Source: Bacteroidota bacterium | GTDB lineage: Bacteria; Bacteroidota; Bacteroidia; Palsa-965 | Direction of reading: 5' to 3' | NCBI GenBank assembly: GCA_006218065.1 | Contig: VBWE01000020.1 | Coordinates: forward strand, 1-64,000 | DNA length: 64,000 nucleotides | In this document: positions 1 to 64,000 of the stretch, piece by piece | Layout of the letters: every line of letters begins with the position of its first letter | Position numbering within the stretch: position 1 is the first letter of the stretch | Translations under genes and position numbers: made by a program | The notes under the pieces: model-generated | The model's database searches: none | Told to the model about the DNA's origin: nothing | Seen by the model: the letters and a program-made list of their open reading frames with translations, nothing else

Positions 1-126
1 ACGCAGGATCTGCTTGACGTACTCGGTTATACCACCGGCGTAGAAGCGAACGATACGGCTTTCAAACCGGCTTTCCCTTACGTCCAGGCTCCCTGGAGCG
101 GTTACGCAAACCACAGCGGACAGTAA
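1..126 (+). CDS. 3' end of a DUF4331-type protein (upstream paralogue, truncated by window edge)
   Basis: Frame 1 reads TQDLLDVLGYTTGVEANDTAFKPAFPYVQAPWSGYANHSGQ*; nt 1-59 are identical to nt 1786-1844 in the next gene. Confidence 0.75.
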   Translation, partial: TQDLLDVLGYTTGVEANDTAFKPAFPYVQAPWSGYANHSGQ

Positions 127-150
127 TCAGTTTTCCAAAAAAGAAAAAAC

Positions 151-2206
151 ATGAACAAGATATCGACCAAAACAATTCTGAAAGTTTCCTTTGTGGCTGT
201 TGCGGCAGTTGCGCTGGGCTTTTGGGATTCACAATCCACAACCGTGGAGGCATCGAGTCACCGGGAAGCGCCATTGATCGCCAGCGATCCGCTTGCCGAC
301 AATACCGACCTCTACGCGTTTCGCAGTCCCGATGACACCAACACGGTAACCATCCTCGCGAATTACGTACCGCTGCAGCTTCCGCAGGGCGGACCGAACT
401 ACGCGTCTTTCGGCGAAAATATCCGCTACGAGATTCACGTAGAAAACGACGGCGTAGCCGGAGACGATATTACCTATCGTTTTACGTTCACCAAAACAAA
501 CCAGGATCCGACTACCTTCTTCAACATCCGTCTTGGTCAGCAGAACCTGATGACCACATATGTTGCCGAGAAAAGTGTAAACGGCGGACCATTCAGCACG
601 ATCGTAGCCAACGGCGTGGTTCCTCCTCCGAACATCGGCCCGCGTTCCATCAGCGACCCGACCGTAGGACTCGGCGCAGCGAACTATGATGCGCTGATGA
701 CCGCTTCAATTGCTACTGCGACAGGCGGCGGCGGTGAAACGATTTACTGCGGTCCTTCCGATGATCCGTTTTTCGTGGATCTCGGCGGAATTTTCGACGT
801 CGGCCAGACACGCGGCGGCGGAACCGGCATCAACGCACCGGAAGACGGCGTAGCCTGTAAGAACACGCATTGCATTGCCATCAAAGCGCCGATCGCCACG
901 CTGCAGAAAAACGGTCAGCCCGTTACTGCCGCAGTGAACATCCTTGACAGCGATTACATCATCGGCGTATGGGCTTCGGCCAGCCGCCAGCAGATCCGTA
1001 CGCTGAATGCAAACGGTACCGAATCGCATAGCGGCGCATGGGTACAGGTTTCCCGGCTCGGCATGCCGCTCACGAACGAAGCTGTAATTCCGATCGGCGA
1101 TAAAGACCGCTGGAATTCGCTCACACCGTATACGGAAGATCCGGCGATGGAAGATTATTTCTGTAACCCGGAACTCGGCCTGTATATGGATAATTCGCTT
1201 TTCGGTGGAGCCGTTCCTGCACTTGCAGCGCTGCGTATCCAGCGTAACTCGTTGCAGACATTCGATTTCGGAAATACGAACGACGGTCTCTGGCCGATCC
1301 GCGCCACCAATGGCGGAGCAGGCACCGCGCTCGACACGAACCTTTTCGGCAACTACCTGCTTCGCCAGGGCAAGCCGCGCTCGGTCGATCTGCTGCCGAT
1401 CTTCCACACCGGGGTTCCGAACCTTGCGCCGTACCAACTGGCCACAGGTAAAAACGGGAACCCGCTCGCTGTCGGAAAACCGTTCATCAACAATTTCCTG
1501 CCCACATTCGGTGACATGCTTCGTTTGAACATGGCTGTTCCGGTAACACCGCGCAACCACCCACAGTTCAGCTCGCTGGGCATTGTGCAGGCCGCAGTAC
1601 TCGGTTTAACCACTGCGCCGTACAATACGACAGCCAACCTGGAATGGATTCCGAACATGGATGGCTTCCCGAACGGACGCCGCCTGGAAGACGACGTAAC
1701 GCGTATCGAACTGCAGGCTGTATCGGGCGTAGCGCTCGCAGCAATCGGTTTGTGGTATGACGATTTCACGTCGGGCAACCCGGTAACGCAGGATCTGCTT
1801 GACGTACTCGGTTATACCACCGGCGTAGAAGCGAACGATACGGCATGTGCAGGCTCCGTGGAGCGGCTTTGGAAGATGCGGCGGACCTACACCGCTTATC
1901 ACCGGTACTTACGGTTACGGTATGGATATCGGCGGTCCCGGCCTGATCATGGCGCAGAACTATCCGAATCCTGCACAAACCAGTACGACGTTCAAGTTCA
2001 CGGTCTCCTCGGCGATGAAAGTATCGATCGATATTTATGACCTGAGCGGAAAACGCGTGGCCACGCTGGTGAACAACCAACAGAAAGCTGCGGGTACTTA
2101 CGAAGTGAACTGGGATGTCTCCACGGTGAGCAACGGCATGTATATTGCATCGCTGCGCGGCGACGGGTACCCGGTGCAATCCATGAAAGTTTCGGTAGCT
2201 AAATAA
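151..2206 (+). pseudogene. DUF4331 family secreted protein with C-terminal T9SS type A sorting domain, split by a frameshift near 1846
   Basis: ORF 151..2040 has a signal peptide and ASSHREAPLIASDPLADNTDLYAFRSPDD; the QAPWSG...NYPNPAQTSTTFKFTVSSAMKVSIDIYDLSGKRVATL sorting domain lies in another frame (1847..2206). Confidence 0.75.
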
Positions 2207-2227
2207 AATGCAATATTGTTTTTGTAA

Positions 2228-2258
2228 AAAGACCGGGTAATTTTACCCGGTCTTTTTA
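2228..2258 (+). terminator. Rho-independent terminator
   Basis: aaaaagaccgggtaattttacccggtcttttt hairpin just after the stop at 2206. Confidence 0.8.
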
Positions 2259-2282
2259 TGAGAAACCAAAAAAGACAAAGCC

Positions 2283-3617
2283 ATGGGAAAGAAGAAGCTG
2301 CTTTATTCGATACTGTTTACCGGCGTCGGGATTATGCTGGCGGTTATCCTGCTCTTCTCGAAAGAGAAACAAGAAGGAATTCCCACGTTCCGTGAACGTC
2401 ACGGCTCGCTGGCGCTTTCGGGCGAATGGCTGAATACGAAAAAAGTGATCGAAGGACTGCTCGCGCAGCTGCGCAAGAACCCGGACGATTACAAAGCCAT
2501 GCTCCAGTTGGCGCAGGCCTACATCCAGGAAGCGCGTATTACCGGCGACCATGCGTATTATGATAAAGCTTCGCTGGAATTGCTGGATCGCATCCTGGCC
2601 AAAGAAAAAAATAATTTCGACGCGCGCTGCTGCAAAGCCACGGTACTGCTTTCCCAGCATCATTTCACCGAAGCGCTGGAAGAAGCAAAAACAGCACAGA
2701 AACTGAATGAGCACAGTGCGTTCATTTACGGCCTGCTCTGCGACGCGCAACTGGAACTCGGTAATTACGACGAAGCGGTGAAGATGTCGGACAAAATGAT
2801 TTCCATGCGTCCCGATATCCGTTCCTATTCGCGTGTTTCGTACCTGCGCGAAATTCACGGCGATATGCCCGGGGCTATCGAGGCGATGAAACTGGCTGTG
2901 GCCGCGGGTTATCCCGGGCTGGAGCAAACGGAATGGTCGCGCATGATCCTCGCGCACCTGTACGAAAACACGGGCATGCCCGACAGCGCCGAACAGCAAT
3001 ACAAAATCGCGCTCGCCGAAAGGCCGGATTATGCTTTCGCCGTGGCCGGGCTCGGGCGTGCTGCACGGATGAAAGGAAATTTCAAAGAAGCGATCGCACA
3101 GTACGAAAAAGCAAAAGACATGATCATCGAATATGCTTTTTCCGATGACCTGACCGACCTGTACCTGCTGAACAATGAAAAAGCAAAGTCAGCGGCATCT
3201 GCTGAAAAAGTAATTGCCATGCTCGGCCCGGGCAGCGACGATGAAAGCGAGGAAGGGCACGGGCATTATGCCGACCGCGAACTGGCTTACGCGTACCTGA
3301 AAACCGGGAATACGGATAAAGCGCTCGAACATGCGCTCACCGAATACGGCCGCCGCCCGATGAATATCGACGCCTGCGAAGCGCTGGCCTGGGTGTGCTA
3401 CAAAAGAAGCGAGTTCGCCGAAGCGAATAAACTGATCAATACCGCCATGCGCACGAATTCGCAGAATCCCGTGCTGCTGTGCCGCGCAGGGCTTATCAAA
3501 ATCAAAGCGGGAGAGCAGGCTGCCGGGATCGCTCTCGTAAAAAAAGCGGCGGAACTGAATCCGTTTATGGATCCGCTGCTGAAAAAAGAAGCCGCACCTT
3601 ACCTGGCAAGCAAGTAA
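2283..3617 (+). CDS. Tetratricopeptide repeat protein
   Basis: 444 aa with N-terminal TM segment and repeated TPR-like helices (e.g. AVAGLGRAARMKGNFKEAIAQYEKAKDM). Confidence 0.85.
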   Translation: MGKKKLLYSILFTGVGIMLAVILLFSKEKQEGIPTFRERHGSLALSGEWLNTKKVIEGLLAQLRKNPDDYKAMLQLAQAYIQEARITGDHAYYDKASLELLDRILAKEKNNFDARCCKATVLLSQHHFTEALEEAKTAQKLNEHSAFIYGLLCDAQLELGNYDEAVKMSDKMISMRPDIRSYSRVSYLREIHGDMPGAIEAMKLAVAAGYPGLEQTEWSRMILAHLYENTGMPDSAEQQYKIALAERPDYAFAVAGLGRAARMKGNFKEAIAQYEKAKDMIIEYAFSDDLTDLYLLNNEKAKSAASAEKVIAMLGPGSDDESEEGHGHYADRELAYAYLKTGNTDKALEHALTEYGRRPMNIDACEALAWVCYKRSEFAEANKLINTAMRTNSQNPVLLCRAGLIKIKAGEQAAGIALVKKAAELNPFMDPLLKKEAAPYLASK

Positions 3618-4298
3618 ATGAATCTTCCGGATACCCGCCCCGTTTACGGAAAACCTCTGATCCTGCTGTTCATCCTGTGCATGATCATCCTGCCGGTTTC
3701 CTTGCAGGCGCACGCGATCGATCTCAGCCGGTTTTCGAGGACCGAGATCGGCTCCATGTATTTTGAACTGGGTTTTACGCACATCATCCCGTTGGGCCTC
3801 GATCATATTCTTTTCGTGATTTGCATTTTCCTGCTCAACCCGAAACTCAAACCGGTCATCTGGCAGGCCACGGCGTTTACGGTGGCGCATTCCATCACGC
3901 TGGGATTGTCCATGTACGAAGTAATCGTGCTGCCTGCGCATATCGTGGAACCCATCATTGCGCTTTCCATTGTTTTTATCGCTGTGGAAAATATGATCAC
4001 CGATGAACTCAAACCTTCGCGGATTATTGTTGTATTTATTTTCGGACTCATCCACGGGATGGGTTTCGCCAGCGTGCTGACGGATTTGGGACTTCCACAA
4101 AAAGAATTTGTAACGGCCCTCGTAACGTTTAACGCAGGCGTGGAACTGGGACAGATTGCCGTGATCATCGGCGCCTGGCTGCTGGTCGGTGTATGGTTTT
4201 CTAAAAAAAGCTGGTACCACAAAAGAGTGGTCATGCCCATCTCGCTGGTTATCGCCGTGGTGGCGCTTTGGTGGACGATTGAACGGGTGTTTTTTTAG
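3618..4298 (+). CDS. HupE/UreJ family membrane protein
   Basis: FELGFTHIIPLGLDHILFVICIFLL, HGMGFASVL, FNAGVELGQ motifs; starts directly after the TPR gene stop. Confidence 0.85.
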   Translation: MNLPDTRPVYGKPLILLFILCMIILPVSLQAHAIDLSRFSRTEIGSMYFELGFTHIIPLGLDHILFVICIFLLNPKLKPVIWQATAFTVAHSITLGLSMYEVIVLPAHIVEPIIALSIVFIAVENMITDELKPSRIIVVFIFGLIHGMGFASVLTDLGLPQKEFVTALVTFNAGVELGQIAVIIGAWLLVGVWFSKKSWYHKRVVMPISLVIAVVALWWTIERVFF

Positions 4299-4320
4299 AG
4301 TGCCTGTTCCTTTAGGTCTT

Positions 4321-4440
4321 AACGCTCAATGCCAAATGTTCAATCGTCAACTCACATCGGACAAATTCGCCCGCCTGCTCCGCCCCAGGCAGATGCGGCG
4401 TGCAGGTTGATTATTGAGCGTTGTGTGTTTGGCGTTGCTC
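4321..4440. repeat. Intergenic inverted-repeat element (AACGCTCAAT...ATTGAGCGTT)
   Basis: Perfect 10-bp arms 4321-4330 / 4413-4422; 21-nt word aacgctcaatgccaaatgttc recurs at 33699-33719. Confidence 0.65.
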
Positions 4441-4511
4441 ATTTTTTCTCCTCTTTTTAAACAAACTCTGAAATCCGGCTACCCCGCTGCATCCGTATAT
4501 AGGATAGCGGC

Positions 4512-4880
4512 ATGAAAAAACAGCTATCCATACTTCTTTTGTTTTGTTATATGCTGGCGCTGGTCAAACCGCTGCTGCCGGCCGTGGAAGATTTCCTGGC
4601 GCACAGTTTCTGGCAAACGCGTCATGTGGCTACCGTGCATTTTGAAAACGGGAAATATCACCTGCATGCCGATTTAAAAGAAGCTGCTCCCGAAGAAGAT
4701 AAATCAGCCAAACAACGTTCCGTAAAAGGAGAAGAAAATAATACATCGCACCTCCGCGGGGCAATGGAAACGATTCCGCTGGTCATTGCCGGATCAAAGT
4801 ATGTTTCGATCGTTACGGTTGATCGCATTCCTCCCTCCATTTACATTTCCATTCCTTCGCTGCCGCCCTGGTTTTCCTGA
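4512..4880 (+). CDS. Hypothetical small secreted protein
   Basis: 122 aa with N-terminal signal-like hydrophobic segment; directly upstream of a TonB receptor on the same strand. Confidence 0.6.
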   Translation: MKKQLSILLLFCYMLALVKPLLPAVEDFLAHSFWQTRHVATVHFENGKYHLHADLKEAAPEEDKSAKQRSVKGEENNTSHLRGAMETIPLVIAGSKYVSIVTVDRIPPSIYISIPSLPPWFS

Positions 4881-4971
4881 TCGCGTGGCTGCTGATTTTC
4901 CAGCCGCCGTTTATTCACCTGTGCGGATTTTTCCCGCGCAGCGGATCATGGATTTTTAAACAAGGAATATC

Positions 4972-7251
4972 ATGTTCTCTCTTTTCAGCAAAAGATTTGC
5001 AGGAACTTTCATGCTGCTGTTTGCCGCCGGAACGCTCCGCGCGCAGACAGCCGCGATAAAAGGAACGGTGAGCGATTCAGCCACGGGAGAATACCTGCCT
5101 TCGGTAACTGTAGTCCTGGGTGGACAAGGCAGGTTTAGTGCAACAGACGTTTTTGGGAATTTTCAGCTTACCCGCCTGCAAGCCGGTAAGTATAACCTCG
5201 TGTGCAGCTATCTCGGCTATAAAACGCAAACCATTTCCGTTGAACTTGCAGAAGGCGAAACAAAAATTATTCCGGTTAAACTTAAACCGGCTCCCATGAG
5301 CCTGGCGGAAGTAACCGTTACCGCTTCGCGCGATATCGGTCAAACGATGACGCTGATCAACCAGGTGGATAAAGAACGGAGACCGACCAACTCGGCACAG
5401 GACCTTTTGCGTCTTGTGCCGGGTTTGATCATCGCGCAGCACGCCGGTGGCGGAAAAGCGGAACAGATTTTTCTCCGCGGTTTCGACAGCGACCACGGAA
5501 CGGATTTCGCCGTGTCGATCGACGGGATGCCGGTGAATATGGTTTCGCACGCGCACGGGCAGGGTTACGCCGATTTTCATTTCGTGATTCCCGAAACGGT
5601 GGACGAACTTAAAGTGTATAAAGGCCCGTATTCCCCGCGCTTCGGCGATTTCGCGACTTCCGGCGCGGGAGAATTCAGCACGCGGAACGGTCTCGACCGG
5701 AGCACGGTTAAAATGGAATGCGGCTTATTCGATACGTATCGCGCGCTGGCGATGGTCGATCTGCTCGGTGATAAACATTTGTTTTCGAAACAGCAGGAGA
5801 ACGCCTACATCGCGGCGGAATATGTGTACAGCAATTCCTATTTCGAAAGTCCGCAGCATTTCAACCGGCACAATATTTTCGCAAAGTATCACGGCCGTTT
5901 GAATGACCGGACTTCGCTGAGCGTTTCCCTTTCCGATTTTTCGGCGGACTGGGATGCTTCGGGACAGGTGCCGGAGCGGGCGATCGCGCAAAACCGGATC
6001 ACGCGTTTCGGAAGCATCGACAACACCGAAGGCGGGACCACTTCGCGCGCAAATGCAAACGTGACCATCGCTTCGGCAACCAGGAACGGCGCGCTGTTCA
6101 GGAACCAGTTTTTTTACAGCCATTATCGTTTCGACCTGTTTTCCAATTTTACTTTTTTCCTGAACGACAGCATCAACGGCGACGGGATCAACCAGTCGGA
6201 AAACGGACGGAATATTTTCGGCTACAACGGTACGTTTGAAAAGCAGCACAAACTCGGTACGAAAAATGTCAGTACGCATGCGGGAATCGGTACGCGCATG
6301 GATGAAGGCGATCTTGCACTGAAGCATTCAGTTCGCCGCGAAGTACTGGATACCGTGGTCAGCGGCCATCTCAGCCAGCAGAATATGCACGCCTGGCTGG
6401 AAGAAACGATCAGCCTCACGGATAAATTTTCCGTGAACGCCGGTCTGCGCTTCGACCAGTTCCTGTTTTCCTTTGTCGATTTCCGGAACGATTCGCTTAC
6501 CGGGAAAAATCAGAAAGGCCGGGTGAGTCCCAAACTGAATTTTTATTACAACGTTAGCGAATCGTTCCAGCTTTTCGTGCGCAGCGGTATCGGTTTTCAT
6601 TCCAACGATGCGCGGTCCGTTGTTTCGGGCCAGGCCGGAAACAGTTTGCCCCGCGCCTACGGCTGCGAAGCGGGCAGCACGTTCAAAATCGGGAAACGTT
6701 TGCTCATCAACGCCGCTTTGTGGAATCTCGACCTGGAAAACGAACTGGTTTACGTGGGCGATGAAGGCGTGGTGGAAATCAGCGGGGCGACGCGCAGGCT
6801 CGGCGTCGATTTTGCGCTGCGCCTGGAAATCGGGAAATATCTTTTTGCGGATGCGGACATCAATTACAATCACGGGCGTTTCCTCGATCTTCCGGAAGGT
6901 GAAAATTACATTCCGCTGGCTCCCGTACTCACCAGTACCGGCGGCATCACGCTGAAAAAAGAAAAAGGATTCAGCGGAAGTATCCGTTACCGCTGTGTGG
7001 ATTCACGCCCCGCGAATGAAAACAATACGGTTACCGCCAAAGGATATTTCCTGCTGGATGCCGTAATCGGGTACACGCTCGGCAAATTTAATTTCGGACT
7101 TGCTGCGGAAAACCTGCTGAACTCCGACTGGAACGAAGCGCAGTTCGATACGGAAAGCCGCCTGCTCAATGAAACGCAAGCAGTGAGCGAACTGCATTTT
7201 ACACCCGGCACGCCGTTTTTTGTGAAAGGCTCTGTCGCCTTTTCTTTTTAA
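4972..7251 (+). CDS. TonB-dependent receptor with N-terminal carboxypeptidase-regulatory-like domain
   Basis: GTVSDSATGEYLPSVTVVLGGQGRFSATDVFGNFQL, plug domain (AQDLLRLVPGLIIAQHAGGGKAEQIFLRGFDSDHGTDFAVSIDGMPVN), C-terminal beta-barrel ending in F. Confidence 0.9.
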   Translation: MFSLFSKRFAGTFMLLFAAGTLRAQTAAIKGTVSDSATGEYLPSVTVVLGGQGRFSATDVFGNFQLTRLQAGKYNLVCSYLGYKTQTISVELAEGETKIIPVKLKPAPMSLAEVTVTASRDIGQTMTLINQVDKERRPTNSAQDLLRLVPGLIIAQHAGGGKAEQIFLRGFDSDHGTDFAVSIDGMPVNMVSHAHGQGYADFHFVIPETVDELKVYKGPYSPRFGDFATSGAGEFSTRNGLDRSTVKMECGLFDTYRALAMVDLLGDKHLFSKQQENAYIAAEYVYSNSYFESPQHFNRHNIFAKYHGRLNDRTSLSVSLSDFSADWDASGQVPERAIAQNRITRFGSIDNTEGGTTSRANANVTIASATRNGALFRNQFFYSHYRFDLFSNFTFFLNDSINGDGINQSENGRNIFGYNGTFEKQHKLGTKNVSTHAGIGTRMDEGDLALKHSVRREVLDTVVSGHLSQQNMHAWLEETISLTDKFSVNAGLRFDQFLFSFVDFRNDSLTGKNQKGRVSPKLNFYYNVSESFQLFVRSGIGFHSNDARSVVSGQAGNSLPRAYGCEAGSTFKIGKRLLINAALWNLDLENELVYVGDEGVVEISGATRRLGVDFALRLEIGKYLFADADINYNHGRFLDLPEGENYIPLAPVLTSTGGITLKKEKGFSGSIRYRCVDSRPANENNTVTAKGYFLLDAVIGYTLGKFNFGLAAENLLNSDWNEAQFDTESRLLNETQAVSELHFTPGTPFFVKGSVAFSF

Positions 7252-7931
7252 GAATATTTCCGCCTGCGCAGCATTTCGAAAACACCGGTGGTTCCGAGCA
7301 TCAGCACAAGGTTGTAGAATAAATCTTCCACGGGGATCGTGTACATCCGGATGCCGAGGTTTTCCGCATCGTTATATATAACAACCGGTTTTGCCGTGAG
7401 TATGCCGTTGCAGATAAAAAAAGGAATAAGCACCACCGCGTAATTGATCCAGAAACGGCCCATCCAGGGAGCTTTCTGCACAAAGGCGAAGAAAAAAACA
7501 AGCAGGGCGGATAAAACACAGGCGGAGAGGGTGTATGCTTTATCGTAATTCATCAGTCCAAGACAAAGCGAAACAAGCATCACGGTAAGCGAAATCCAGC
7601 AATGCGATTTTTTAAGCAGCAGTTTCGGAAAATAACTTTCCGCGCAGGCATAAATAAAAACGCAGGCATAAGGAACGACGATGAAGAACAGGATTTCTTC
7701 CAAAGGCAGTTTGAAAAAATATACGCCGAGCAGGTAGGCCGGGTTGAAGCGCCACACGCCCTGCGCAGTGAACCAATAATCCCAGGCGATAAAAAAAACG
7801 GCGACGATAATGATCGCGGGAAATAAAAATTTCCATTGCCGGTAGAAGGCTACGCGTTTGTCAAAACTGGCGGACAGGGGAAAGGCGATAATTCCGAGCA
7901 GCAGCACTGCATACGTCCAGTGCGAGTTCAT
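7248..7931 (-). CDS. crtY: Lycopene cyclase (CrtYcd-like membrane type)
   Basis: 227 aa multi-TM with FFKLPLEEILFFIVVPY motif repeated as YTIPVEDLFYNLVLML; next to crtZ-like gene. Confidence 0.8.
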   Translation of the reverse strand: MNSHWTYAVLLLGIIAFPLSASFDKRVAFYRQWKFLFPAIIIVAVFFIAWDYWFTAQGVWRFNPAYLLGVYFFKLPLEEILFFIVVPYACVFIYACAESYFPKLLLKKSHCWISLTVMLVSLCLGLMNYDKAYTLSACVLSALLVFFFAFVQKAPWMGRFWINYAVVLIPFFICNGILTAKPVVIYNDAENLGIRMYTIPVEDLFYNLVLMLGTTGVFEMLRRRKYS

Positions 7932-8398
7932 CGGAGTATGTCGTCTTTGTACGTCGCTTTAAAATACCGCATCGGCACGATGAGCATGCCGAAATTTTCA
8001 CCGTTTTCTTTGTCCAGGTGCTTGTGGTGCATTTTATGCGCGCGGCGGATGCCCAGTACATACCGGTTGTTCCAGTTGCGCAAAAAAGAAAACCGCTGGT
8101 GAATGATAATATCGTGCACGATAAAATAGCAGAGACCGTACAAAGCGATTCCAACGCCGATGTAAAAACGAAAATCATGGTACATGCTGCCGGTTACGAA
8201 ACAGTACACGCTCGGGGCGGCAAAAATGAGGAAGAAAGAATCGTTCTTCTTGAAAAATCCGTCTTTCCCCTGGTGATGATCGCGGTGCAGGTACCAGAGC
8301 AGGCCGTGCATAACGAACTTATGCGTGAACCAGGCCACGAACTCCATGAAGAAGAAGGTGCCGGCGATGATCAGGATGTTGATGACGATCTGCATCAC
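7928..8398 (-). CDS. crtZ: Beta-carotene hydroxylase (CrtZ-like, fatty acid hydroxylase superfamily)
   Basis: His clusters HKFVMHG, HRDHHQ, HDIIIHQR, HKMHHKH; overlaps the lycopene cyclase start by 4 bp. Confidence 0.85.
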   Translation of the reverse strand: MMQIVINILIIAGTFFFMEFVAWFTHKFVMHGLLWYLHRDHHQGKDGFFKKNDSFFLIFAAPSVYCFVTGSMYHDFRFYIGVGIALYGLCYFIVHDIIIHQRFSFLRNWNNRYVLGIRRAHKMHHKHLDKENGENFGMLIVPMRYFKATYKDDILR

Positions 8399-8439
8399 GA
8401 TGTAAACAAAAAAGTTCAGCTCTTGTTTATGGAAATTTC

Positions 8440-8952
8440 CTACGGGTGAAGCGACCAGCGTGAGGTGAAGCTTACACCTTTGGTAACGCTGACCTCCTGG
8501 GGAACTGTTTCACCGGGCAGGTACTCGATTTCATCCGTACCCAGCATAACAACACTGTTGCTTTCAATCACGATATCTTCCGGTGCAAAAATGCTGAGGC
8601 CGCCGTATTGATGCCTGCTGGCGTATAAAGTCTGATCCGACAGGTTAATAACCAGGCATTCGTCCTCCTCAATCCGTATGCTGCCCGGTGTCGGTTTTTC
8701 ATAATTAACGGTTTTGCCGAAATTGATGTAGGTCGAAGCAGATAAACCTATGCCGGTGGTTTTTTCAATAATGTAAACCCGCCGGGTATTGCCACTGAAC
8801 ACCAGGAAATAAATGCCGAAAACAAGCAGGATGGCGCCTGATCCGGCCAGGTTCATATTCATCTTCATTTTGGTGAGCAGGAAAGCAATACCGAACCACA
8901 GGCCGATACCGGTTATGATGACGATCGTATAAAAAAGTCCGCTGCTGAGCAT
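8440..8952 (-). CDS. Hypothetical membrane protein within carotenoid cluster
   Basis: 170 aa, two N-terminal TM segments, collinear with neighbours. Confidence 0.6.
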   Translation of the reverse strand: MLSSGLFYTIVIITGIGLWFGIAFLLTKMKMNMNLAGSGAILLVFGIYFLVFSGNTRRVYIIEKTTGIGLSASTYINFGKTVNYEKPTPGSIRIEEDECLVINLSDQTLYASRHQYGGLSIFAPEDIVIESNSVVMLGTDEIEYLPGETVPQEVSVTKGVSFTSRWSLHP

Positions 8953-8954
8953 GT

Positions 8955-9605
8955 TCAGGTAAGTTTGGAGGCGATTAACAGTGCCGTGAAAAAAAGCAGT
9001 TGCATCCCAAATATAAAAACAGAAAGCGGATTTCTTTTCCCAATTTCCATCGAATTTCCGACCATGTGCAGGAAAAATGAAATGACAAACCAGGCGAGAT
9101 AATTTCTCAGCGGCGCGGTTCCGTCATTCCAGTGCCAGAAATCCAAACGGCTGCACAGCGGCTCGATCAGCACATCCAGGCCGGTCATGAGTAAAGCGCC
9201 CGCGGCTGATTTTACATAGATATTGTAAGGCAGGCGGACGCTGATGTCCATCGTGCAGCATACCAGCAGCAGCCAGTTGATGCCGATAATCGCCGGTACG
9301 TTTTTGATTTTCGGACCAAGCGCGTCGCCGTAATGATACGCGCCGAATATTTTTCCCGTCTCGGTTCCGATCAACTCTACGCCGATTCCGACTGCAAAAA
9401 CCAATACGAAAAAACGAAACCGGTTTGCCGGAAATTCGGGCATAAACGCGATGAACAGGATAAAACCGAGTAAAATGTTGAAAGGCGTGAGCTTCGCAAA
9501 CCACGACGGGTAAAGCAGGATACCGGTAATGCCGATGATCGTAAAAATCGCCAGCAGGATGCGGGCGGCAAGAGTAAAGCGATCGGGGAGAAGCGGTAGT
9601 TTCAT
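8955..9605 (-). CDS. cruF: Carotenoid biosynthesis protein (CruF/DUF422-like)
   Basis: FAVGIGVELIGTETGKIFGAYHYGDALGPKIKNVPAIIGINWLLL and LIEPLCSRLDFWHWNDGTAPLRNYLAWF are typical of this family. Confidence 0.8.
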   Translation of the reverse strand: MKLPLLPDRFTLAARILLAIFTIIGITGILLYPSWFAKLTPFNILLGFILFIAFMPEFPANRFRFFVLVFAVGIGVELIGTETGKIFGAYHYGDALGPKIKNVPAIIGINWLLLVCCTMDISVRLPYNIYVKSAAGALLMTGLDVLIEPLCSRLDFWHWNDGTAPLRNYLAWFVISFFLHMVGNSMEIGKRNPLSVFIFGMQLLFFTALLIASKLT

Positions 9606-9618
9606 TCGTAATTCGCAG

Positions 9619-10503
9619 CTATTTCTTTTTTGTCACCAACCACACTCCGGCTAAAATCACACCGATGAAAACGAGATGCCATACGCTCACCGGTTCATCA
9701 TCGATCACGCCCCAGCCCAATGCCACGATCGGGATCGCGTACGTAACCGATGCGGCGAAAAGCGTACCGGCCTGTTTGATCAGCAGGTTGTAAACCATTA
9801 CGGACAATGCCGTGCCGAAAACAGCAAGTATAGTCGTGTAGCCCAGTGATGCCCAGGCCTGGCCGAGACTCATCCGGCTTACGAAATCGGTGGTGAAAAG
9901 ATAAATTCCTGCCGGCGGACCGATAAACAGCAAAGCCCAGACGGTTGCCGTAACCGAATTGATCCCGCCCAGTTTCGATTTGATGATGTTTACGCTCAGT
10001 CCGTAAAAAAGTGTAGCGATCACCACCAGCCCGGCGTACCAGAGGTGCGTGTTTTTCCCGTCATCTTCTCCCGACAAAACCAAACCCACCGCGCCGCCCA
10101 GCCCGATCAGCAAACCCAGCGCCTGCAGCCAGCCCGCGCGGTTCCCGAAAATCAAAAGACCGGTTACCAAAGTGAAGATCGGCGTGAGCGAATTCAGGAT
10201 ACCGGTGAGTGAACTGCTGATCCCGGTTTCGGCGGCGGTGAACAGGAATGCAGGAATAAGATTTCCGCAAACGCCCATGCCGAGATACCCTTTCCAGTGT
10301 GCGGCGAATTCTTTTTTTACGTGCCTGAATGTAAACGGCAGTATAAAAAGAAAAGCGATGAAAATCCGCAGGGCCGCCACCTGGTCGCTGCTGAATACGT
10401 CCATGCCGCGTTTCATGAGGATGAACGAACTTCCCCAGGTAACCGCAAGCGCGATAAAAATTACCCAGTGCAGTACGGTGATATTGCTTTTCGGCGTGGT
10501 CAT
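9619..10503 (-). CDS. EamA/DMT family transporter
   Basis: About 10 TM segments; AVTWGSSFILMKRGMD; likely start at 10503 (MTTPKSNITVLHW). Confidence 0.85.
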   Translation of the reverse strand: MTTPKSNITVLHWVIFIALAVTWGSSFILMKRGMDVFSSDQVAALRIFIAFLFILPFTFRHVKKEFAAHWKGYLGMGVCGNLIPAFLFTAAETGISSSLTGILNSLTPIFTLVTGLLIFGNRAGWLQALGLLIGLGGAVGLVLSGEDDGKNTHLWYAGLVVIATLFYGLSVNIIKSKLGGINSVTATVWALLFIGPPAGIYLFTTDFVSRMSLGQAWASLGYTTILAVFGTALSVMVYNLLIKQAGTLFAASVTYAIPIVALGWGVIDDEPVSVWHLVFIGVILAGVWLVTKKK

Positions 10504-10630
10504 GCGGGCACAAAGATACGTGCGGAGCCGTGTTAAAAATGGTAATTTTGAAAAGTACCTGGAATTGTATAAAACTCCGGCGTGTACCGGTTGCAAAACC
10601 AGGGACGGTTTGTGCCGGAGTGATTCGTTC

Positions 10631-10745
10631 CCGGTTTACCGTTTTCGGTTTACCGTTTACAGTTTTGATTTGGTTAAATGGGAGTGCGCGGATATTGCCG
10701 ACTTCTATCTAATACCAAAACTGCAAACTGAAAACGGTAAACCGG
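10631..10745. repeat. Intergenic inverted repeat made of ggtttaccg / cagtttg words
   Basis: Left ccggtttaccgttttc...cagttttg, right caaaactgcaaactgaaaacggtaaaccgg. Confidence 0.7.
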
Positions 10746-10820
10746 AAAGGAATCCATTCCGACGTATAAAGATGCTTTCGTGTAAAACAGTCTCCGGAGG
10801 AATTTAAACAATCTATAAAT

Positions 10821-12233
10821 ATGCCGAACTACCCGATTTACGCCGGCGGAAAATTTGTAACCACTTCGCAGAAACTCGAAGTGATCAATCCTTTTTCAGG
10901 AAAGAAATTTGCGGAAACGTATCTCGCCGGTGAAGCGGAGTACGAAGCTGCGGTGCAGGCTGCGCTTGGCGTCCGTGAAGAGATGAAACAGCTCCCGGCG
11001 TACCGGCGTTATGAAATACTGGGCGCCGTTTCAACAGCCATCAGCGACCGGCGCGGGCAACTGGCCATCATTCTTGCCATGGAATCGGGAAAACCGCTCC
11101 GGCTCGCGCAGGCGGAAATCGACCGGGCGGCGCAGACTTTCCGCGTGGCGGCGGAAGAATCGAAACGATTACCGAAAGAATATATTTCCCTCGACTGGAC
11201 ACCGGCCGGTGAAAAGCGCGAGGGTATCGTAAAATATTTCCCGGTGGGCGCGGTCGCCGGAATTTCGCCGTTCAATTTCCCGATGAACCTCGCCGTACAC
11301 AAAATCGCGCCGGCCATCGCGGCGGGTTGCCCGATCTTGCTGAAACCGGCTTCGTCCACGCCGCTGTCCACGCTCGAACTCGCGAAAATGATCGACCTCA
11401 CCGGCCTGCCCAAAGGCGCGCTTTCCGTACTGCCGATGACGCGGACGATGGGCAACAAACTGGTTACGGACGAACGTTTCCGCCTGCTCAGTTTTACCGG
11501 CTCGCCGGAAGTGGGCTGGGAGATGAAAAAGAATGCCGGGAAAAAGAAAGTCGTGCTCGAACTGGGCGGGAATGCCGGCGTAATCGTCATGCCTTCGGCA
11601 AGTATCAGCTCCGCGCTGGAAAAATCACTGGCCGGTGCTTTCGCGTATTCCGGGCAGATCTGCATCCATGCGCAGCGTTTCTTCGTGCACGAATCCATAT
11701 TCGATGATTTCCTGGAGAACATGACGCAGGCGGCAAAGTCGCTTCGCTACGGCGACCCCGGCGACCCGGCCACGGATGTTTCGGTGATGATCGACGAAGC
11801 GAATGCCCTGCGCGTGGAAGCCTGGGTGAACGAAGCGATTCACGCAGGCGCAAAACTATGCTGCGGCGGAAAGCGGGAAGGTTCTTTTTATCATCCCACG
11901 ATTCTCACCGGGACAAAAGCATCGATGAAAGTCTGCGCCGAAGAAATTTTCGGTCCCGTGATTACTGTCGAGCCGGTTTCTTCCATGCGCGAAGCGATTA
12001 CCCGCGTGAACGAAGGCGTTTTTGGTTTGCAGGCCGGTGTTTTTACCAACGATATCCGCGAGATGGATGAAGCGTTTGACGGGCTGGAAGTGGGCGGGAT
12101 GATTTTAAACGACGTACCGACTTTTCGCGTGGATCATATGCCGTACGGCGGTGTGAAAGATTCCGGCCTCGGGCGGGAAGGGGTGCGTTATGCGATGATG
12201 GATATGCTGGAGGCGAGGGTTTTGGTGAAGTGA
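10821..12233 (+). CDS. Aldehyde dehydrogenase family protein
   Basis: GISPFNFPMNLAVHKIAPAIAAGCP, LELGGNAGVIV, FAYSGQICIHAQRFFVH catalytic Cys, EEIFGPV. Confidence 0.92.
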   Translation: MPNYPIYAGGKFVTTSQKLEVINPFSGKKFAETYLAGEAEYEAAVQAALGVREEMKQLPAYRRYEILGAVSTAISDRRGQLAIILAMESGKPLRLAQAEIDRAAQTFRVAAEESKRLPKEYISLDWTPAGEKREGIVKYFPVGAVAGISPFNFPMNLAVHKIAPAIAAGCPILLKPASSTPLSTLELAKMIDLTGLPKGALSVLPMTRTMGNKLVTDERFRLLSFTGSPEVGWEMKKNAGKKKVVLELGGNAGVIVMPSASISSALEKSLAGAFAYSGQICIHAQRFFVHESIFDDFLENMTQAAKSLRYGDPGDPATDVSVMIDEANALRVEAWVNEAIHAGAKLCCGGKREGSFYHPTILTGTKASMKVCAEEIFGPVITVEPVSSMREAITRVNEGVFGLQAGVFTNDIREMDEAFDGLEVGGMILNDVPTFRVDHMPYGGVKDSGLGREGVRYAMMDMLEARVLVK

Positions 12234-12270
12234 TTTTTCCAAACACAGGAATACGCTAATATAAAACACG

Positions 12271-12349
12271 ACGTCACCCTGAGCGGCAGTCGAAGGGTGT
12301 GTACTATAGTCCCTTTTACACACCCTTCGACTGCCGCTCAGGGTGACGT
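12271..12349. repeat. Perfect 33-bp inverted repeat (ACGTCACCCTGAGCGGCAGTCGAAGGGTGTGTA), 13-nt loop
   Basis: Arms 12271-12303 and 12317-12349; left arm identical to 59918-59950; related element at 17554-17632. Confidence 0.9.
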
Positions 12350-12373
12350 ATTCTTAAATAATAGTAGTGTTAC

Positions 12374-13231
12374 TCACCCGGCATGCTGCTGCCGATACTC
12401 CACCGGCGTTTTCCCCGTTTGCTTCTTGAAAAAGCGATTGAAATACGCCGGGTCGTCGAAGCCGAGTGCGTAGGAAATTTCTTTAACCGATTGCGGGGAA
12501 AAGGAAAGCAGCCGTTTCGATTCGGTGATTACGCGGTCGTGGATCAGGCTGGAGATGGTGCGGCCGGTATGTTTTTTTACCAGCTCGTTCAGCCTTTTGG
12601 GTGTAATGCCCAGCATGGAGGCGTAGAACCCGGCTTCTTTGTTTTTAATGAAATGTTCTTCGATGATCTTGCGTAATTGCAGGATGCGCTCGTCGCCGGT
12701 CTGGCGGCTCAGGTTGTTCAGCGAAGTATGGTCGTATTCGCGGCCGCAGTACAGCAGGAAGTTTTTCAGGTAATTGCGCAGGATCGACGGGGTGCCGCTC
12801 GATTTGTATTCGTGCATCATCAGGTCGAACAATTTGTCGATATGCGCGTGCTTTTCCGGGTCGAGCTGGATCACGGGCTGCTTGGCGATATTGAAAAACA
12901 ATCCCGAGTTCAGCAGCAGTTCATTGGTTGATTCATCCTTGTCGAAAAAACTTTCGGTAAACGTTACGAGATGACCGTCGCACGAATCCACATTGGTCTG
13001 GTGCACCTGGTTGGGCGAAAGGAACCACAGCGTATTGGCCGAAAGCCCGTAGCGCATGAAGTCGATATAATGTTCACCTTCTGCTTTTTTAAACCAGATG
13101 ATTTCGTAATGCTTGTGCCTGTGCGGCGGATATTCAGCATGCTTTTCGTTGAAAAAGTTCAGCGAATAAACTGCAAACTGCCGGTTGTCGGGCAGTTCGT
13201 GGATCGGAATTTCTTTGCTTGCCTGGTTCAT
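12374..13231 (-). CDS. AraC family transcriptional regulator
   Basis: Cupin-like N-terminus (PPHRHKHYEIIWF) and C-terminal HTH SVKEISYALGFDDPAYFNRFFKKQTGKTPVEYR. Confidence 0.92.
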   Translation of the reverse strand: MNQASKEIPIHELPDNRQFAVYSLNFFNEKHAEYPPHRHKHYEIIWFKKAEGEHYIDFMRYGLSANTLWFLSPNQVHQTNVDSCDGHLVTFTESFFDKDESTNELLLNSGLFFNIAKQPVIQLDPEKHAHIDKLFDLMMHEYKSSGTPSILRNYLKNFLLYCGREYDHTSLNNLSRQTGDERILQLRKIIEEHFIKNKEAGFYASMLGITPKRLNELVKKHTGRTISSLIHDRVITESKRLLSFSPQSVKEISYALGFDDPAYFNRFFKKQTGKTPVEYRQQHAG

Positions 13232-13430
13232 CAGATTTTGTTGACGTGGTGGAATTCAAAACTGATATACGGTAGCTTCCCGCAAAAGGTTCGGGGTTGC
13301 AAGATAAGAATAGTACGGGTTGCACAATCCGGAAAATTCGTGGCAGTTATTTACTTTTTGCACAATAAATAAGCTGGTTTTTCCGGGTTTGGGTAATGTC
13401 TGTATAATTCTTCACCGCAGGGCGGGGAAT

Positions 13431-13562
13431 GACCACACCTCTTTCCTCTCCGAAGGAGAGGATGCTGGAATACATAAGTGACGTTCCTTTCATTTTAACG
13501 AAAGGAACGTCACTTTAAAGTGTAACGCCATCCTCTCCTTCGGAGAGGAAAGAGGTGTGGTC
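13431..13562. repeat. Nested palindrome: outer 33-bp and inner 16-bp perfect arms
   Basis: Outer gaccacacctctttcctctccgaaggagaggat (13431-13463) / its reverse complement (13530-13562); inner aagtgacgttcctttc (13476-13491) / gaaaggaacgtcactt (13500-13515). Confidence 0.9.
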
Positions 13563-13595
13563 AGTTTAAAAGGCGCAGCGGTGAAGTTTTTGTAC

Positions 13596-14567
13596 CTACT
13601 GAAAAACCTGCACGAAGCCGCCCTGCCGGTAGCTTTTCCCCGTATTGTCCAGCACGTCGATATGATAAAAATATACGCCGTCGCTCACCGGTTTTCCATC
13701 TTCACCGGTTCCGTTCCAGGCGGGCGGGTTGGCGTTGATCTTTTTTACGATGGCTCCCCAGCGGTTGTATACCGTCATCCGGTATTCACGCATGGAATCG
13801 AGCGGGGGAGGAGCGAGCAGGTCGTTCAGCCCGTCGCCGTTCGGGGTGATGATATTCGGCATCCACAAACTGGTAAAGCCTATGGAATCGAGCGCCGCGT
13901 CATCCATGTAATAATAGCTGTCGTTGCGCGAGCCGCTGCCGGTATTGATGGTAACGGTTTGCGCGTCTTTCGGAAAATGACCGATGACCAGGTGATCTTC
14001 GCCGCCCGTGGCTGTATAAAAACCTTCCACGTAAGTCCAGCCGTTTTTATCCGTGAGCGGAAGCTGTCCCGGCGAATTCAGCAGCGCGTCCGGCATGCTG
14101 CCCGTAAGATCGTAGCAGGCGGTAGTATCGCTCACATAACGATTGTAAAAATGAACGCCGAACTGGGAAACACCGTACCGGCAATCGTCCGCAAGACTCA
14201 GGTACATCGAAAAACGGTATTTCACTCCGGCTCTCATCGGATGGATGAGCAGCACCTGCAGGAATTCGCGGAAATCCGTCGCATTATCATTCCAGGCCAT
14301 AAAGCCCGCTTTCCCGAGTCCCGTGTGCGGCGCCTGTGATCCCGCGAAACTGTTAAACCCGCAGTCGTGCAAAAAATCCGCCGACCAGCAGGCCCGGCGC
14401 CAGGGCGGACTGTACTGCAGGAGGTCCGGTCCCCAGTAAAATGAATTGTTCAGGCTCGCGGGACAGGATATCACCGATTCAAAACTGCCGTTGGGAATAA
14501 GATTCTGCGCGCCTGCCTGCCCGCCCGAAAGCAGGAAAAAGAAAAGATATGCGAACGCTTTTTTCAT
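13596..14567 (-). CDS. Secreted protein with T9SS type B (gliding motility-associated) sorting domain
   Basis: Signal peptide; C-terminus PNIITPNGDGLNDLL...MTVYNRWGAIV...WNGTGEDGKPVSDGVYFYHIDV. Confidence 0.88.
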   Translation of the reverse strand: MKKAFAYLFFFLLSGGQAGAQNLIPNGSFESVISCPASLNNSFYWGPDLLQYSPPWRRACWSADFLHDCGFNSFAGSQAPHTGLGKAGFMAWNDNATDFREFLQVLLIHPMRAGVKYRFSMYLSLADDCRYGVSQFGVHFYNRYVSDTTACYDLTGSMPDALLNSPGQLPLTDKNGWTYVEGFYTATGGEDHLVIGHFPKDAQTVTINTGSGSRNDSYYYMDDAALDSIGFTSLWMPNIITPNGDGLNDLLAPPPLDSMREYRMTVYNRWGAIVKKINANPPAWNGTGEDGKPVSDGVYFYHIDVLDNTGKSYRQGGFVQVFQ

Positions 14568-14682
14568 GTTGCTTTAAATAATCCTCCCGGTTGAATCAAT
14601 TCGGTTGTTTATGGCTTCTGCCACGAAGGCACTAAGGCACGAAGAATCACAAAGAGTATTGTTGAACTGAGCTGTCATTTTT

Positions 14683-15468
14683 TTACCAGCCTGTTGCAAA
14701 AAGATTCATCGCGCCTTTGATTCCGCATTTCTGGTACTGGTTGTATGCTTCCGCGGCGCGTTTGCGGATGCTTTGCCCGTCTTCTTTCAGTATCCATCCG
14801 TCCACGGCGGCTTTCAGCGTATAGGCTTCCGGCGCCATCAGTCCCGTGGTCCAGAGCAGCGGGTTTGCTCCCGCCAATTTCACGGCTTCCCGATAATACG
14901 AACGACTGACGCAGGCGAGGATGATCACGTCTTTTTTTATGCCGCCTTTGTTCTTCGGCGGATTGTCGATCGAAAAATCCATCAGCCCGTCGTGCCCTAC
15001 GTAGCAAACCAGCTGCGCATCGCCGAGGTTGATCAGTTTTTTCCCGGAAGTAAGATTGACGGAAAGCGTATCGGTGCAGTTGCCGGAAGCATTGTCGAGA
15101 AATTTTTCCGTGCACTGGCGGATGCGCGCGCCGCGGAAAGCATCGGCGACGAGAATTACATCGTAGCGGCGGTGTTTGAATACGCAGCGTTCGAGTACGT
15201 TGGGCGCAGCGTTTTTTACCGTGGCTACTTTCTGCCAGTCGCCGGCATTCGTGAAAAAAGTCCGCACGCCGTACCCGCAGCCCCAGTAAAGATTCTGGTT
15301 CGGATCGTTTCCGTTGCCGATCTTTTTCGGAACAGGCACGATTCCCTGGCTGTCGTTATCGCAGAGCGCTACGCATACGTGTATGATTCTCGTTTGCGCC
15401 TGTGCGGTGATGCACAGCAGGACGAGCAGTACCGAAAGGAAAATGCGGGGTTGTTTCCGGTTTGACAT
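14683..15468 (-). CDS. Secreted hypothetical protein, candidate clan CD (caspase/separase-like) cysteine peptidase fold
   Basis: Signal peptide MSNRKQPRIFLSVLLVLLCITAQAQ; hydrophobic-His block LVCYVGHDG and hydrophobic-Ala-Cys block DVIILACVS. Confidence 0.6.
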   Translation of the reverse strand: MSNRKQPRIFLSVLLVLLCITAQAQTRIIHVCVALCDNDSQGIVPVPKKIGNGNDPNQNLYWGCGYGVRTFFTNAGDWQKVATVKNAAPNVLERCVFKHRRYDVILVADAFRGARIRQCTEKFLDNASGNCTDTLSVNLTSGKKLINLGDAQLVCYVGHDGLMDFSIDNPPKNKGGIKKDVIILACVSRSYYREAVKLAGANPLLWTTGLMAPEAYTLKAAVDGWILKEDGQSIRKRAAEAYNQYQKCGIKGAMNLFATGW

Positions 15469-15488
15469 GGAATGCAGGTTTTTGACAG

Positions 15489-15521
15489 AACTCGTTTCAA
15501 AATGAGATTTTGAAATGAGTT
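15489..15521. promoter_or_regulatory. 15-bp inverted repeat in divergent promoter region (candidate operator)
   Basis: aactcgtttcaaaat-gag-attttgaaatgagtt, one mismatch, between divergent genes starting at 15468 (-) and 15565 (+). Confidence 0.4.
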
Positions 15522-15564
15522 CTAAGTACATTTGCGGGGATGTTCTACCAAAAATAAGGAAAGA

Positions 15565-15876
15565 ATGGGTAAGGGGCAACTTCGTCAGTATTCGATTCTT
15601 TTCCTCGTATTATCGGCATGTTTGCAGGTTTTCAACCGGCTGCTGCTTTCGCTGCATCTTTTCGGCACCGGGCAGCGGGCCTGGCTGGCGCTGCTGCTTG
15701 TCCTGGCATCGCTGGTGATGGGCTGGCTGGCGTTGCAGACTTACCGGAAAGCTTCTCCCACGGGTTCCAATCTCGGCTGCATATATCTTGCGGTACTCGT
15801 ACTGAACATTGTGGCCGGGGTTATTTTCCTGTTCGTCACACTGGCCTATTTCTTCAATTACATCACATCGTCGTGA
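15565..15876 (+). CDS. Hypothetical small membrane protein
   Basis: MGKGQLRQYSILFLVLSACLQVF..., three TM segments; overlaps the next gene by 4 bp. Confidence 0.6.
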   Translation: MGKGQLRQYSILFLVLSACLQVFNRLLLSLHLFGTGQRAWLALLLVLASLVMGWLALQTYRKASPTGSNLGCIYLAVLVLNIVAGVIFLFVTLAYFFNYITSS

Positions 15877-16568
15877 ACCCCGAACCGTTCAAAGCGCCTG
15901 TTTTCCGGCGACTGCTCAGTTATTTCACGCCGCAGCTCATCGAATCGCGCGCGGGTAAAATAAGCGGACAACTGGAAGTCAGTCTCGAAAACGGCCGGCT
16001 GGTGCTGAACGGGGAAAAAGTAAATTACTCGTACGGCGCGCTGCACAAAGTTTTCCAGCTCGCGTTCAGCGCTTCCGGCGTGGCTTCGCGGAAAACGGAA
16101 ACGGCGCTTGTGCTCGGCTTCGGCACGGGCAGCGTGGCAGCCATCCTGCACGATGAGCTGAAAAAAAATACCCGGATCACGGCCGTTGAAAATGATCCCG
16201 AAATAATCGATATCGGAAAAAAATATTTCAACATTTCGCGGTTTCCCGGACTGCGCGTGGAACTGGCTGCTGCGGCGGATTTCGTTTCATCATGCCGCGA
16301 TACGTTTGATCTTATTGTGGTGGATGTTTTCGTGGAAGACCGCGTGCCTGCAAGCTGCACCGGTGAAGTTTTCCTTGCCCATCTGCATAAACTGCTTCAT
16401 CCGAAAGGCATCCTGTTTTTCAATTTTATCCTGGCGGAAGAAACGCAGCAGCAGTACGATGATTTCAAAAAGAATTTCGAAAAAGAATTTCCCGAAGGAG
16501 AAGAACTGAAATTTTTCATCGGCGACGCGGATAACCGTGTTTTTATCAGCAAGAAGCGGCGGCAATAA
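15873..16568 (+). CDS. Spermidine synthase-like / SAM-dependent methyltransferase
   Basis: ALVLGFGTGSVAAILHDEL...ITAVENDPEIIDIGKKYF...FDLIVVDVFVEDRVP; likely GTG start at 15873. Confidence 0.75.
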   Translation: MNPEPFKAPVFRRLLSYFTPQLIESRAGKISGQLEVSLENGRLVLNGEKVNYSYGALHKVFQLAFSASGVASRKTETALVLGFGTGSVAAILHDELKKNTRITAVENDPEIIDIGKKYFNISRFPGLRVELAAAADFVSSCRDTFDLIVVDVFVEDRVPASCTGEVFLAHLHKLLHPKGILFFNFILAEETQQQYDDFKKNFEKEFPEGEELKFFIGDADNRVFISKKRRQ

Positions 16569-16587
16569 ATTTCCCGGGAATAAAACA

Positions 16588-16642
16588 ACCACAGGGCACC
16601 ACGGAGTCTCTGTGATTCTCCGTGTTCTCCGTACCCTGTGGT
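16588..16642. repeat. Intergenic hairpin (ACCACAGGGCACCACGGAG ... CTCCGTACCCTGTGGT)
   Basis: Inverted arms directly upstream of the promoter at 16647. Confidence 0.7.
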
Positions 16643-16646
16643 ATAG

Positions 16647-16678
16647 TTTGAAGCGGGCACCTAAGCTCCCTATCTTTG
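16647..16678 (+). promoter_or_regulatory. Bacteroidota-type promoter TTTG-N20-TATCTTTG
   Basis: TTTG 16647-16650, TATCTTTG 16671-16678, 4 nt before the GTG start at 16683. Confidence 0.7.
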
Positions 16679-16682
16679 CCGG

Positions 16683-17459
16683 GTGAAACTGTTTTGGTAT
16701 TTCCTGGTTCTCGTTTTATTTGCCGGGTGCGGACAATCGCCCGTTCCGCCGAAACCGGTGGATATATCCCGCAGGGCCGATACTATAACGGCACAGGATA
16801 CCCTGGTAAAACAGGATAGCATACACGCCGTTGTTTCAAAAGACAGCCTGGATACTTTGTCGCTGCAACTTTTGAAAGCCGGACTGGTGGATGTGCAAAG
16901 TCTCGATTCCGGTATCCGCGTCGATCTGCGGTATTCCACAACGGATAATTTTTTAGGCATCGATGTTTATGGTGATTTCAACCGTTGTTTTCTGCAGGCG
17001 GATGTTGCGGAAAAGCTGGTACATGCGCAGCGCATCCTGAGAAAAAAATATCCATATTACAACCTGGTTGTTTACGATGCAGTTCGCCCGCTCCACATCC
17101 AGCGGATGATGTGGGATACGCTGAAACTTCCGCCGGGCGAAAAACAGAAATACCTGTCGAACCCCGCCAACGGCTCGCTGCACAACTACGGCGCAGCCGT
17201 GGACCTGAGCATCATCAATGATTCCGGCTTTGAGCTCGACATGGGTACGCCTTTCGATTTTTTCGGGGAGATGGCGCACCCGCAGCGGGAAAACGCATTG
17301 CTGGAAGAAGGAAAATTATCACGCCGCCAGGTAGCGAACCGCGAAATTCTGCGCGGGGTGATGCGCGAGGCGGGTTTCTTTAATATTCAAACGGAGTGGT
17401 GGCATTTTAACTCGTGCAGGAGGGAAGAAGCGAAATTGAAATATGCGTTGGTGGAATAA
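16683..17459 (+). CDS. ddpX: D-alanyl-D-alanine dipeptidase (M15D, VanX/DdpX-like), lipoprotein
   Basis: Lipobox LFAGC; SLHNYGAAVDLSIINDSGFELDMGTPFD; EWWHF. Confidence 0.85.
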   Translation: MKLFWYFLVLVLFAGCGQSPVPPKPVDISRRADTITAQDTLVKQDSIHAVVSKDSLDTLSLQLLKAGLVDVQSLDSGIRVDLRYSTTDNFLGIDVYGDFNRCFLQADVAEKLVHAQRILRKKYPYYNLVVYDAVRPLHIQRMMWDTLKLPPGEKQKYLSNPANGSLHNYGAAVDLSIINDSGFELDMGTPFDFFGEMAHPQRENALLEEGKLSRRQVANREILRGVMREAGFFNIQTEWWHFNSCRREEAKLKYALVE

Positions 17460-17474
17460 TGAAGTCGCTGTTTC

Positions 17475-17520
17475 CAAAGAGGCAAAGGGCAAAAGCAAAG
17501 GGCAAAAAGTCAAAAGCAAA
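17475..17520. repeat. A-rich iterated word repeat (gcaaagggcaaaagcaaagggcaaaaagtcaaaagcaaa)
   Basis: Same words recur at 57533-57577 and inverted at 57697-57730. Confidence 0.6.
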
Positions 17521-17553
17521 TACTTTCCTTTTACTGAAACAATAACAACAATA

Positions 17554-17632
17554 ACGTCACACTGAGCGGAGACGAAGTGTGTGTAACGTGGTCTGTTTTA
17601 CACACACACTTCGTCTCCGCTCAGTGTGACGT
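17554..17632. repeat. Long inverted repeat (ACGTCACACTGAGCGGAGACGAAGTGTGTGT)
   Basis: About 30-bp arms; variant of the elements at 12271 and 59918, with compensatory differences in both arms. Confidence 0.85.
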
Positions 17633-17714
17633 CGTGTTATTTGTTTTTTGATTGAGAAAGTGTATTCCTAGAGTACACGGAACATCTGCTGGAATAAGAT
17701 CGCTGAGGAATGAT

Positions 17715-18677
17715 CTAGAAAAGATTGAACTTCTGCCGCTGAAAATCCTCGTAATTCCTGTAGCCGTTTTTCCCGTTGCCGTTAAAATCCTGCTTGTAGC
17801 CCAGGGTGATTTCATGCGAACCGCTGTTGTATTTGCGGAGCTTCGAAATCGTGAGGTCATACGAGTAGATCACCTGGAATTTTTTCAGGAAAACCATACC
17901 GGCCTGCAGGGCCACAGCGTCCTTGAGCCGCCACACCGGGCCTACGAGGAATTTTTCGCGGATATGCACGCGCAGGTTGTAATCGATGGTCATCGGTGCA
18001 CCGACGACGTAATTCACCATCAGGTTGTTTTCCCAAATGAAATCGGGGTGGTAGTTGAAATTATAACCTACGTTGAAATAGTAATGCTGCTTGTATTTCA
18101 CCGTCGCCTTTTTCAGCGTATCGCTCAGGTAAAATTCAACTTTCGAATCGGCGATGTTGAGCACGCCCAGTCCGAAATGAAAACGGTCGTTATAAAGCAG
18201 CACGCCGCCGGTCATGTTTTTCATTTTCTCTTTTTCCGAAAGTGCGCGGTCGATGGCCGGGTCGTGCGAATTGTGAATGGTTACGCGCGTGGCATCAAAG
18301 GTGTAGCTGATAAAATTTATACCGATGCCCGCCGACAATTCCACGTCGGGAAAACGGAGATGGTATGCGGCCATGAACCCGTACGTAAACCGTTTGGTCG
18401 GACCGGTTTCATCCGTGGAGACCATGCCGCCGGCGCCCAGCTTGCCTTTGAGAAAACGGCTGTGCAAAGCGGTTGTTTTTGTTTCCGGTGCATCCGTAAA
18501 GCCCGACCATTGTTTCCGGTAGTTCAGCCTGAAGTCGATATTGGTTTTTGTTCCCGTGTATGCCGGGTTGATCAGGAAAAACTGGGAAGGATATTGCGTA
18601 TAGCCCGGCAATTGCTGCGCCTGCGAAGCGAAACCGCCCAGCGCGAAAAAACAACCGATGGCTAATGTTTTTTTCAT
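17715..18677 (-). CDS. PorP/SprF family T9SS membrane protein
   Basis: QQLPGYTQYPSQFFLINPAYTGTKTNIDFRLNYRKQWSGFTDAPETKTTALHS is the family signature. Confidence 0.92.
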   Translation of the reverse strand: MKKTLAIGCFFALGGFASQAQQLPGYTQYPSQFFLINPAYTGTKTNIDFRLNYRKQWSGFTDAPETKTTALHSRFLKGKLGAGGMVSTDETGPTKRFTYGFMAAYHLRFPDVELSAGIGINFISYTFDATRVTIHNSHDPAIDRALSEKEKMKNMTGGVLLYNDRFHFGLGVLNIADSKVEFYLSDTLKKATVKYKQHYYFNVGYNFNYHPDFIWENNLMVNYVVGAPMTIDYNLRVHIREKFLVGPVWRLKDAVALQAGMVFLKKFQVIYSYDLTISKLRKYNSGSHEITLGYKQDFNGNGKNGYRNYEDFQRQKFNLF

Positions 18678-19756
18678 CGTACAATGGTCACTGACCCGCT
18701 CACTTTTTCACCGTTACCCAGGTCGAGTATAAAATAGTAGGTTGCTTCCGGCAGCTTGTCGCCGAAATTGGTGCCGTCCCAACTGTTATCGTAAGACGCT
18801 TTGGCATACACCAGTCCGCCGTAGCGGTTGAATACTTCAATCCGGTTATTCGGATATTTACTGAGATTCCCGATGTACCAGGTATCATTATCGCCGTCGT
18901 TGTTCGGCGTAAACGTATTATAGAAAACCAGTTCATTGTTCGGGATAACATACACAATCACGGAATCGTTTCCGTAACATCCGTTTTCATCCACCGCTTC
19001 CACAATGTACACCGACGTTTGCGGAGGCTCCACATCGGGATTGTAAGTTCCATTGTAATTGATGTTGTTACCGGTCCACCAGTAAATAACTCCGCCGGTG
19101 GCATTGAGCGTGGTGGTTTGCCCTTCCTGTATAGTTACATCCGGTCCTGCGTTGATGGTCGGCAGTCCGTGCGTGGTAACGGTAATGGTAGAAAACTTGG
19201 TCGGGCAGTTCGGACTGGTGATGGTAACGGTGTACGTGATTGTACCGGTTGCGATCGGCGTATAGATCGGTCTCGGCGCGGTGGGATTATCCAGGAAAAG
19301 TGTGGGCGACCAGGAAAACGTAATGCCGTTGGTATTGCTGTTTGCCGCTGCGCCGAGTGTAAGTGAAGCGCCGATGCAGATCGAAGTATCTTGCCCTGCG
19401 TTGAACTGGTAGACCGGGTTGATGTCCACGAAAACAAAATCGGTGTCTTTCTGCGCGTTTGCATCCGTAACGATCAGTTGGTACCAGGTGGGTGTCGTAG
19501 GAAAAGCAACCGGGTTTGGAACAACCGCAGAACTAAGCCCCGTGGCAGGAAACCAACTGTACGCATACGGAGCTGTTCCTGCCGATGCGGAAGGGCTTCC
19601 GCCGATTGTCGCTGAAGACGCGGGGCATATCATTTTATCCGGACCGGCATCGGCAGTTACCGCCTGTGCATAAGATCCGGTGAGGAAAGTGCAGAGAAGT
19701 GATGTTATTATACGATACCGGTGGAGCAGCAGCGAAATAGTCATAGTAAAAGACAA
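18674..19756 (-). CDS. PKD-like repeat protein with T9SS type B sorting domain
   Basis: C-terminus NTFTPNNDGDNDTWYIGNLSKYPNNRIEVFNRYGGLVYAKASYDNSWDGTNFGDKLPEATYYFILDL; overlaps PorP/SprF start by 4 bp. Confidence 0.9.
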   Translation of the reverse strand: MSFTMTISLLLHRYRIITSLLCTFLTGSYAQAVTADAGPDKMICPASSATIGGSPSASAGTAPYAYSWFPATGLSSAVVPNPVAFPTTPTWYQLIVTDANAQKDTDFVFVDINPVYQFNAGQDTSICIGASLTLGAAANSNTNGITFSWSPTLFLDNPTAPRPIYTPIATGTITYTVTITSPNCPTKFSTITVTTHGLPTINAGPDVTIQEGQTTTLNATGGVIYWWTGNNINYNGTYNPDVEPPQTSVYIVEAVDENGCYGNDSVIVYVIPNNELVFYNTFTPNNDGDNDTWYIGNLSKYPNNRIEVFNRYGGLVYAKASYDNSWDGTNFGDKLPEATYYFILDLGNGEKVSGSVTIVR

Positions 19757-19817
19757 ATATAAGCAATGACGGGGAAAAATCGGGAGACGGCTTTTTTGCT
19801 CAAATCAGGTTTCCAAA

Positions 19818-19894
19818 ACGAATTACGAATCTTTACGAATCATGACATACACGAGTAATAGTCCATTCGTAAGATTCGTAAGAATTCGTAATTC
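19818..19894. repeat. Intergenic inverted repeat of (a)cgaat words
   Basis: acgaattacgaatctttacgaat / attcgtaagattcgtaagaattcgtaattcg. Confidence 0.75.
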
Positions 19895-19899
19895 GCTGC

Positions 19900-22800
19900 T
19901 TAGTATTTTACAAGTCGTACCAGGCTGGTGTAGCCGGTGCTTGTTTCGTTCACTTTGAACGTGTAGATGCCGCCGTCGTTTTCCGGCCCGATAAGCGTGT
20001 TCAGCGCGGTACGTCCTTTTTCCACGTTGCGCAGTTCGTCAACAACCACACGTCCGAGCATATCGGTGATCAGGATGTGGATGGTAACCGCTTTTTCCGA
20101 AACGAAATCGAAAAGCACATCGCCGTTTGTCGGGTTGGGGCGTACATTCTCGAGAAACATGCCTTCGGAATGTTTGGCGATACTGATCGTGTTCGAATAT
20201 GCATAAGCGCCGTTGAAGTCAACCTGTTTCAGGCGGTAGTAGTTTATTCCTTCTTCCGGGTGCAGGTCATCGAACGTATAATATAAAGCGGATGAGCTGT
20301 TATTTCCCCCGTCTTTCTGGCCAATGCGCTGGTACGGCGATCCGTTGACGGAACGCTCCACGTCAAAATAATCGTTGTTCACTTCGGTCGCGGTCACCCA
20401 TTCCAGGCGGTTGTAATCGCCTTCGTTTTTCCCGGTGAACGAGAGAAACTCAACCGGCAGCGGTGTTACGGATTGTCCCACACCGAAGCGTGAGAATCCG
20501 CCCAGGCCCGTGCGCGAAGTTTGTGAAGCGGTGCTTGTTCCTACGCAGGTTCCGTCGAGCGCCCAGGTGAACGAAGAAGAAGGAGACTTCATTACCGTCC
20601 AGCCGGCTGCGCCACCGGAATTCGTATAGTTCGTGCTGTAAAGCGTTACGTTGTACGTTCCTGAAGCCGGGTTGGCCGATGCGTCGATCTGCCAGTAACC
20701 GTTATCGAGCGCGGGCAGCGCATCATACGTATTCGACGGGCATTCGGATGCCGTGGGGCCGTTCGGAACAGCGCCCCAGGTATTGAAATTGGCAAGGAGC
20801 TGCGGAATGGTGGTGGCGGTAGTGAACGTAATGTTTGCGAGCTGGTATCCTTTGACTGAGTGTCCCACGGGGAAATTGTACGATGTGGCAGCTCCGTTCA
20901 GGTAGCGGCGGAGATAACCCTGCACAAAGCTTGCAGCGCTTCCTGCGGTGATTGCTCCCGAAGACGTGTTGGTGATCTGTACTTCGTTGACGCCCGTAAT
21001 TATTTTACCGAAAGTGAGCGTTGTTGTTCCCGCTGTACCGACGACCATGTTCGAATTCAGCGTCAGGCCGGGGCCGGTATGATTCATGTACACATTATTC
21101 AGTGTAAGTGTAGACGTACCCTGGTTGTAGGTTTGCGCCGCTGTTCCGTTGAATTCGATCGTGGAACCGGTAAGCCCGGTCATTGTATTGCCGCCGTCGA
21201 AATTGCTGAAGTTGCCGCCCACGCTGACATACTGCCCGTTGAAGTTGAGTACGCTGGTACCTGTGGTCGTGGTCAGGCTGCCGGTAATATCGGTTGTCTG
21301 GTTGAGTGTTACCGTGTTGGTATTGGCAAGGCGGAAATTTCCAAAACTGTTTGTTCCGGAATTGCTGCCGTTTACCGCCTGGGCTACAGTACCCGTGAAA
21401 TTTACGGTTGAGGTGGCTGCCGCAGTAAATGTTCCGTTGTTGACAAAGTCGCCGCAGACGTTAAGCGTTGCCGTACCCTGCAGGGTTAAGGATGCGCCGG
21501 CCTGGATGGTAATGCTTCTGCAATTAATGGTGGTACCTGTTGGAATGACGGGCTGGTTTGCCGGTCCGCTGAAAATCACGATGTCTTTGGTACAGTCGGG
21601 AATAGCGCATCCGCCCCAGTTCGATGTATTCGTCCAGTCGGTATTTAATGCGCCAGTCCAGGTGAGGCTGGTTGCGCCGGCATAGTTGATCGGCGATGCG
21701 CCCCAGTTGATATTAAATCCTACAAACGTACTTGTGCTGTAGTTACTGATCAGCAGTACATACGTTTGTGCAGTGGCACAGTTTACGGTATCTACATAAC
21801 CATTATCGCCGGAGATGAATCCTTCGCAGGTTTGTGTTTCGGAAGCAAGCAGCCCGGTGGCAGTAGTTACATCAGAATAACTGCAGCGCAGCGGGTTCAG
21901 GGTTCCTGCAGCTATGGATGAGCAGGCGCTTCCCAAACCGGTAACATTCCACAAAGCAAAATCATAGTCAACCGGACTGTTGGGTGTGATGACAAAAGAA
22001 AGCACGCCCGCAGCATTTGTGGTGAATGTGTACCATACTGAATTTCGTTCACCAACCTGTATGCACGATGTGGGACATCCGCCACCGGCGTTAAAATCAC
22101 AATAGTTACCGGATCCGATAAATCCAGGGTTGCCGATAGTCGAGCTTGCCGCGCAAACAGGCAGCGAAGTGGAGCAATCCTGCCCGAAAACGATCGGCCA
22201 GGTGCTTGTGCCGTTTATGGCCGTGATACTGAAGTCACCGACGAGATTGTTTGTACCGTCAACCATGACGTAATACGTGTCGCCTGGAACAAGACCGGTT
22301 GCAATGATTTCCGACCAGTTCTGGGTATTTGCGCAAAACGTAACGTTATCGCTGCAGGTTCCGCTAACCATGGTCAGGCTTCCGCAGGTTCCGGAGAACA
22401 GGGCGATCTGTGTATTGACGAGTGTTCCCAGCAGTGTTCGCACGCTGATCTGCCCGGAAGCGGGGCAAACAACAGAATACCATACGGAGTTAACAGTTCC
22501 ACCGGTCCAGCAGCTCGGCGTAGCCGGATCGCTGCAGTTGGTGGCGCCTGTCACATTTCCTGTTGTTGTTACACCGAGCGAAAGCGGGATGGCGTTGCAG
22601 GGAAGATCGTTGGCGGGTGCCGAACCGGCTCCCCCGTCATAAGCGCAAATCTGGAAGGTCCCGTTATTATTATTTCCGTATTCCCAGAACCGGATATACA
22701 ATACAGTACCAGCAGTGTAGCATTGCAGGTCGAGCATGGGCATAGACCCGTTCGCACTGTTGTCATCATCGCAATAACCCAGCGTAAGTGAACCGCATGC

Positions 22801-23514
22801 GCCGGTGTAAACGGCCATACCGCCGTCGGTCATCACGCCGGTATTGCTGTCGATAATCAGGTGACCGGATGCAGGCACCGTAGCGGTAAACCAGACATCG
22901 CTGCCAAGATAGTTTCCGCAACCCGGGGCAGGTACCCCCGCGCTTGAATTAGCGCAGGCATTCGTATATGTAGTATACGAACAGGAAGCATTTACGGTAA
23001 GTGCGGTGGCTGTGCAGGGATCATCATTGGCTAATGACGGGCAGGGATTGACTACGCAGATCTGGAAAGTGCCGTTGTTATTATTGCCGTATTCCCAGAA
23101 ACGTATATAATACGTTGCCCCGGCCGTGAGTCCTGTAAGAGACAAGTAAGGCATAAGGCCGGGTCCGCTGTCATCGTCGCAGGCAACCAAAGTAAGTGAA
23201 CCGCATGCGCCGGAATAAACGGCCATACCGCCATCTGTAATTACTCCCGTGGCCGAATTGATCTGAATCGCTCCGCTGGCCGGTATGACAACTGAAAACC
23301 AGACATCGCCGCCTGAATAGCTCGCGCAGCCCGGTGCGGGAACCCCGGCAGAAGCTGTGGCTGCGGCATTGGTGTAGGTTGCGTACGTACAACTGCTTCC
23401 GACAGTTAATGCTGTTGCTGCGCAGGGATTATCATTGGCCGGTTGCGCAAAGGCCTGTAAGCTGGTCAGCAGGCTCAAAAAAAGCAGGGGAATGAAGTAT
23501 TTTTTTTGCATCAC
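19900..23514 (-). CDS. Large secreted multi-domain protein with T9SS type A sorting domain
   Basis: Signal peptide; N-terminal tandem repeats PANDNPCAATALTVG...; C-terminal LENVRPNPTNGDVLFDFVSEKAVTIHILITDMLGRVV...GIYTFKV. Confidence 0.88.
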   Translation of the reverse strand: MMQKKYFIPLLFLSLLTSLQAFAQPANDNPCAATALTVGSSCTYATYTNAAATASAGVPAPGCASYSGGDVWFSVVIPASGAIQINSATGVITDGGMAVYSGACGSLTLVACDDDSGPGLMPYLSLTGLTAGATYYIRFWEYGNNNNGTFQICVVNPCPSLANDDPCTATALTVNASCSYTTYTNACANSSAGVPAPGCGNYLGSDVWFTATVPASGHLIIDSNTGVMTDGGMAVYTGACGSLTLGYCDDDNSANGSMPMLDLQCYTAGTVLYIRFWEYGNNNNGTFQICAYDGGAGSAPANDLPCNAIPLSLGVTTTGNVTGATNCSDPATPSCWTGGTVNSVWYSVVCPASGQISVRTLLGTLVNTQIALFSGTCGSLTMVSGTCSDNVTFCANTQNWSEIIATGLVPGDTYYVMVDGTNNLVGDFSITAINGTSTWPIVFGQDCSTSLPVCAASSTIGNPGFIGSGNYCDFNAGGGCPTSCIQVGERNSVWYTFTTNAAGVLSFVITPNSPVDYDFALWNVTGLGSACSSIAAGTLNPLRCSYSDVTTATGLLASETQTCEGFISGDNGYVDTVNCATAQTYVLLISNYSTSTFVGFNINWGASPINYAGATSLTWTGALNTDWTNTSNWGGCAIPDCTKDIVIFSGPANQPVIPTGTTINCRSITIQAGASLTLQGTATLNVCGDFVNNGTFTAAATSTVNFTGTVAQAVNGSNSGTNSFGNFRLANTNTVTLNQTTDITGSLTTTTGTSVLNFNGQYVSVGGNFSNFDGGNTMTGLTGSTIEFNGTAAQTYNQGTSTLTLNNVYMNHTGPGLTLNSNMVVGTAGTTTLTFGKIITGVNEVQITNTSSGAITAGSAASFVQGYLRRYLNGAATSYNFPVGHSVKGYQLANITFTTATTIPQLLANFNTWGAVPNGPTASECPSNTYDALPALDNGYWQIDASANPASGTYNVTLYSTNYTNSGGAAGWTVMKSPSSSFTWALDGTCVGTSTASQTSRTGLGGFSRFGVGQSVTPLPVEFLSFTGKNEGDYNRLEWVTATEVNNDYFDVERSVNGSPYQRIGQKDGGNNSSSALYYTFDDLHPEEGINYYRLKQVDFNGAYAYSNTISIAKHSEGMFLENVRPNPTNGDVLFDFVSEKAVTIHILITDMLGRVVVDELRNVEKGRTALNTLIGPENDGGIYTFKVNETSTGYTSLVRLVKY

Positions 23515-23533
23515 TTGTCCTTTGACAATTTAA

Positions 23534-23935
23534 CTATTGTTTTACCTGTTCCGAAACGGTGCTTGTTCCGCTTGCATCGAGAGATATCCTGGTATTCCCG
23601 TCAACGAAATAATGCGCTTCGTACCCGTTCATCCGGAGAACCTGGAGAATTTCAATTTCGGGAAACGAAGGATCGTACATAATCAGGAGGCTCGTGGTCG
23701 TTGCATCATATGTGCACGATTTGATCTTGCCGTCGTATTGTTTGGGTAATGAATTGCTGATATCCTTGGCAGCAGCAGAATCCGTCAGCGCAGGTACGAT
23801 GAAGTGATTTTGCCTGGTCCTTGTCGTCGCATCATCTGCTCTCGCCGGCCCCGCGGCCCTTGCGTATTGCGACATCATTATAGCGCCTATGCACCAAAAG
23901 CCCAGAAACAGGGCAATGAGTAGTTTGTTTTTCAT
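23534..23935 (-). CDS. Hypothetical secreted/membrane-anchored protein
   Basis: Likely start MKNKLLIALFLGFW at 23935. Confidence 0.55.
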   Translation of the reverse strand: MKNKLLIALFLGFWCIGAIMMSQYARAAGPARADDATTRTRQNHFIVPALTDSAAAKDISNSLPKQYDGKIKSCTYDATTTSLLIMYDPSFPEIEILQVLRMNGYEAHYFVDGNTRISLDASGTSTVSEQVKQ

Positions 23936-24172
23936 GTGTTCAATTATAAAAGCGGGGATTCTCACGTCCCATGCTACTGGTTCACCGATTGAAATATCGG
24001 AATTTGAATCCGGATTAACAATTGTTTTTCTACGAACAGGGCTTTTTAACGGATGAAATGACAGATAACCCCGGTTAAATGCCTGAACGAAAGGGTAACA
24101 TATTAGGTTTCAACCGGATACTGCTTAATAATAAGCAGCTTTCCCTAGTTTTGAACATAGTCTATTTTTTTC

Positions 24173-24203
24173 TTGACTCGGACGGGGTAGCGGGTTATAT
24201 TTG
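24173..24203 (+). promoter_or_regulatory. Bacteroidota-type promoter TTG-N20-TATATTTG
   Basis: TTG 24173-24175; TATATTTG 24196-24203; ATG at 24227. Confidence 0.7.
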
Positions 24204-24226
24204 TAGTGGCTAAACAAAAAACAAAC

Positions 24227-24790
24227 ATGAAACGACTCCTCTTTTCTATTCCTTTAGTACTCGCTTTTACCGGGCTGTCTGCACAGTATCAGTCCACCGA
24301 ACTTTGGCCCAACGGCAACAAGCTCGTTCAGGGTACATACAGCGCTGATCCCGGCATCAAGCCCGGTGATGATAAGCATACGGTAGCCGAGAAAATCGGG
24401 AAAGTTACCAAAGTAGGCGACTGGAGTTACTGGTTTGAAAACGGTAAACTGTCCGCAGAAGAACATTATACAAGCACAGGAATTGCAACCGGTACCTGGA
24501 AAACCTGGTATGCCAATGGTCAGACAACTTCTGAAATAAACTTTACTACCGGAACAGCAACCTTCTGGTTCGAGAACGGTTCACGGAGCAGCCAGGGTAC
24601 TATGCTTCCCGGCATGATCCAGACGGGCAAATGGGTGAGCTGGCACGATAACGGCCAGAAAAACAGTGAAGGTTCTTTCGATAAGAATGGAAAACAGGTT
24701 GGCACCTGGACGTTCTGGGATGCCCAGGGCAAAAAGATGGCTGAGCAGACATATAACAACGGTGAACTAACTCAGACCAAGAATTTCTGA
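24227..24790 (+). CDS. YwqK-like / MORN-variant repeat protein
   Basis: Repeated WxxGxxxxxxxY/F units: WYANGQTTSEINFTTGTATFWFENGSRSSQGTM...WHDNGQKNSEGSFDKNGKQVGTWTFWDAQGKKMAEQTY. Confidence 0.8.
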   Translation: MKRLLFSIPLVLAFTGLSAQYQSTELWPNGNKLVQGTYSADPGIKPGDDKHTVAEKIGKVTKVGDWSYWFENGKLSAEEHYTSTGIATGTWKTWYANGQTTSEINFTTGTATFWFENGSRSSQGTMLPGMIQTGKWVSWHDNGQKNSEGSFDKNGKQVGTWTFWDAQGKKMAEQTYNNGELTQTKNF

Positions 24791-24820
24791 TAAAGTCTTT
24801 GCTGCTTCTTCTAATATGAT

Positions 24821-24853
24821 GAAAACGCGGTTCGGTCTCGGGCCGCGTTTTCT
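24821..24853 (+). terminator. Terminator hairpin after YwqK-like gene
   Basis: gaaaacgcggttcggtctcgggccgcgttttc. Confidence 0.65.
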
Positions 24854-24880
24854 ATTGATTACACTTTGTTAGTTTTGACC

Positions 24881-25525
24881 ATGCGGAAAAAAGAACGCTT
24901 CGAAAAAATAATCGCCTGGTTTTCCGAACACAATCCTGCAGCCGAAACGGAACTGGTTTACCGGAATCCGTTTGAACTTCTTGTCTCGGTCATTTTATCG
25001 GCGCAATGCACGGATAAACGTGTGAACATGGTGACACCTGCGCTGTTCAAACGTTTCCCCGATCCGGAAACACTGGCCGCGGCATCATCCGACGAAGTGT
25101 TTACCTATATCAAAAGCATCAGCTATCCGAACAACAAAGCGAAACACCTGGTAGGTATGGCCAAAATACTGCTCGAAAAATTCGGCGGCCGTGTTCCCGA
25201 CAATGTGGATGATCTGCAGCTGATGCCCGGTGTAGGACGGAAAACAGCCAATGTGATCGCGTCGGTTGTTTACGAAAAACCGGCGCTGGCCGTGGATACG
25301 CATGTATTCCGTGTTTCCGCCCGGCTCGGCCTGACCAGCAATGCCAGAACACCTTTGCAGACCGAGCAGCAACTGCTGAAATACATACCGGAGGAAAAGG
25401 TCGCAGTTGCGCACCACTGGCTCATCCTGCACGGCCGTTACACCTGCACCGCACGAAATCCGAAATGTGCGGAATGTCCGTTCACGGAGTTCTGCGTGTA
25501 TTATAAAAAGAATACTGCGCAGTAA
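24881..25525 (+). CDS. nth: Endonuclease III
   Basis: LSAQCTDKRVNMVTPALF, LMPGVGRKTANVI, AVDTHVFRVSARLGL, C-x6-C-x2-C-x5-C iron-sulfur cluster motif (CTARNPKCAECPFTEFC). Confidence 0.95.
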   Translation: MRKKERFEKIIAWFSEHNPAAETELVYRNPFELLVSVILSAQCTDKRVNMVTPALFKRFPDPETLAAASSDEVFTYIKSISYPNNKAKHLVGMAKILLEKFGGRVPDNVDDLQLMPGVGRKTANVIASVVYEKPALAVDTHVFRVSARLGLTSNARTPLQTEQQLLKYIPEEKVAVAHHWLILHGRYTCTARNPKCAECPFTEFCVYYKKNTAQ

Positions 25526-25543
25526 TTTCTTACTGCGCAGTAT
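25512..25543. terminator. Perfect palindrome overlapping the nth stop codon
   Basis: atactgcgcagtaatttcttactgcgcagtat, no T-tract. Confidence 0.45.
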
Positions 25544-25572
25544 CCGCAAACGGTTCGGGCAGGACGAGGAAC

Positions 25573-26313
25573 TTAATTCCCCTGGCTGTAAAGTATGAGC
25601 GCCTTGTCGTACATTTTATTGCGGACATTTTTCAGTATGCCCGAAGTGATGGGCAGGCTCAACGTACCTACAAAACTTAAACCGGTTGCCAGGTACGTTT
25701 TAAAAGGTACCGGGCCGGCTTTGCTCATATCAATCACTTTTGAAACTGTTTTATAAGAAGCGAACGCTCCGCCTGCGCTGCCGGGGAAAGAAGCCACTTT
25801 GCTGATGGTGCAGAGTGTGCGCATGGTTTTGGCCGCTTTTAAATTGGCCTGCACCATCGGGTTCGGCGACTGGGCGATAAGCTCGTCCAGTTTGCCGGCG
25901 TTTATAATCTGGTTGGTGTCAACCCGGTAGCTGCTGCCGATCCGTTCGATATAATGTGCGTTAAACGGCGTAACGGTCATCGGTTTGACGACGGATGTAT
26001 CCACCACTTTCGGGGCGGGGCTGCTTTTGGCGAGCTGGCTGTAGTTCTTATAGTTTTTGGCCATCGTGACATCGTTGATCACTTTTTTTGCGCCGTTCTC
26101 ATTCACGATATAAAGCACTTTGTCGGTGTCTATTTTATACTTGCGGAAAAATTTCCGGTAGGTGATATAATCATCCTTCACCTTTTTGACTTTGCCGCGT
26201 ATGACTTTGCCTGTAACGGTTATGATGCGGTCCTGTGCATGTGCTGATGCAATGGTTACCGTCAGGAATACCAAAACCAGGATAATTACATGAATTGCTT
26301 TTCGTGCGTTCAT
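25573..26313 (-). CDS. Hypothetical secreted protein
   Basis: Signal peptide MNARKAIHVIILVLVFLTVTIASAHAQ. Confidence 0.65.
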   Translation of the reverse strand: MNARKAIHVIILVLVFLTVTIASAHAQDRIITVTGKVIRGKVKKVKDDYITYRKFFRKYKIDTDKVLYIVNENGAKKVINDVTMAKNYKNYSQLAKSSPAPKVVDTSVVKPMTVTPFNAHYIERIGSSYRVDTNQIINAGKLDELIAQSPNPMVQANLKAAKTMRTLCTISKVASFPGSAGGAFASYKTVSKVIDMSKAGPVPFKTYLATGLSFVGTLSLPITSGILKNVRNKMYDKALILYSQGN

Positions 26314-26584
26314 TGCGGTGGATTTTTGATTGTGAGACATGTTGGTATGAGCTGTATGATTTTACGACGAAGGTATATGCCCGCCTTACGCCATACCTGA
26401 CCCCAAAAGAGGATATTGAGAACTACCCCAAAAGGGGGAGCTGCACGAATGCGCCGGAAAAAAAGATTGGTAAAACACTGAACCGCAAACCTTCATACGA
26501 TGAAACACCCATAATCTCCATACGCCAGGTTCCATGAACGGATCCGGCCGCTTCCTGTATTATCAGAAAAATAACTGCTTTGAT

Positions 26585-26614
26585 TTTGCAGGAATAAAAA
26601 AACATGTATTTTTG
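26585..26614 (+). promoter_or_regulatory. Promoter for tRNA-Asp: TTTG-N18-TATTTTTG
   Basis: TTTG 26585-26588; TATTTTTG 26607-26614. Confidence 0.6.
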
Positions 26615-26665
26615 CTGCCCCGAAAGGGGATATCAGTAGCAGATTACGAGTTCTTTAAACATTTT

Positions 26666-26739
26666 GGATCGGTAGTTCAGCTGGTTAGAATGCCGCCCTG
26701 TCACGGCGGAGGTCGCGGGTTCGAGTCCCGTCCGGTCCG
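26666..26739 (+). tRNA. tRNA-Asp (GTC)
   Basis: Cloverleaf with acceptor GGATCGG/CCGGTCC, anticodon loop ctGTCac, GGTTCGAGTCC T-arm. Confidence 0.95.
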
Positions 26740-26769
26740 CTCTTCTTCGTAATAACTATGAAGAGCAAA

Positions 26770-26803
26770 CAAAAAGCCTCAGATTTCTCTGAGGCTTTTT
26801 TGT
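26770..26803 (+). terminator. Rho-independent terminator
   Basis: aaaaagcctcagatttctctgaggctttttt. Confidence 0.8.
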
Positions 26804-26841
26804 TTAGTGTGTCCCGTCCTGAAAATCCTGCAGAAAATATC

Positions 26842-27288
26842 CTACTGCAGCGTAATCCCCAGGTAAACCAGCAACGCAGGAACAGTAACCGTAATCAGGG
26901 TAATCACTTTGTCGATATCCAGCTTGGTGGTTTTTTCTTCCGTATTGCTGCATTTGCTGCAGGTTTCCAGCGCAGTCATGATCCCGGTTTTGTCGTAGGT
27001 AACGAGCAGGTCGACGTATGCGCCGGTGGCTTTGATGCCGTTGGTTTCTTTTTTGAAAAGCGGGACGGTTTTCCGGTCGGTAACGCGGTATTTGTAAATC
27101 AGTACTTCCGCGGTATCGTTCAGTGACTTGATATCATAAGGCGGAATACCCAGCGCTTTGGAAACTTCTTCTTTGCTCATGCCCAGCTTCAGCGCAAGCA
27201 CCTGCTCCACGTGCGTGTACTTGGGCGCCTGCACCACGCAGGAGCCGAAGAGAACAGGAAAGCAAAACAGGATAAAAAATTTACGCAT
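26842..27288 (-). CDS. Hypothetical lipoprotein, BamE/SmpA-like N-terminal region
   Basis: Lipobox LFGSC; LALKLGMSKEEVSKALGIPPYDIKSLNDTAEVLIYKY. Confidence 0.6.
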   Translation of the reverse strand: MRKFFILFCFPVLFGSCVVQAPKYTHVEQVLALKLGMSKEEVSKALGIPPYDIKSLNDTAEVLIYKYRVTDRKTVPLFKKETNGIKATGAYVDLLVTYDKTGIMTALETCSKCSNTEEKTTKLDIDKVITLITVTVPALLVYLGITLQ

Positions 27289-27306
27289 GCTGTTTTACAA
27301 TAACGC

Positions 27307-28209
27307 TCAGGCGAATTCTTTTTTGCGGAAACGTGCAGCAACAACGAGTTCTTTCCCGCCGCCGCTGTAATCGTAAAAACCCTGCCCGGATTTCGCGCCG
27401 AGATGTCCCGCGGCAACCATGTTGACGAGCAGGGGACAGGGTGCGTATTTCGGGTTGCCGAATCCTTCGAACAATACGTTCATGATCGACAGGCAAACGT
27501 CGAGCCCGATAAAATCCGCCAGGTGAAGCGGTCCCATCGGGTGCGCCATGCCCAGTTTCATCACGGTATCGATTTCTTCCACGCCCGCGGTGCCTTCGTA
27601 AAGGGTGATGATCGCTTCGTTGATCATCGGCATCAGGATTTTATTGGCGACAAAACCGGGATAGTCGTTTACTTCGACCGGAACTTTGCCCAGTTTTCTC
27701 GACGTATCCATGACGGCAGCCGTAACTGCGTCGGTAGTGGAATAGCCGCGGATCACTTCCACGAGTTTCATTACCGGCACGGGATTCATGAAATGCATGC
27801 CGATCACCTGCCCCGGACGTTTGGTCGCCGCGGCGATGCGCGTGATGGAAATGGAAGAGGTATTGGATGCGAGGATCGCATTGGCCGGGGCGTGCTGGTC
27901 GATGTCGCGGAAAATTTTCAGTTTCAGGTCGACATTTTCCGTAGCCGCTTCCACCACGAGATCGGCCTGCGCAACACCTGCGCCCAGCTCGGTGAAAACG
28001 GTAATGTTGGCCAGCGTTTTTTTCTTGTCGTCTTCGGTAAGCGAACCTTTGCTCACCTGCCGGTCGAGGTTTTTGGCGATTGTAGCCAGCGCACGGTCCA
28101 GCGCTTCTTTGGAAATATCAACCAGCGATACGGTGTACCCGTTCTGCGCGAAAACGTGCGCAATGCCGTTGCCCATCGTTCCCGATCCGATTACAGTAAT
28201 GTTCTTCAT
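27307..28209 (-). CDS. 3-hydroxybutyryl-CoA dehydrogenase
   Basis: GSGTMGNGIAHVFAQNGYTVSLVDI; IGMHFMNPVPVMKLVEVIRG; GFVANKILMPMINEAI. Confidence 0.93.
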   Translation of the reverse strand: MKNITVIGSGTMGNGIAHVFAQNGYTVSLVDISKEALDRALATIAKNLDRQVSKGSLTEDDKKKTLANITVFTELGAGVAQADLVVEAATENVDLKLKIFRDIDQHAPANAILASNTSSISITRIAAATKRPGQVIGMHFMNPVPVMKLVEVIRGYSTTDAVTAAVMDTSRKLGKVPVEVNDYPGFVANKILMPMINEAIITLYEGTAGVEEIDTVMKLGMAHPMGPLHLADFIGLDVCLSIMNVLFEGFGNPKYAPCPLLVNMVAAGHLGAKSGQGFYDYSGGGKELVVAARFRKKEFA

Positions 28210-28354
28210 GATTTTGCTAAAGTATGAGGGCCAAAGTTAGAACTTTAATAATATGCGGGAAACTCCCCTGCCTTCGCGTAGCTTCAGCGAAGCAAGGTCC
28301 GGAGAACCTGTTATATCAAAGTACTTTATATCGTCGTCGGAGATTCTGCTTCAG

Positions 28355-28476
28355 CGGCAGTCAGCAGGAGGCAGTCGATGTGGTGCGCTTCGCATGTCTC
28401 CGGATTTTCCGGGAGCATTGCTGTAAATCGGAGACTGCCGCTGCCGACTGCCGCTTAGTAAAGACGTATTGAAAAA
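28355..28476. repeat. Intergenic composite repeat, copy 1 (GCGGCAGTC / AGTAAAGACGTATTGAAAAA)
   Basis: 28448-28476 is an exact reverse complement of 36104-36132; internal segment also resembles copy 2 in direct orientation. Confidence 0.75.
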
Positions 28477-28516
28477 AAGACTACCTCGTTCCGAAAACGC
28501 AATTTTAAACAAACTC

Positions 28517-29935
28517 TTATTTCCCTCTCCCTTGTACAACGATGAGCACCGTATAAATCAGGATTTTGAGATCCACGTAAAGCGACATGTTCTCAATATA
28601 GAGCAGATCGTACTTCAACCGGTCGATCATCTCGTCTACGTTTTCCGCGTACCCGTATTTTACCTGTCCCCACGAGGTGATGCCGGGTTTTACTTTGTGC
28701 AGGTGGCGGTAGTGCGGCGCTTTTTTCACGATCTGGTCGATGAAGAACTGGCGCTCCGGGCGCGGGCCTACGATACTCATTTCGCCGATCAGCACGTTAT
28801 AAAACTGCGGAAGCTCGTCGAGGCGGGTTTTGCGCATAAAACGCCCGAAGGGCGTGATCCGCGGATCGTTTTCGCTCGACAGCGCCGGACCGGTTTTTTC
28901 CGCATCCACGAACATCGAACGGAACTTGTGGATCATAAAAGGCTTGCCGTATAAACCGATCCGTTCGTGGCTGTAAAAAACCGGGCCGCGGGAACTGAGT
29001 TTTACGCAAAGTGATACGATAATGTAAACGGGCAAAAAAACAGTCAGCGCGATCAGCGAAACAGCAACATCGAAAATCCGTTTCAGCGATTCCTGCCAGG
29101 CGGGCATGATTTCACGCGTGATCTCGATGAGCGGCGCGCCGAAGATCGATGTCATCCGCACCTGCCCCGAAAGAATATCATAAATGTCGGGGATGATTTT
29201 CACGATCGCATTCGTATTGTCCGTCAGCGAAATGATTTCATTCAGTTTATCGTGCTCGGAACTTTCGATGGCGATGATGACTTCTTCCACCTGGTATTTG
29301 CGGATGATCTCCACGAGATTTTCCACTTCACCGAGATGCGGAATGCGTGCGTTCAGTTCCTGCGAATACCCGTTGCGGCTGTCGACATGCACGAAGCCGA
29401 CGAATTTATTTCCCCAGGATTTTTTCTGGCTTTCGACTTCGGTGAAAAGCCGGAGCGCATTGGCGTTGCTGCCCACGATCACGGTGTTGAACCCGAGCTT
29501 GCGGCTGCGGATCCGGCTGTTGGTAATAGATGAAAGGACCAGGCGCCCGGTTGCCGTCAGCGCAAAATGCGTCATGAAAAGTTTGAAGATGAGCAGGTAA
29601 TACGTGTTATGCCCTTTCACATAATCGTCGAGCAGCAGCGTGAAAAAAATAATTACCACGCCGATCATGCTGATGATAAGCGTTTGCCCGAGTTCCTTCA
29701 GCCGCGATTTGCGGTAAATGTTCCGGTACGTCCCGGTAAGCGCATAGGTGAGCAGCCAGAAACCCGTTACGCCGCCCAGGCCCATCCAGAACCGTCCGTC
29801 GTGAAATGCCGTACCGAAATCGAACGGAATATTTTCGATGTCCGTTTTCCGGTAGATGTAAAAAAGAGTCCATGCGCCGGCCGCGGCAAGCATATCGCTC
29901 ACCAGGTATTTCAGAACCTGCGCTGTTTTATTCAT
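28517..29935 (-). CDS. Exopolysaccharide biosynthesis polyprenyl glycosylphosphotransferase (initiating sugar transferase)
   Basis: N-terminal TMs; KRIFDVAVSLIALTVFLPVYIIV...FYSHERIGLYGKPFMIHKFRSM...RKTRLDELPQFYNVLIGEMSIVGPRPER. Confidence 0.93.
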   Translation of the reverse strand: MNKTAQVLKYLVSDMLAAAGAWTLFYIYRKTDIENIPFDFGTAFHDGRFWMGLGGVTGFWLLTYALTGTYRNIYRKSRLKELGQTLIISMIGVVIIFFTLLLDDYVKGHNTYYLLIFKLFMTHFALTATGRLVLSSITNSRIRSRKLGFNTVIVGSNANALRLFTEVESQKKSWGNKFVGFVHVDSRNGYSQELNARIPHLGEVENLVEIIRKYQVEEVIIAIESSEHDKLNEIISLTDNTNAIVKIIPDIYDILSGQVRMTSIFGAPLIEITREIMPAWQESLKRIFDVAVSLIALTVFLPVYIIVSLCVKLSSRGPVFYSHERIGLYGKPFMIHKFRSMFVDAEKTGPALSSENDPRITPFGRFMRKTRLDELPQFYNVLIGEMSIVGPRPERQFFIDQIVKKAPHYRHLHKVKPGITSWGQVKYGYAENVDEMIDRLKYDLLYIENMSLYVDLKILIYTVLIVVQGRGK

Positions 29936-29942
29936 AAAAAAA

Positions 29943-30815
29943 TTACTGGTGCAGCAGTTTGATATTATCCAGGTAAATTCTCGCTTCGGCTATATCCGCC
30001 GTTTTCTGCATAGCGATATACACCTGGATGGTTGACGCAATTGGTTGGCGGGAGCAAACCGTCGTCAGGTCGATATAAATTTTGTTCCATGCCGCTGAAG
30101 TATCCACTTCAATCCATGGACGGAATTCGTTGGTGTTCGTCACAACTCCCACGACAAAAGGATTGTTGCACTGGTAATGCAGTTCGAGCCATACGGGCGT
30201 ACCGTCGGTGGGCAGCACAAAATTTCCCGCCGATTTTACTTCGCAGTCGAACGTGTCGCTGGTCAGGCGAACGAAACCGGAAAAACTGCCTTCAAAGGCG
30301 TAGGAATCTTTTTCGAGAATGTTCTGGAACGGTGCGCTGGGAATATCGATCAGGCTCAGGCCGGGATCTTCAAAACCTTCGAGCCAGGGAAAACTCGTTC
30401 CCGGGAAGTATTCCACCTGCGGCTGAAGGGTAACGGTGTTGCCGCGCTGCAGGTTGACCGTTTCGTTATAAAATTTCATGAACGGGTAAATGGCGCGCGT
30501 GGACGAAAGTCCGTTCTGTTTTACTCCTGCAGCCACGCGGATGATATGTTCACCTTCAAAAAGTACGGGAAGCGTCGCCGGGAGTTCGAAAGCGCCGATC
30601 AGTTCATTATCGACATATACCCAGGCTTCGGTAATCTGTTGCTGAGAGGTCCCCTGGGTAGCGGTATTCACATTGACCAGGTCAATATGGTCGATATGGA
30701 TATAAGCAGGAACATCCTCTGCCGGATCTATCAGTTTGCAGGTGGTGAGACTGACAGCAGCGAAGAAAAGCAGTAAAGCAGGACGAATTCGCGTAGCAGT
30801 GTTCGGCATAGGCAC
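29943..30815 (-). CDS. Hypothetical lipoprotein
   Basis: Lipobox SLTTC; extracytoplasmic beta-rich protein. Confidence 0.6.
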   Translation of the reverse strand: MPMPNTATRIRPALLLFFAAVSLTTCKLIDPAEDVPAYIHIDHIDLVNVNTATQGTSQQQITEAWVYVDNELIGAFELPATLPVLFEGEHIIRVAAGVKQNGLSSTRAIYPFMKFYNETVNLQRGNTVTLQPQVEYFPGTSFPWLEGFEDPGLSLIDIPSAPFQNILEKDSYAFEGSFSGFVRLTSDTFDCEVKSAGNFVLPTDGTPVWLELHYQCNNPFVVGVVTNTNEFRPWIEVDTSAAWNKIYIDLTTVCSRQPIASTIQVYIAMQKTADIAEARIYLDNIKLLHQ

Positions 30816-30851
30816 ACGTATCTCCGGGCAAGAAACGTGCGTTATTGCAGT

Positions 30852-31847
30852 TTATTGTTCGGCGGCCGCAAAATTAGCAGTCATTTTGAGTTGATCAATA
30901 ATTTTATGAGCAACTTCAAGCGCTTTATAGCCGTCTTCAATGGGGACAAGGGGCTGGCGATTGTTCCGGATGGCCTCTGCAAAGGATTCGAGTTCCATTT
31001 TAATGGCATTGACCGGTTCAACTGCCGGATTTTCGAACCAGATCTGTTTTTTACCTTTTCCTTCACCCAGCTCTATTATAACGGAAAGCGGGTCTGTTTC
31101 ACCTTCTACCTGGCGGAGGCGGATCACGCTCACCTGTTTTTCGAGGAAATCGACGGAGATATAGGCGTCTTTCCTGAAAAAACGGGATTTGCGCATGTTT
31201 TTCATCGAGATGCGGCTGCTGGTGAGGTTGGCTACAGCCCCGTTATCGAATTCGATCCGGGCATTGGCGATATCGGGCGTTTCGCTCACTACGGCCACGC
31301 CGCTTGCGCTGATCCGGCGGATATTGGCTTTTACCAGGCTGAGGATGATGTCGATATCATGTATCATGAGGTCGAGCACCACGGAAACATCCGTTCCGCG
31401 CGGGTTGAACTGCGCCAGGCGGTGCGTTTCGATAAACATCGGGTCGGTGCAGAATTCCTGTGCAGCGAGGAAAGCCGGGTTGAACCGTTCCACATGGCCA
31501 ACCTGCACTTTTACGTTGGCTTCTTTGGCCAGCCGGAGCAGGATCTTGCCCTCTTCGATGGTATTAGTGAGCGGTTTTTCAATAAAGATGTGCTTGGACC
31601 GTTTGAGCGCGCGGGAAGCGCAGTCGAAATGATGCACGGTGGGTGTTACGATATCCACCACATCGCAGGTATCGATCAGGCTGTCCATGTCGGGCCAGGC
31701 TTTTACGCCGAATTCCTCCGCCGTTTTCCCGGCCGTTTCCGGGTCGGGGTCGAAAAAGCCCAGCAATTCATATCCTGCAATCTCTTTCAGCAGCCGGATA
31801 TGAATCTTACCCAAATGCCCTGCACCCAATACCCCGATTTTCAACAT
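30852..31847 (-). CDS. Gfo/Idh/MocA family oxidoreductase
   Basis: MLKIGVLGAGHLGKIHIRLLKEI; IFIEKPLTNTIEEGKILLRLAKEANVKVQVGHVERFNPAF. Confidence 0.92.
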   Translation of the reverse strand: MLKIGVLGAGHLGKIHIRLLKEIAGYELLGFFDPDPETAGKTAEEFGVKAWPDMDSLIDTCDVVDIVTPTVHHFDCASRALKRSKHIFIEKPLTNTIEEGKILLRLAKEANVKVQVGHVERFNPAFLAAQEFCTDPMFIETHRLAQFNPRGTDVSVVLDLMIHDIDIILSLVKANIRRISASGVAVVSETPDIANARIEFDNGAVANLTSSRISMKNMRKSRFFRKDAYISVDFLEKQVSVIRLRQVEGETDPLSVIIELGEGKGKKQIWFENPAVEPVNAIKMELESFAEAIRNNRQPLVPIEDGYKALEVAHKIIDQLKMTANFAAAEQ

Positions 31848-31945
31848 TGCGCTTTTGATTTTTAACAAAAATAATTGCAGGGCGGCTGCCCGGCCCGCCG
31901 TAACTTCGCGATATATCAACAGGGGGTTGTTGTTTATCGTATAAT

Positions 31946-32593
31946 ATGGAAGATAATTACCGGCATAAAGGGCTGCGCAAAAAACTGGTCGAAGAGATCA
32001 GGGCAAAAGGAATTACCGGCGAAAACGTGCTGCAGGCGCTGGAAAAAGTGCCGCGCCATGTTTTTATGGATAATGCTTTCCTGGGTTTTGCCTACCAGGA
32101 TAAAGCGTTCCCGATCGGCAGCGGCCAGACTATTTCCCAGCCGTACACCGTAGCGTTCCAATCGCAGCTGCTCGAAATCACCAAAGGAGATAAGGTACTT
32201 GAAATCGGTACCGGGTCGGGCTACCAGACCGCTGTGCTGCTCGAACTCGGCGCTAAAGTATATACCATCGAAAGGCAGAAAGCCCTGTATGATAAAACCC
32301 GGCAAATGCTCCCGGCCATCGGCTACGATCCGAAGTTCTTTTATGGTGACGGTTATAAAGGACTGCCGGCTTTCGCTCCTTTCGATAAAATACTGGTAAC
32401 CGCCGGGGCGCCTTTTGTTCCCCAGCCGCTGCTCGACCAGCTTAAGCCCGGCGGGCGTTTGGTGATTCCCGTAGGTTCGGGAGACGTGCAGGTTATGACT
32501 TTATTCATAAAGAAACATGATCTAAGTCTTGAAAAGCACGAGTTTGGTTCCTTTAAATTTGTCCCGTTATTAACCGAGCGGGAATGGAAATAA
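31946..32593 (+). CDS. pcm: Protein-L-isoaspartate O-methyltransferase
   Basis: FPIGSGQTISQPYTVAFQ; VLEIGTGSGYQTAVL; LVIPVGSG. Confidence 0.93.
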   Translation: MEDNYRHKGLRKKLVEEIRAKGITGENVLQALEKVPRHVFMDNAFLGFAYQDKAFPIGSGQTISQPYTVAFQSQLLEITKGDKVLEIGTGSGYQTAVLLELGAKVYTIERQKALYDKTRQMLPAIGYDPKFFYGDGYKGLPAFAPFDKILVTAGAPFVPQPLLDQLKPGGRLVIPVGSGDVQVMTLFIKKHDLSLEKHEFGSFKFVPLLTEREWK

Positions 32594-32611
32594 ACAGGTT
32601 ATTAACAAAAA

Positions 32612-32645
32612 TTGGTGTAAAACTCTGATTTTGTTAATATCTTTG
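32612..32645 (+). promoter_or_regulatory. Candidate promoter TTG-N23-TATCTTTG
   Basis: TTG 32612-32614, TATCTTTG 32638-32645 upstream of outer-membrane protein gene. Confidence 0.5.
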
Positions 32646-32725
32646 CTTCGGTTTTAAATTAATAGCTTTGCGGCGTCCGGACAAACTAAACCGGCTTGCA
32701 AGAAGTCAAACCAAAAACACACATT

Positions 32726-33610
32726 ATGAAAAAATCCACATTATTTGTTGCAATGGCTTTCGCTGCAACAACGTCATTTGCACAGCTCACCTCAAAGAAT
32801 GGTGAAGCATACCTTCCCGAGACTGACGACTGGTCGATCGGTATTGATGCTACTCCGTTTCTGAACTATGCAGGACAAATGCTTTCGAATGCCGGTGCTA
32901 CTGCACCTACCTGGAATTTCCTGAACGCTAACCAGACTATCATTGGTAAAATGTACACCAGCGAAACATCTGCTTACCGCGCGATTCTTCGCATCGGAAT
33001 GACCAGCAACAAATCAGTAGCGATGATTGCTGACGCTACCGTTACAACTGCTCCCACTTACCCGAACCTCATCGCAATGAAAGAAGATGAAATGAAGGCA
33101 GGTACGAACTTCATCGGCATCGGTGGCGGTATTGAAATGCGTCGCGGCAAAACCCGTCTCCAGGGCTTCTACGGTGGAGATGCCATGATCTGGTCGAGCG
33201 GTTCGAAGCAGACTTATACTTATGGCAATACACTTGCAGCAAGCGGAACAATCGTTACAGCTGCAGCTTCTACTAACTTCGGTTCGAACATGACTACCGA
33301 TACTTACGGTAACACTGCCCGCATCACTGAAATGAAGGCTGGCCGTACAACCGGTTTCGGTCTTCGTGGTTTCATCGGCGCTGAATACTTCATCTTCCCG
33401 AAAATTTCGGTAGGTGCTGAATTCGGCTGGGGTCTTGGTATCACCATGACTGGTGCAAGCAGCACAACTATGGAATCAGTTGGCGGCACTCCGCTGTCAG
33501 TTGGAACACAGACTATCGAAGGTGGCAAGTCTTCGAGCCTCATGCTCGACGTTGACCGCAACGCTTTCGGTACCGGTAACGGTTCACTTCGCTTAAACCT
33601 GCACTTCTAA
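32726..33610 (+). CDS. Outer membrane beta-barrel protein
   Basis: Signal peptide MKKSTLFVAMAFAATTSFAQ; alternating strands and C-terminal F (GSLRLNLHF). Confidence 0.75.
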   Translation: MKKSTLFVAMAFAATTSFAQLTSKNGEAYLPETDDWSIGIDATPFLNYAGQMLSNAGATAPTWNFLNANQTIIGKMYTSETSAYRAILRIGMTSNKSVAMIADATVTTAPTYPNLIAMKEDEMKAGTNFIGIGGGIEMRRGKTRLQGFYGGDAMIWSSGSKQTYTYGNTLAASGTIVTAAASTNFGSNMTTDTYGNTARITEMKAGRTTGFGLRGFIGAEYFIFPKISVGAEFGWGLGITMTGASSTTMESVGGTPLSVGTQTIEGGKSSSLMLDVDRNAFGTGNGSLRLNLHF

Positions 33611-33631
33611 GCGACTACAAATTATTGATAC

Positions 33632-33669
33632 GGAAAAGTCCCCCGATTTTCATCGGGGGACTTTTTTTA
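33632..33669 (+). terminator. Rho-independent terminator
   Basis: aaaagtcccccgattttcatcgggggacttttttta. Confidence 0.85.
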
Positions 33670-33698
33670 TGGAGTTATTTTTCCGCGAGGGAAATAAA

Positions 33699-33770
33699 AA
33701 CGCTCAATGCCAAATGTTCTCCCGATGGCTATCGGGGAGAGCAATGCTCATCGGACTAATTCATAAAATC
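33699..33770. repeat. Second copy of aacgctcaatgccaaatgttc repeat with internal ctcccgat..atcggggag hairpin
   Basis: Exact 21-nt match to 4321-4341; downstream catcggac-aattc and cgcccg words also shared. Confidence 0.65.
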
Positions 33771-33793
33771 GCCCGGAATAAATAAACGTTTTC

Positions 33794-34243
33794 TTATTTG
33801 AATTTCCGGTTTGTTTCGCGCTGCATGTCGCGCTTTTTGATGTCCTCGCGTTTATCAAAAAGTTTCTTCCCTTTGGCTAATGCAATCTCGAGTTTGGCCA
33901 GTCCTTTTTCACTGAGAAAAAGCCGGAGCGGAATAATGGTGAGTCCCTGGTCCTTCAACTTGGTCTGCAGTTTCCGTAACTCATGCTTCGTGAGCAGCAG
34001 CTTGCGGTCGCGGCGGGGATTGTGATTGTAGTGTTTCGCTTTTTCGTATTCGTCCACCTGCGCATTCCGCAGCCACAGTTCATCCTTCTCAAAAACGCAG
34101 AATGCTTCCGTGATATTGGCTTTTCCTTCCCTGATCGATTTGATCTCGGTTCCGACCAATACCAGCCCGGCCACAAACTTTTCGAGAAAGCTGAACTCGA
34201 ATGAGGCACGCCTGTTTTTGATTTCAATATTCGGATTGCTCAT
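33794..34243 (-). CDS. smpB: SsrA-binding protein
   Basis: IKNRRASFEFSFLEKFVAGLVLVGTEIKSIREGKANI; KHYNHNPRRDRKLLLTKHE; KGKKLFDKREDIKKRD. Confidence 0.96.
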   Translation of the reverse strand: MSNPNIEIKNRRASFEFSFLEKFVAGLVLVGTEIKSIREGKANITEAFCVFEKDELWLRNAQVDEYEKAKHYNHNPRRDRKLLLTKHELRKLQTKLKDQGLTIIPLRLFLSEKGLAKLEIALAKGKKLFDKREDIKKRDMQRETNRKFK

Positions 34244-34249
34244 AAAAAA

Positions 34250-34282
34250 AGAAAGGTACCCGTATTTTGGCGGATACCTTTC
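34250..34282 (-). terminator. Terminator of the tRNA-Leu pair
   Basis: Minus strand gaaaggtatccgccaaaatacgggtacctttcttttttt. Confidence 0.7.
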
Positions 34283-34290
34283 AGGTAATG

Positions 34291-34374
34291 TGCCCAGGGG
34301 GAGACTCGAACTCCCAAGGATTTAACTCCAACGGCTTCTGAGACCGCAACGTTTACCAATTTCGCCACCTGGGC
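34291..34374 (-). tRNA. tRNA-Leu (CAG)
   Basis: Minus strand GCCCAGGTGGCGAAATTGGTAAACGTTGCGGTCTCAGAAGCCG...GAGTTCGAGTCTCCCCCTGGGCA; loop CTCAGAA. Confidence 0.9.
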
Positions 34375-34409
34375 AGATGGCTGACTATAAAAAGAACTCC
34401 AATATAAAG

Positions 34410-34489
34410 TGCCCAGGACTGGATTCGAACCAGCACGGTTGCCCGCCACCCCCTCAAGATGGTGCGTCTACCAATTTCGCCACCTGGGC
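34410..34489 (-). tRNA. tRNA-Leu (GAG)
   Basis: Minus strand GCCCAGGTGGCGAAATTGGTAGACGCACCATCTTGAGGGGGTGG...CTGGTTCGAATCCAGTCCTGGGCA; loop TTGAGGG. Confidence 0.9.
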
Positions 34490-34592
34490 GGAGATTTACG
34501 ATGAACAAGACATCGTTTTTCAAAAAGCGAATGCAAAGATACACAGTTTGGCGAAATTTGAAATACCTTCATAAAAAACGTTTCCGGTGAGT

Positions 34593-35558
34593 ATGAAAAG
34601 ATTCATCCTAATAGTGCTGGTCGTACTTGCTGCGACCGGCTGCCGCAAGTCGGTTGAGCCCGACTACCGGGCCGAAATGCGGGCTTTTGTCCGGCAGATT
34701 TCGATAAAAGCAAAACAGGCGCGGCCCGGTTTTATCATCATTCCTCAGAACGGGCACCAATTGATCAGTTCAGACGGAAGCCCGGGCGGCACAGCGGTTA
34801 CGGATTATCTAAACGCCATTGACGGATTGGGCCGTGAAGATCTTTTTTACGGCTATGATGCCGATGATGCAGCTACTCCCGGCCCGGAAAGCGATGAAAT
34901 GAAAGCCATGATGGATATGGCGCTCGGCCAGGGTAAAACCATATTGGTAACGGATTATTGCTTCACACAGTCCAAAATGGATGATTCGTATTCCCGGAAC
35001 AACCAGTCCGGTTTCATTTCATTTGCCGCCGACCACCGTGAACTGGATCACATACCGGCTTATCCCGCGCAGGTGTTCCAGGCCAATAACGACAGTGTAT
35101 CTGCGCTTTCCGGCGCGAAAAATTTTCTCTATCTCATCAACCCGGAAAATTTTTCATCGCGTAACGGGTTTATCCAGGCTGTCGCCGCTTCAGCATACGA
35201 CCTGGTGATCATGGATTTGTTTTTTAACGACGGTACGGCTTTTACTGCATCAGAAATTGCGCAGTTGCGGAATAAACCCGGAGGCGGAACACGAAAAATT
35301 ATTTGCTACATGAGTATCGGTGAAGCCGAAAACTACCGGTATTACTGGAAGGACTACTGGAACAGCCGCCCGCCTTCGTTTATCCTTTCCGAAAACCCGT
35401 CATGGACAGGGAACTATAAAGTGAAGTACTGGGATGAAAAATGGCAGGGAATTATCTTTAAAGACAACCATTCGTACCTGAATCGCATTTTAGATGCCGG
35501 TTTTGACGGAGTTTACCTGGATATTGTTGACGGTTTCGAATTTTTCGAGGAAATTTGA
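34593..35558 (+). CDS. MJ1477/TM1410-type (GH114-like) putative glycoside hydrolase, lipoprotein
   Basis: Lipobox AATGC; KIICYMSIGEAENYRYYW...ILDAGFDGVYLDIVDGFEFF. Confidence 0.8.
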   Translation: MKRFILIVLVVLAATGCRKSVEPDYRAEMRAFVRQISIKAKQARPGFIIIPQNGHQLISSDGSPGGTAVTDYLNAIDGLGREDLFYGYDADDAATPGPESDEMKAMMDMALGQGKTILVTDYCFTQSKMDDSYSRNNQSGFISFAADHRELDHIPAYPAQVFQANNDSVSALSGAKNFLYLINPENFSSRNGFIQAVAASAYDLVIMDLFFNDGTAFTASEIAQLRNKPGGGTRKIICYMSIGEAENYRYYWKDYWNSRPPSFILSENPSWTGNYKVKYWDEKWQGIIFKDNHSYLNRILDAGFDGVYLDIVDGFEFFEEI

Positions 35559-35562
35559 GCAA

Positions 35563-36063
35563 ATGAAAAAAGCGGCTGTCTTTTTCGCATGTGTTTTCCT
35601 GGTCTTCGCTGCAAAGCTGCAGGCCCAGGAACCGTTGCGCCCGGCCCGGACGGATTCGGCCTGGGCGAAAAACGACAGCATCGTGTTTTTTGCGCAGCAG
35701 TATCTCGGAACGCCTTACAAATACGGAAGCTGCAATAAAAATAACGGCGGTTTCGATTGTTCGGGGTTTACGTACTTCGTTTTCTCGCATTTCGGAATAA
35801 GCATTCCGCGATCGTCCCGCGATTACGAAAAACTCGGAACGGCAGTAAAACCCGAAGAAGCCCGGCGCGGCGACCTGATCCTGTTTACCGGTACCAAATC
35901 CACGAAAGGCGTGGGGCATGTGGGCATCGTGATTTCAAATCCCGGCGAACCGCTTCGTTTCATCCACGCCTCTTCATCCAAAAATCATTTCGGTGTCGTT
36001 GTTACGGAATTCGCTGCGAGTCACTACCCGAAACGGTTTGTGAAAATCTGCCGGGTGCTTTGA
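35563..36063 (+). CDS. NlpC/P60 (C40) family peptidase
   Basis: YLGTPYKYGSCNKNNGGFDCSGFTYFVFSHFGISIPRSSRDYEKLG; GHVGIVI; likely start 35563. Confidence 0.93.
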   Translation: MKKAAVFFACVFLVFAAKLQAQEPLRPARTDSAWAKNDSIVFFAQQYLGTPYKYGSCNKNNGGFDCSGFTYFVFSHFGISIPRSSRDYEKLGTAVKPEEARRGDLILFTGTKSTKGVGHVGIVISNPGEPLRFIHASSSKNHFGVVVTEFAASHYPKRFVKICRVL

Positions 36064-36103
36064 TCTGCGTATAAAATTGTGTAGCCGGAACTTCCGAAGC
36101 CTG

Positions 36104-36235
36104 TTTTTCAATACGTCTTTACTAAGCGGCAGGAGGCAGTCGGCAATAGCAGTCGATGTTGTTCACTTCGCATGTCGCTTGGATTTTCCAGGAAGATTGC
36201 TGTAATACAATGACTGCCACTGTTGCTGCCACTAA
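36104..36235. repeat. Intergenic composite repeat, copy 2
   Basis: See 28355-28476; 29-nt exact inverted match. Confidence 0.75.
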
Positions 36236-36294
36236 AGTATAGTCTGCTCCGGCGATAAAAAACACTTTGATGCAACGGTTTCCCCGAAGGAGCT

Positions 36295-37185
36295 TTATCC
36301 TGTAAAATGCTGCGGTACCAGTATTTTCAGCGCGGCAGGATCGATCTCAATTTCCAGTTTTGTCCCCATCATATCCGGTTCACCGTCGAAATGCGTCGGG
36401 CCTTGCGCATTTCGGGTAATGACGATTTTTTTCCCGGTGAACGATTCGAAGAAACGGGAGCGGAATATTTTTTTGCTGAGCATGGACGAACCGAGCCGCG
36501 GAATATTCCACCAGCGGAAAGGTTTGAGGATGGAAAGATGCAGCAGCCCGTCGTTCACGATTGCAGCGGGAGCGATCCAGGCGTTGTTTCCGTATTGCCC
36601 GGCGTTGGCGGCGGTTATCAGGAAGGCTTCGCGCTCGATAATTTTACCGTCGATGCTGATCGTATAAATCTCGCTTTTGTAATTGCTGAATTCGCGCAGG
36701 GTCATTTGCAGGTACGTGCTGAATCCGCGCGTGCTGCTTTCTGCGAAAAGTTTCCCGATATGCGCGTCAAAACCGACGCCGGCTGTGCAGAAAAAAGATT
36801 TCCCGTTGATCAGTCCCCGGTCCATCGTCACCAGCTTTCCTGATCCGACCAGGTGCATCGCTTCGTCCGTTTTCAGCGAAATGCCTAAGTGACGCGCCAG
36901 CCCGTTGCCCGATCCGAACGGCAGGATGCCGAGCGCGGTGGATGTTCCGCTGAGCGCATCGGCCAGTTGGTTTACCGTTCCGTCGCCGCCGGCAGCGAGG
37001 GCGATATCAAAGCCGCCGTTTTTTACTTCCGCAAAAATAGCATCGCGGTCTTCCAGTTTGTTCCAGTCGAAAATCACGGATTCATAATCCGGCGAAATGA
37101 GTCCGCGGATCAGCGCACTGCGATCGGTTTTCTTGTCTGTGCCGGATTTCGGATTGATGACAAAGGCGACTTTGAGTTTTGCCAT
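36295..37185 (-). CDS. Diacylglycerol kinase family lipid kinase (YegS/BmrU-like)
   Basis: VINPKSGTDKK; LAAGGDGTVNQLADAL; LGILPFGSGNGLARHLGI. Confidence 0.92.
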   Translation of the reverse strand: MAKLKVAFVINPKSGTDKKTDRSALIRGLISPDYESVIFDWNKLEDRDAIFAEVKNGGFDIALAAGGDGTVNQLADALSGTSTALGILPFGSGNGLARHLGISLKTDEAMHLVGSGKLVTMDRGLINGKSFFCTAGVGFDAHIGKLFAESSTRGFSTYLQMTLREFSNYKSEIYTISIDGKIIEREAFLITAANAGQYGNNAWIAPAAIVNDGLLHLSILKPFRWWNIPRLGSSMLSKKIFRSRFFESFTGKKIVITRNAQGPTHFDGEPDMMGTKLEIEIDPAALKILVPQHFTG

Positions 37186-37268
37186 AAGACAAATTTACGG
37201 GAAAGTTGCTGCCAGTTTAAAATTACGTTTGAGGAATATGGATAGTCGATTTTGAAATAGGTTCATGT

Positions 37269-37295
37269 TTGTTCGAAGCTGCCAGCTTCGAACAA
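37269..37295. repeat. Perfect 12-bp inverted repeat, 3-nt loop
   Basis: ttgttcgaagct-gcc-agcttcgaacaa. Confidence 0.7.
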
Positions 37296-37313
37296 CGAAG
37301 CGTTTTATAAAAA

Positions 37314-38423
37314 TTAATATTCTCCGGAACTTTCGTGGATGACTTCCATGATCGATGCCATGAATTTTTCCTCGGCCCGGTGTACCCAGTTGCGGAATTT
37401 GTCACCGATTTCCCGGTGCTGCGGCAGGTAATCGAGGAAACGGCCGATGTTGAACGACTTGTCGTAAATGCCTGCGCCGGCCAGGTGTGCGTCGCGGGAA
37501 TTGCAGAGCTGCTCGAAATGACCTTCGACCGGGACCATGAAAGCTGGTTTGCCGAGGTACATCGCTTCGCAGATCGATTCGAAACCGGCCGTACTGATGA
37601 GCCCGCGGGCGCCCGCCATCATGCTCAGGAATTTCCGGTCGTTCAACTGGTGAAAGAATAAAGTTTCATCCACCTGCATCACGTCGGTAATGTCTTTGTT
37701 GTCGGTGAAGCAGTGCAGGGTGACCTGCGGATTTTCCCGGTGCCAGTTGAGAATATCGTCGCGGTAGCCTTTGTTGACGAGATAAACGAGGAAGTAACCG
37801 CCGTTGCTCGCGGCCTGTTCGAAAACTTCGTTGCGCAGCAGGGGCGGAACGACCAGTACATTTTTTCGTTCCAGGTCATCCGTTTCATAAAACGACAAAG
37901 CGAGTTTTCGCTTCGAACCCCAGGCCGTGAGATTGGTGTATGCTTTCAGTGCAAACTTGTCGCCGGCATAACCTTTCGGGAACGGGAAGCCGGGATGCTC
38001 CGCAAGATACTGGTGCGCAACTGCGATCATCGGTGTTTTCGGCCTTTTCAGGAAACAGAACAAACCCGCAAGCGGATCGTAAAAGTTTATAATGAGATCC
38101 GGTTTATGTTCGTTCACCGCATTTTCGATTTCCCGGATGCTCTTCCGGTATGTGCGAAGCCGCTGCAGGTTATAGATCACCGTCGGCATGATGCGGATGG
38201 CCCGGCTGTTGCGCGTGACAAAATTCGGACTGAGAAAACGGCTGACGGATACTCCCTCCATACTTTTCAGAAAAAAATCAGGCACTTCACGCGCGGAACT
38301 CGATCCGACCAGGACGGAACAGACCGTGCAGCCGTTGCGGTTCAGTAATTGTTTAAGCGAAATCGCCTGCGTCATATGACCGCGGCCTTCGCCCTGTACG
38401 ATGAACATGATCTTCAGATCCAT
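37314..38423 (-). CDS. GT-B fold glycosyltransferase (MurG-like)
   Basis: VQGEGRGHMTQAISLKQLL; GARGLISTAGFESICEAMYLGKPAFMVPVEGHFEQLCNS. Confidence 0.8.
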   Translation of the reverse strand: MDLKIMFIVQGEGRGHMTQAISLKQLLNRNGCTVCSVLVGSSSAREVPDFFLKSMEGVSVSRFLSPNFVTRNSRAIRIMPTVIYNLQRLRTYRKSIREIENAVNEHKPDLIINFYDPLAGLFCFLKRPKTPMIAVAHQYLAEHPGFPFPKGYAGDKFALKAYTNLTAWGSKRKLALSFYETDDLERKNVLVVPPLLRNEVFEQAASNGGYFLVYLVNKGYRDDILNWHRENPQVTLHCFTDNKDITDVMQVDETLFFHQLNDRKFLSMMAGARGLISTAGFESICEAMYLGKPAFMVPVEGHFEQLCNSRDAHLAGAGIYDKSFNIGRFLDYLPQHREIGDKFRNWVHRAEEKFMASIMEVIHESSGEY

Positions 38424-38424
38424 G

Positions 38425-39330
38425 TTATGCAGATTTTAAGTTGACAGGTTGATTGTCTGTGCCGGTGAACGGATGGAGCGGCACGGCCGGTTTTTCTTCG
38501 AGCGAAGCGAACCAGTCTTTATAATGAATGATTTTCCATTCCCCGGTTTCCGTTTCCGCCAGCGCAGTCAGCGATTCCACCCAGTCGCCCGAATTGAGAT
38601 AGTGGATACCGTCGATCATTTTATCCGCAGGCGTGTGAATATGTCCGCAGATAATTCCTTCGCATTTCCGGGCGCGGGCAACCGAAGCGAGCTGCGTTTC
38701 GAAATCGCTGATGAACGAGACGGCTCCTTTTACTTTGGCTTTGACGACCTGGGAAAGCGAATAGTAGGGCAGTCCGCGTTTTTCGCGGTAGCGGTTGTAA
38801 TGCCGGTTCAGCCAAAGGAGAAATGTGTAACCGGTATCACCGAGTTTGGCGATCCATTTCAGTTTGGTGGTAACGGTATCGAAAAGATCGCCGTGCACGA
38901 CGTAGTACCGCTTCCCAAACGATTCATGAATATAATCGCGTGCGATGGTGAAATTGCCGATGGTGAACGGAAGTATCTCGTCGAGAAAATCATCGTGGTT
39001 GCCCCGTAAATAAATAACGCGCATCTTTTTGGATGCGCGTTTGAGGACCATGCGGAAGAAACGGGTATGTTTCTTTTTCCAGGAACCTGATTTTTTCAGT
39101 TGCCACCCGTCTATGATATCGCCGTTCAGGATGAGCGTTTCGCAGCGGTGGTGTTTCAGGAAGCGGCACAATTTTTTTGCCTGCGAGGCATTCGTGCCTA
39201 AATGGAGATCGGAGAGTACGATCGTCTTGTAGTATGTCTTCACCTTTTTCGGGTTTTGCAAAACAACAACGATCGTATGACCGGAAGATTTCGGAATGTT
39301 CACGCTTCGGAAATGGAATTCTTTCGGCAT
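38425..39330 (-). CDS. UDP-2,3-diacylglucosamine diphosphatase-like metallophosphoesterase
   Basis: VLSDLHLGTN; LILNGDIIDGW; YLRGNHDDF; CGHIHTP. Confidence 0.88.
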   Translation of the reverse strand: MPKEFHFRSVNIPKSSGHTIVVVLQNPKKVKTYYKTIVLSDLHLGTNASQAKKLCRFLKHHRCETLILNGDIIDGWQLKKSGSWKKKHTRFFRMVLKRASKKMRVIYLRGNHDDFLDEILPFTIGNFTIARDYIHESFGKRYYVVHGDLFDTVTTKLKWIAKLGDTGYTFLLWLNRHYNRYREKRGLPYYSLSQVVKAKVKGAVSFISDFETQLASVARARKCEGIICGHIHTPADKMIDGIHYLNSGDWVESLTALAETETGEWKIIHYKDWFASLEEKPAVPLHPFTGTDNQPVNLKSA

Positions 39331-39547
39331 GATTAAATCCGGAGGCCGGATGCGAATGAATTGTTAAAAGCGCAACTGAAATTCTGACCGGCCAGCTGCT
39401 GTTTTTCCGGAAAAAATGTCACACAAAAAATCATAAATATGACTTCTTGTCATTGAAAACCAGTGTTTTAGCCAATGGTACGCCGATTGAGCATAAACAG
39501 GTAAATCCATTATTAATACTAAAACAAAAAACCTGGAGGATTAAAAA

Positions 39548-39982
39548 ATGAATACGATGAATTGTGCTCCCAAAAAACGTGCTGCATTTTTCGGCTCGCC
39601 GTTCGCGGCTTTCCTGGACGATGATTTTTTCACACGCGATCACGCGTCTTATGTGCCCGGGGTGAATATCGCCGAAGACGGCAAAGCATTTCACCTGGAA
39701 GTATCGGCGCCCGGATTCGACAAGAATGATTTCAAGGTGAAGCTGGAGAACAACCTGCTTACCGTAAGCGCCGCGCATGAAACGGCGGAAAAGAACGAAG
39801 AAAAAAAATACACACGCCGCGAATTCCGTTTCGGTTCATTCAGCCGCAGTTTCCGGGTCGATGAAACGAAAGTGGACACCACCGCAATAACAGCCCGATA
39901 CGAAAACGGCGTACTGCATATCGGCATACCGAAGAAAGAAGCGGTGAAAAAAGAAAATACACAGGAAATCCGCATTGACTGA
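39548..39982 (+). CDS. Hsp20/alpha-crystallin family chaperone
   Basis: PGVNIAEDGKAFHLEVSAPGFDKNDFKVKLENNLLTVSA; ARYENGVLHIGIPKKE; ggagg Shine-Dalgarno-like site upstream. Confidence 0.93.
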   Translation: MNTMNCAPKKRAAFFGSPFAAFLDDDFFTRDHASYVPGVNIAEDGKAFHLEVSAPGFDKNDFKVKLENNLLTVSAAHETAEKNEEKKYTRREFRFGSFSRSFRVDETKVDTTAITARYENGVLHIGIPKKEAVKKENTQEIRID

Positions 39983-40025
39983 TTGTTTTGTGCATGAATG
40001 GTTAGGTTAGGTTGGGTTGTGAAGC

Positions 40026-40064
40026 CGCCCGTCTGCGCTGCCTCCGGCAGCTATGGCGGGCGGT
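40026..40064 (+). terminator. GC-rich hairpin with T-tract after hsp20
   Basis: ccgcccgtctgcgctgcctccggcagctatggcgggcggtcttttt. Confidence 0.6.
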
Positions 40065-40150
40065 CTTTTTCCGGGTTTTGAACAATCCGGTATTGATTTC
40101 TATTTGCCTTCGTGAAAAAGTGTTGTGCGTGCCTTTGTAGTTTTGTATGA

Positions 40151-40924
40151 ATGGCTAAGTCTAAACCTCTCATTTTAGTTACCAACGACGACGGTTTCTA
40201 TGCTTCCGGGCTTCACGCGTTGATTGATGCTGTAAAAGAACTGGGCGATGTTTTTGTTGTTGCTCCCGATCGCCCGCAGTCGGGCATGGGACATGCGATT
40301 ACGATCAATTCCACTTTGCGCGTCAGCCGGATGCATCATTTCGGCGTGGCGGGCGAATATACCTGCAGCGGAACGCCCGTCGACTGCGTGAAAATGGCCG
40401 TGAATAAACTTCTTCCGCGCAAACCCGATCTCTGCGTATCGGGCATCAACCACGGGGCCAACCATTCCATCAACATCATCTATTCGGGAACCATGTCGGC
40501 CGCGGTGGAAAGTGCGATCGAAGGCATCCCGTCGCTGGGACTTTCCCTGCTCGATTATTCGCTGGAAGCGGATTTTACCGCGGCGGCACACTATTCCACG
40601 AAACTTGCGCGTCGCGTACTGGAATCGGGATTGCCTGCAGGCGTTTGCCTCAACGTAAATATTCCCAAGCTTCCGGCGGAAAAACTGAAAGGCATAAAAG
40701 TCTGCCGGCAGGCCTACGGAACCTGGGTGGAAGAACTGGACGAGCGCACGGATCCTGCGGGCCGGACATATTTCTGGCTGACCGGCGCTTTTAAAAATTT
40801 TGAAGAGGGCGCTGAAGATACCGATGCCTGGGCGCTTTCCAACGGGTATGTATCCGTTGTCCCCGTGCAGTTCGACATGACTGCGCACAAGGCGCTGGCC
40901 GGTTTAAAGGATATCGAAAACTGA
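40151..40924 (+). CDS. surE: 5'/3'-nucleotidase SurE
   Basis: ILVTNDDGFYASGLHALIDAV; VVAPDRPQSGMGHAIT; PDLCVSGINHGANHSINIIYSGTMSAAVES. Confidence 0.96.
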   Translation: MAKSKPLILVTNDDGFYASGLHALIDAVKELGDVFVVAPDRPQSGMGHAITINSTLRVSRMHHFGVAGEYTCSGTPVDCVKMAVNKLLPRKPDLCVSGINHGANHSINIIYSGTMSAAVESAIEGIPSLGLSLLDYSLEADFTAAAHYSTKLARRVLESGLPAGVCLNVNIPKLPAEKLKGIKVCRQAYGTWVEELDERTDPAGRTYFWLTGAFKNFEEGAEDTDAWALSNGYVSVVPVQFDMTAHKALAGLKDIEN

Positions 40925-40932
40925 GACAGGAG

Positions 40933-41235
40933 ATGCAGAAACGTTTCGATCATATTGCGCTCGGGTTTGTTTTGGGACTGATCATGCCTTTTATAGGCAT
41001 GTACGGCTACTATTTTTTTACGTACCGTACGCAGATCGATTTTTTGTATTTCATCGATTTCGCGAGCACCACTACACGTGCCATTGTGCCGCTGCTCAGC
41101 CTGGGATGCATCCTGAACCTCGGTCTTTTTTTCCTGTTCATGTGGCGCGACCGTTACAAAAGCGCGCGCGGCGTGATCATCGCTACTTTTCTTTATGCCG
41201 GCTGGGTGGCTTACATGAAACTTTTTGCAGTCTGA
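40933..41235 (+). CDS. Hypothetical membrane protein
   Basis: 100 aa with three TM segments between surE and lpxB. Confidence 0.65.
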   Translation: MQKRFDHIALGFVLGLIMPFIGMYGYYFFTYRTQIDFLYFIDFASTTTRAIVPLLSLGCILNLGLFFLFMWRDRYKSARGVIIATFLYAGWVAYMKLFAV

Positions 41236-41238
41236 CGT

Positions 41239-42339
41239 ATGAAATACTACGTCATAGCCGGTGAAGCATCAGGCGATCTGCACGGATCGAATTTGCTGAA
41301 ACAATTGTCCCGGCTCGATCCGCAGGCGCAGTTCCGCTGCTGGGGCGGCGATATGATGAACGCGCAGGGAGCGGAACTGGTGAAACATTACCGCGAGCTG
41401 GCTTTCATGGGCTTTGCGGAAGTACTGATGAACCTGCGTACCATCCTGCGTAATATCGATTTCTGCAGGGAAGATATCCGCCGCTGGAAACCCGACGCTG
41501 TCATCCTGATCGATTACCCGGGTTTCAATCTCCGCATCGCCGGTTTTGCAAAATCGCTCGGCATAAAAGTTTTTTATTACATCTCACCGCAGGTCTGGGC
41601 CTGGAAAGAATCACGCGTGCAGAAAATCAAACAGGTGGTCGATCACCTGTTCGTGATCCTGCCGTTTGAAAAACCGTTTTACGACAAACACCAGTACCAT
41701 GTCGATTTTGTCGGTCATCCCTTGCTGGACGCGATCGGGGAATTTGATGCGGAAACCGGGCTTTCGCGTGATGAACGAAAAATAATCGCCCTGCTGCCCG
41801 GAAGCCGTCGCCAGGAAATCGGGACCATGCTGCCCATCATGCTCGATGCTGCGGAAAAATTCCCGGGCTATCGTTTTGTCATCGCCGGCGCGCCTTCCGT
41901 TCCCGCATCGTATTACCAATCGGTGACCGGTGACCGCCCGGTTGAAATCATCGCGGGAAAAACGTACGCGCTTTTGCGGAATGCCTATGCCGCGCTCGTT
42001 ACTTCCGGCACGGCTACGCTGGAAACCGCACTTTTCGGTGTGCCTGAAGTGGTGTGCTACAAAGGCGGGGCCATTTCGTACCAGATCGCGAAACGCCTGG
42101 TCAAAGTGAAATACATTTCGCTCGTCAACCTGGTGATGGATAAAGAAGTGGTGAAGGAACTCATCCAGTACGAACTGACCACCGAAAATCTTGCAAACGA
42201 ATTACGGAAAATCACGGAAGACGAAAATTACCGCAACCAACTGCTCAGCGATTATGATGTGCTGAAACAGAAACTCGGAGGCAGCGGCGCTTCGGAAAAA
42301 ACGGCGGGGCTGATCCTGCAATACCTGGGAAAAAAATGA
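41239..42339 (+). CDS. lpxB: Lipid-A-disaccharide synthase
   Basis: YYVIAGEASGDLHGSNL; DYPGFNLRIA; YYISPQVWAWKESRV; FVGHPLLD; LLPGSRRQEI. Confidence 0.96.
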   Translation: MKYYVIAGEASGDLHGSNLLKQLSRLDPQAQFRCWGGDMMNAQGAELVKHYRELAFMGFAEVLMNLRTILRNIDFCREDIRRWKPDAVILIDYPGFNLRIAGFAKSLGIKVFYYISPQVWAWKESRVQKIKQVVDHLFVILPFEKPFYDKHQYHVDFVGHPLLDAIGEFDAETGLSRDERKIIALLPGSRRQEIGTMLPIMLDAAEKFPGYRFVIAGAPSVPASYYQSVTGDRPVEIIAGKTYALLRNAYAALVTSGTATLETALFGVPEVVCYKGGAISYQIAKRLVKVKYISLVNLVMDKEVVKELIQYELTTENLANELRKITEDENYRNQLLSDYDVLKQKLGGSGASEKTAGLILQYLGKK

Positions 42340-43499
42340 AACGGAAAATATCGGTCCTGTTTGCCGCCTGTTGTTCTTTACCCTTGTTTTCGGCGGGAGC
42401 GGATGTAACGGTTCGTTTGCTTTCCGACATGAAAGTTTCCGCGGCGCTGATCTCGGTAGTCAGCGGGAAGTACGAACTGTTTGCCGACGGTAAAATACTT
42501 CCGAAGCCCGATTCGGTGGGCATTTTCCAGTTACAACTGGTGAACGATTCCATCGAAGTCCGGATGCCGGACGATACGCTCGGACGTTTTAAAACTTTTC
42601 ACCTCATCCCGAAAAGTCACGACGCGGCATTCAAACTGAAACCGGTTACGCCGCTTTCCGGAACGCGCATGTACTTCGGCGAATTGAAAGTCAGTTCAGC
42701 CAGCCAGGTTTTCGTTTTTGTTCACGAATCCGATCTCGAGCAATACGTGGCGGGTGTAGTGGAATCGGAATCGGGCGGGTACAAGGTGAAAGAGTTTTAC
42801 AAAGTGCAGGCGATTCTGTGCCGGACATATGCGCTCAATCATCTCGGCCGTCACAGCCAGGAAGGATTCGAGTTGTGCGACGGTGTGCATTGCCAGGTGT
42901 ACCGCAGCCGCACGATTTCCGCCGTGGTGCAGGAAGCAGTGCTTGAAACGCACGGGCTGGTACTGGTGGATGCCAGCCTGAACCTGATCACGGCCGCTTT
43001 TCATTCGAACTGCGGGGGACAAACGGTGAGTTCGGAAGATCTCTGGACGGTTGCTTTGCCTTACCTGCGCAGTACGCCCGACTCGTTCTGCACCACGATG
43101 TCGAATGCGCGCTGGCGACGGAAAATTGCAACGGAGGATTGGCTGAGCTATCTCGGCAACAAGCATAAGTACCCGGTGAACGACAGTATCGCGCGTGTGC
43201 AGGCCTTGAATTTCAGGCAGCAGGCGCGGGGTGTGTATTATGTCGATCGCAGTTACCGCATCCCGCTGCGCACGCTCCGTTCTGACTGGCAACTGCGTTC
43301 TACTTTTTTTTCGATTGAACCGCAGAAGGATTCGCTGCTTTTCACCGGGCGCGGCTGGGGACATGCCGTGGGACTTTGCCAGGAAGGCGCGATACGCATG
43401 GCGAAGAAAGGCTACGATTACCAGTATATTCTGAATTACTATTACCGTAATGTGAGTATGGTAAATATGAGCAGGCTGGATTTTTTCAGGGAGGATTGA
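42336..43499 (+). CDS. SpoIID/LytB domain protein
   Basis: LEQYVAGVVESESGG; QAILCRTYAL; FHSNCGGQTVSSEDLW; GRGWGHAVGLCQEGAIRMAKKGYDYQYILNYYYRN. Confidence 0.92.
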   Translation: MKRKISVLFAACCSLPLFSAGADVTVRLLSDMKVSAALISVVSGKYELFADGKILPKPDSVGIFQLQLVNDSIEVRMPDDTLGRFKTFHLIPKSHDAAFKLKPVTPLSGTRMYFGELKVSSASQVFVFVHESDLEQYVAGVVESESGGYKVKEFYKVQAILCRTYALNHLGRHSQEGFELCDGVHCQVYRSRTISAVVQEAVLETHGLVLVDASLNLITAAFHSNCGGQTVSSEDLWTVALPYLRSTPDSFCTTMSNARWRRKIATEDWLSYLGNKHKYPVNDSIARVQALNFRQQARGVYYVDRSYRIPLRTLRSDWQLRSTFFSIEPQKDSLLFTGRGWGHAVGLCQEGAIRMAKKGYDYQYILNYYYRNVSMVNMSRLDFFRED

Positions 43500-43517
43500 G
43501 TACAACGGTTTATAAAT

Positions 43518-43552
43518 AAAAAGCGGCCCGTTCCATGGACCGCTTTTCATTT
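43518..43552. terminator. Bidirectional-looking terminator between convergent genes
   Basis: aaaaagcggcccgttccatggaccgctttt. Confidence 0.7.
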
Positions 43553-43570
43553 ATAAGTGCTTCATCGCAA

Positions 43571-44473
43571 TCAATGCGTAACAATAAACCTGCGTGAAGT
43601 AACCTGCTCGCCGTTAAGCGAAACGGATGCAAAATAAACACCCGCAGGAAGTTCAGATACCGGAACCGAAATTTTGTTTTCACCGATGCGGCCCGCAACC
43701 GTTGCAGTCAGTTCGATTTTCTGGCCGACGGAATTGTAAAGCGCAATACTTAATTCTTTCTCCTGGTCCAGCGTAATGTCGAAATTCACCTGCTCGTTTG
43801 CCGGGTTGGGTGAAAGCGACAAGGCTGTGATGGCAGAATTTTCATTTACGCTGTTTACCACGTTATTCATATAAAAAGCAGACTGGACGGGTCCGCCGGT
43901 TGAGGGAGTGAGCGTGTACACCGCTGCGATCGGGTAGTGGTTGCCGTTGAGGTACCACATGTATTCATCGTTCGTGTAGGTGATAACGTAAGGCGTACTC
44001 ATGATGTTCGTGGAATCCTTGTAGCTCTGGTAAAAATGCACGCGCGTTACGTTTGCGAATGTGCCTTCGGGTGTAGTAAGTGTTCCATAACCATCAGCGG
44101 TGACTGTTGTCGTGCCCCAGCGGTAATATACATAAGAGACCTGCGAATAGGTGGTTGACCAGGTGTCCGTGTATGAATCATTGTAGGTAAAAGGAAAGCG
44201 CAGCATGTCTTCCGGGTCGGCATAATACATGAGCGTTGAGCTTGGCTTCACGCCCAGGTTCTGCCAGGCAGACGAGTTGCATTTGTAATAAGCCCATATT
44301 CCTGATTGATCGAATGCTACTGTTGCACCGGGAAAACTGGGGCTGTAGGGCGAACTTGATGGTGCGACACCGGTAATAGTTGCGGGTGTACCTGCGGTCA
44401 TCCGAACGGGCTGCGCGGTAATCATACCGGGCAAACTGCATGCGAAGAAAAGCACGAGGGTAGATTTTTTCAC
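43571..44473 (-). CDS. Secreted protein with T9SS type A sorting domain
   Basis: Signal peptide; ALSLSPNPANEQVNFDITLDQEKELSIALYNSVGQKI...LPAGVYFASVSLNGEQVTSRRFIV. Confidence 0.88.
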   Translation of the reverse strand: MKKSTLVLFFACSLPGMITAQPVRMTAGTPATITGVAPSSSPYSPSFPGATVAFDQSGIWAYYKCNSSAWQNLGVKPSSTLMYYADPEDMLRFPFTYNDSYTDTWSTTYSQVSYVYYRWGTTTVTADGYGTLTTPEGTFANVTRVHFYQSYKDSTNIMSTPYVITYTNDEYMWYLNGNHYPIAAVYTLTPSTGGPVQSAFYMNNVVNSVNENSAITALSLSPNPANEQVNFDITLDQEKELSIALYNSVGQKIELTATVAGRIGENKISVPVSELPAGVYFASVSLNGEQVTSRRFIVTH

Positions 44474-44591
44474 GGGAGTTGGTTTGAAATGGGTTTACTG
44501 AAAATTGGGTTTCAGAAATGAAATTTACGAAAAAATTACTGCGGTGAATTTTTTGAATCGTTTAAAATGTAGGCACGACTGATCCAGGTAA

Positions 44592-44621
44592 AAAAAAGCC
44601 CCGGAATATTTCCGGGGCATA
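44592..44621 (-). terminator. Terminator hairpin
   Basis: aaaaaaagccccggaatatttccggggc: A-run on plus strand is a U-tract for the minus-strand 44642 gene. Confidence 0.65.
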
Positions 44622-44641
44622 AAACGGGGATCCTCTGCAGA

Positions 44642-47600
44642 TTAATGATTCTTTACCATTCGTTTGGTGTCGATTACCTGGCCATCTGCAACAAGCGTGT
44701 ATGTGTACAGGCCATTGCTCAGGTCATTGGCAAATACATGCACACTGCCTTTGCCCGGTTTGGCATCCAGGTCAACGGAGTTGATCAGTTTGCCTTCGGC
44801 ATTGTAAAACAGTATTTGTGCTTTTACTACGGCATCAGTCAACGTATAGGTGATCGTAGTCTGTTCCGCAAACGGGTTCGGTGTATTCTGGTCCAGGATG
44901 ATCGATTTGATATCGCTCAGTTCAACCGTTGTCGAATTATCAGGCTGTACCGGGACATTAGTGCCGGTAAGAATATTCTTCAGCGTTTCAATTTCGTTTT
45001 TCAGCGTTTCAATTTCCGACTGCTGTTCCTGGATCGACTTGGTCAGTACGGGGATCAGTCCGTCGTAATTCACCGCTTTGAACTCGCCGCCTTTGCTGAT
45101 CACGTTGCCTTGATCATCTTTAAATTCGGGCTTGCGGGTATCCGTAACGAGTTCCGGAATAACCTGCTCCAGTTCCTGTGCAATAAAACCGTATTGTTTT
45201 CCTTCACGCAGATGGAGTTCCGGAAATGCAGCCGTTTTATGATCATAGGTTACCGGGTTCAGTTTTTTCAGCAGTTCGAGGCCGGATTCAAGCGTAACAA
45301 CGTTTTCCTTTAATTTCTGATCGGAAAAAGAGAATGCGGGGCCGCTTGTGATTCCTCCTACAAAATAACCTCCGAATGTTTCACCTTCACCGTAAACACC
45401 ATAACTATTTGTAGCTGTACCGCCCGCGTTTATCGTGGCGATACCAACCACCCCGATATTATTGGTTGTTGTCCCGGTGGGGGCAGTCGTGGCGTAGCTG
45501 AAGGTGCCGATATTATCCTGTGCAGTCGCACCGTTAGTTGCGGTAGCATAAGTGCCGTAATTCAGGTTGGTACCGGCAGCAGTGAACAAACCGCCGCGTG
45601 CGTTCGCTGAAAGCGGGTTGGTTGAAGTGGCCACGCCGAGAATACCCGCGTTGCTGAGTCCGTTGCTCGCTTCACCCCAGGTTCCTACGTTGTTCAGCGC
45701 AAAGGAACCGCTGGCATACGCCTGCGAGCTTCTGCCCCGGACGCCGGTGTTTCCCGTACTGTTGAGGGCATCTCCGTAAACGCCCACGTTCTCGCGGTTA
45801 GTTCCGTTGGCCGTGCCGGATACGCCGTAAGCGCCACCCATGTAAGGCGTGCTGGTGGCAATGTCGCGGTTTTCGGAGCGCGCAGCAACGACGAGGGGCA
45901 GCGTATTGGTGGTAATGCTCCGGATTACGTCAAGTTTCGCGCCCGGTGTGCAGGTGGTGCCGATGCCTACAAAGTTGTCGCCGTCGAGCAATGTGCCCGT
46001 GGGATCAGTAAACACAAAATTGTTCGTGTTCATCGGAATTTCCCAATCTCCGGCCAGAACAGGAGCCGTAGAAGGGCTTACACAAAGTCCGCCGAGAGCA
46101 GACCCCGATGTTCCACCATCTACATAAATCACATCGCCGTTCGCATCCACAGCCAGCACGCCCGTGCCGGGATTGGGCACGGTGGGCGTAGCAGTGCTCA
46201 GGTCTTCGAAACGCAAGCCGCTGACTCCACCTGGCGTCAGGTCGTCCAGCGCTATACCGTTGATGTGTACGGTGTTCTGCGGCGTGATGGCTAAAGTAAA
46301 GAAGTCTCCGAACCCGGTTCTTCCTATGTTGCCGTCGCTCCACATGCGGGCAATTTCCAGTCCTTCCGAAGTTGCTGCTGTTGTTCCTGATGGGGTTGCC
46401 TGCGTATAGGTAAAGCGCATATTCTGGGATAAATTTCCGCCCCAGTTCACTACAGCATCATTGACGCCGTTTACATCACGCTTCAGACCAACATACATGC
46501 TGTTCAATCCGAACGATGAAAACATTCCCACATCCATCCAGGCGCGGTGCCCGAAAGTGATGCCGAACAGATCGTTGTTGTAGCCCAGGTGCAGCAGGGA
46601 TAAAGGCCGGGTTAACGGTGAATTTGGATTATGGCTGATGCTCATCCGGGTAAAATTACCATTCACGCTGGCGTAAGGCGTGTACGGACCATATCCTATG
46701 CCCCCTAAGGCTGTAGGTGTATTGTAACTCATGATACGTACGCGTTCCCGCGTTGCAGTTGCAGTAGTGGTTGTGGTGTTCGCGTTGGTCGAAAGCAGCA
46801 GCGGCTGCAGCTCCTGGTTGTACAGCATGCCGATACCATTTTGCAGTGCGTTCGTACTGCCGAAGATACCTAAACGAAGACCGTCGCTGGCCAGAATTCC
46901 TGTCGGACCGTTATTGACTGATCCTCCACTCCCGAGGAACTGGTTGCTGATCTGGTGCCAACTGCTCGCAGCGTTTTCCTGGTGCTGGTGCAAATTACTT
47001 TGGGGATCAATTTGCTGATTAAAGCGGGGACCGATACCGACATTGCCGGTTCCCATCATACGGATAATTTCACGGCCGTCGTTATCGACACCGTTTAAAT
47101 CAGGTATGTTTGCTGTTTCGGAAGCTATAGACCCTGCTCCGGCAGTAAAGCGGAAGCTCATCACATCTTTCCCCGCCGGACCTGAAGCATTATCACTCCA
47201 GGCGATAACAGTTTCCGTCCTGTCCAGAGCTCCTACCTGCCGGTGTCCTATGTACGACAAGTCATTATTGCTTGTATAGGTGATGCCCGTCTGCATCCAG
47301 TCACGGAAGCCACCCGTTTGTACAAAGGTGCCGGGACCATTCAGATGAAATAAGCTGAATGCGCCATTATTGGGACTGAGGGGAGATTGATATAGCGGGC
47401 CGATGGTATTACTTCCTGGCTGGCCAAGCAGTAAATAACCGTTTCGTGTTTGGGTAAACCCATTGATGTTGTATGAAACATTCCCGTTCAGCTTCATCCG
47501 GTATGCATCATTTGTAATCGTGTAAATCGGAGAATTATAACAGGTGCCGAACCTATTATCATTTCCACCAGGTCCTGCAGCTTGGTTTCCGCCCCTGAGC

Positions 47601-47725
47601 CATGCCCTGGACGAGCCTGCACCGGAGAGCGACGGTGTCGACAAACAACTGCCCGTTGGTTGCAGTTGCGCATAAGTTTCCATCCCTCCGATGAAAATAA
47701 ATGCCAGTACTAGTGTTTTTCTCAT
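44642..47725 (-). CDS. Tail-fibre-domain (S74/endosialidase-chaperone-type) surface protein with T9SS type A sorting domain
   Basis: FSDQKLKENVVTLESGLELLKKLNPVTYDHKT...QYGFIAQELEQVIPELV, then DQNTPNPFAEQTTITYTLTDAVVKAQILFYNAEGKLI. Confidence 0.85.
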   Translation of the reverse strand: MRKTLVLAFIFIGGMETYAQLQPTGSCLSTPSLSGAGSSRAWLRGGNQAAGPGGNDNRFGTCYNSPIYTITNDAYRMKLNGNVSYNINGFTQTRNGYLLLGQPGSNTIGPLYQSPLSPNNGAFSLFHLNGPGTFVQTGGFRDWMQTGITYTSNNDLSYIGHRQVGALDRTETVIAWSDNASGPAGKDVMSFRFTAGAGSIASETANIPDLNGVDNDGREIIRMMGTGNVGIGPRFNQQIDPQSNLHQHQENAASSWHQISNQFLGSGGSVNNGPTGILASDGLRLGIFGSTNALQNGIGMLYNQELQPLLLSTNANTTTTTATATRERVRIMSYNTPTALGGIGYGPYTPYASVNGNFTRMSISHNPNSPLTRPLSLLHLGYNNDLFGITFGHRAWMDVGMFSSFGLNSMYVGLKRDVNGVNDAVVNWGGNLSQNMRFTYTQATPSGTTAATSEGLEIARMWSDGNIGRTGFGDFFTLAITPQNTVHINGIALDDLTPGGVSGLRFEDLSTATPTVPNPGTGVLAVDANGDVIYVDGGTSGSALGGLCVSPSTAPVLAGDWEIPMNTNNFVFTDPTGTLLDGDNFVGIGTTCTPGAKLDVIRSITTNTLPLVVAARSENRDIATSTPYMGGAYGVSGTANGTNRENVGVYGDALNSTGNTGVRGRSSQAYASGSFALNNVGTWGEASNGLSNAGILGVATSTNPLSANARGGLFTAAGTNLNYGTYATATNGATAQDNIGTFSYATTAPTGTTTNNIGVVGIATINAGGTATNSYGVYGEGETFGGYFVGGITSGPAFSFSDQKLKENVVTLESGLELLKKLNPVTYDHKTAAFPELHLREGKQYGFIAQELEQVIPELVTDTRKPEFKDDQGNVISKGGEFKAVNYDGLIPVLTKSIQEQQSEIETLKNEIETLKNILTGTNVPVQPDNSTTVELSDIKSIILDQNTPNPFAEQTTITYTLTDAVVKAQILFYNAEGKLINSVDLDAKPGKGSVHVFANDLSNGLYTYTLVADGQVIDTKRMVKNH

Positions 47726-47836
47726 GGTATTTTGCTTTTAAAGTTCGAAGCAAACATAAATGCAGTTTCGTCTTTAACATATTGGTATTATGTTGTTTGT
47801 GACGAATCCCCCATGAAATAGTGACGAACCGGAAGT

Positions 47837-50530
47837 CTAAAACCGGATTTTTTTGAGCTCTTCGAGATAAGTTTCCCCTACAGGCAATCTTTCATTGTTT
47901 ACAGTTACGTCCTTTTTGCTTTTTGCCTGCACTTTGTCGAGCCGGACAATATAGGATCGACTGATCTGGAGGTACTCCAAAGGATCGGGAACGATGTCCA
48001 GGAACTCGCCGATCTTGAACCGGACCAGGTATTTTTGAGTATCGGCATGAATTTCAATGTAGTTGCCGTCGGCTTTCACGTAACAAATGGTATGTGTCGG
48101 AATACGTATATCTTTTCCTTGCTCCCGGAATACCACGTAATTGGTTTTCCGGGTAAAGCGTTTCAAGACTTGCCGCAGCAGTTCGCGCGTGATATCACGA
48201 TTATAACTTAAAATCCGGTACCGGAAAAAAAGATAAATCAACAGGACAATGACAACTGTAAGGCCGGTGATAAACCACCAGGTTTTCCAGAACGGGGGTA
48301 AAATAGTAAAGCGTATTCTTTTTTCCTGGTCATCCCAGTATTGGTTGGATCCTTTTACCTGTATTATAAAGGTGTAAGTACCGGGCGGGAGGGAGGAGTA
48401 AAGCGCTTCCCGGGAGCTTGTATAATTCCATTTATTCTGAAGTCCTTCCAGCATATACCTGTAAACTACGGGCGAGCCTGTAAAACTGACGGCGCCGAAA
48501 CTGAATTCAACCCGGTTTTGATTGTAGGATAAAGATTCTCCGTCGGCCAGCCCGGCTTCGCGGTCATTTATGGTGACCTGCTGAATCGATAAATAATAGT
48601 TGCGCGTAACCGGCTCGCGCTCCATTATTTTTGCCGGGAAAAAGCATATTCCCTGCCGGGTTCCGACCCAGGCGGTGTCGTGATGTATCGTGATGCCTGT
48701 TACCTCGTTGCTTATAAGCCCTTGCTGGTTGGACATCACTTTTACATCAAACGATCCGCTTTTTGTTTTTTCAATACGGTTTAACCCGGCGTTGGTGCAG
48801 ATCCATAAAACGGATTGGTTTTCTGCATATATCATATTAATAATGTTGTTGGCCAACCCTGCTTTTTCATCCAGGCGGCTGACCGTTTTTTGATCATAAA
48901 ACAATACTCCCTGCCCTTTGGTGGCGATAGCCATTACTGATCCGAAAATTTTCAGATCACTAATCCAGGTCTCGGGTACTATATTCACTTTTTCATACGC
49001 CGGGACATCGCCGTTACGCATCACGTACAAGCCTTTATTACTGCCCAGGTACAGACTGCCTTTGTAATGGCAAAGCGCATTTACCCGGAATCCCGTTTTT
49101 AGAAAGGTAAGCGTTTGAAGATGCGCCAGGTGGGCATTGCCATACCCTCCTATCCAAACAGAGTCGACCGGGGAAACATACACGCATGTAGGGTTGAAAT
49201 TTAAGATCAGTTGCCCCGTTTTTTTTCCTTCGGATAACATCAGGTCCGAGGAATAAAATATTTTTTCCCCTGGAAAATCAGTCGCCACAATAGCCGGTTT
49301 TTTGATCCGTGGACGATAAATGCTATGCAACATATTCTGTTCAAGCACATCGACATTCCCGTTGTAATATCCCAGCCAAATCCTTCCTTCCTTATCCTTT
49401 GTTATACTGTTGATCCAATCCTGCTCACTATTTACCGAAGCAAAAGTTGTCACGAAGGTATTTCGTGCATGAAAAACACCATCGTTCAGGGTGGATACCC
49501 AGAACCCGTCTTCATGATCAACCAGCAGCCTGGTAACTGATTTCCCCATTAAAAATCTGCGCTTTACTTTTCCGTCCAGGTTATAAATGGTAACGCCGCC
49601 GTACCGGAAGCCTACCCAGAATAAAGAATCATTCAGTTGGCCTAATGAAATCGGATCGTGGATATTCGTAACGCGCAGTGTGTCATGATCCGGCCGTATG
49701 ATCGTTATCTGCTTCGGGTTGACAAATACAGCCGAAGCGGAATGCTGAAAATAACAGGCCCTGGTAAGATCGTCGCCCCTGCATTCGGGTACGGAGGATA
49801 CATGACCGGACCAATACGTTTCCGGTTTGACAGTTTGATCGGATGGCTGGAGATAAAAAAAATCAGGATGTTTTTTGCGATGGACCAGGACACTTTTATT
49901 CGTACGAAGCCCGTTATGTCCCTGTTGATTTTTTAATATTTTTCCATCAGCGTCAATATGCAAGTACCCGATAGAATTTACAAACCCCATATACAACTCG
50001 TTGTTTGCAGTTACATGGATAGCCTGGGGGACGATCACATCCGGCAAAGAAGTCAGAATTTTATTGAATTTGTACGGCGTAAAAACAGGCTCCCGGCCGG
50101 AGAAACAAAACACACTTTTGTTAAAGGTGCTGCACCATATTTTACCATCGGCCTGGCAGTAAAATTTAAAAATAGTGTTGTCGGTTAACCCGTCTGCTAT
50201 GGTGTAATTTCTAAAATCATAACCATTAAACCGGGAAAGACCGCGGTCGGTTGTGAACCACAAATTGCCGTATTGATCCTGGATAATATCGTGGACCTGC
50301 GAGCTGGGAAGTCCCTGGTCAACACCATAGTGCCTGAAGCCCAGGTCTTGCGCCCGTACCGTGTGAATACCGGCAATCAGAATCAGGCAGTAAATAATAT
50401 TTTTTATCGGATGGATATGTATACGCTTATTGATCCCGGGGACAAAAATACCGATTAAAGGGTAAGGAGAAATGGATTCTGCAGTCGTGTCTCCGATTGG
50501 ACTTAAACAAAACTTCAGGACACTTTGCAT
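47837..50530 (-). CDS. Transmembrane two-component-regulator beta-propeller protein with C-terminal LytTR DNA-binding domain
   Basis: GLPSSQVHDIIQDQYGNLWFTTDRGLSRFNGYDF; Y_Y_Y-like segment; one TM; C-terminal NYVVFREQGKDIRIPTHTICYVKADGNYIEIHAD...YLQISRSYIVRLDKV. Confidence 0.88.
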   Translation of the reverse strand: MQSVLKFCLSPIGDTTAESISPYPLIGIFVPGINKRIHIHPIKNIIYCLILIAGIHTVRAQDLGFRHYGVDQGLPSSQVHDIIQDQYGNLWFTTDRGLSRFNGYDFRNYTIADGLTDNTIFKFYCQADGKIWCSTFNKSVFCFSGREPVFTPYKFNKILTSLPDVIVPQAIHVTANNELYMGFVNSIGYLHIDADGKILKNQQGHNGLRTNKSVLVHRKKHPDFFYLQPSDQTVKPETYWSGHVSSVPECRGDDLTRACYFQHSASAVFVNPKQITIIRPDHDTLRVTNIHDPISLGQLNDSLFWVGFRYGGVTIYNLDGKVKRRFLMGKSVTRLLVDHEDGFWVSTLNDGVFHARNTFVTTFASVNSEQDWINSITKDKEGRIWLGYYNGNVDVLEQNMLHSIYRPRIKKPAIVATDFPGEKIFYSSDLMLSEGKKTGQLILNFNPTCVYVSPVDSVWIGGYGNAHLAHLQTLTFLKTGFRVNALCHYKGSLYLGSNKGLYVMRNGDVPAYEKVNIVPETWISDLKIFGSVMAIATKGQGVLFYDQKTVSRLDEKAGLANNIINMIYAENQSVLWICTNAGLNRIEKTKSGSFDVKVMSNQQGLISNEVTGITIHHDTAWVGTRQGICFFPAKIMEREPVTRNYYLSIQQVTINDREAGLADGESLSYNQNRVEFSFGAVSFTGSPVVYRYMLEGLQNKWNYTSSREALYSSLPPGTYTFIIQVKGSNQYWDDQEKRIRFTILPPFWKTWWFITGLTVVIVLLIYLFFRYRILSYNRDITRELLRQVLKRFTRKTNYVVFREQGKDIRIPTHTICYVKADGNYIEIHADTQKYLVRFKIGEFLDIVPDPLEYLQISRSYIVRLDKVQAKSKKDVTVNNERLPVGETYLEELKKIRF

Positions 50531-50567
50531 ATGGGTAAAGGAGGAAGAGCATAAGGAGCAAGATGCT

Positions 50568-51872
50568 TCAAATCTTCAACGCCTTCGCATGCCGCGATGT
50601 CTTCTGCGGATTCCACGGATCCTTGTACGATGCCTTGAAAAGCAATTCCTGGATATACGCTACCGAACGGATAATCCGCAGGTAATACCCGAAGTAAATC
50701 ACCATCACGGGCAGGTACGGAAGGAAATAACCGATCGGTTCGTTGCGCTTGGTGCGGAAAAGGGAGAACATGAGGTACTTGACCACGTTACTGCAGGTGT
50801 ACAGCAGGATGTTCGTCATCAGGATGAACGGAATGTACGAAGCGAAATTCACCACCATGTCGGCGATGTACACGTACCATTTGATGTTCAGTACCAGGTT
50901 ATAGGTAATCTCGACGAATGAAATAAAATTGGACCAGCGGAATGTTTCGTTCGGGTAAAAAACGTCGCGGTGTTTGCGCAGGCGGAAACGGATGAGCGAT
51001 TTGTCCCAGCGCAGGCGCTGGCGTATGAGTTTCCGGAACGTAACCGGCACACTGGTTTTGCAGATCGCGTTCGGCTCGAAACGGATTTTGTAACCGAGCT
51101 TGCGCACTTTTACCGTGATGTCGCCGTCGAGCCCGGGCCCGATGTCCCAGCCGCCCACGCGCGTCAGCGCCTCGCGCCGGAACGCACCGAACGCGCCCGA
51201 GATCACCCGGTAAATGCCCAGTTCGCTCGTCGCGATGCGGCCCACGGAAATCGTATCGAAATATTCGACGGCCTGCAGCGTGGCGCAGAGACTGTGTTTG
51301 TAATTGCGCACGGTTACGTTTCCACCCACCGCGCCCACGCGGATGTCGTAAAAAAACGGGATGATGATATTTTCCAGCGCATCGCGGTCGTATGAACAGT
51401 CGGCATCGAGGTGGACCACGAACTTGCCCCGCGCATAACGCAGCCCGAGGTTCGCCGCCGACGCTTTCCCGCCGCGCACGTCGTTGCGCAGGTACAGGTT
51501 GATGAACCCGTTGCGTTTCAGGCTCGCGCAGATAGCCGGCGTCTGGTCGTCGGAACCGTCGTCGATGATGATCAGCTCGTAATTCGTGTACGTCTGTTCC
51601 TTCAGCGAAAGCGCGAGACGGAAAATATGCTGCCCTTCGTTTTTACCCGGAACGATGATCGAAATGAGCGGCTGCTGCTCGAAAAGTTCCTGCCGGGCCC
51701 TTCTTGTACGGTCTTTCCTGAACCTGCGCGTCAGCCACCAGAGTGAAACCGTGAGGAAATCGAGCACGAAAAACCGCAGGAATTCAAAAAAAACGAAGAA
51801 CCAGAAAATGCGGACGAATTTCCAGAGGTCGATGGACGTGACGTAAGCATAAAAATCGTCGAGGAAATGCAT
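50568..51872 (-). CDS. Processive-type family 2 glycosyltransferase (membrane)
   Basis: ISIIVPGKNEGQHI; LIIIDDGSDDQTP; VVHLDADCSYDRDAL; DGDITVKVRKLG; QRLRW (QxxRW); flanking TMs. Confidence 0.9.
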   Translation of the reverse strand: MHFLDDFYAYVTSIDLWKFVRIFWFFVFFEFLRFFVLDFLTVSLWWLTRRFRKDRTRRARQELFEQQPLISIIVPGKNEGQHIFRLALSLKEQTYTNYELIIIDDGSDDQTPAICASLKRNGFINLYLRNDVRGGKASAANLGLRYARGKFVVHLDADCSYDRDALENIIIPFFYDIRVGAVGGNVTVRNYKHSLCATLQAVEYFDTISVGRIATSELGIYRVISGAFGAFRREALTRVGGWDIGPGLDGDITVKVRKLGYKIRFEPNAICKTSVPVTFRKLIRQRLRWDKSLIRFRLRKHRDVFYPNETFRWSNFISFVEITYNLVLNIKWYVYIADMVVNFASYIPFILMTNILLYTCSNVVKYLMFSLFRTKRNEPIGYFLPYLPVMVIYFGYYLRIIRSVAYIQELLFKASYKDPWNPQKTSRHAKALKI

Positions 51873-51947
51873 TGTTTAGTTCTGTTTAAATTCCTCAGAG
51901 TAAATGTTACCTGTGAAGTGATTCGTATTTCGGAATGTGTTCTCTTT

Positions 51948-52083
51948 CAGTTTGCCAGTTTGCAGTTGGCAGTTTTGGTATTACAAGGAAGTCGTCAAAA
52001 TTTGCATACTCCTGGTTTAAACAAGACAAAACTGCAAACTGCAAACTGCCAACTGGCAAACTGCAAACTGGCAAACTGCAACA
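51948..52083. repeat. Intergenic inverted array of cagtttgc / gcaaactg words
   Basis: cagtttgccagtttgcagttggcagttttg ... caaaactgcaaactgcaaactgccaactggcaaactgcaaactggcaaactgcaa. Confidence 0.8.
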
Positions 52084-52111
52084 CCATCTTCATGCTTCCG
52101 GTTACACAGTT

Positions 52112-53548
52112 TTAATTAAACAATTCCTTCGCCAGCAGTTGCAGTTGCGCATCCACCGGCGTGCCGATCTGCAGCGGTTCGATATGATGGCGGATGCTCG
52201 CTTCGAAGGCGCTGAAATTTTTGTGAATGGCGGTTTGCATCGAACGCTCGATATTATTCGCCGTGGCTGCCGCCGCTGCGGGATCGGTATCGATCATGGA
52301 TACGTAAAAAGTAGCGGCGCTTTCGAGCCCAATATAATCCGACGGGCGGATATTTTCCCGCACGAGGTTCATCAGTTCGATGATCAGGTTCTTCCGCGAT
52401 TTCGCCCCGATACGGTTGTACAGTTCGTAAATGTTCTCGAGGTGGAATACGGCCACGCTGCTTTTCAGCGCACTGTTTTTCCGCATCCGTTCCACTTCGT
52501 AGTGCAGCATCACTTTCATCACTTCCGGCCGGATGGTGCCGAAAATATCTTCCACTTCCTGCGAAGCCGTGAACAGCCCGTTGACAGCGGCCGAACGGCC
52601 TTTCTTGGTGAGCTTGAACAAATAGATCGTTTTTGGAATAAGATACTGCACTTCGATATCCTGCTCGCAGGAAAGGCATTTCGCTTTCACGTAAAAGTCC
52701 TGGAAATTATTGTCGCAGTTGTTGCAGTGGTTGATCACCGAAGGCTTGTCGTAATCCACGCCGATATGCCGCAGTGTTTTGCTGCACTTCGGGCAGGAAA
52801 GTGTATTGTCCACCGGGTTCCGGAAATCGGAGATCGGGCCGATGTATGCGCAGGGAAAATGGTGCACGAGGTCTTCGCTTTTGGCGTTCGACGACTGGCA
52901 GTGCGGGCAGACTTCACGGTAGCTGAGGAAACCGCTGCTGCAGTTGTTGCAGAGATAAATCCGTTCGTGGAAATCGGGCCAGATCAAACCTTCTTTTTCC
53001 GCCCATTCGAGAATATCGAGCGTTTGCGCTTCCTCGCGGTCGTCGAAACTCACGCTGAGTTCCGGGTACGTGTACCCGACGATGGAATTGACGTCGATGT
53101 GCGGGCGCAGCGTTTTCGTTTCACGCGTATGCATGAAGTTGAACACTTTTTTCATCGTCTGCGCCTGGAATGAATTCGGCAGGTTGTAATCCAACTGCGT
53201 GGTGAGCAAAAAAATCTGCCGCACGATATTCGCCAGTTCCGGCACCTGGTCGAACGAATAGATGATGCCGTCGTGCAGGTGATTGATAAGCGGATCTTTC
53301 GTCGGTTTTACATTCAGCAGGAAAACCGGCTTGAGGTAAAACTCGGGATTGTAATGCGTGCGGATGCGTTTGATGATCAGGCGCGTGAAATCATGGTCGC
53401 GTGCGTCGAGGATAAGCGCATCGTAGCCCATCAGTTCCTCGATCCGGAACGAACTGTTGTTCTCGATATAATAAAAGAGCAGGTTGCCGTAACTGATGCG
53501 GCCGTCTTTCGCTTCTATTTTCGATTCGTTCTCTTTTTTCGTATCCAT
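52112..53548 (-). CDS. Receiver-like / multi-zinc-ribbon / degenerate GGDEF-like regulatory protein
   Basis: N-terminal YDALILDARDHD; CNNC-CPHC, CPKC, CNNCDNNF, CLSCEQD clusters; C-terminal SSVAVFHLENIYELYNRIGAKSRKNLIIELMNLVRENIRPSDYIGLESAATFYV. Confidence 0.65.
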   Translation of the reverse strand: MDTKKENESKIEAKDGRISYGNLLFYYIENNSSFRIEELMGYDALILDARDHDFTRLIIKRIRTHYNPEFYLKPVFLLNVKPTKDPLINHLHDGIIYSFDQVPELANIVRQIFLLTTQLDYNLPNSFQAQTMKKVFNFMHTRETKTLRPHIDVNSIVGYTYPELSVSFDDREEAQTLDILEWAEKEGLIWPDFHERIYLCNNCSSGFLSYREVCPHCQSSNAKSEDLVHHFPCAYIGPISDFRNPVDNTLSCPKCSKTLRHIGVDYDKPSVINHCNNCDNNFQDFYVKAKCLSCEQDIEVQYLIPKTIYLFKLTKKGRSAAVNGLFTASQEVEDIFGTIRPEVMKVMLHYEVERMRKNSALKSSVAVFHLENIYELYNRIGAKSRKNLIIELMNLVRENIRPSDYIGLESAATFYVSMIDTDPAAAAATANNIERSMQTAIHKNFSAFEASIRHHIEPLQIGTPVDAQLQLLAKELFN

Positions 53549-53554
53549 GAATGA

Positions 53555-54655
53555 TCAATACTTGAACTTGGTTACTTCAACGCTCATTTTGTAAAACGAG
53601 CGCCAGAGTTTCTGCTCCGTGCTGTCGGCCGGGTACACGTCGGCGGCAATGCTGCGCTGCACGGGTTCGTACCGTTTCTGGAATTCTTCGGGCAGCGGAA
53701 CGGTAGAGTAGTAGAAGCGTTTCAGGATGCCCTTGCTTTCCGATCCGTCGGGGAAATGCACGGTGAGCTCGTCGCCTTCCATAAAATATTCCATGTCTTC
53801 CTGGTTGAAGAATGCACGGACATAAATCGGTGAATTTTTATGGATGGACATGACGACTTCCTGTTTCAGCGCAGTCTCGAACTGGCGGGTATAAATCCGG
53901 TTCACCGAGCCTTCGATCGGGGCGAGAAAAACGCGCGGCTCGGTAACGTCTTCGCCCGATCCGCCCGCACCCGCCGCAATCGCCGTGCCCGACGCTACGC
54001 GCATTTTTTTGTCCGCCGGAAGCAAAGCCGTAAGTTGCGCGATAAGTTTGCGCAACTCGTTGTTCTCGCTGTTGATCCGACCCACGGCGGCTTTCAGTTC
54101 CGTAATGTCATGCAGGCGCAGGTCGAGCCGGGCCTGCGGAAGCGCGTCGAGGATCACCTCGTTTTTCAGTTTCGGAATTTCCGTTTCATAGGTTCTTACG
54201 AGATCGGTTTGCTCCCGGATCTCGGTATTGTTGACAGCGATTTTTTTGCGCAGGTTGTAAATTTCACGCTCCACCCAGTCGTACCGGTTATTGCCAGATG
54301 AACTGTCGCGGCCTGTCGCTACAGATGCGCCGCTTCCCCCGCCGTCGTCTTCATCGATATCTTCCACGTATAAAAAAAGCGAGTCGCCGACTGCGACGGT
54401 ATCGTCCTCGTTCTTATAATAATTGAGCACGCGGCAATCGTTCATCAGGCGCACGTTCACGTTTTCGAAAAGCACCTGGCCGTTCGCCTTCACGTAAAAA
54501 ATCTTGTCGAACAGGTACCAGCCGAGGAAAAGGAAAAGCAGGATGAGAAACGCAAAATAAACGATGCGGTCCCAGTTGTAACTCCTGCGTTTATCAGCAT
54601 CATCCGGCATTACCCGGATGGCCGCTCCTTTACGTTTGAAATCAATGCTTTTCAT
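53555..54655 (-). CDS. HlyD-like membrane fusion protein
   Basis: Single N-terminal TM, KANGQVLFENVNVRLMND lipoyl-like half, long coiled coil, VFLAPIEGSVNRIYTRQ second half. Confidence 0.75.
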   Translation of the reverse strand: MKSIDFKRKGAAIRVMPDDADKRRSYNWDRIVYFAFLILLFLFLGWYLFDKIFYVKANGQVLFENVNVRLMNDCRVLNYYKNEDDTVAVGDSLFLYVEDIDEDDGGGSGASVATGRDSSSGNNRYDWVEREIYNLRKKIAVNNTEIREQTDLVRTYETEIPKLKNEVILDALPQARLDLRLHDITELKAAVGRINSENNELRKLIAQLTALLPADKKMRVASGTAIAAGAGGSGEDVTEPRVFLAPIEGSVNRIYTRQFETALKQEVVMSIHKNSPIYVRAFFNQEDMEYFMEGDELTVHFPDGSESKGILKRFYYSTVPLPEEFQKRYEPVQRSIAADVYPADSTEQKLWRSFYKMSVEVTKFKY

Positions 54656-54661
54656 AAAAAC

Positions 54662-56746
54662 TTAATCGCTTCCCCCGGTGCCTTTTTGTTCATCGAGTTC
54701 GAGCAGGGTGCTGAAATCGTGCAGGGCCATGACGGAGAGATCGAGATTTTGTGCGAGCTCTTTCATCAGCGCTTCCATATCGTTCCTGTTTTTAAAATCT
54801 TTGGCGCGGATGGCGATGGTCGTTTTGCCCGGGCTGATTTTCATTTCCTCGGCTATTTTTTTCGTGATCCATTCCGCATCGGGATGTTCGTAGGCCATGA
54901 TGATCGCTTCATCCACGATATCGTAAATTTCTTTGAGGTGAGTTTCCGGGTAAAAAACAGGAATTGATACGCCGAGCTTCCAGCCTTTGCGGTTGCAGTA
55001 CTGGCGGGCTTTGCGCAGCATGTCCACGTAAGCGTCCAGGTATTCCGTTTTTTTCGTGTCCCAGTCGGCCAGCGTATGCGGTTCCACGTCGAGGTGAATG
55101 CCGTTGATCTTGTGCGTACCGATAAGCGCGGAAAGCGAATCGAGGTAAACGGTGATGTCTTTTTTGATGAGGTTGTTGTTTCCTGCCAGCAATTCCACCG
55201 CGATCTTGTTGTTCGCGAGCGAGTCGATCAGCGCGAAGGTTTTGGCAAGCGGCGCTTTTTCTTTATTCACTGAAACCATGGCAGTGCCGATTTTCTGGTA
55301 CCTGAGGTATTCCACGATCATGCTGTTCGAATGATCTTTCACCGCTTTCGACCAGATGTAAATACTGCGCTGCGCGGGACGCTGGGGCAGTGCGGCGGCC
55401 GCGGCACGGTAGGGCATTATATATTCCGAAACCGGCGTTCCCGGTAACTGTTCTTTAATGTCGAGCAGTTTCAGGTACAGTTGCTGCGAAACATCCGTCA
55501 TCTCGATATCGATGGCCAGCAGGTCGTCGAGCAGGGTGAGCGCTGTGAGCGGGTTGAATTCCAGGTCGCCGAACTGTTGCTTGACGCGTTCGATGCGGAT
55601 GAGTTCGATATACAGTTTGCGTTTCTCGGCCAGGTCGGCGTATTGTTTCAGTTTGTACCGGAACTCATAAAAATAATTCGCGATGTTCAGGCGCAACTGC
55701 TGATCAACGTAACGCTGTTCTTCCTGCTGCAGGTTCTGCTGTACTTCGATCAGTTGTTCGTTCCGCGTTTTCTGGAAACGGATCGGTACCGAAAAATTCA
55801 GCCCCGCAGAAAAGAAACCGCGGTTCGTGATATTGATCATGTCGTAATAATTGTACCGCAGGTTCGCCGCCAGCCGCATGTCGTTCGTGAGCGCCGACTG
55901 CAGGCGGAAATTTTCCGAAACCAGCATGCGGATACTGTCTGCCGAAGGATGAATGCCCGCCAGCAATAGTAATTTTTCCTGGTCGATGTCGAATGCGGGG
56001 AGCATGCCCGCAGGCAAAGTCGCCGGGTTGATGATCGTGTTCAGCTGATCGTTATACGCCTTGTAAAGCTGGTACTGGCTGCTGATCTGCACCTGCTGCT
56101 GCAGCGATTCCATGAACTTCGTATTCGGAACCTGGTGCAGGTAATACAGTTCGCCGATGGTATTCAGTTTCTCTTCGCTGATTTTTTTCCGCTTCTCCAG
56201 CAAAACGGTTTTCTGGATGTTGAAGGCGTAGATGATACTATTATAAGTCAGCAACAGTTGATCAGGCGAACTTTTTTCTTTGTCCTTCAGCCGCGCGATC
56301 GTACTCTCATTCTGCAGCACCTGCTCTTTATTTTTATTGGCAAGAAGGCCGTTGCCTAAAATATTCCAGTCGAGACCGGTTTGCACGCGGCGTTTGTAAA
56401 AAAGATCGTCGTCGCTGAGGTTGGGCTGCAGGTTTTCGAGATAGCCGGCATTCAGGCTGAGTCCTTTGTCGCCTTTGATCTGCTGCATGCGCAAGGAATA
56501 CAGTTGCTGCTGGAAAACGAGCGAAGACGAAACAGGTGAATTTGTGGAAGCGGGCGGCGCATCGAAAACGCGGCTCACCACGGTGAACGGTTCGAGCGCC
56601 CGGGGTTGCAGCGAGTACCCGTTATGCTGCAGCCATACCGAAGTAAGCGCGGCAATTTTGCCGGAAACCAGGGAATCGCCTGTTTTAGCTGCAACAGGGC
56701 AGACAGCCAAAAACATCCCGATGACGGGGAGCATGATATGCTTCAT
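54662..56746 (-). CDS. TolC-like outer membrane protein fused to C-terminal TIM-barrel glycosidase-like domain
   Basis: Signal peptide, long periodic helices typical of outer-membrane efflux proteins, then INGIHLDVEPHTLADWDTKKTEYLDAYVDMLRKARQYCNRKGWKLGVSIPVFYPE...EAIIMAYEH. Confidence 0.7.
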   Translation of the reverse strand: MKHIMLPVIGMFLAVCPVAAKTGDSLVSGKIAALTSVWLQHNGYSLQPRALEPFTVVSRVFDAPPASTNSPVSSSLVFQQQLYSLRMQQIKGDKGLSLNAGYLENLQPNLSDDDLFYKRRVQTGLDWNILGNGLLANKNKEQVLQNESTIARLKDKEKSSPDQLLLTYNSIIYAFNIQKTVLLEKRKKISEEKLNTIGELYYLHQVPNTKFMESLQQQVQISSQYQLYKAYNDQLNTIINPATLPAGMLPAFDIDQEKLLLLAGIHPSADSIRMLVSENFRLQSALTNDMRLAANLRYNYYDMINITNRGFFSAGLNFSVPIRFQKTRNEQLIEVQQNLQQEEQRYVDQQLRLNIANYFYEFRYKLKQYADLAEKRKLYIELIRIERVKQQFGDLEFNPLTALTLLDDLLAIDIEMTDVSQQLYLKLLDIKEQLPGTPVSEYIMPYRAAAAALPQRPAQRSIYIWSKAVKDHSNSMIVEYLRYQKIGTAMVSVNKEKAPLAKTFALIDSLANNKIAVELLAGNNNLIKKDITVYLDSLSALIGTHKINGIHLDVEPHTLADWDTKKTEYLDAYVDMLRKARQYCNRKGWKLGVSIPVFYPETHLKEIYDIVDEAIIMAYEHPDAEWITKKIAEEMKISPGKTTIAIRAKDFKNRNDMEALMKELAQNLDLSVMALHDFSTLLELDEQKGTGGSD

Positions 56747-56956
56747 GGTATTCTCAGAGCCAATTGAGCAGAACTGCGGGCGGGAAGAGCGCTGCCGGCA
56801 ACCTGCTTTTGTTTTCGCCGGGGTTCACGGACTCTTGCAAAAACAACCCGCTTTGCAGCGGGGCAGCAAAGATATAGTTTTTTATTGATCGAAGGAATCC
56901 GCCGGTTCGTCTGCGGATAAGGGGAATCAGCCCGTTAAGTTCCGGAGAAATTCGTG

Positions 56957-57481
56957 TTAAAACACGGATTTTTTCGATACTTTCTTATGCATGTTGTTGA
57001 TGCCCATCATGGCTGCGGAGCCGTACCAGGGATGCAGTTCCATCACCAGTCCGCCGGATTGGATGAGCGGATCGGTTTCGGTGAGTGCTTTGGCTTCTTC
57101 TACGGTAGCTACATTGAAAATATAAATCCCGCGCAATTCCCCGTCGTCCATAAAAGGACCGGCGACAACCAGCTTTCCTTCGTCGGCCATGCGCCCGATG
57201 TTTGCGAGATGCGCTTTCTGGAGTTCGGCCATTTTCACCGAATCCTTTTCGCGCGAAGGTCCGCTGCGCAGGAATGCCATCACGTACCGGTGCATGCCGT
57301 ACTCGTCGGCGCCGTATGCTTTTGCCAGCAGCGAATCGTAACCGTTCGCATTTTTCGCAACCGTATCTTTTTTCAAAGTGGAACTGTCGGCCGTATCGTT
57401 CCGCACATCGCCGGAAGAAGGTGCGCAGGATGTCATAAGTAAAACGGCAAAAGCCGTGAGTGAGGAGAATACTGTTTTCAT
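56957..57481 (-). CDS. YCII-related domain lipoprotein
   Basis: Lipobox LMTSC; MAELQKAHLANIGRMADEGKLVVAGPFMDDGELRGIYIFNVATVEEAKALTETDPLIQSGG. Confidence 0.85.
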   Translation of the reverse strand: MKTVFSSLTAFAVLLMTSCAPSSGDVRNDTADSSTLKKDTVAKNANGYDSLLAKAYGADEYGMHRYVMAFLRSGPSREKDSVKMAELQKAHLANIGRMADEGKLVVAGPFMDDGELRGIYIFNVATVEEAKALTETDPLIQSGGLVMELHPWYGSAAMMGINNMHKKVSKKSVF

Positions 57482-57532
57482 CGCGTTGGATTGGAAATCA
57501 AAAGTAAACTTTTACGCGATAAGCAGGTTTAA

Positions 57533-57730
57533 AAAAGGCAAAAGCAAAGGGCAAAAAGCAAAGGGCAAAAGCAAAAATAATTTACAGCAGACCTCGTAAA
57601 CAAGACTTCGCTAGTCGTAGTCTCAGACTACGACTAGCAGAGACTCAGGTACCCGGGTCTGCGGTACCCGGGTCTGCGAAAAACGGATATTCTCTTTTTT
57701 GCTTTTGCCCTTTGCTTTTTGCCTTTTGAA
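57533..57730. repeat. Composite palindromic intergenic element
   Basis: Outer aaagcaaagggcaaaagcaaaaa / tttttgcttttgccctttgcttttt; inner perfect 14-bp IR gctagtcgtagtct-c-agactacgactagc (57610-57638); tandem 15-mer ggtacccgggtctgc x2 (57648-57677). Confidence 0.85.
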
Positions 57731-57740
57731 CAGGCGACTA

Positions 57741-59075
57741 TTATTTCAGGAAAGTCTTATAGTTCGCCTGTGTCACACCATCCACCTTAAACTTATTCAG
57801 CCATACTTCTTCTTTCACGAGTTCTTTCGCGCAAACGTCCACGTATTTTTTATCGTAGTAACCTTTCGAGAAGGACCAGCGGTGGCCGCTGCCTAATTTT
57901 CCGGACAGTTCATCCAGTTCGAAAATGGTTTTCCGGAATTCGTCGTCGAGCAGCGTGAACAGTACGCGCAGGTTTTGGTTGTTCTGCAGTTCGGCGTACT
58001 GGTCGGTGTGCTTCATGCTGGCATAGTGCAGGTACCAGGCGGTGAACAGGCGGAATTCGTAATGCGCGAAGTAGGTGCCGGTAGCCTGCCCGATGAATGC
58101 ATGCGCGAGGGCCGTGTCTTTTTCCGCCAGTGCCGTGCGTGAAGCGACCAGGCAGGAACGCACGCCGTTACAGTATGCGGAATATTCGTCCATCAGCCCG
58201 TAAATGCCGGATTTGTTTGCGCTCACATAGCTGCCTTTGCCGACGTACGTTTCGTAACGGAATATTTTCCCGATCGATTCGGCGGGAACGATGGCCGCGA
58301 ATTCTTCCGAGTTGTACGTCGTTGTCCGGCTCACGGGGATATTGATTCCCGGAACCACGAGGTAATTGGTAAATCCGTTGTAATGATGCACCGATTCGTG
58401 GATCACTGTTTCGAATTCCGAGAACAGGTTGCGCGAACTGGTGTCGCCGCTCCAGGGTACCAGCACCCCGCCGATACTGGTGGAATAGCAGTCGGGTCCG
58501 CAATACGCGGTTTTCAAAACGTCGTCGTAACCTTTGGCGTACTGCCCGGCGATTTTGATGTAATAGTTTTTGGCAAAATCGCCGGACCCGGCGGGAGCGG
58601 CTTTTGTTTCGGATGTTTTCGGATCGGTTGCTGCTTTTTCCGGAGTTTTCACCGCGGCGACAGCCTGTTCATCGATCTTCGTCAGCGGGTTGTAGCTCCA
58701 GTTCTTTTGGTATTCCGGTTCGGTGCTGGCGGTCATCATGGCCGGTTTTTTGGTCACCGCATCCCATTTGCTCCGGTGAAGTCCCTGCTTCGAAACGTAA
58801 ACAGTTTTACCGAGCAGCGGGTTGTAGCCGTGCTTTTTCATTTCGGTGCTGAGTTTCAGCCTGCCTTTTTTCAGGGAGTAACTGCCTTCGTCGCGGCTGA
58901 TTTTTTTCTTCGTGTAGCGGCAGTATTCGTAGGTGTTGTCCTCGTAAAGTTTCAGCAGGCCGAGGTTGGATTTGCCGGACTCGAGGGCAAAAACATAGCG
59001 GATGGCTACACTGTCGCTCGCAGCGTAGAAGGGCAGGAAAAGAAAAACGGCGAAAACGGTGAGGAGATTACGCAT
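57741..59075 (-). CDS. Secreted hypothetical protein with HExxH-type metallopeptidase motif
   Basis: Signal peptide; FETVIHESVHHYNGF. Confidence 0.6.
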   Translation of the reverse strand: MRNLLTVFAVFLFLPFYAASDSVAIRYVFALESGKSNLGLLKLYEDNTYEYCRYTKKKISRDEGSYSLKKGRLKLSTEMKKHGYNPLLGKTVYVSKQGLHRSKWDAVTKKPAMMTASTEPEYQKNWSYNPLTKIDEQAVAAVKTPEKAATDPKTSETKAAPAGSGDFAKNYYIKIAGQYAKGYDDVLKTAYCGPDCYSTSIGGVLVPWSGDTSSRNLFSEFETVIHESVHHYNGFTNYLVVPGINIPVSRTTTYNSEEFAAIVPAESIGKIFRYETYVGKGSYVSANKSGIYGLMDEYSAYCNGVRSCLVASRTALAEKDTALAHAFIGQATGTYFAHYEFRLFTAWYLHYASMKHTDQYAELQNNQNLRVLFTLLDDEFRKTIFELDELSGKLGSGHRWSFSKGYYDKKYVDVCAKELVKEEVWLNKFKVDGVTQANYKTFLK

Positions 59076-59203
59076 GGCTGTGGATGGTTTGATGGAAGTA
59101 GCGTTTTCCTCATAATGCGTGGGGGAACTTTAAGATACTAAACGAAGAAAAAAGATGTTTAGTATGTGTGGGACCACATTCAGCCGGACAGACAAAAACC
59201 GGC

Positions 59204-59857
59204 ATGAATTTTGTCGCTTGGCTGATAAACCTCCTGCACGTGAAAAAAAATATACTCTTCCTGTTCGCTGTATGTATTATTGTGCCATGCTTTGGCCAGG
59301 CTTCTTATACGACTTCCTGTGAAATAAGAAATGGAACAGCATATGGATACGTGCATAATCATAAAAACAGTTTCGAGATCAATGGATATGTATGGTTTTA
59401 CTTTTACGATTCAACCGGTCGTCTTTTGACGAGCGAGGATGAATACGAATATGAGTACGTTTCTTCAAAAACTTCAGAAGAAATTGAACATACGAACGCC
59501 CCGGCTAATGCATGCAGCTGTGCTTTTGATGTAAGCAATGCGGTCAAATCCCAAAATTCACCTCAACCCGGCGATACTATTCCAACAGCAGACCAGGGAA
59601 AAAAAAACTATACAACTACCTGCGAAATAAGAAATGGAATAGCGTATGGATACGTACGTAATCATGAAAACAGTTTTGAGATCAATGGATATGTATGGTT
59701 TCACTTTTACGATTCAGCCGGTCGTTTTCTGAAGAGTGAGGACGAATACGAGTATGAATACGTCTCTTCAAAGACATCGGAAGAAATTGAACATACGACC
59801 GCCCCGGTCAATGCCTGCAGTTGCTTTTTTGAAATAAAGGACGCGATCGGGAAGTAA
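59204..59857 (+). CDS. Hypothetical secreted protein with two tandem about 75-aa repeats (FxLYD-like)
   Basis: CEIRNGTAYGYVHNHKNSFEINGYVWFYFYDSTGRLLTSEDEYEYEYVSSKTSEEIEHTNAP repeated as CEIRNGIAYGYVRNHENSFEINGYVWFHFYDSAGRFLKSEDEYEYEYVSSKTSEEIEHTTAP. Confidence 0.65.
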   Translation: MNFVAWLINLLHVKKNILFLFAVCIIVPCFGQASYTTSCEIRNGTAYGYVHNHKNSFEINGYVWFYFYDSTGRLLTSEDEYEYEYVSSKTSEEIEHTNAPANACSCAFDVSNAVKSQNSPQPGDTIPTADQGKKNYTTTCEIRNGIAYGYVRNHENSFEINGYVWFHFYDSAGRFLKSEDEYEYEYVSSKTSEEIEHTTAPVNACSCFFEIKDAIGK

Positions 59858-59917
59858 AGCGGTTCTTGGACTATACCCGTAAGATTTAAATTGCAAGACA
59901 GAATTTAAAAACGAAGA

Positions 59918-59996
59918 CGTCACCCTGAGCGGCAGTCGAAGGGTGTGTAGTACAATCTCTTTTACACACCCTTAAACTGCCGCTCAGGATGACGCG
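59918..59996. repeat. Decayed copy of the 33-bp inverted repeat element
   Basis: Left arm 59918-59950 identical to 12271-12303; right arm carries 4 substitutions. Confidence 0.9.
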
Positions 59997-60071
59997 ATTA
60001 TAAAGAGAGCTATTGGAATAGTAACAGCCCCTGTTTTTCAAAAGTTAACCCCGCCATTGAAAATTGGTACT

Positions 60072-60101
60072 TGCAAGTTCCCTTTTGAAGTTTATCTTTG
60101 T
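60072..60101 (+). promoter_or_regulatory. Promoter TTG-N19-TATCTTTG
   Basis: TTG 60072-60074; TATCTTTG 60094-60101; upstream of the coiled-coil/zapA operon. Confidence 0.7.
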
Positions 60102-60134
60102 ATTGCCTTGTTTCCCAATGAGTAAGCCTTTGTC

Positions 60135-60428
60135 ATGAAGAGTATTTCTTCCATCGTCCGCTCGCTTCGGCCTAAAATTGAAAAATTGTTACATTTGCAG
60201 GAACAGTTGCAAAAGGACAATGCGCGCCTGCGGAATGAAAAAGCAGGACTGGAGAAAGAAGTTTCAGCGTTGAAAGAAGCGCATAAGCAACTGGAAGACA
60301 AGTACAAAGCCCTGAAAATAGCACGTGCGGTGCACGGCGGGCCCAAAGAATCGAATCTCGAGATTAAACTCAAGATAAACGAGCTGGTGCGGGAAATTGA
60401 TAAGTGCATCGCTCAACTCAACCGGTGA
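60135..60428 (+). CDS. Small coiled-coil protein upstream of zapA
   Basis: 97 aa mostly coiled coil, co-directional with zapA. Confidence 0.7.
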   Translation: MKSISSIVRSLRPKIEKLLHLQEQLQKDNARLRNEKAGLEKEVSALKEAHKQLEDKYKALKIARAVHGGPKESNLEIKLKINELVREIDKCIAQLNR

Positions 60429-60515
60429 ATAACCTGTTGATAACCTGAACAAAGCCCCTCCGGGAAGCGAACCGTATCCGCCGAACAGAAGGCTGAAAAG
60501 CAAAACAACGACGCC

Positions 60516-60803
60516 ATGGGCGAACGTTCCATAAAAGTGGTCATTGCCGGACGTACTTACCCGATCAAGGTAAGCGAGAAGGAGGAATCCTTCGTTGCCG
60601 AAGCGGTCAGCCGCATCAATGAGAAGGTTAAAGCGCTGGAGGCCGCTTATTCCGTTAAGGATAAGCAGGATCTCCTGGCTATGGCCGCACTTCAGTTCGC
60701 CACGCAATACCTCGAAACCCGGACCAAAGTAGTGGAGGGCCATGAGGACCTGGAAGAAGAACTGGCCGGTATCGATCAGTTGCTTTCCGGAAAACTCGCG
60801 TAA
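60516..60803 (+). CDS. zapA: Cell division protein ZapA
   Basis: IKVVIAGRTYPIKVSEKEESFVAEAVSRINEKVKALEAAYSVKDKQDLLAMAALQFATQYL. Confidence 0.9.
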   Translation: MGERSIKVVIAGRTYPIKVSEKEESFVAEAVSRINEKVKALEAAYSVKDKQDLLAMAALQFATQYLETRTKVVEGHEDLEEELAGIDQLLSGKLA

Positions 60804-60902
60804 TGCTTTCGGTCTGCCCGTTTTCCGGGCAGGTCGCTCAAGGTTAAAAAAACATTTCCCGCATCCTCTTCTATCCGGAGATCGTGCGGGATTTTTATTA
60901 AC
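60804..60902 (+). ncRNA. Candidate 6S-type RNA between zapA and rny
   Basis: About 100-nt gap with hairpin ctgcccgttttccgggcag and terminator-like tcccgca...tgcgggattttt; position inferred from general knowledge of zapA-linked 6S RNAs. Confidence 0.4.
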
Positions 60903-60940
60903 CAGGATTCAGTTAAACATAATCAAACACCCATAAAGTT

Positions 60941-62494
60941 ATGCCCGATTATTTGATTTACGTGGTAGGAGGCGGGGCTTTGCTTGTAGGGGCTTTAGTC
61001 GGAATGCTGATCAGCTCCGGCATGATGCGCAAAAAAGTGCTGCGCCAGGCCGATGAAAAGCTGAAAAAAGCCGAAGCCGACGGTGAAGCCATCAAAAAGG
61101 AAAAAATGCTCCAGGCCAAGGAGAAATTCCTGCAGCTTAAATCCGAACACGAAAAAGAGGTCAACGAAAAAAACAAGAACATCAACCAGGCCGAAAGCCG
61201 CATCAAACAGAAAGAACAGTCGCTCAACCAGAAACTGGAAGAGTACCAGCGCAGGGACAAGGATGTTGAAAACCAGCGCAGGAGCCTCGAGCACCAGCTC
61301 GAACTGGCCGCCAAGAAGCAGGAAGACCTCGACAAAATGCACCGCAAACAGGTGGAGCAGCTCGAAACCGTAGCCGGCATGTCAGCCGACGCCGCCCGGG
61401 CCCAGCTCGTGGAATCGCTCAAAGGCGAAGCCCGCACCGAAGCCATGGCTTTTGTAAAGGAAGTGATGGACGAGGCGAAAATGAACGCCAACAAGGAAGC
61501 CAAGAAGATCGTCATCCAGACCATCCAGCGAGTAGCCACCGAGCACGCCGTGGAAAACTCGGTTTCCGTATTCCACATCGAGAACGATGAAATGAAAGGC
61601 CGGATCATCGGTCGTGAAGGACGGAATATCCGCGCGCTCGAAGCCGCTACAGGCATCGAGATCATCGTGGACGATACCCCGGAAGCGATCATCCTTTCCG
61701 GTTTCGATCCCGTGCGCCGCGAAATTGCGCGGCTGGCGCTGCACCAGCTGGTTACCGACGGACGTATTCACCCGGCGCGTATCGAAGAAGTGGTGGAAAA
61801 AATCAAGAAACAGGTGGAGGAAGAAATCGCCGAAGTGGGCAAACGTACCTGCATCGACCTCGGTATTCACAACCTGCACCCGGAACTGATGCGGATGGTG
61901 GGCCGGATGAAATACCGCTCGTCGTACGGACAGAACCTGCTCCAGCACTCGCGCGAAGTCGCTAATCTCTGCGCCATCATGGCTGCCGAACTCGGTCTTA
62001 ACGTAAAAGCCGCCAAGCGCGCAGGCCTCCTGCACGATATCGGCAAAGTGCCCGACGACGAACCGGAATTGCCGCACGCCATCCTCGGCATGAAACTCGC
62101 TGAGAAATGCAAAGAGAAACCCGACGTGTGCAATGCCATCGGCGCACACCACGACGAAATTGAAATGAACTCGATGATCTCGCCCATCGTGCAGGTATGC
62201 GACGCCATTTCCGGCGCACGTCCCGGCGCACGCCGCGAAATCGTGGAGCAGTATATCAAACGTCTCAAGGACCTCGAAGCCCTCGCGCTTTCATATCCCG
62301 GCGTGGATAAAACCTATGCTATCCAGGCCGGCCGCGAACTGCGCGTGATCGTAGCCAGCGAAAAAGTGACGGATAAAGACGCCGAAAAACTCGCTATCGA
62401 TATTTCGACGCGCATCCAGAACGAAATGACCTATCCCGGCCAGGTAAAAGTGACCGTGATCCGCGAAACCCGCGCTGTGGGAATTGCGAAGTAA
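60941..62494 (+). CDS. rny: Ribonuclease Y
   Basis: N-terminal TM and coiled coil; [47 protein letters not shown] domain GLLHDIGKV. Confidence 0.97.
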
Positions 62495-62522
62495 CGATTG
62501 AAGCAGAAGTTCATACAAAACG

Positions 62523-62549
62523 AAAGATCGCGGGAAACTGCGGTCTTTT
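62523..62549 (+). terminator. rny terminator
   Basis: aaagatcgcgggaaactgcggtctttt. Confidence 0.6.
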
Positions 62550-62554
62550 GTTTT

Positions 62555-62632
62555 ATTGCCGATTTTGGATTGGCGATTTTCGATTGCGCACGACCAGCCG
62601 CACCGGGAAATTGCCAATCCAAAATCGGCAAT
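62555..62632. repeat. Intergenic inverted repeat (ATTGCCGATTTTGGATTGGCGATTTT ...)
   Basis: Right arm aaattgccaatccaaaatcggcaat at 62608-62632. Confidence 0.85.
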
Positions 62633-62679
62633 CAGTAAGAAGGCTACTCCGCAGGAGTTTTAAACTAACTTTGTAAACC

Positions 62680-63942
62680 GTGTTCGACCGGCTTTTCCGT
62701 TCCGATTTCGCCAAGAACCTCGCCACGCTGGTTTCCGCAACCGTGGCGGCGCAGGTTATCAGCTTCCTCTTCAACATGCTGCTGGCGCGTTTGTACACGC
62801 CGGAACAATTCGGGATCTTATCGGTTTTCGTTTCCCTCGTCGGACTGGTCGCCGTGTTTTCCTGTTTCAAATTCGACGTGGCCCTGGTCGCCGCGAAATC
62901 GGACGAAGACGCGGAGAAGCTGCTGGCGCTGGGTTTCCGCATCAACTTCATCGTTTCATTTGGCGCGCTGGTACTCGTGGCGGCGAATTACCTGCTCGGC
63001 GCAAACGGCATGTACGCCGGCGAAAAAGTGTACGACTGGCTCTGGTTTATTCCGCCCGCCGTTTTCCTCGTAACCGCTTCTCAACTGCTGTGGATGTGGA
63101 ACGTGCGCGGAAAAAAATTCAAAAATATTTCCTGGGTACGCATCGGTGAAGCGCTGGTGAACGGCGGGCTCGCCGCGGCGGTTTTCGGGATCGGCGCCTG
63201 GGGACTGCTGGCCGGCACCCTGGCTTCACAGGCGCTGGCGGTTCTGCTTTTGTTTTTTATCGTGCTGCGCGCGGGAAATGTGCGGATGAGCGGTTTCAGC
63301 AAAACACAGCTTGCCGAAACGTTCCGCAACTACAAAGAATTTCCGCGCGTGAACATCCTGCAGGGATTCCTCGACATTTTCCAGCTCAGCCTGATCGTGA
63401 TCTTTACGCAGCATTTTTATGGCGATGCCGTAGCCGGGCTTTACGGACAATGCATGCGCGTGCTGCAGGTGCCCATGCGCCTGATCGTGCTGCCGGTGGC
63501 GCATGTGTATTTTTCGGAAGCGTCGGAACGTTTCCGCAGCGGCGGCGATCTGTACGGGCTCACGAAAAAAACGGCGCTGCGGACGGCGTTGTTCGCTTTG
63601 CCTGTAACGCTGGCTTTGCTGGCCGCGGGACCGGAACTTTTTGCGCTCGTCTTCGGGGAAAAATGGCGCGAAGCAGGCGTGTATGCGCAACTGCTTTCAG
63701 TGTGGATACTCGTGGACCTCGCACGCGCGCCGGTGCAGCAGGTGGCTTCGGTGGTCGGAAAACAGAAATGGATACTGCTCGTTTCGACAGGCGGATCGGT
63801 TTTGCTCACGGGTTTTCTTTTCGCCGGTTACCTGGCGGATTTGTCCGCGCGCTGGATATTTGCGGGAATCGGCGCATCACAGGCTTTGGTCGCGCTGGTT
63901 TTGGTATTTTTATCGCTGCGACTTTCAAAAATTAAACAATGA
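62680..63942 (+). CDS. Oligosaccharide flippase / polysaccharide biosynthesis protein
   Basis: 12+ TM; LLARLYTPEQFGILSVFVSLVGLVAVFSCFKFDVALVAAKSDEDA. Confidence 0.88.
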   Translation: MFDRLFRSDFAKNLATLVSATVAAQVISFLFNMLLARLYTPEQFGILSVFVSLVGLVAVFSCFKFDVALVAAKSDEDAEKLLALGFRINFIVSFGALVLVAANYLLGANGMYAGEKVYDWLWFIPPAVFLVTASQLLWMWNVRGKKFKNISWVRIGEALVNGGLAAAVFGIGAWGLLAGTLASQALAVLLLFFIVLRAGNVRMSGFSKTQLAETFRNYKEFPRVNILQGFLDIFQLSLIVIFTQHFYGDAVAGLYGQCMRVLQVPMRLIVLPVAHVYFSEASERFRSGGDLYGLTKKTALRTALFALPVTLALLAAGPELFALVFGEKWREAGVYAQLLSVWILVDLARAPVQQVASVVGKQKWILLVSTGGSVLLTGFLFAGYLADLSARWIFAGIGASQALVALVLVFLSLRLSKIKQ

Positions 63943-64000
63943 ACCAATTTGAAAATTTGAAAATGATATCTCTGCCCGATCAAGTATGGGCATTTTCTCA

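Follow-up and report, generated by a model that had tools for sequence, protein, structure and literature searches.

The locus lies within a window of 64,000 nucleotides of Bacteroidota DNA and consists of four consecutive genes on the minus strand, all found as open reading frames where the original prediction had placed them. The first (54662..56746) encodes a protein of 694 amino acids with a signal peptide, in which an outer-membrane channel of the TolC/OEP type is followed by a C-terminal TIM-barrel glycosidase-like domain (54665..55405, residues 448-694, assigned from the AF2 fold, Foldseek and invariant residues). The second (53555..54655) encodes a HlyD/EmrA-type periplasmic adaptor of 366 amino acids with one N-terminal transmembrane segment according to hydropathy, and the third (52112..53548) a cytosolic regulator of 478 amino acids without transmembrane segments. 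This regulator contains a degenerate receiver-like domain (53174..53548, assigned from alignments and from Response_reg matches in relatives), the zinc domain TackOD1 (PF18551; 52610..53167; Pfam E=2e-51, 174.6 bits against a curated cut-off of 32) and a degenerate GGDEF domain (52115..52531, assigned from GGDEF matches in relatives and an AF2 match to solved GGDEF domains). The fourth gene (50568..51872) encodes a PgaC-like processive GT2 polysaccharide synthase of 434 amino acids, which lacks a PilZ domain and has a tail motif resembling WNPxKSS. Present annotations name the products of these genes as hypothetical proteins, 'diguanylate cyclase' or simply glycosyltransferases.

The gaps between the channel and adaptor genes and between the adaptor and TackOD1 genes are exactly 6 bp each, as had been claimed. 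The gap of about 240 bp with a hairpin described between the TackOD1 and GT2 genes is 239 bp long and does hold an inverted repeat (51876..52111, minus strand), but the repeat is a genome-wide element, with 10 exact copies of the hairpin core across the genome, and in relatives the corresponding gap has a median of about -1 bp. As the repeat is absent from the TackOD1-GT2 gaps of relatives, it was ruled out as a regulatory part and is placed outside the system. A gene for a Reg_prop/Y_Y_Y/LytTR regulator (47837..50530, minus strand) is found 37 bp downstream of the GT2 gene and is possibly a local regulator; it was ruled out as a fifth component, since it is not at that position in relatives. 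LytTR regulators were also seen upstream of the operon in five other loci. A search upstream of the operon with simple patterns gave no Bacteroidota-type promoter motif.

The joint conservation of the neighbours, on which the original prediction depended, was confirmed in 90 Bacteroidota loci, and the system was found in part or as a whole on alpha- and gammaproteobacterial plasmids. The order OEP(-TIM)-HlyD-TackOD1-GT2 is kept in each of the 90 Bacteroidota loci as far as the contigs reach. TackOD1-positive stretches numbered 417 among about 85,000 genomes, and among 198 genomes of the phylum an identical set of 8 carries both TackOD1 and the GT2 of the system. When 72,556 plasmids were searched, the 14 best-ranked GT2 places were all in plasmids also carrying TackOD1. 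Nine proteobacterial plasmids with a strong TackOD1 match were opened, and the GT2 gene adjoins the TackOD1 gene in each of them, with HlyD nearby. The TackOD1-GT2-HlyD core on alpha- and gammaproteobacterial plasmids is sometimes accompanied by TolC and the TIM domain, and TolC is missing from the cluster in many proteobacterial loci. In Aeromonas the TIM domain is carried by TolC and in Methylocystis it is a separate gene adjoining TolC, which indicates that the two are functionally linked. Of the TackOD1 genes on six haloarchaeal plasmids, a single one was close to a GT2 gene. Two haloarchaeal exceptions were observed: in Halorussus, TackOD1, DUF2334 and GT2 genes are consecutive, and in Natrinema, found via its GT2, a partial TackOD1 is fused to DUF2334 and adjoins the GT2.

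The domain assignments made earlier (OEP, HlyD, processive GT2 and a receiver-like/zinc/GGDEF-like protein) were correct according to Pfam, AF2 and motifs, the OEP call being weak in the protein of the window. This protein matched Pfam OEP with E=0.003 and 18-20 bits, compared to a cut-off of 22 bits, while 14 of 20 family members of the channel protein matched OEP, the best with E=1.6e-12. No solved TolC was found when the OEP profile of the channel protein was compared with the PDB. The C-terminal domain, proposed earlier to be a TIM-barrel glycosidase, is indeed predicted to fold as a (beta/alpha)8 barrel with eight strands (AF2 pLDDT 93.1) and shows a glycosidase-like active-site pattern. 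Residues D553, E555, M617, Y619, D650 and D677 are invariant, and the GH18-like DxE on strand 4 and MxY on strand 6 are invariant in 57 members. In the predicted barrel, D553-x-E555 would occupy the catalytic-acid position on strand 4, as is required of a GH18/PgaB-type enzyme. The top Foldseek match in the PDB was E. coli PgaB (4f9j, E=6.3e-8; TM-score 0.59, rmsd 7.8), with GH18 ENGases among the next matches, although many non-glycosidase TIM barrels score similarly to PgaB. The domain did not reach the curated Pfam GH18 cut-off (20.9 compared to 29.6 bits), GH18 was matched at E<0.1 in 6 of the 57 members, and the match to Spherulin4 was also weak. A single-sequence search of the PDB returned only noise. 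By sequence there was no detectable link to PgaB, and homology with PgaB was therefore rejected at this level, the likeness being one of fold only. It is possible that the domain cuts the polymer. It is absent from three genomes and truncated in one, so that the TIM domain is not essential; GT2, HlyD and OEP are kept in these four.

The adaptor matched Pfam HlyD and the EmrA structure 8zar (E=4e-15). The GT2 has the motifs D, DxD, GD and QRLRW. Its best NCBIfam match was PgaC (TIGR03937), at 175.9 bits compared to the equivalog cut-off of 422, and together with the fold match of the TIM domain to PgaB this could mean that the locus is a diverged Pga system, with TolC-TIM and HlyD in place of PgaA and PgaB and with ordinary PNAG as its polymer. 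We consider this unlikely. The PgaC cut-off is far from being reached, the TIM domain and PgaB share no sequence link, and the operon, which contains only OEP-TIM, HlyD, TackOD1 and GT2, has no PgaA, PgaD or PgaB-type deacetylase domain. Furthermore, a supported branch (95/94) separates the TackOD1-linked GT2s, which make up one of its sides, from E. coli PgaC.

A kinship with cyanobacterial XcsAB-TolC, with cellulose or another beta-glucan as the product, would account for the common three-part logic of a GT2, a HlyD-like adaptor and TolC, together with a hydrolase (PMC12430437). XcsA, however, carries a PilZ (or PCR) domain, whereas the GT2 described here has no PilZ, and the similarity of the latter to the CelA/BcsA equivalog is very weak (31.1 bits compared to 699), cellulose synthases being near the bottom of its PDB match list. 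The GH18/PgaB-like TIM domain also points to amino sugars, and a beta-glucan system of this kind appears improbable. A TviB-like UDP-GlcNAc dehydrogenase gene within the operon of a relative, with a gene of the same size in two sister genomes, and deacetylase-like genes beside the operon in other loci are further hints of an amino sugar. CotH kinase genes are directly downstream in 18 loci; such genes also adjoin Gram-positive pel loci (PMC7112168).

NodC was among the relatives of the GT2 found by profile, and the position of a hydrolase at the mouth of the channel would fit the cutting of a nascent chain. Thus, short oligosaccharides or a glycolipid, serving as a signal or surface modification, might be exported in place of a matrix polymer. 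The processive QxxRW motif and the long-polymer homologues of the GT2 (PgaC, hyaluronan and chitin synthases) argue against this, as do the four genomes that retain the synthase and conduit genes with the TIM domain missing or truncated, and we regard it as distinctly unlikely.

In the TackOD1 protein both the receiver and the GGDEF part are degenerate; the CxxC columns of the zinc domain are invariant or nearly so in alignments. Among 59 relatives GGDEF was matched in 21 and Response_reg in 3, the GG[DE]EF motif was found in none, and in some a canonical receiver replaces the degenerate one. A degenerate GGDEF is also found in PelD, which binds c-di-GMP via RxxD (PMC7112168), and the protein of the window retains RPSD at the I-site position. 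The TackOD1 protein could accordingly be a c-di-GMP receptor acting like PelD, but RxxD is present at this position in just 20 of the 59 relatives, neither GGDEF nor PilZ genes were found in the genome of the window, and canonical GGDEF was absent from 19 of 20 other carriers. A PelD-like receptor is for these reasons highly improbable, and control by c-di-GMP in this genome and these carriers is judged very unlikely. The earlier suggestion that control may be exerted by this protein instead of a PilZ domain is reinforced by the absence of PilZ and GGDEF genes from the genome of the window. The synthase is presumably under the control of the TackOD1 protein. Archaeal TackOD1 proteins have the same zinc domain, of obscure function, and receiver-TackOD1 architectures as seen here, and occur in pilus loci (PMC5847659).

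It is likely that the four genes form a synthase-dependent system for polysaccharide synthesis and export, with the TIM domain at the channel entrance and the TackOD1 protein switching the synthase. From a nucleotide sugar, probably an N-acetylhexosamine or derived from one, the GT2 would build the polymer and extrude it through the inner membrane. With the HlyD/EmrA-type adaptor joining the synthase to the channel of the TolC type, the chain could exit via a sealed conduit. At its entrance the TIM domain, on the periplasmic C-terminus of the channel, may grip or cut the chain, which would set chain length or clear stalled polymer. In the cytosol, the TackOD1 protein may dock on the synthase and activate it via the degenerate receiver/zinc/GGDEF scaffold, possibly with phospho-control from a real receiver in some lineages; in the Bacteroidota carriers the usual c-di-GMP signal presumably cannot apply. 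The exopolysaccharide nature of the product is inferred, as are the polymer identity, the glycosidase activity, the regulatory ligand, the docking and the direction of control. There is about an even chance that the system represents a cross-phylum class of synthases run by TackOD1 proteins, relicts of a receiver-GGDEF whose cyclase was lost in Bacteroidota, in cells without GGDEF-made c-di-GMP, and combined with a TolC whose glycosidase processes the polymer at its mouth.

The operon is carried by hundreds of genomes, mostly of environmental Bacteroidota, but also of Proteobacteria. Few classes of synthase-dependent exopolysaccharide system are known, and this would be a further one; it would also show how such secretion runs without c-di-GMP. 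If the reading is true, direct control of a GT2 synthase would be the first role for the orphan TackOD1 domain. For cyanobacteria, export by a GT2 through HlyD-TolC is a proposed model that still awaits validation (PMC12430437), and the operon offers a one-operon test of it.

Neither a published description of the four-gene system nor an experiment on any of its members was found in the literature searched. In agreement with the original prediction, the locus matched none of Pga, Bcs and Pel, failing the curated cut-offs or component lists, and the same was true of cyanobacterial Xcs. Compared to PgaABCD, the GT2 comes closest to PgaC and the fold of the TIM domain to that of PgaB, whereas the TPR beta-barrel porin PgaA, the separate deacetylase-hydrolase PgaB, PgaD and c-di-GMP control have no counterpart here. 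Alginate synthesis by Alg8-Alg44 similarly pairs a GT2 with a HlyD-like periplasmic arm, but Alg44 has a PilZ domain and AlgE, as a monomeric beta barrel, differs from TolC. With Pel the system has in common a cytosolic degenerate GGDEF regulator, a polymer-acting hydrolase (PelA) and, in some lineages, CotH neighbours. PelF, however, is a synthase of a different family, PelD, with GAF and transmembrane parts, binds c-di-GMP, and PelB, PelC, PelE and PelG are lacking here. The Sfz stalk cluster, which pairs exopolysaccharide genes with c-di-GMP motifs, was rejected as a match because its parts differ, including a BcsB-like part and a GT2 fused to an EpsE-like domain (PMC8250860). The fusion of a polymer hydrolase to an outer-membrane pore has a precedent in the BcsZ-BcsC fusions reported from Zymomonas (PMC7112194), although that is a cellulose system with a TPR-beta-barrel pore and neither TolC nor TackOD1. 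In XcsAB-TolC cellulose secretion of cyanobacteria (Maeda et al. 2018, as reviewed in PMC12430437) a HlyD-like adaptor couples the GT2 with a TolC channel and a hydrolase acts on the polymer; a HlyD-like adaptor, a TolC-type channel and a GT2 are likewise all present here. XcsA differs in having PilZ/PCR domains and in making cellulose, the cyanobacterial system has no TackOD1 protein, and its hydrolase is not fused to TolC. The four-gene system is best seen as a widespread new variant of synthase-dependent exopolysaccharide secretion, which works like XcsAB-TolC or Pga but is a member of neither.

The four-gene operon is a real, widespread variant of synthase-dependent polysaccharide secretion; its architecture is well supported, and we infer the biochemistry of the system. 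As originally predicted, four minus-strand genes follow one another, encoding a TolC-type outer-membrane protein with a C-terminal TIM domain (OEP-TIM, 54662-56746), HlyD (53555-54655), a TackOD1 protein (52112-53548) and a GT2 (50568-51872), with gaps of 6, 6 and 239 bp. In Pfam they matched, in this order, OEP with a weak Spherulin4, HlyD, TackOD1 (2e-51) and GT2, and the NCBIfam family nearest to the GT2 was PgaC, at 175.9 bits far under its cut-off of 422. The 239-bp gap is occupied by a repeat, the 20-base core of which has 10 exact copies genome-wide, and relatives lack this gap, their median TackOD1-GT2 spacing being -1 bp. Downstream of the GT2, after 37 bp, comes a Reg_prop/Y_Y_Y/LytTR hybrid regulator (47837-50530, minus strand); LytTR regulators were also seen upstream of the operon in the related loci L026-L028, L097 and L098. 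Further minus-strand genes encode a 1027-aa protein that combines a T9SS sorting tail with an S74 (endosialidase chaperone) domain (44642-47725), and a 444-aa protein with no Pfam match and a HESVHH stretch resembling the zinc-protease HExxH motif (57741-59075).

The order OEP, HlyD, TackOD1, GT2 was common to all 10 other genomes fetched via TackOD1 (one interrupted by a contig end). In about 85,000 genomes scanned, 417 stretches were TackOD1-positive; in all of the best 80, which were retained, the order was unchanged as far as the contigs extend, so that the predicted joint conservation of the four genes held. In relatives, OEP and HlyD typically overlap or stand a few bases apart, as do TackOD1 and GT2; HlyD and TackOD1 usually do too, but several loci have one or two additional genes between them. 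The TackOD1 domain (over cut-off) and the operon-type GT2 (E<=1e-90) were present in exactly the same 8 of 198 sampled genomes of the phylum (4 %), and prevalence in the class was 6 % (19/295). A gene of the CotH-kinase group lies immediately downstream of the GT2 in 18 Bacteroidota loci (L042, 5083-7731, and 17 others), its product showing an LTD domain and a T9SS tail in several. L113, a GTDB record titled Candidatus Kuenenia, also has the operon in its typical Bacteroidota form; this record is probably a mislabelled or contaminated MAG.

The strongest test is a tblastn search across 72,556 plasmids: every plasmid hosting one of the top 14 ranked GT2 places has TackOD1 too. The two are adjacent, in the order TackOD1-GT2, in Aeromonas, Plesiomonas, Photobacterium, Phyllobacterium, Aminobacter, Methylocystis, Roseibium, Palleronia and a rhodobacterium, with HlyD next to the pair and, in Aeromonas, TolC before HlyD. 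The Aeromonas TolC carries a C-terminal TIM domain, while in Methylocystis TIM is a stand-alone gene adjoining TolC; fused in one and separate neighbours in the other, they support a functional link. In a maximum-likelihood tree, in which some GT2 branches are long, a 95/94 branch divides 32 TackOD1-linked GT2s (one, from Sinorhizobium medicae, with a weak TackOD1 match only) from seven 'unlinked' GT2s, E. coli PgaC among them (one of the seven, from Halorussus, in fact being two genes from a TackOD1 gene). In a 1135-aa Prevotella plasmid protein (L139, 1670-5077), the GT2 domain occupies the C-terminal third, after a long uncharacterised N-terminal stretch. In haloarchaea (L141, 2248-5113; L133, 7040-10133), a deacetylase-like DUF2334 gene with a GT2 alongside is fused to TackOD1 or adjoins it, a hint that the TackOD1-GT2 link extends to archaea.

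The C-terminal TIM barrel of the channel protein, also foreseen in the original prediction, was modelled by AF2 with 57 relatives as a confident (beta/alpha)8 barrel (pLDDT 93, pTM 0.89). D553-x-E555, after strand 4, and M617-x-Y619, at the end of strand 6, are invariant; GH18 enzymes have their DxE and MxY signatures at these positions, and where the GH18 DxDxE has its first D, H551 is found. E. coli PgaB was the best match in a PDB fold search, with GH18 endo-N-acetylglucosaminidases among the next, but a TM of 0.59 to PgaB marks modest global agreement, non-glycosidase barrels score almost equally, and no link between the TIM domain and PgaB was seen by sequence. The domain appears glycosidase-like and probably has activity, its probable substrate being a polymer of N-acetylhexosamine. 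As TolC C-termini are periplasmic, it should sit at the channel entrance. The domain is useful yet dispensable, since OEP occurs without it in three genomes and with a truncated version in one.

No transmembrane helix was found in the 478-aa TackOD1 protein. Its model has a pLDDT of 91, with a less certain domain arrangement (pTM 0.65), and the C-terminus matches solved GGDEF domains. The GG[DE]EF motif was found in none of 59 relatives, in most of which key receiver residues are also gone. In three related genomes a canonical receiver opens the TackOD1 protein and the degenerate receiver, about 110 aa long, has its own gene between those for HlyD and TackOD1 (L029, 10620-10946; L030, 10649-11005; L032, 10756-11112), a domain swap inside one operon. 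The alphaproteobacterial TackOD1 proteins of Roseibium and Palleronia have an annotated receiver, with kinase and Hpt genes nearby. GGDEF and PilZ genes are both missing from the window genome, which is 99.98 % complete, and canonical GGDEF is absent from 19 of 20 other carrier genomes; the Bacteroidota system thus runs without GGDEF-made c-di-GMP. PelD binds c-di-GMP via the I-site RxxD (PMC7112168), which is kept in only 20 of the 59 relatives. The C-terminal tail common to the operon GT2s is WNPxKSS-like in 81/81 Bacteroidota sequences and differs from that of PgaC; it is a candidate docking site for the TackOD1 regulator.

Several clues suggest a polymer built from amino sugars, namely the PgaC-like synthase, the PgaB/GH18-like barrel and neighbouring sugar genes. 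One genome has a TviB-like UDP-GlcNAc dehydrogenase gene within the operon, and two sisters an equal-sized gene at the same place; GalE adjoins the operon in a rhodobacterium, and deacetylase-like T9SS proteins do so in some Flavobacteriales. CotH genes, downstream of the GT2 in the 18 Bacteroidota loci above, also adjoin Gram-positive pel loci (PMC7112168).

The membership features tested ruled out Xcs, Pga, Bcs and Pel as the identity of the system, in agreement with the original prediction, which had seen no match to Bcs, Pga or Pel. TackOD1 function was called obscure in the one paper found to name it (PMC5847659), and no description of this combination with TackOD1 control was found in a literature search that had subscription literature and preprints outside its scope; within the literature searched, the variant is apparently undescribed so far. 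The cyanobacterial XcsAB-TolC model, itself without experimental validation, likewise combines GT2, HlyD, TolC and a hydrolase, with parts that do not share a single operon (PMC12430437). A precedent for an outer-membrane pore that carries a hydrolase as a fused domain is BcsZ-BcsC of Zymomonas (PMC7112194).
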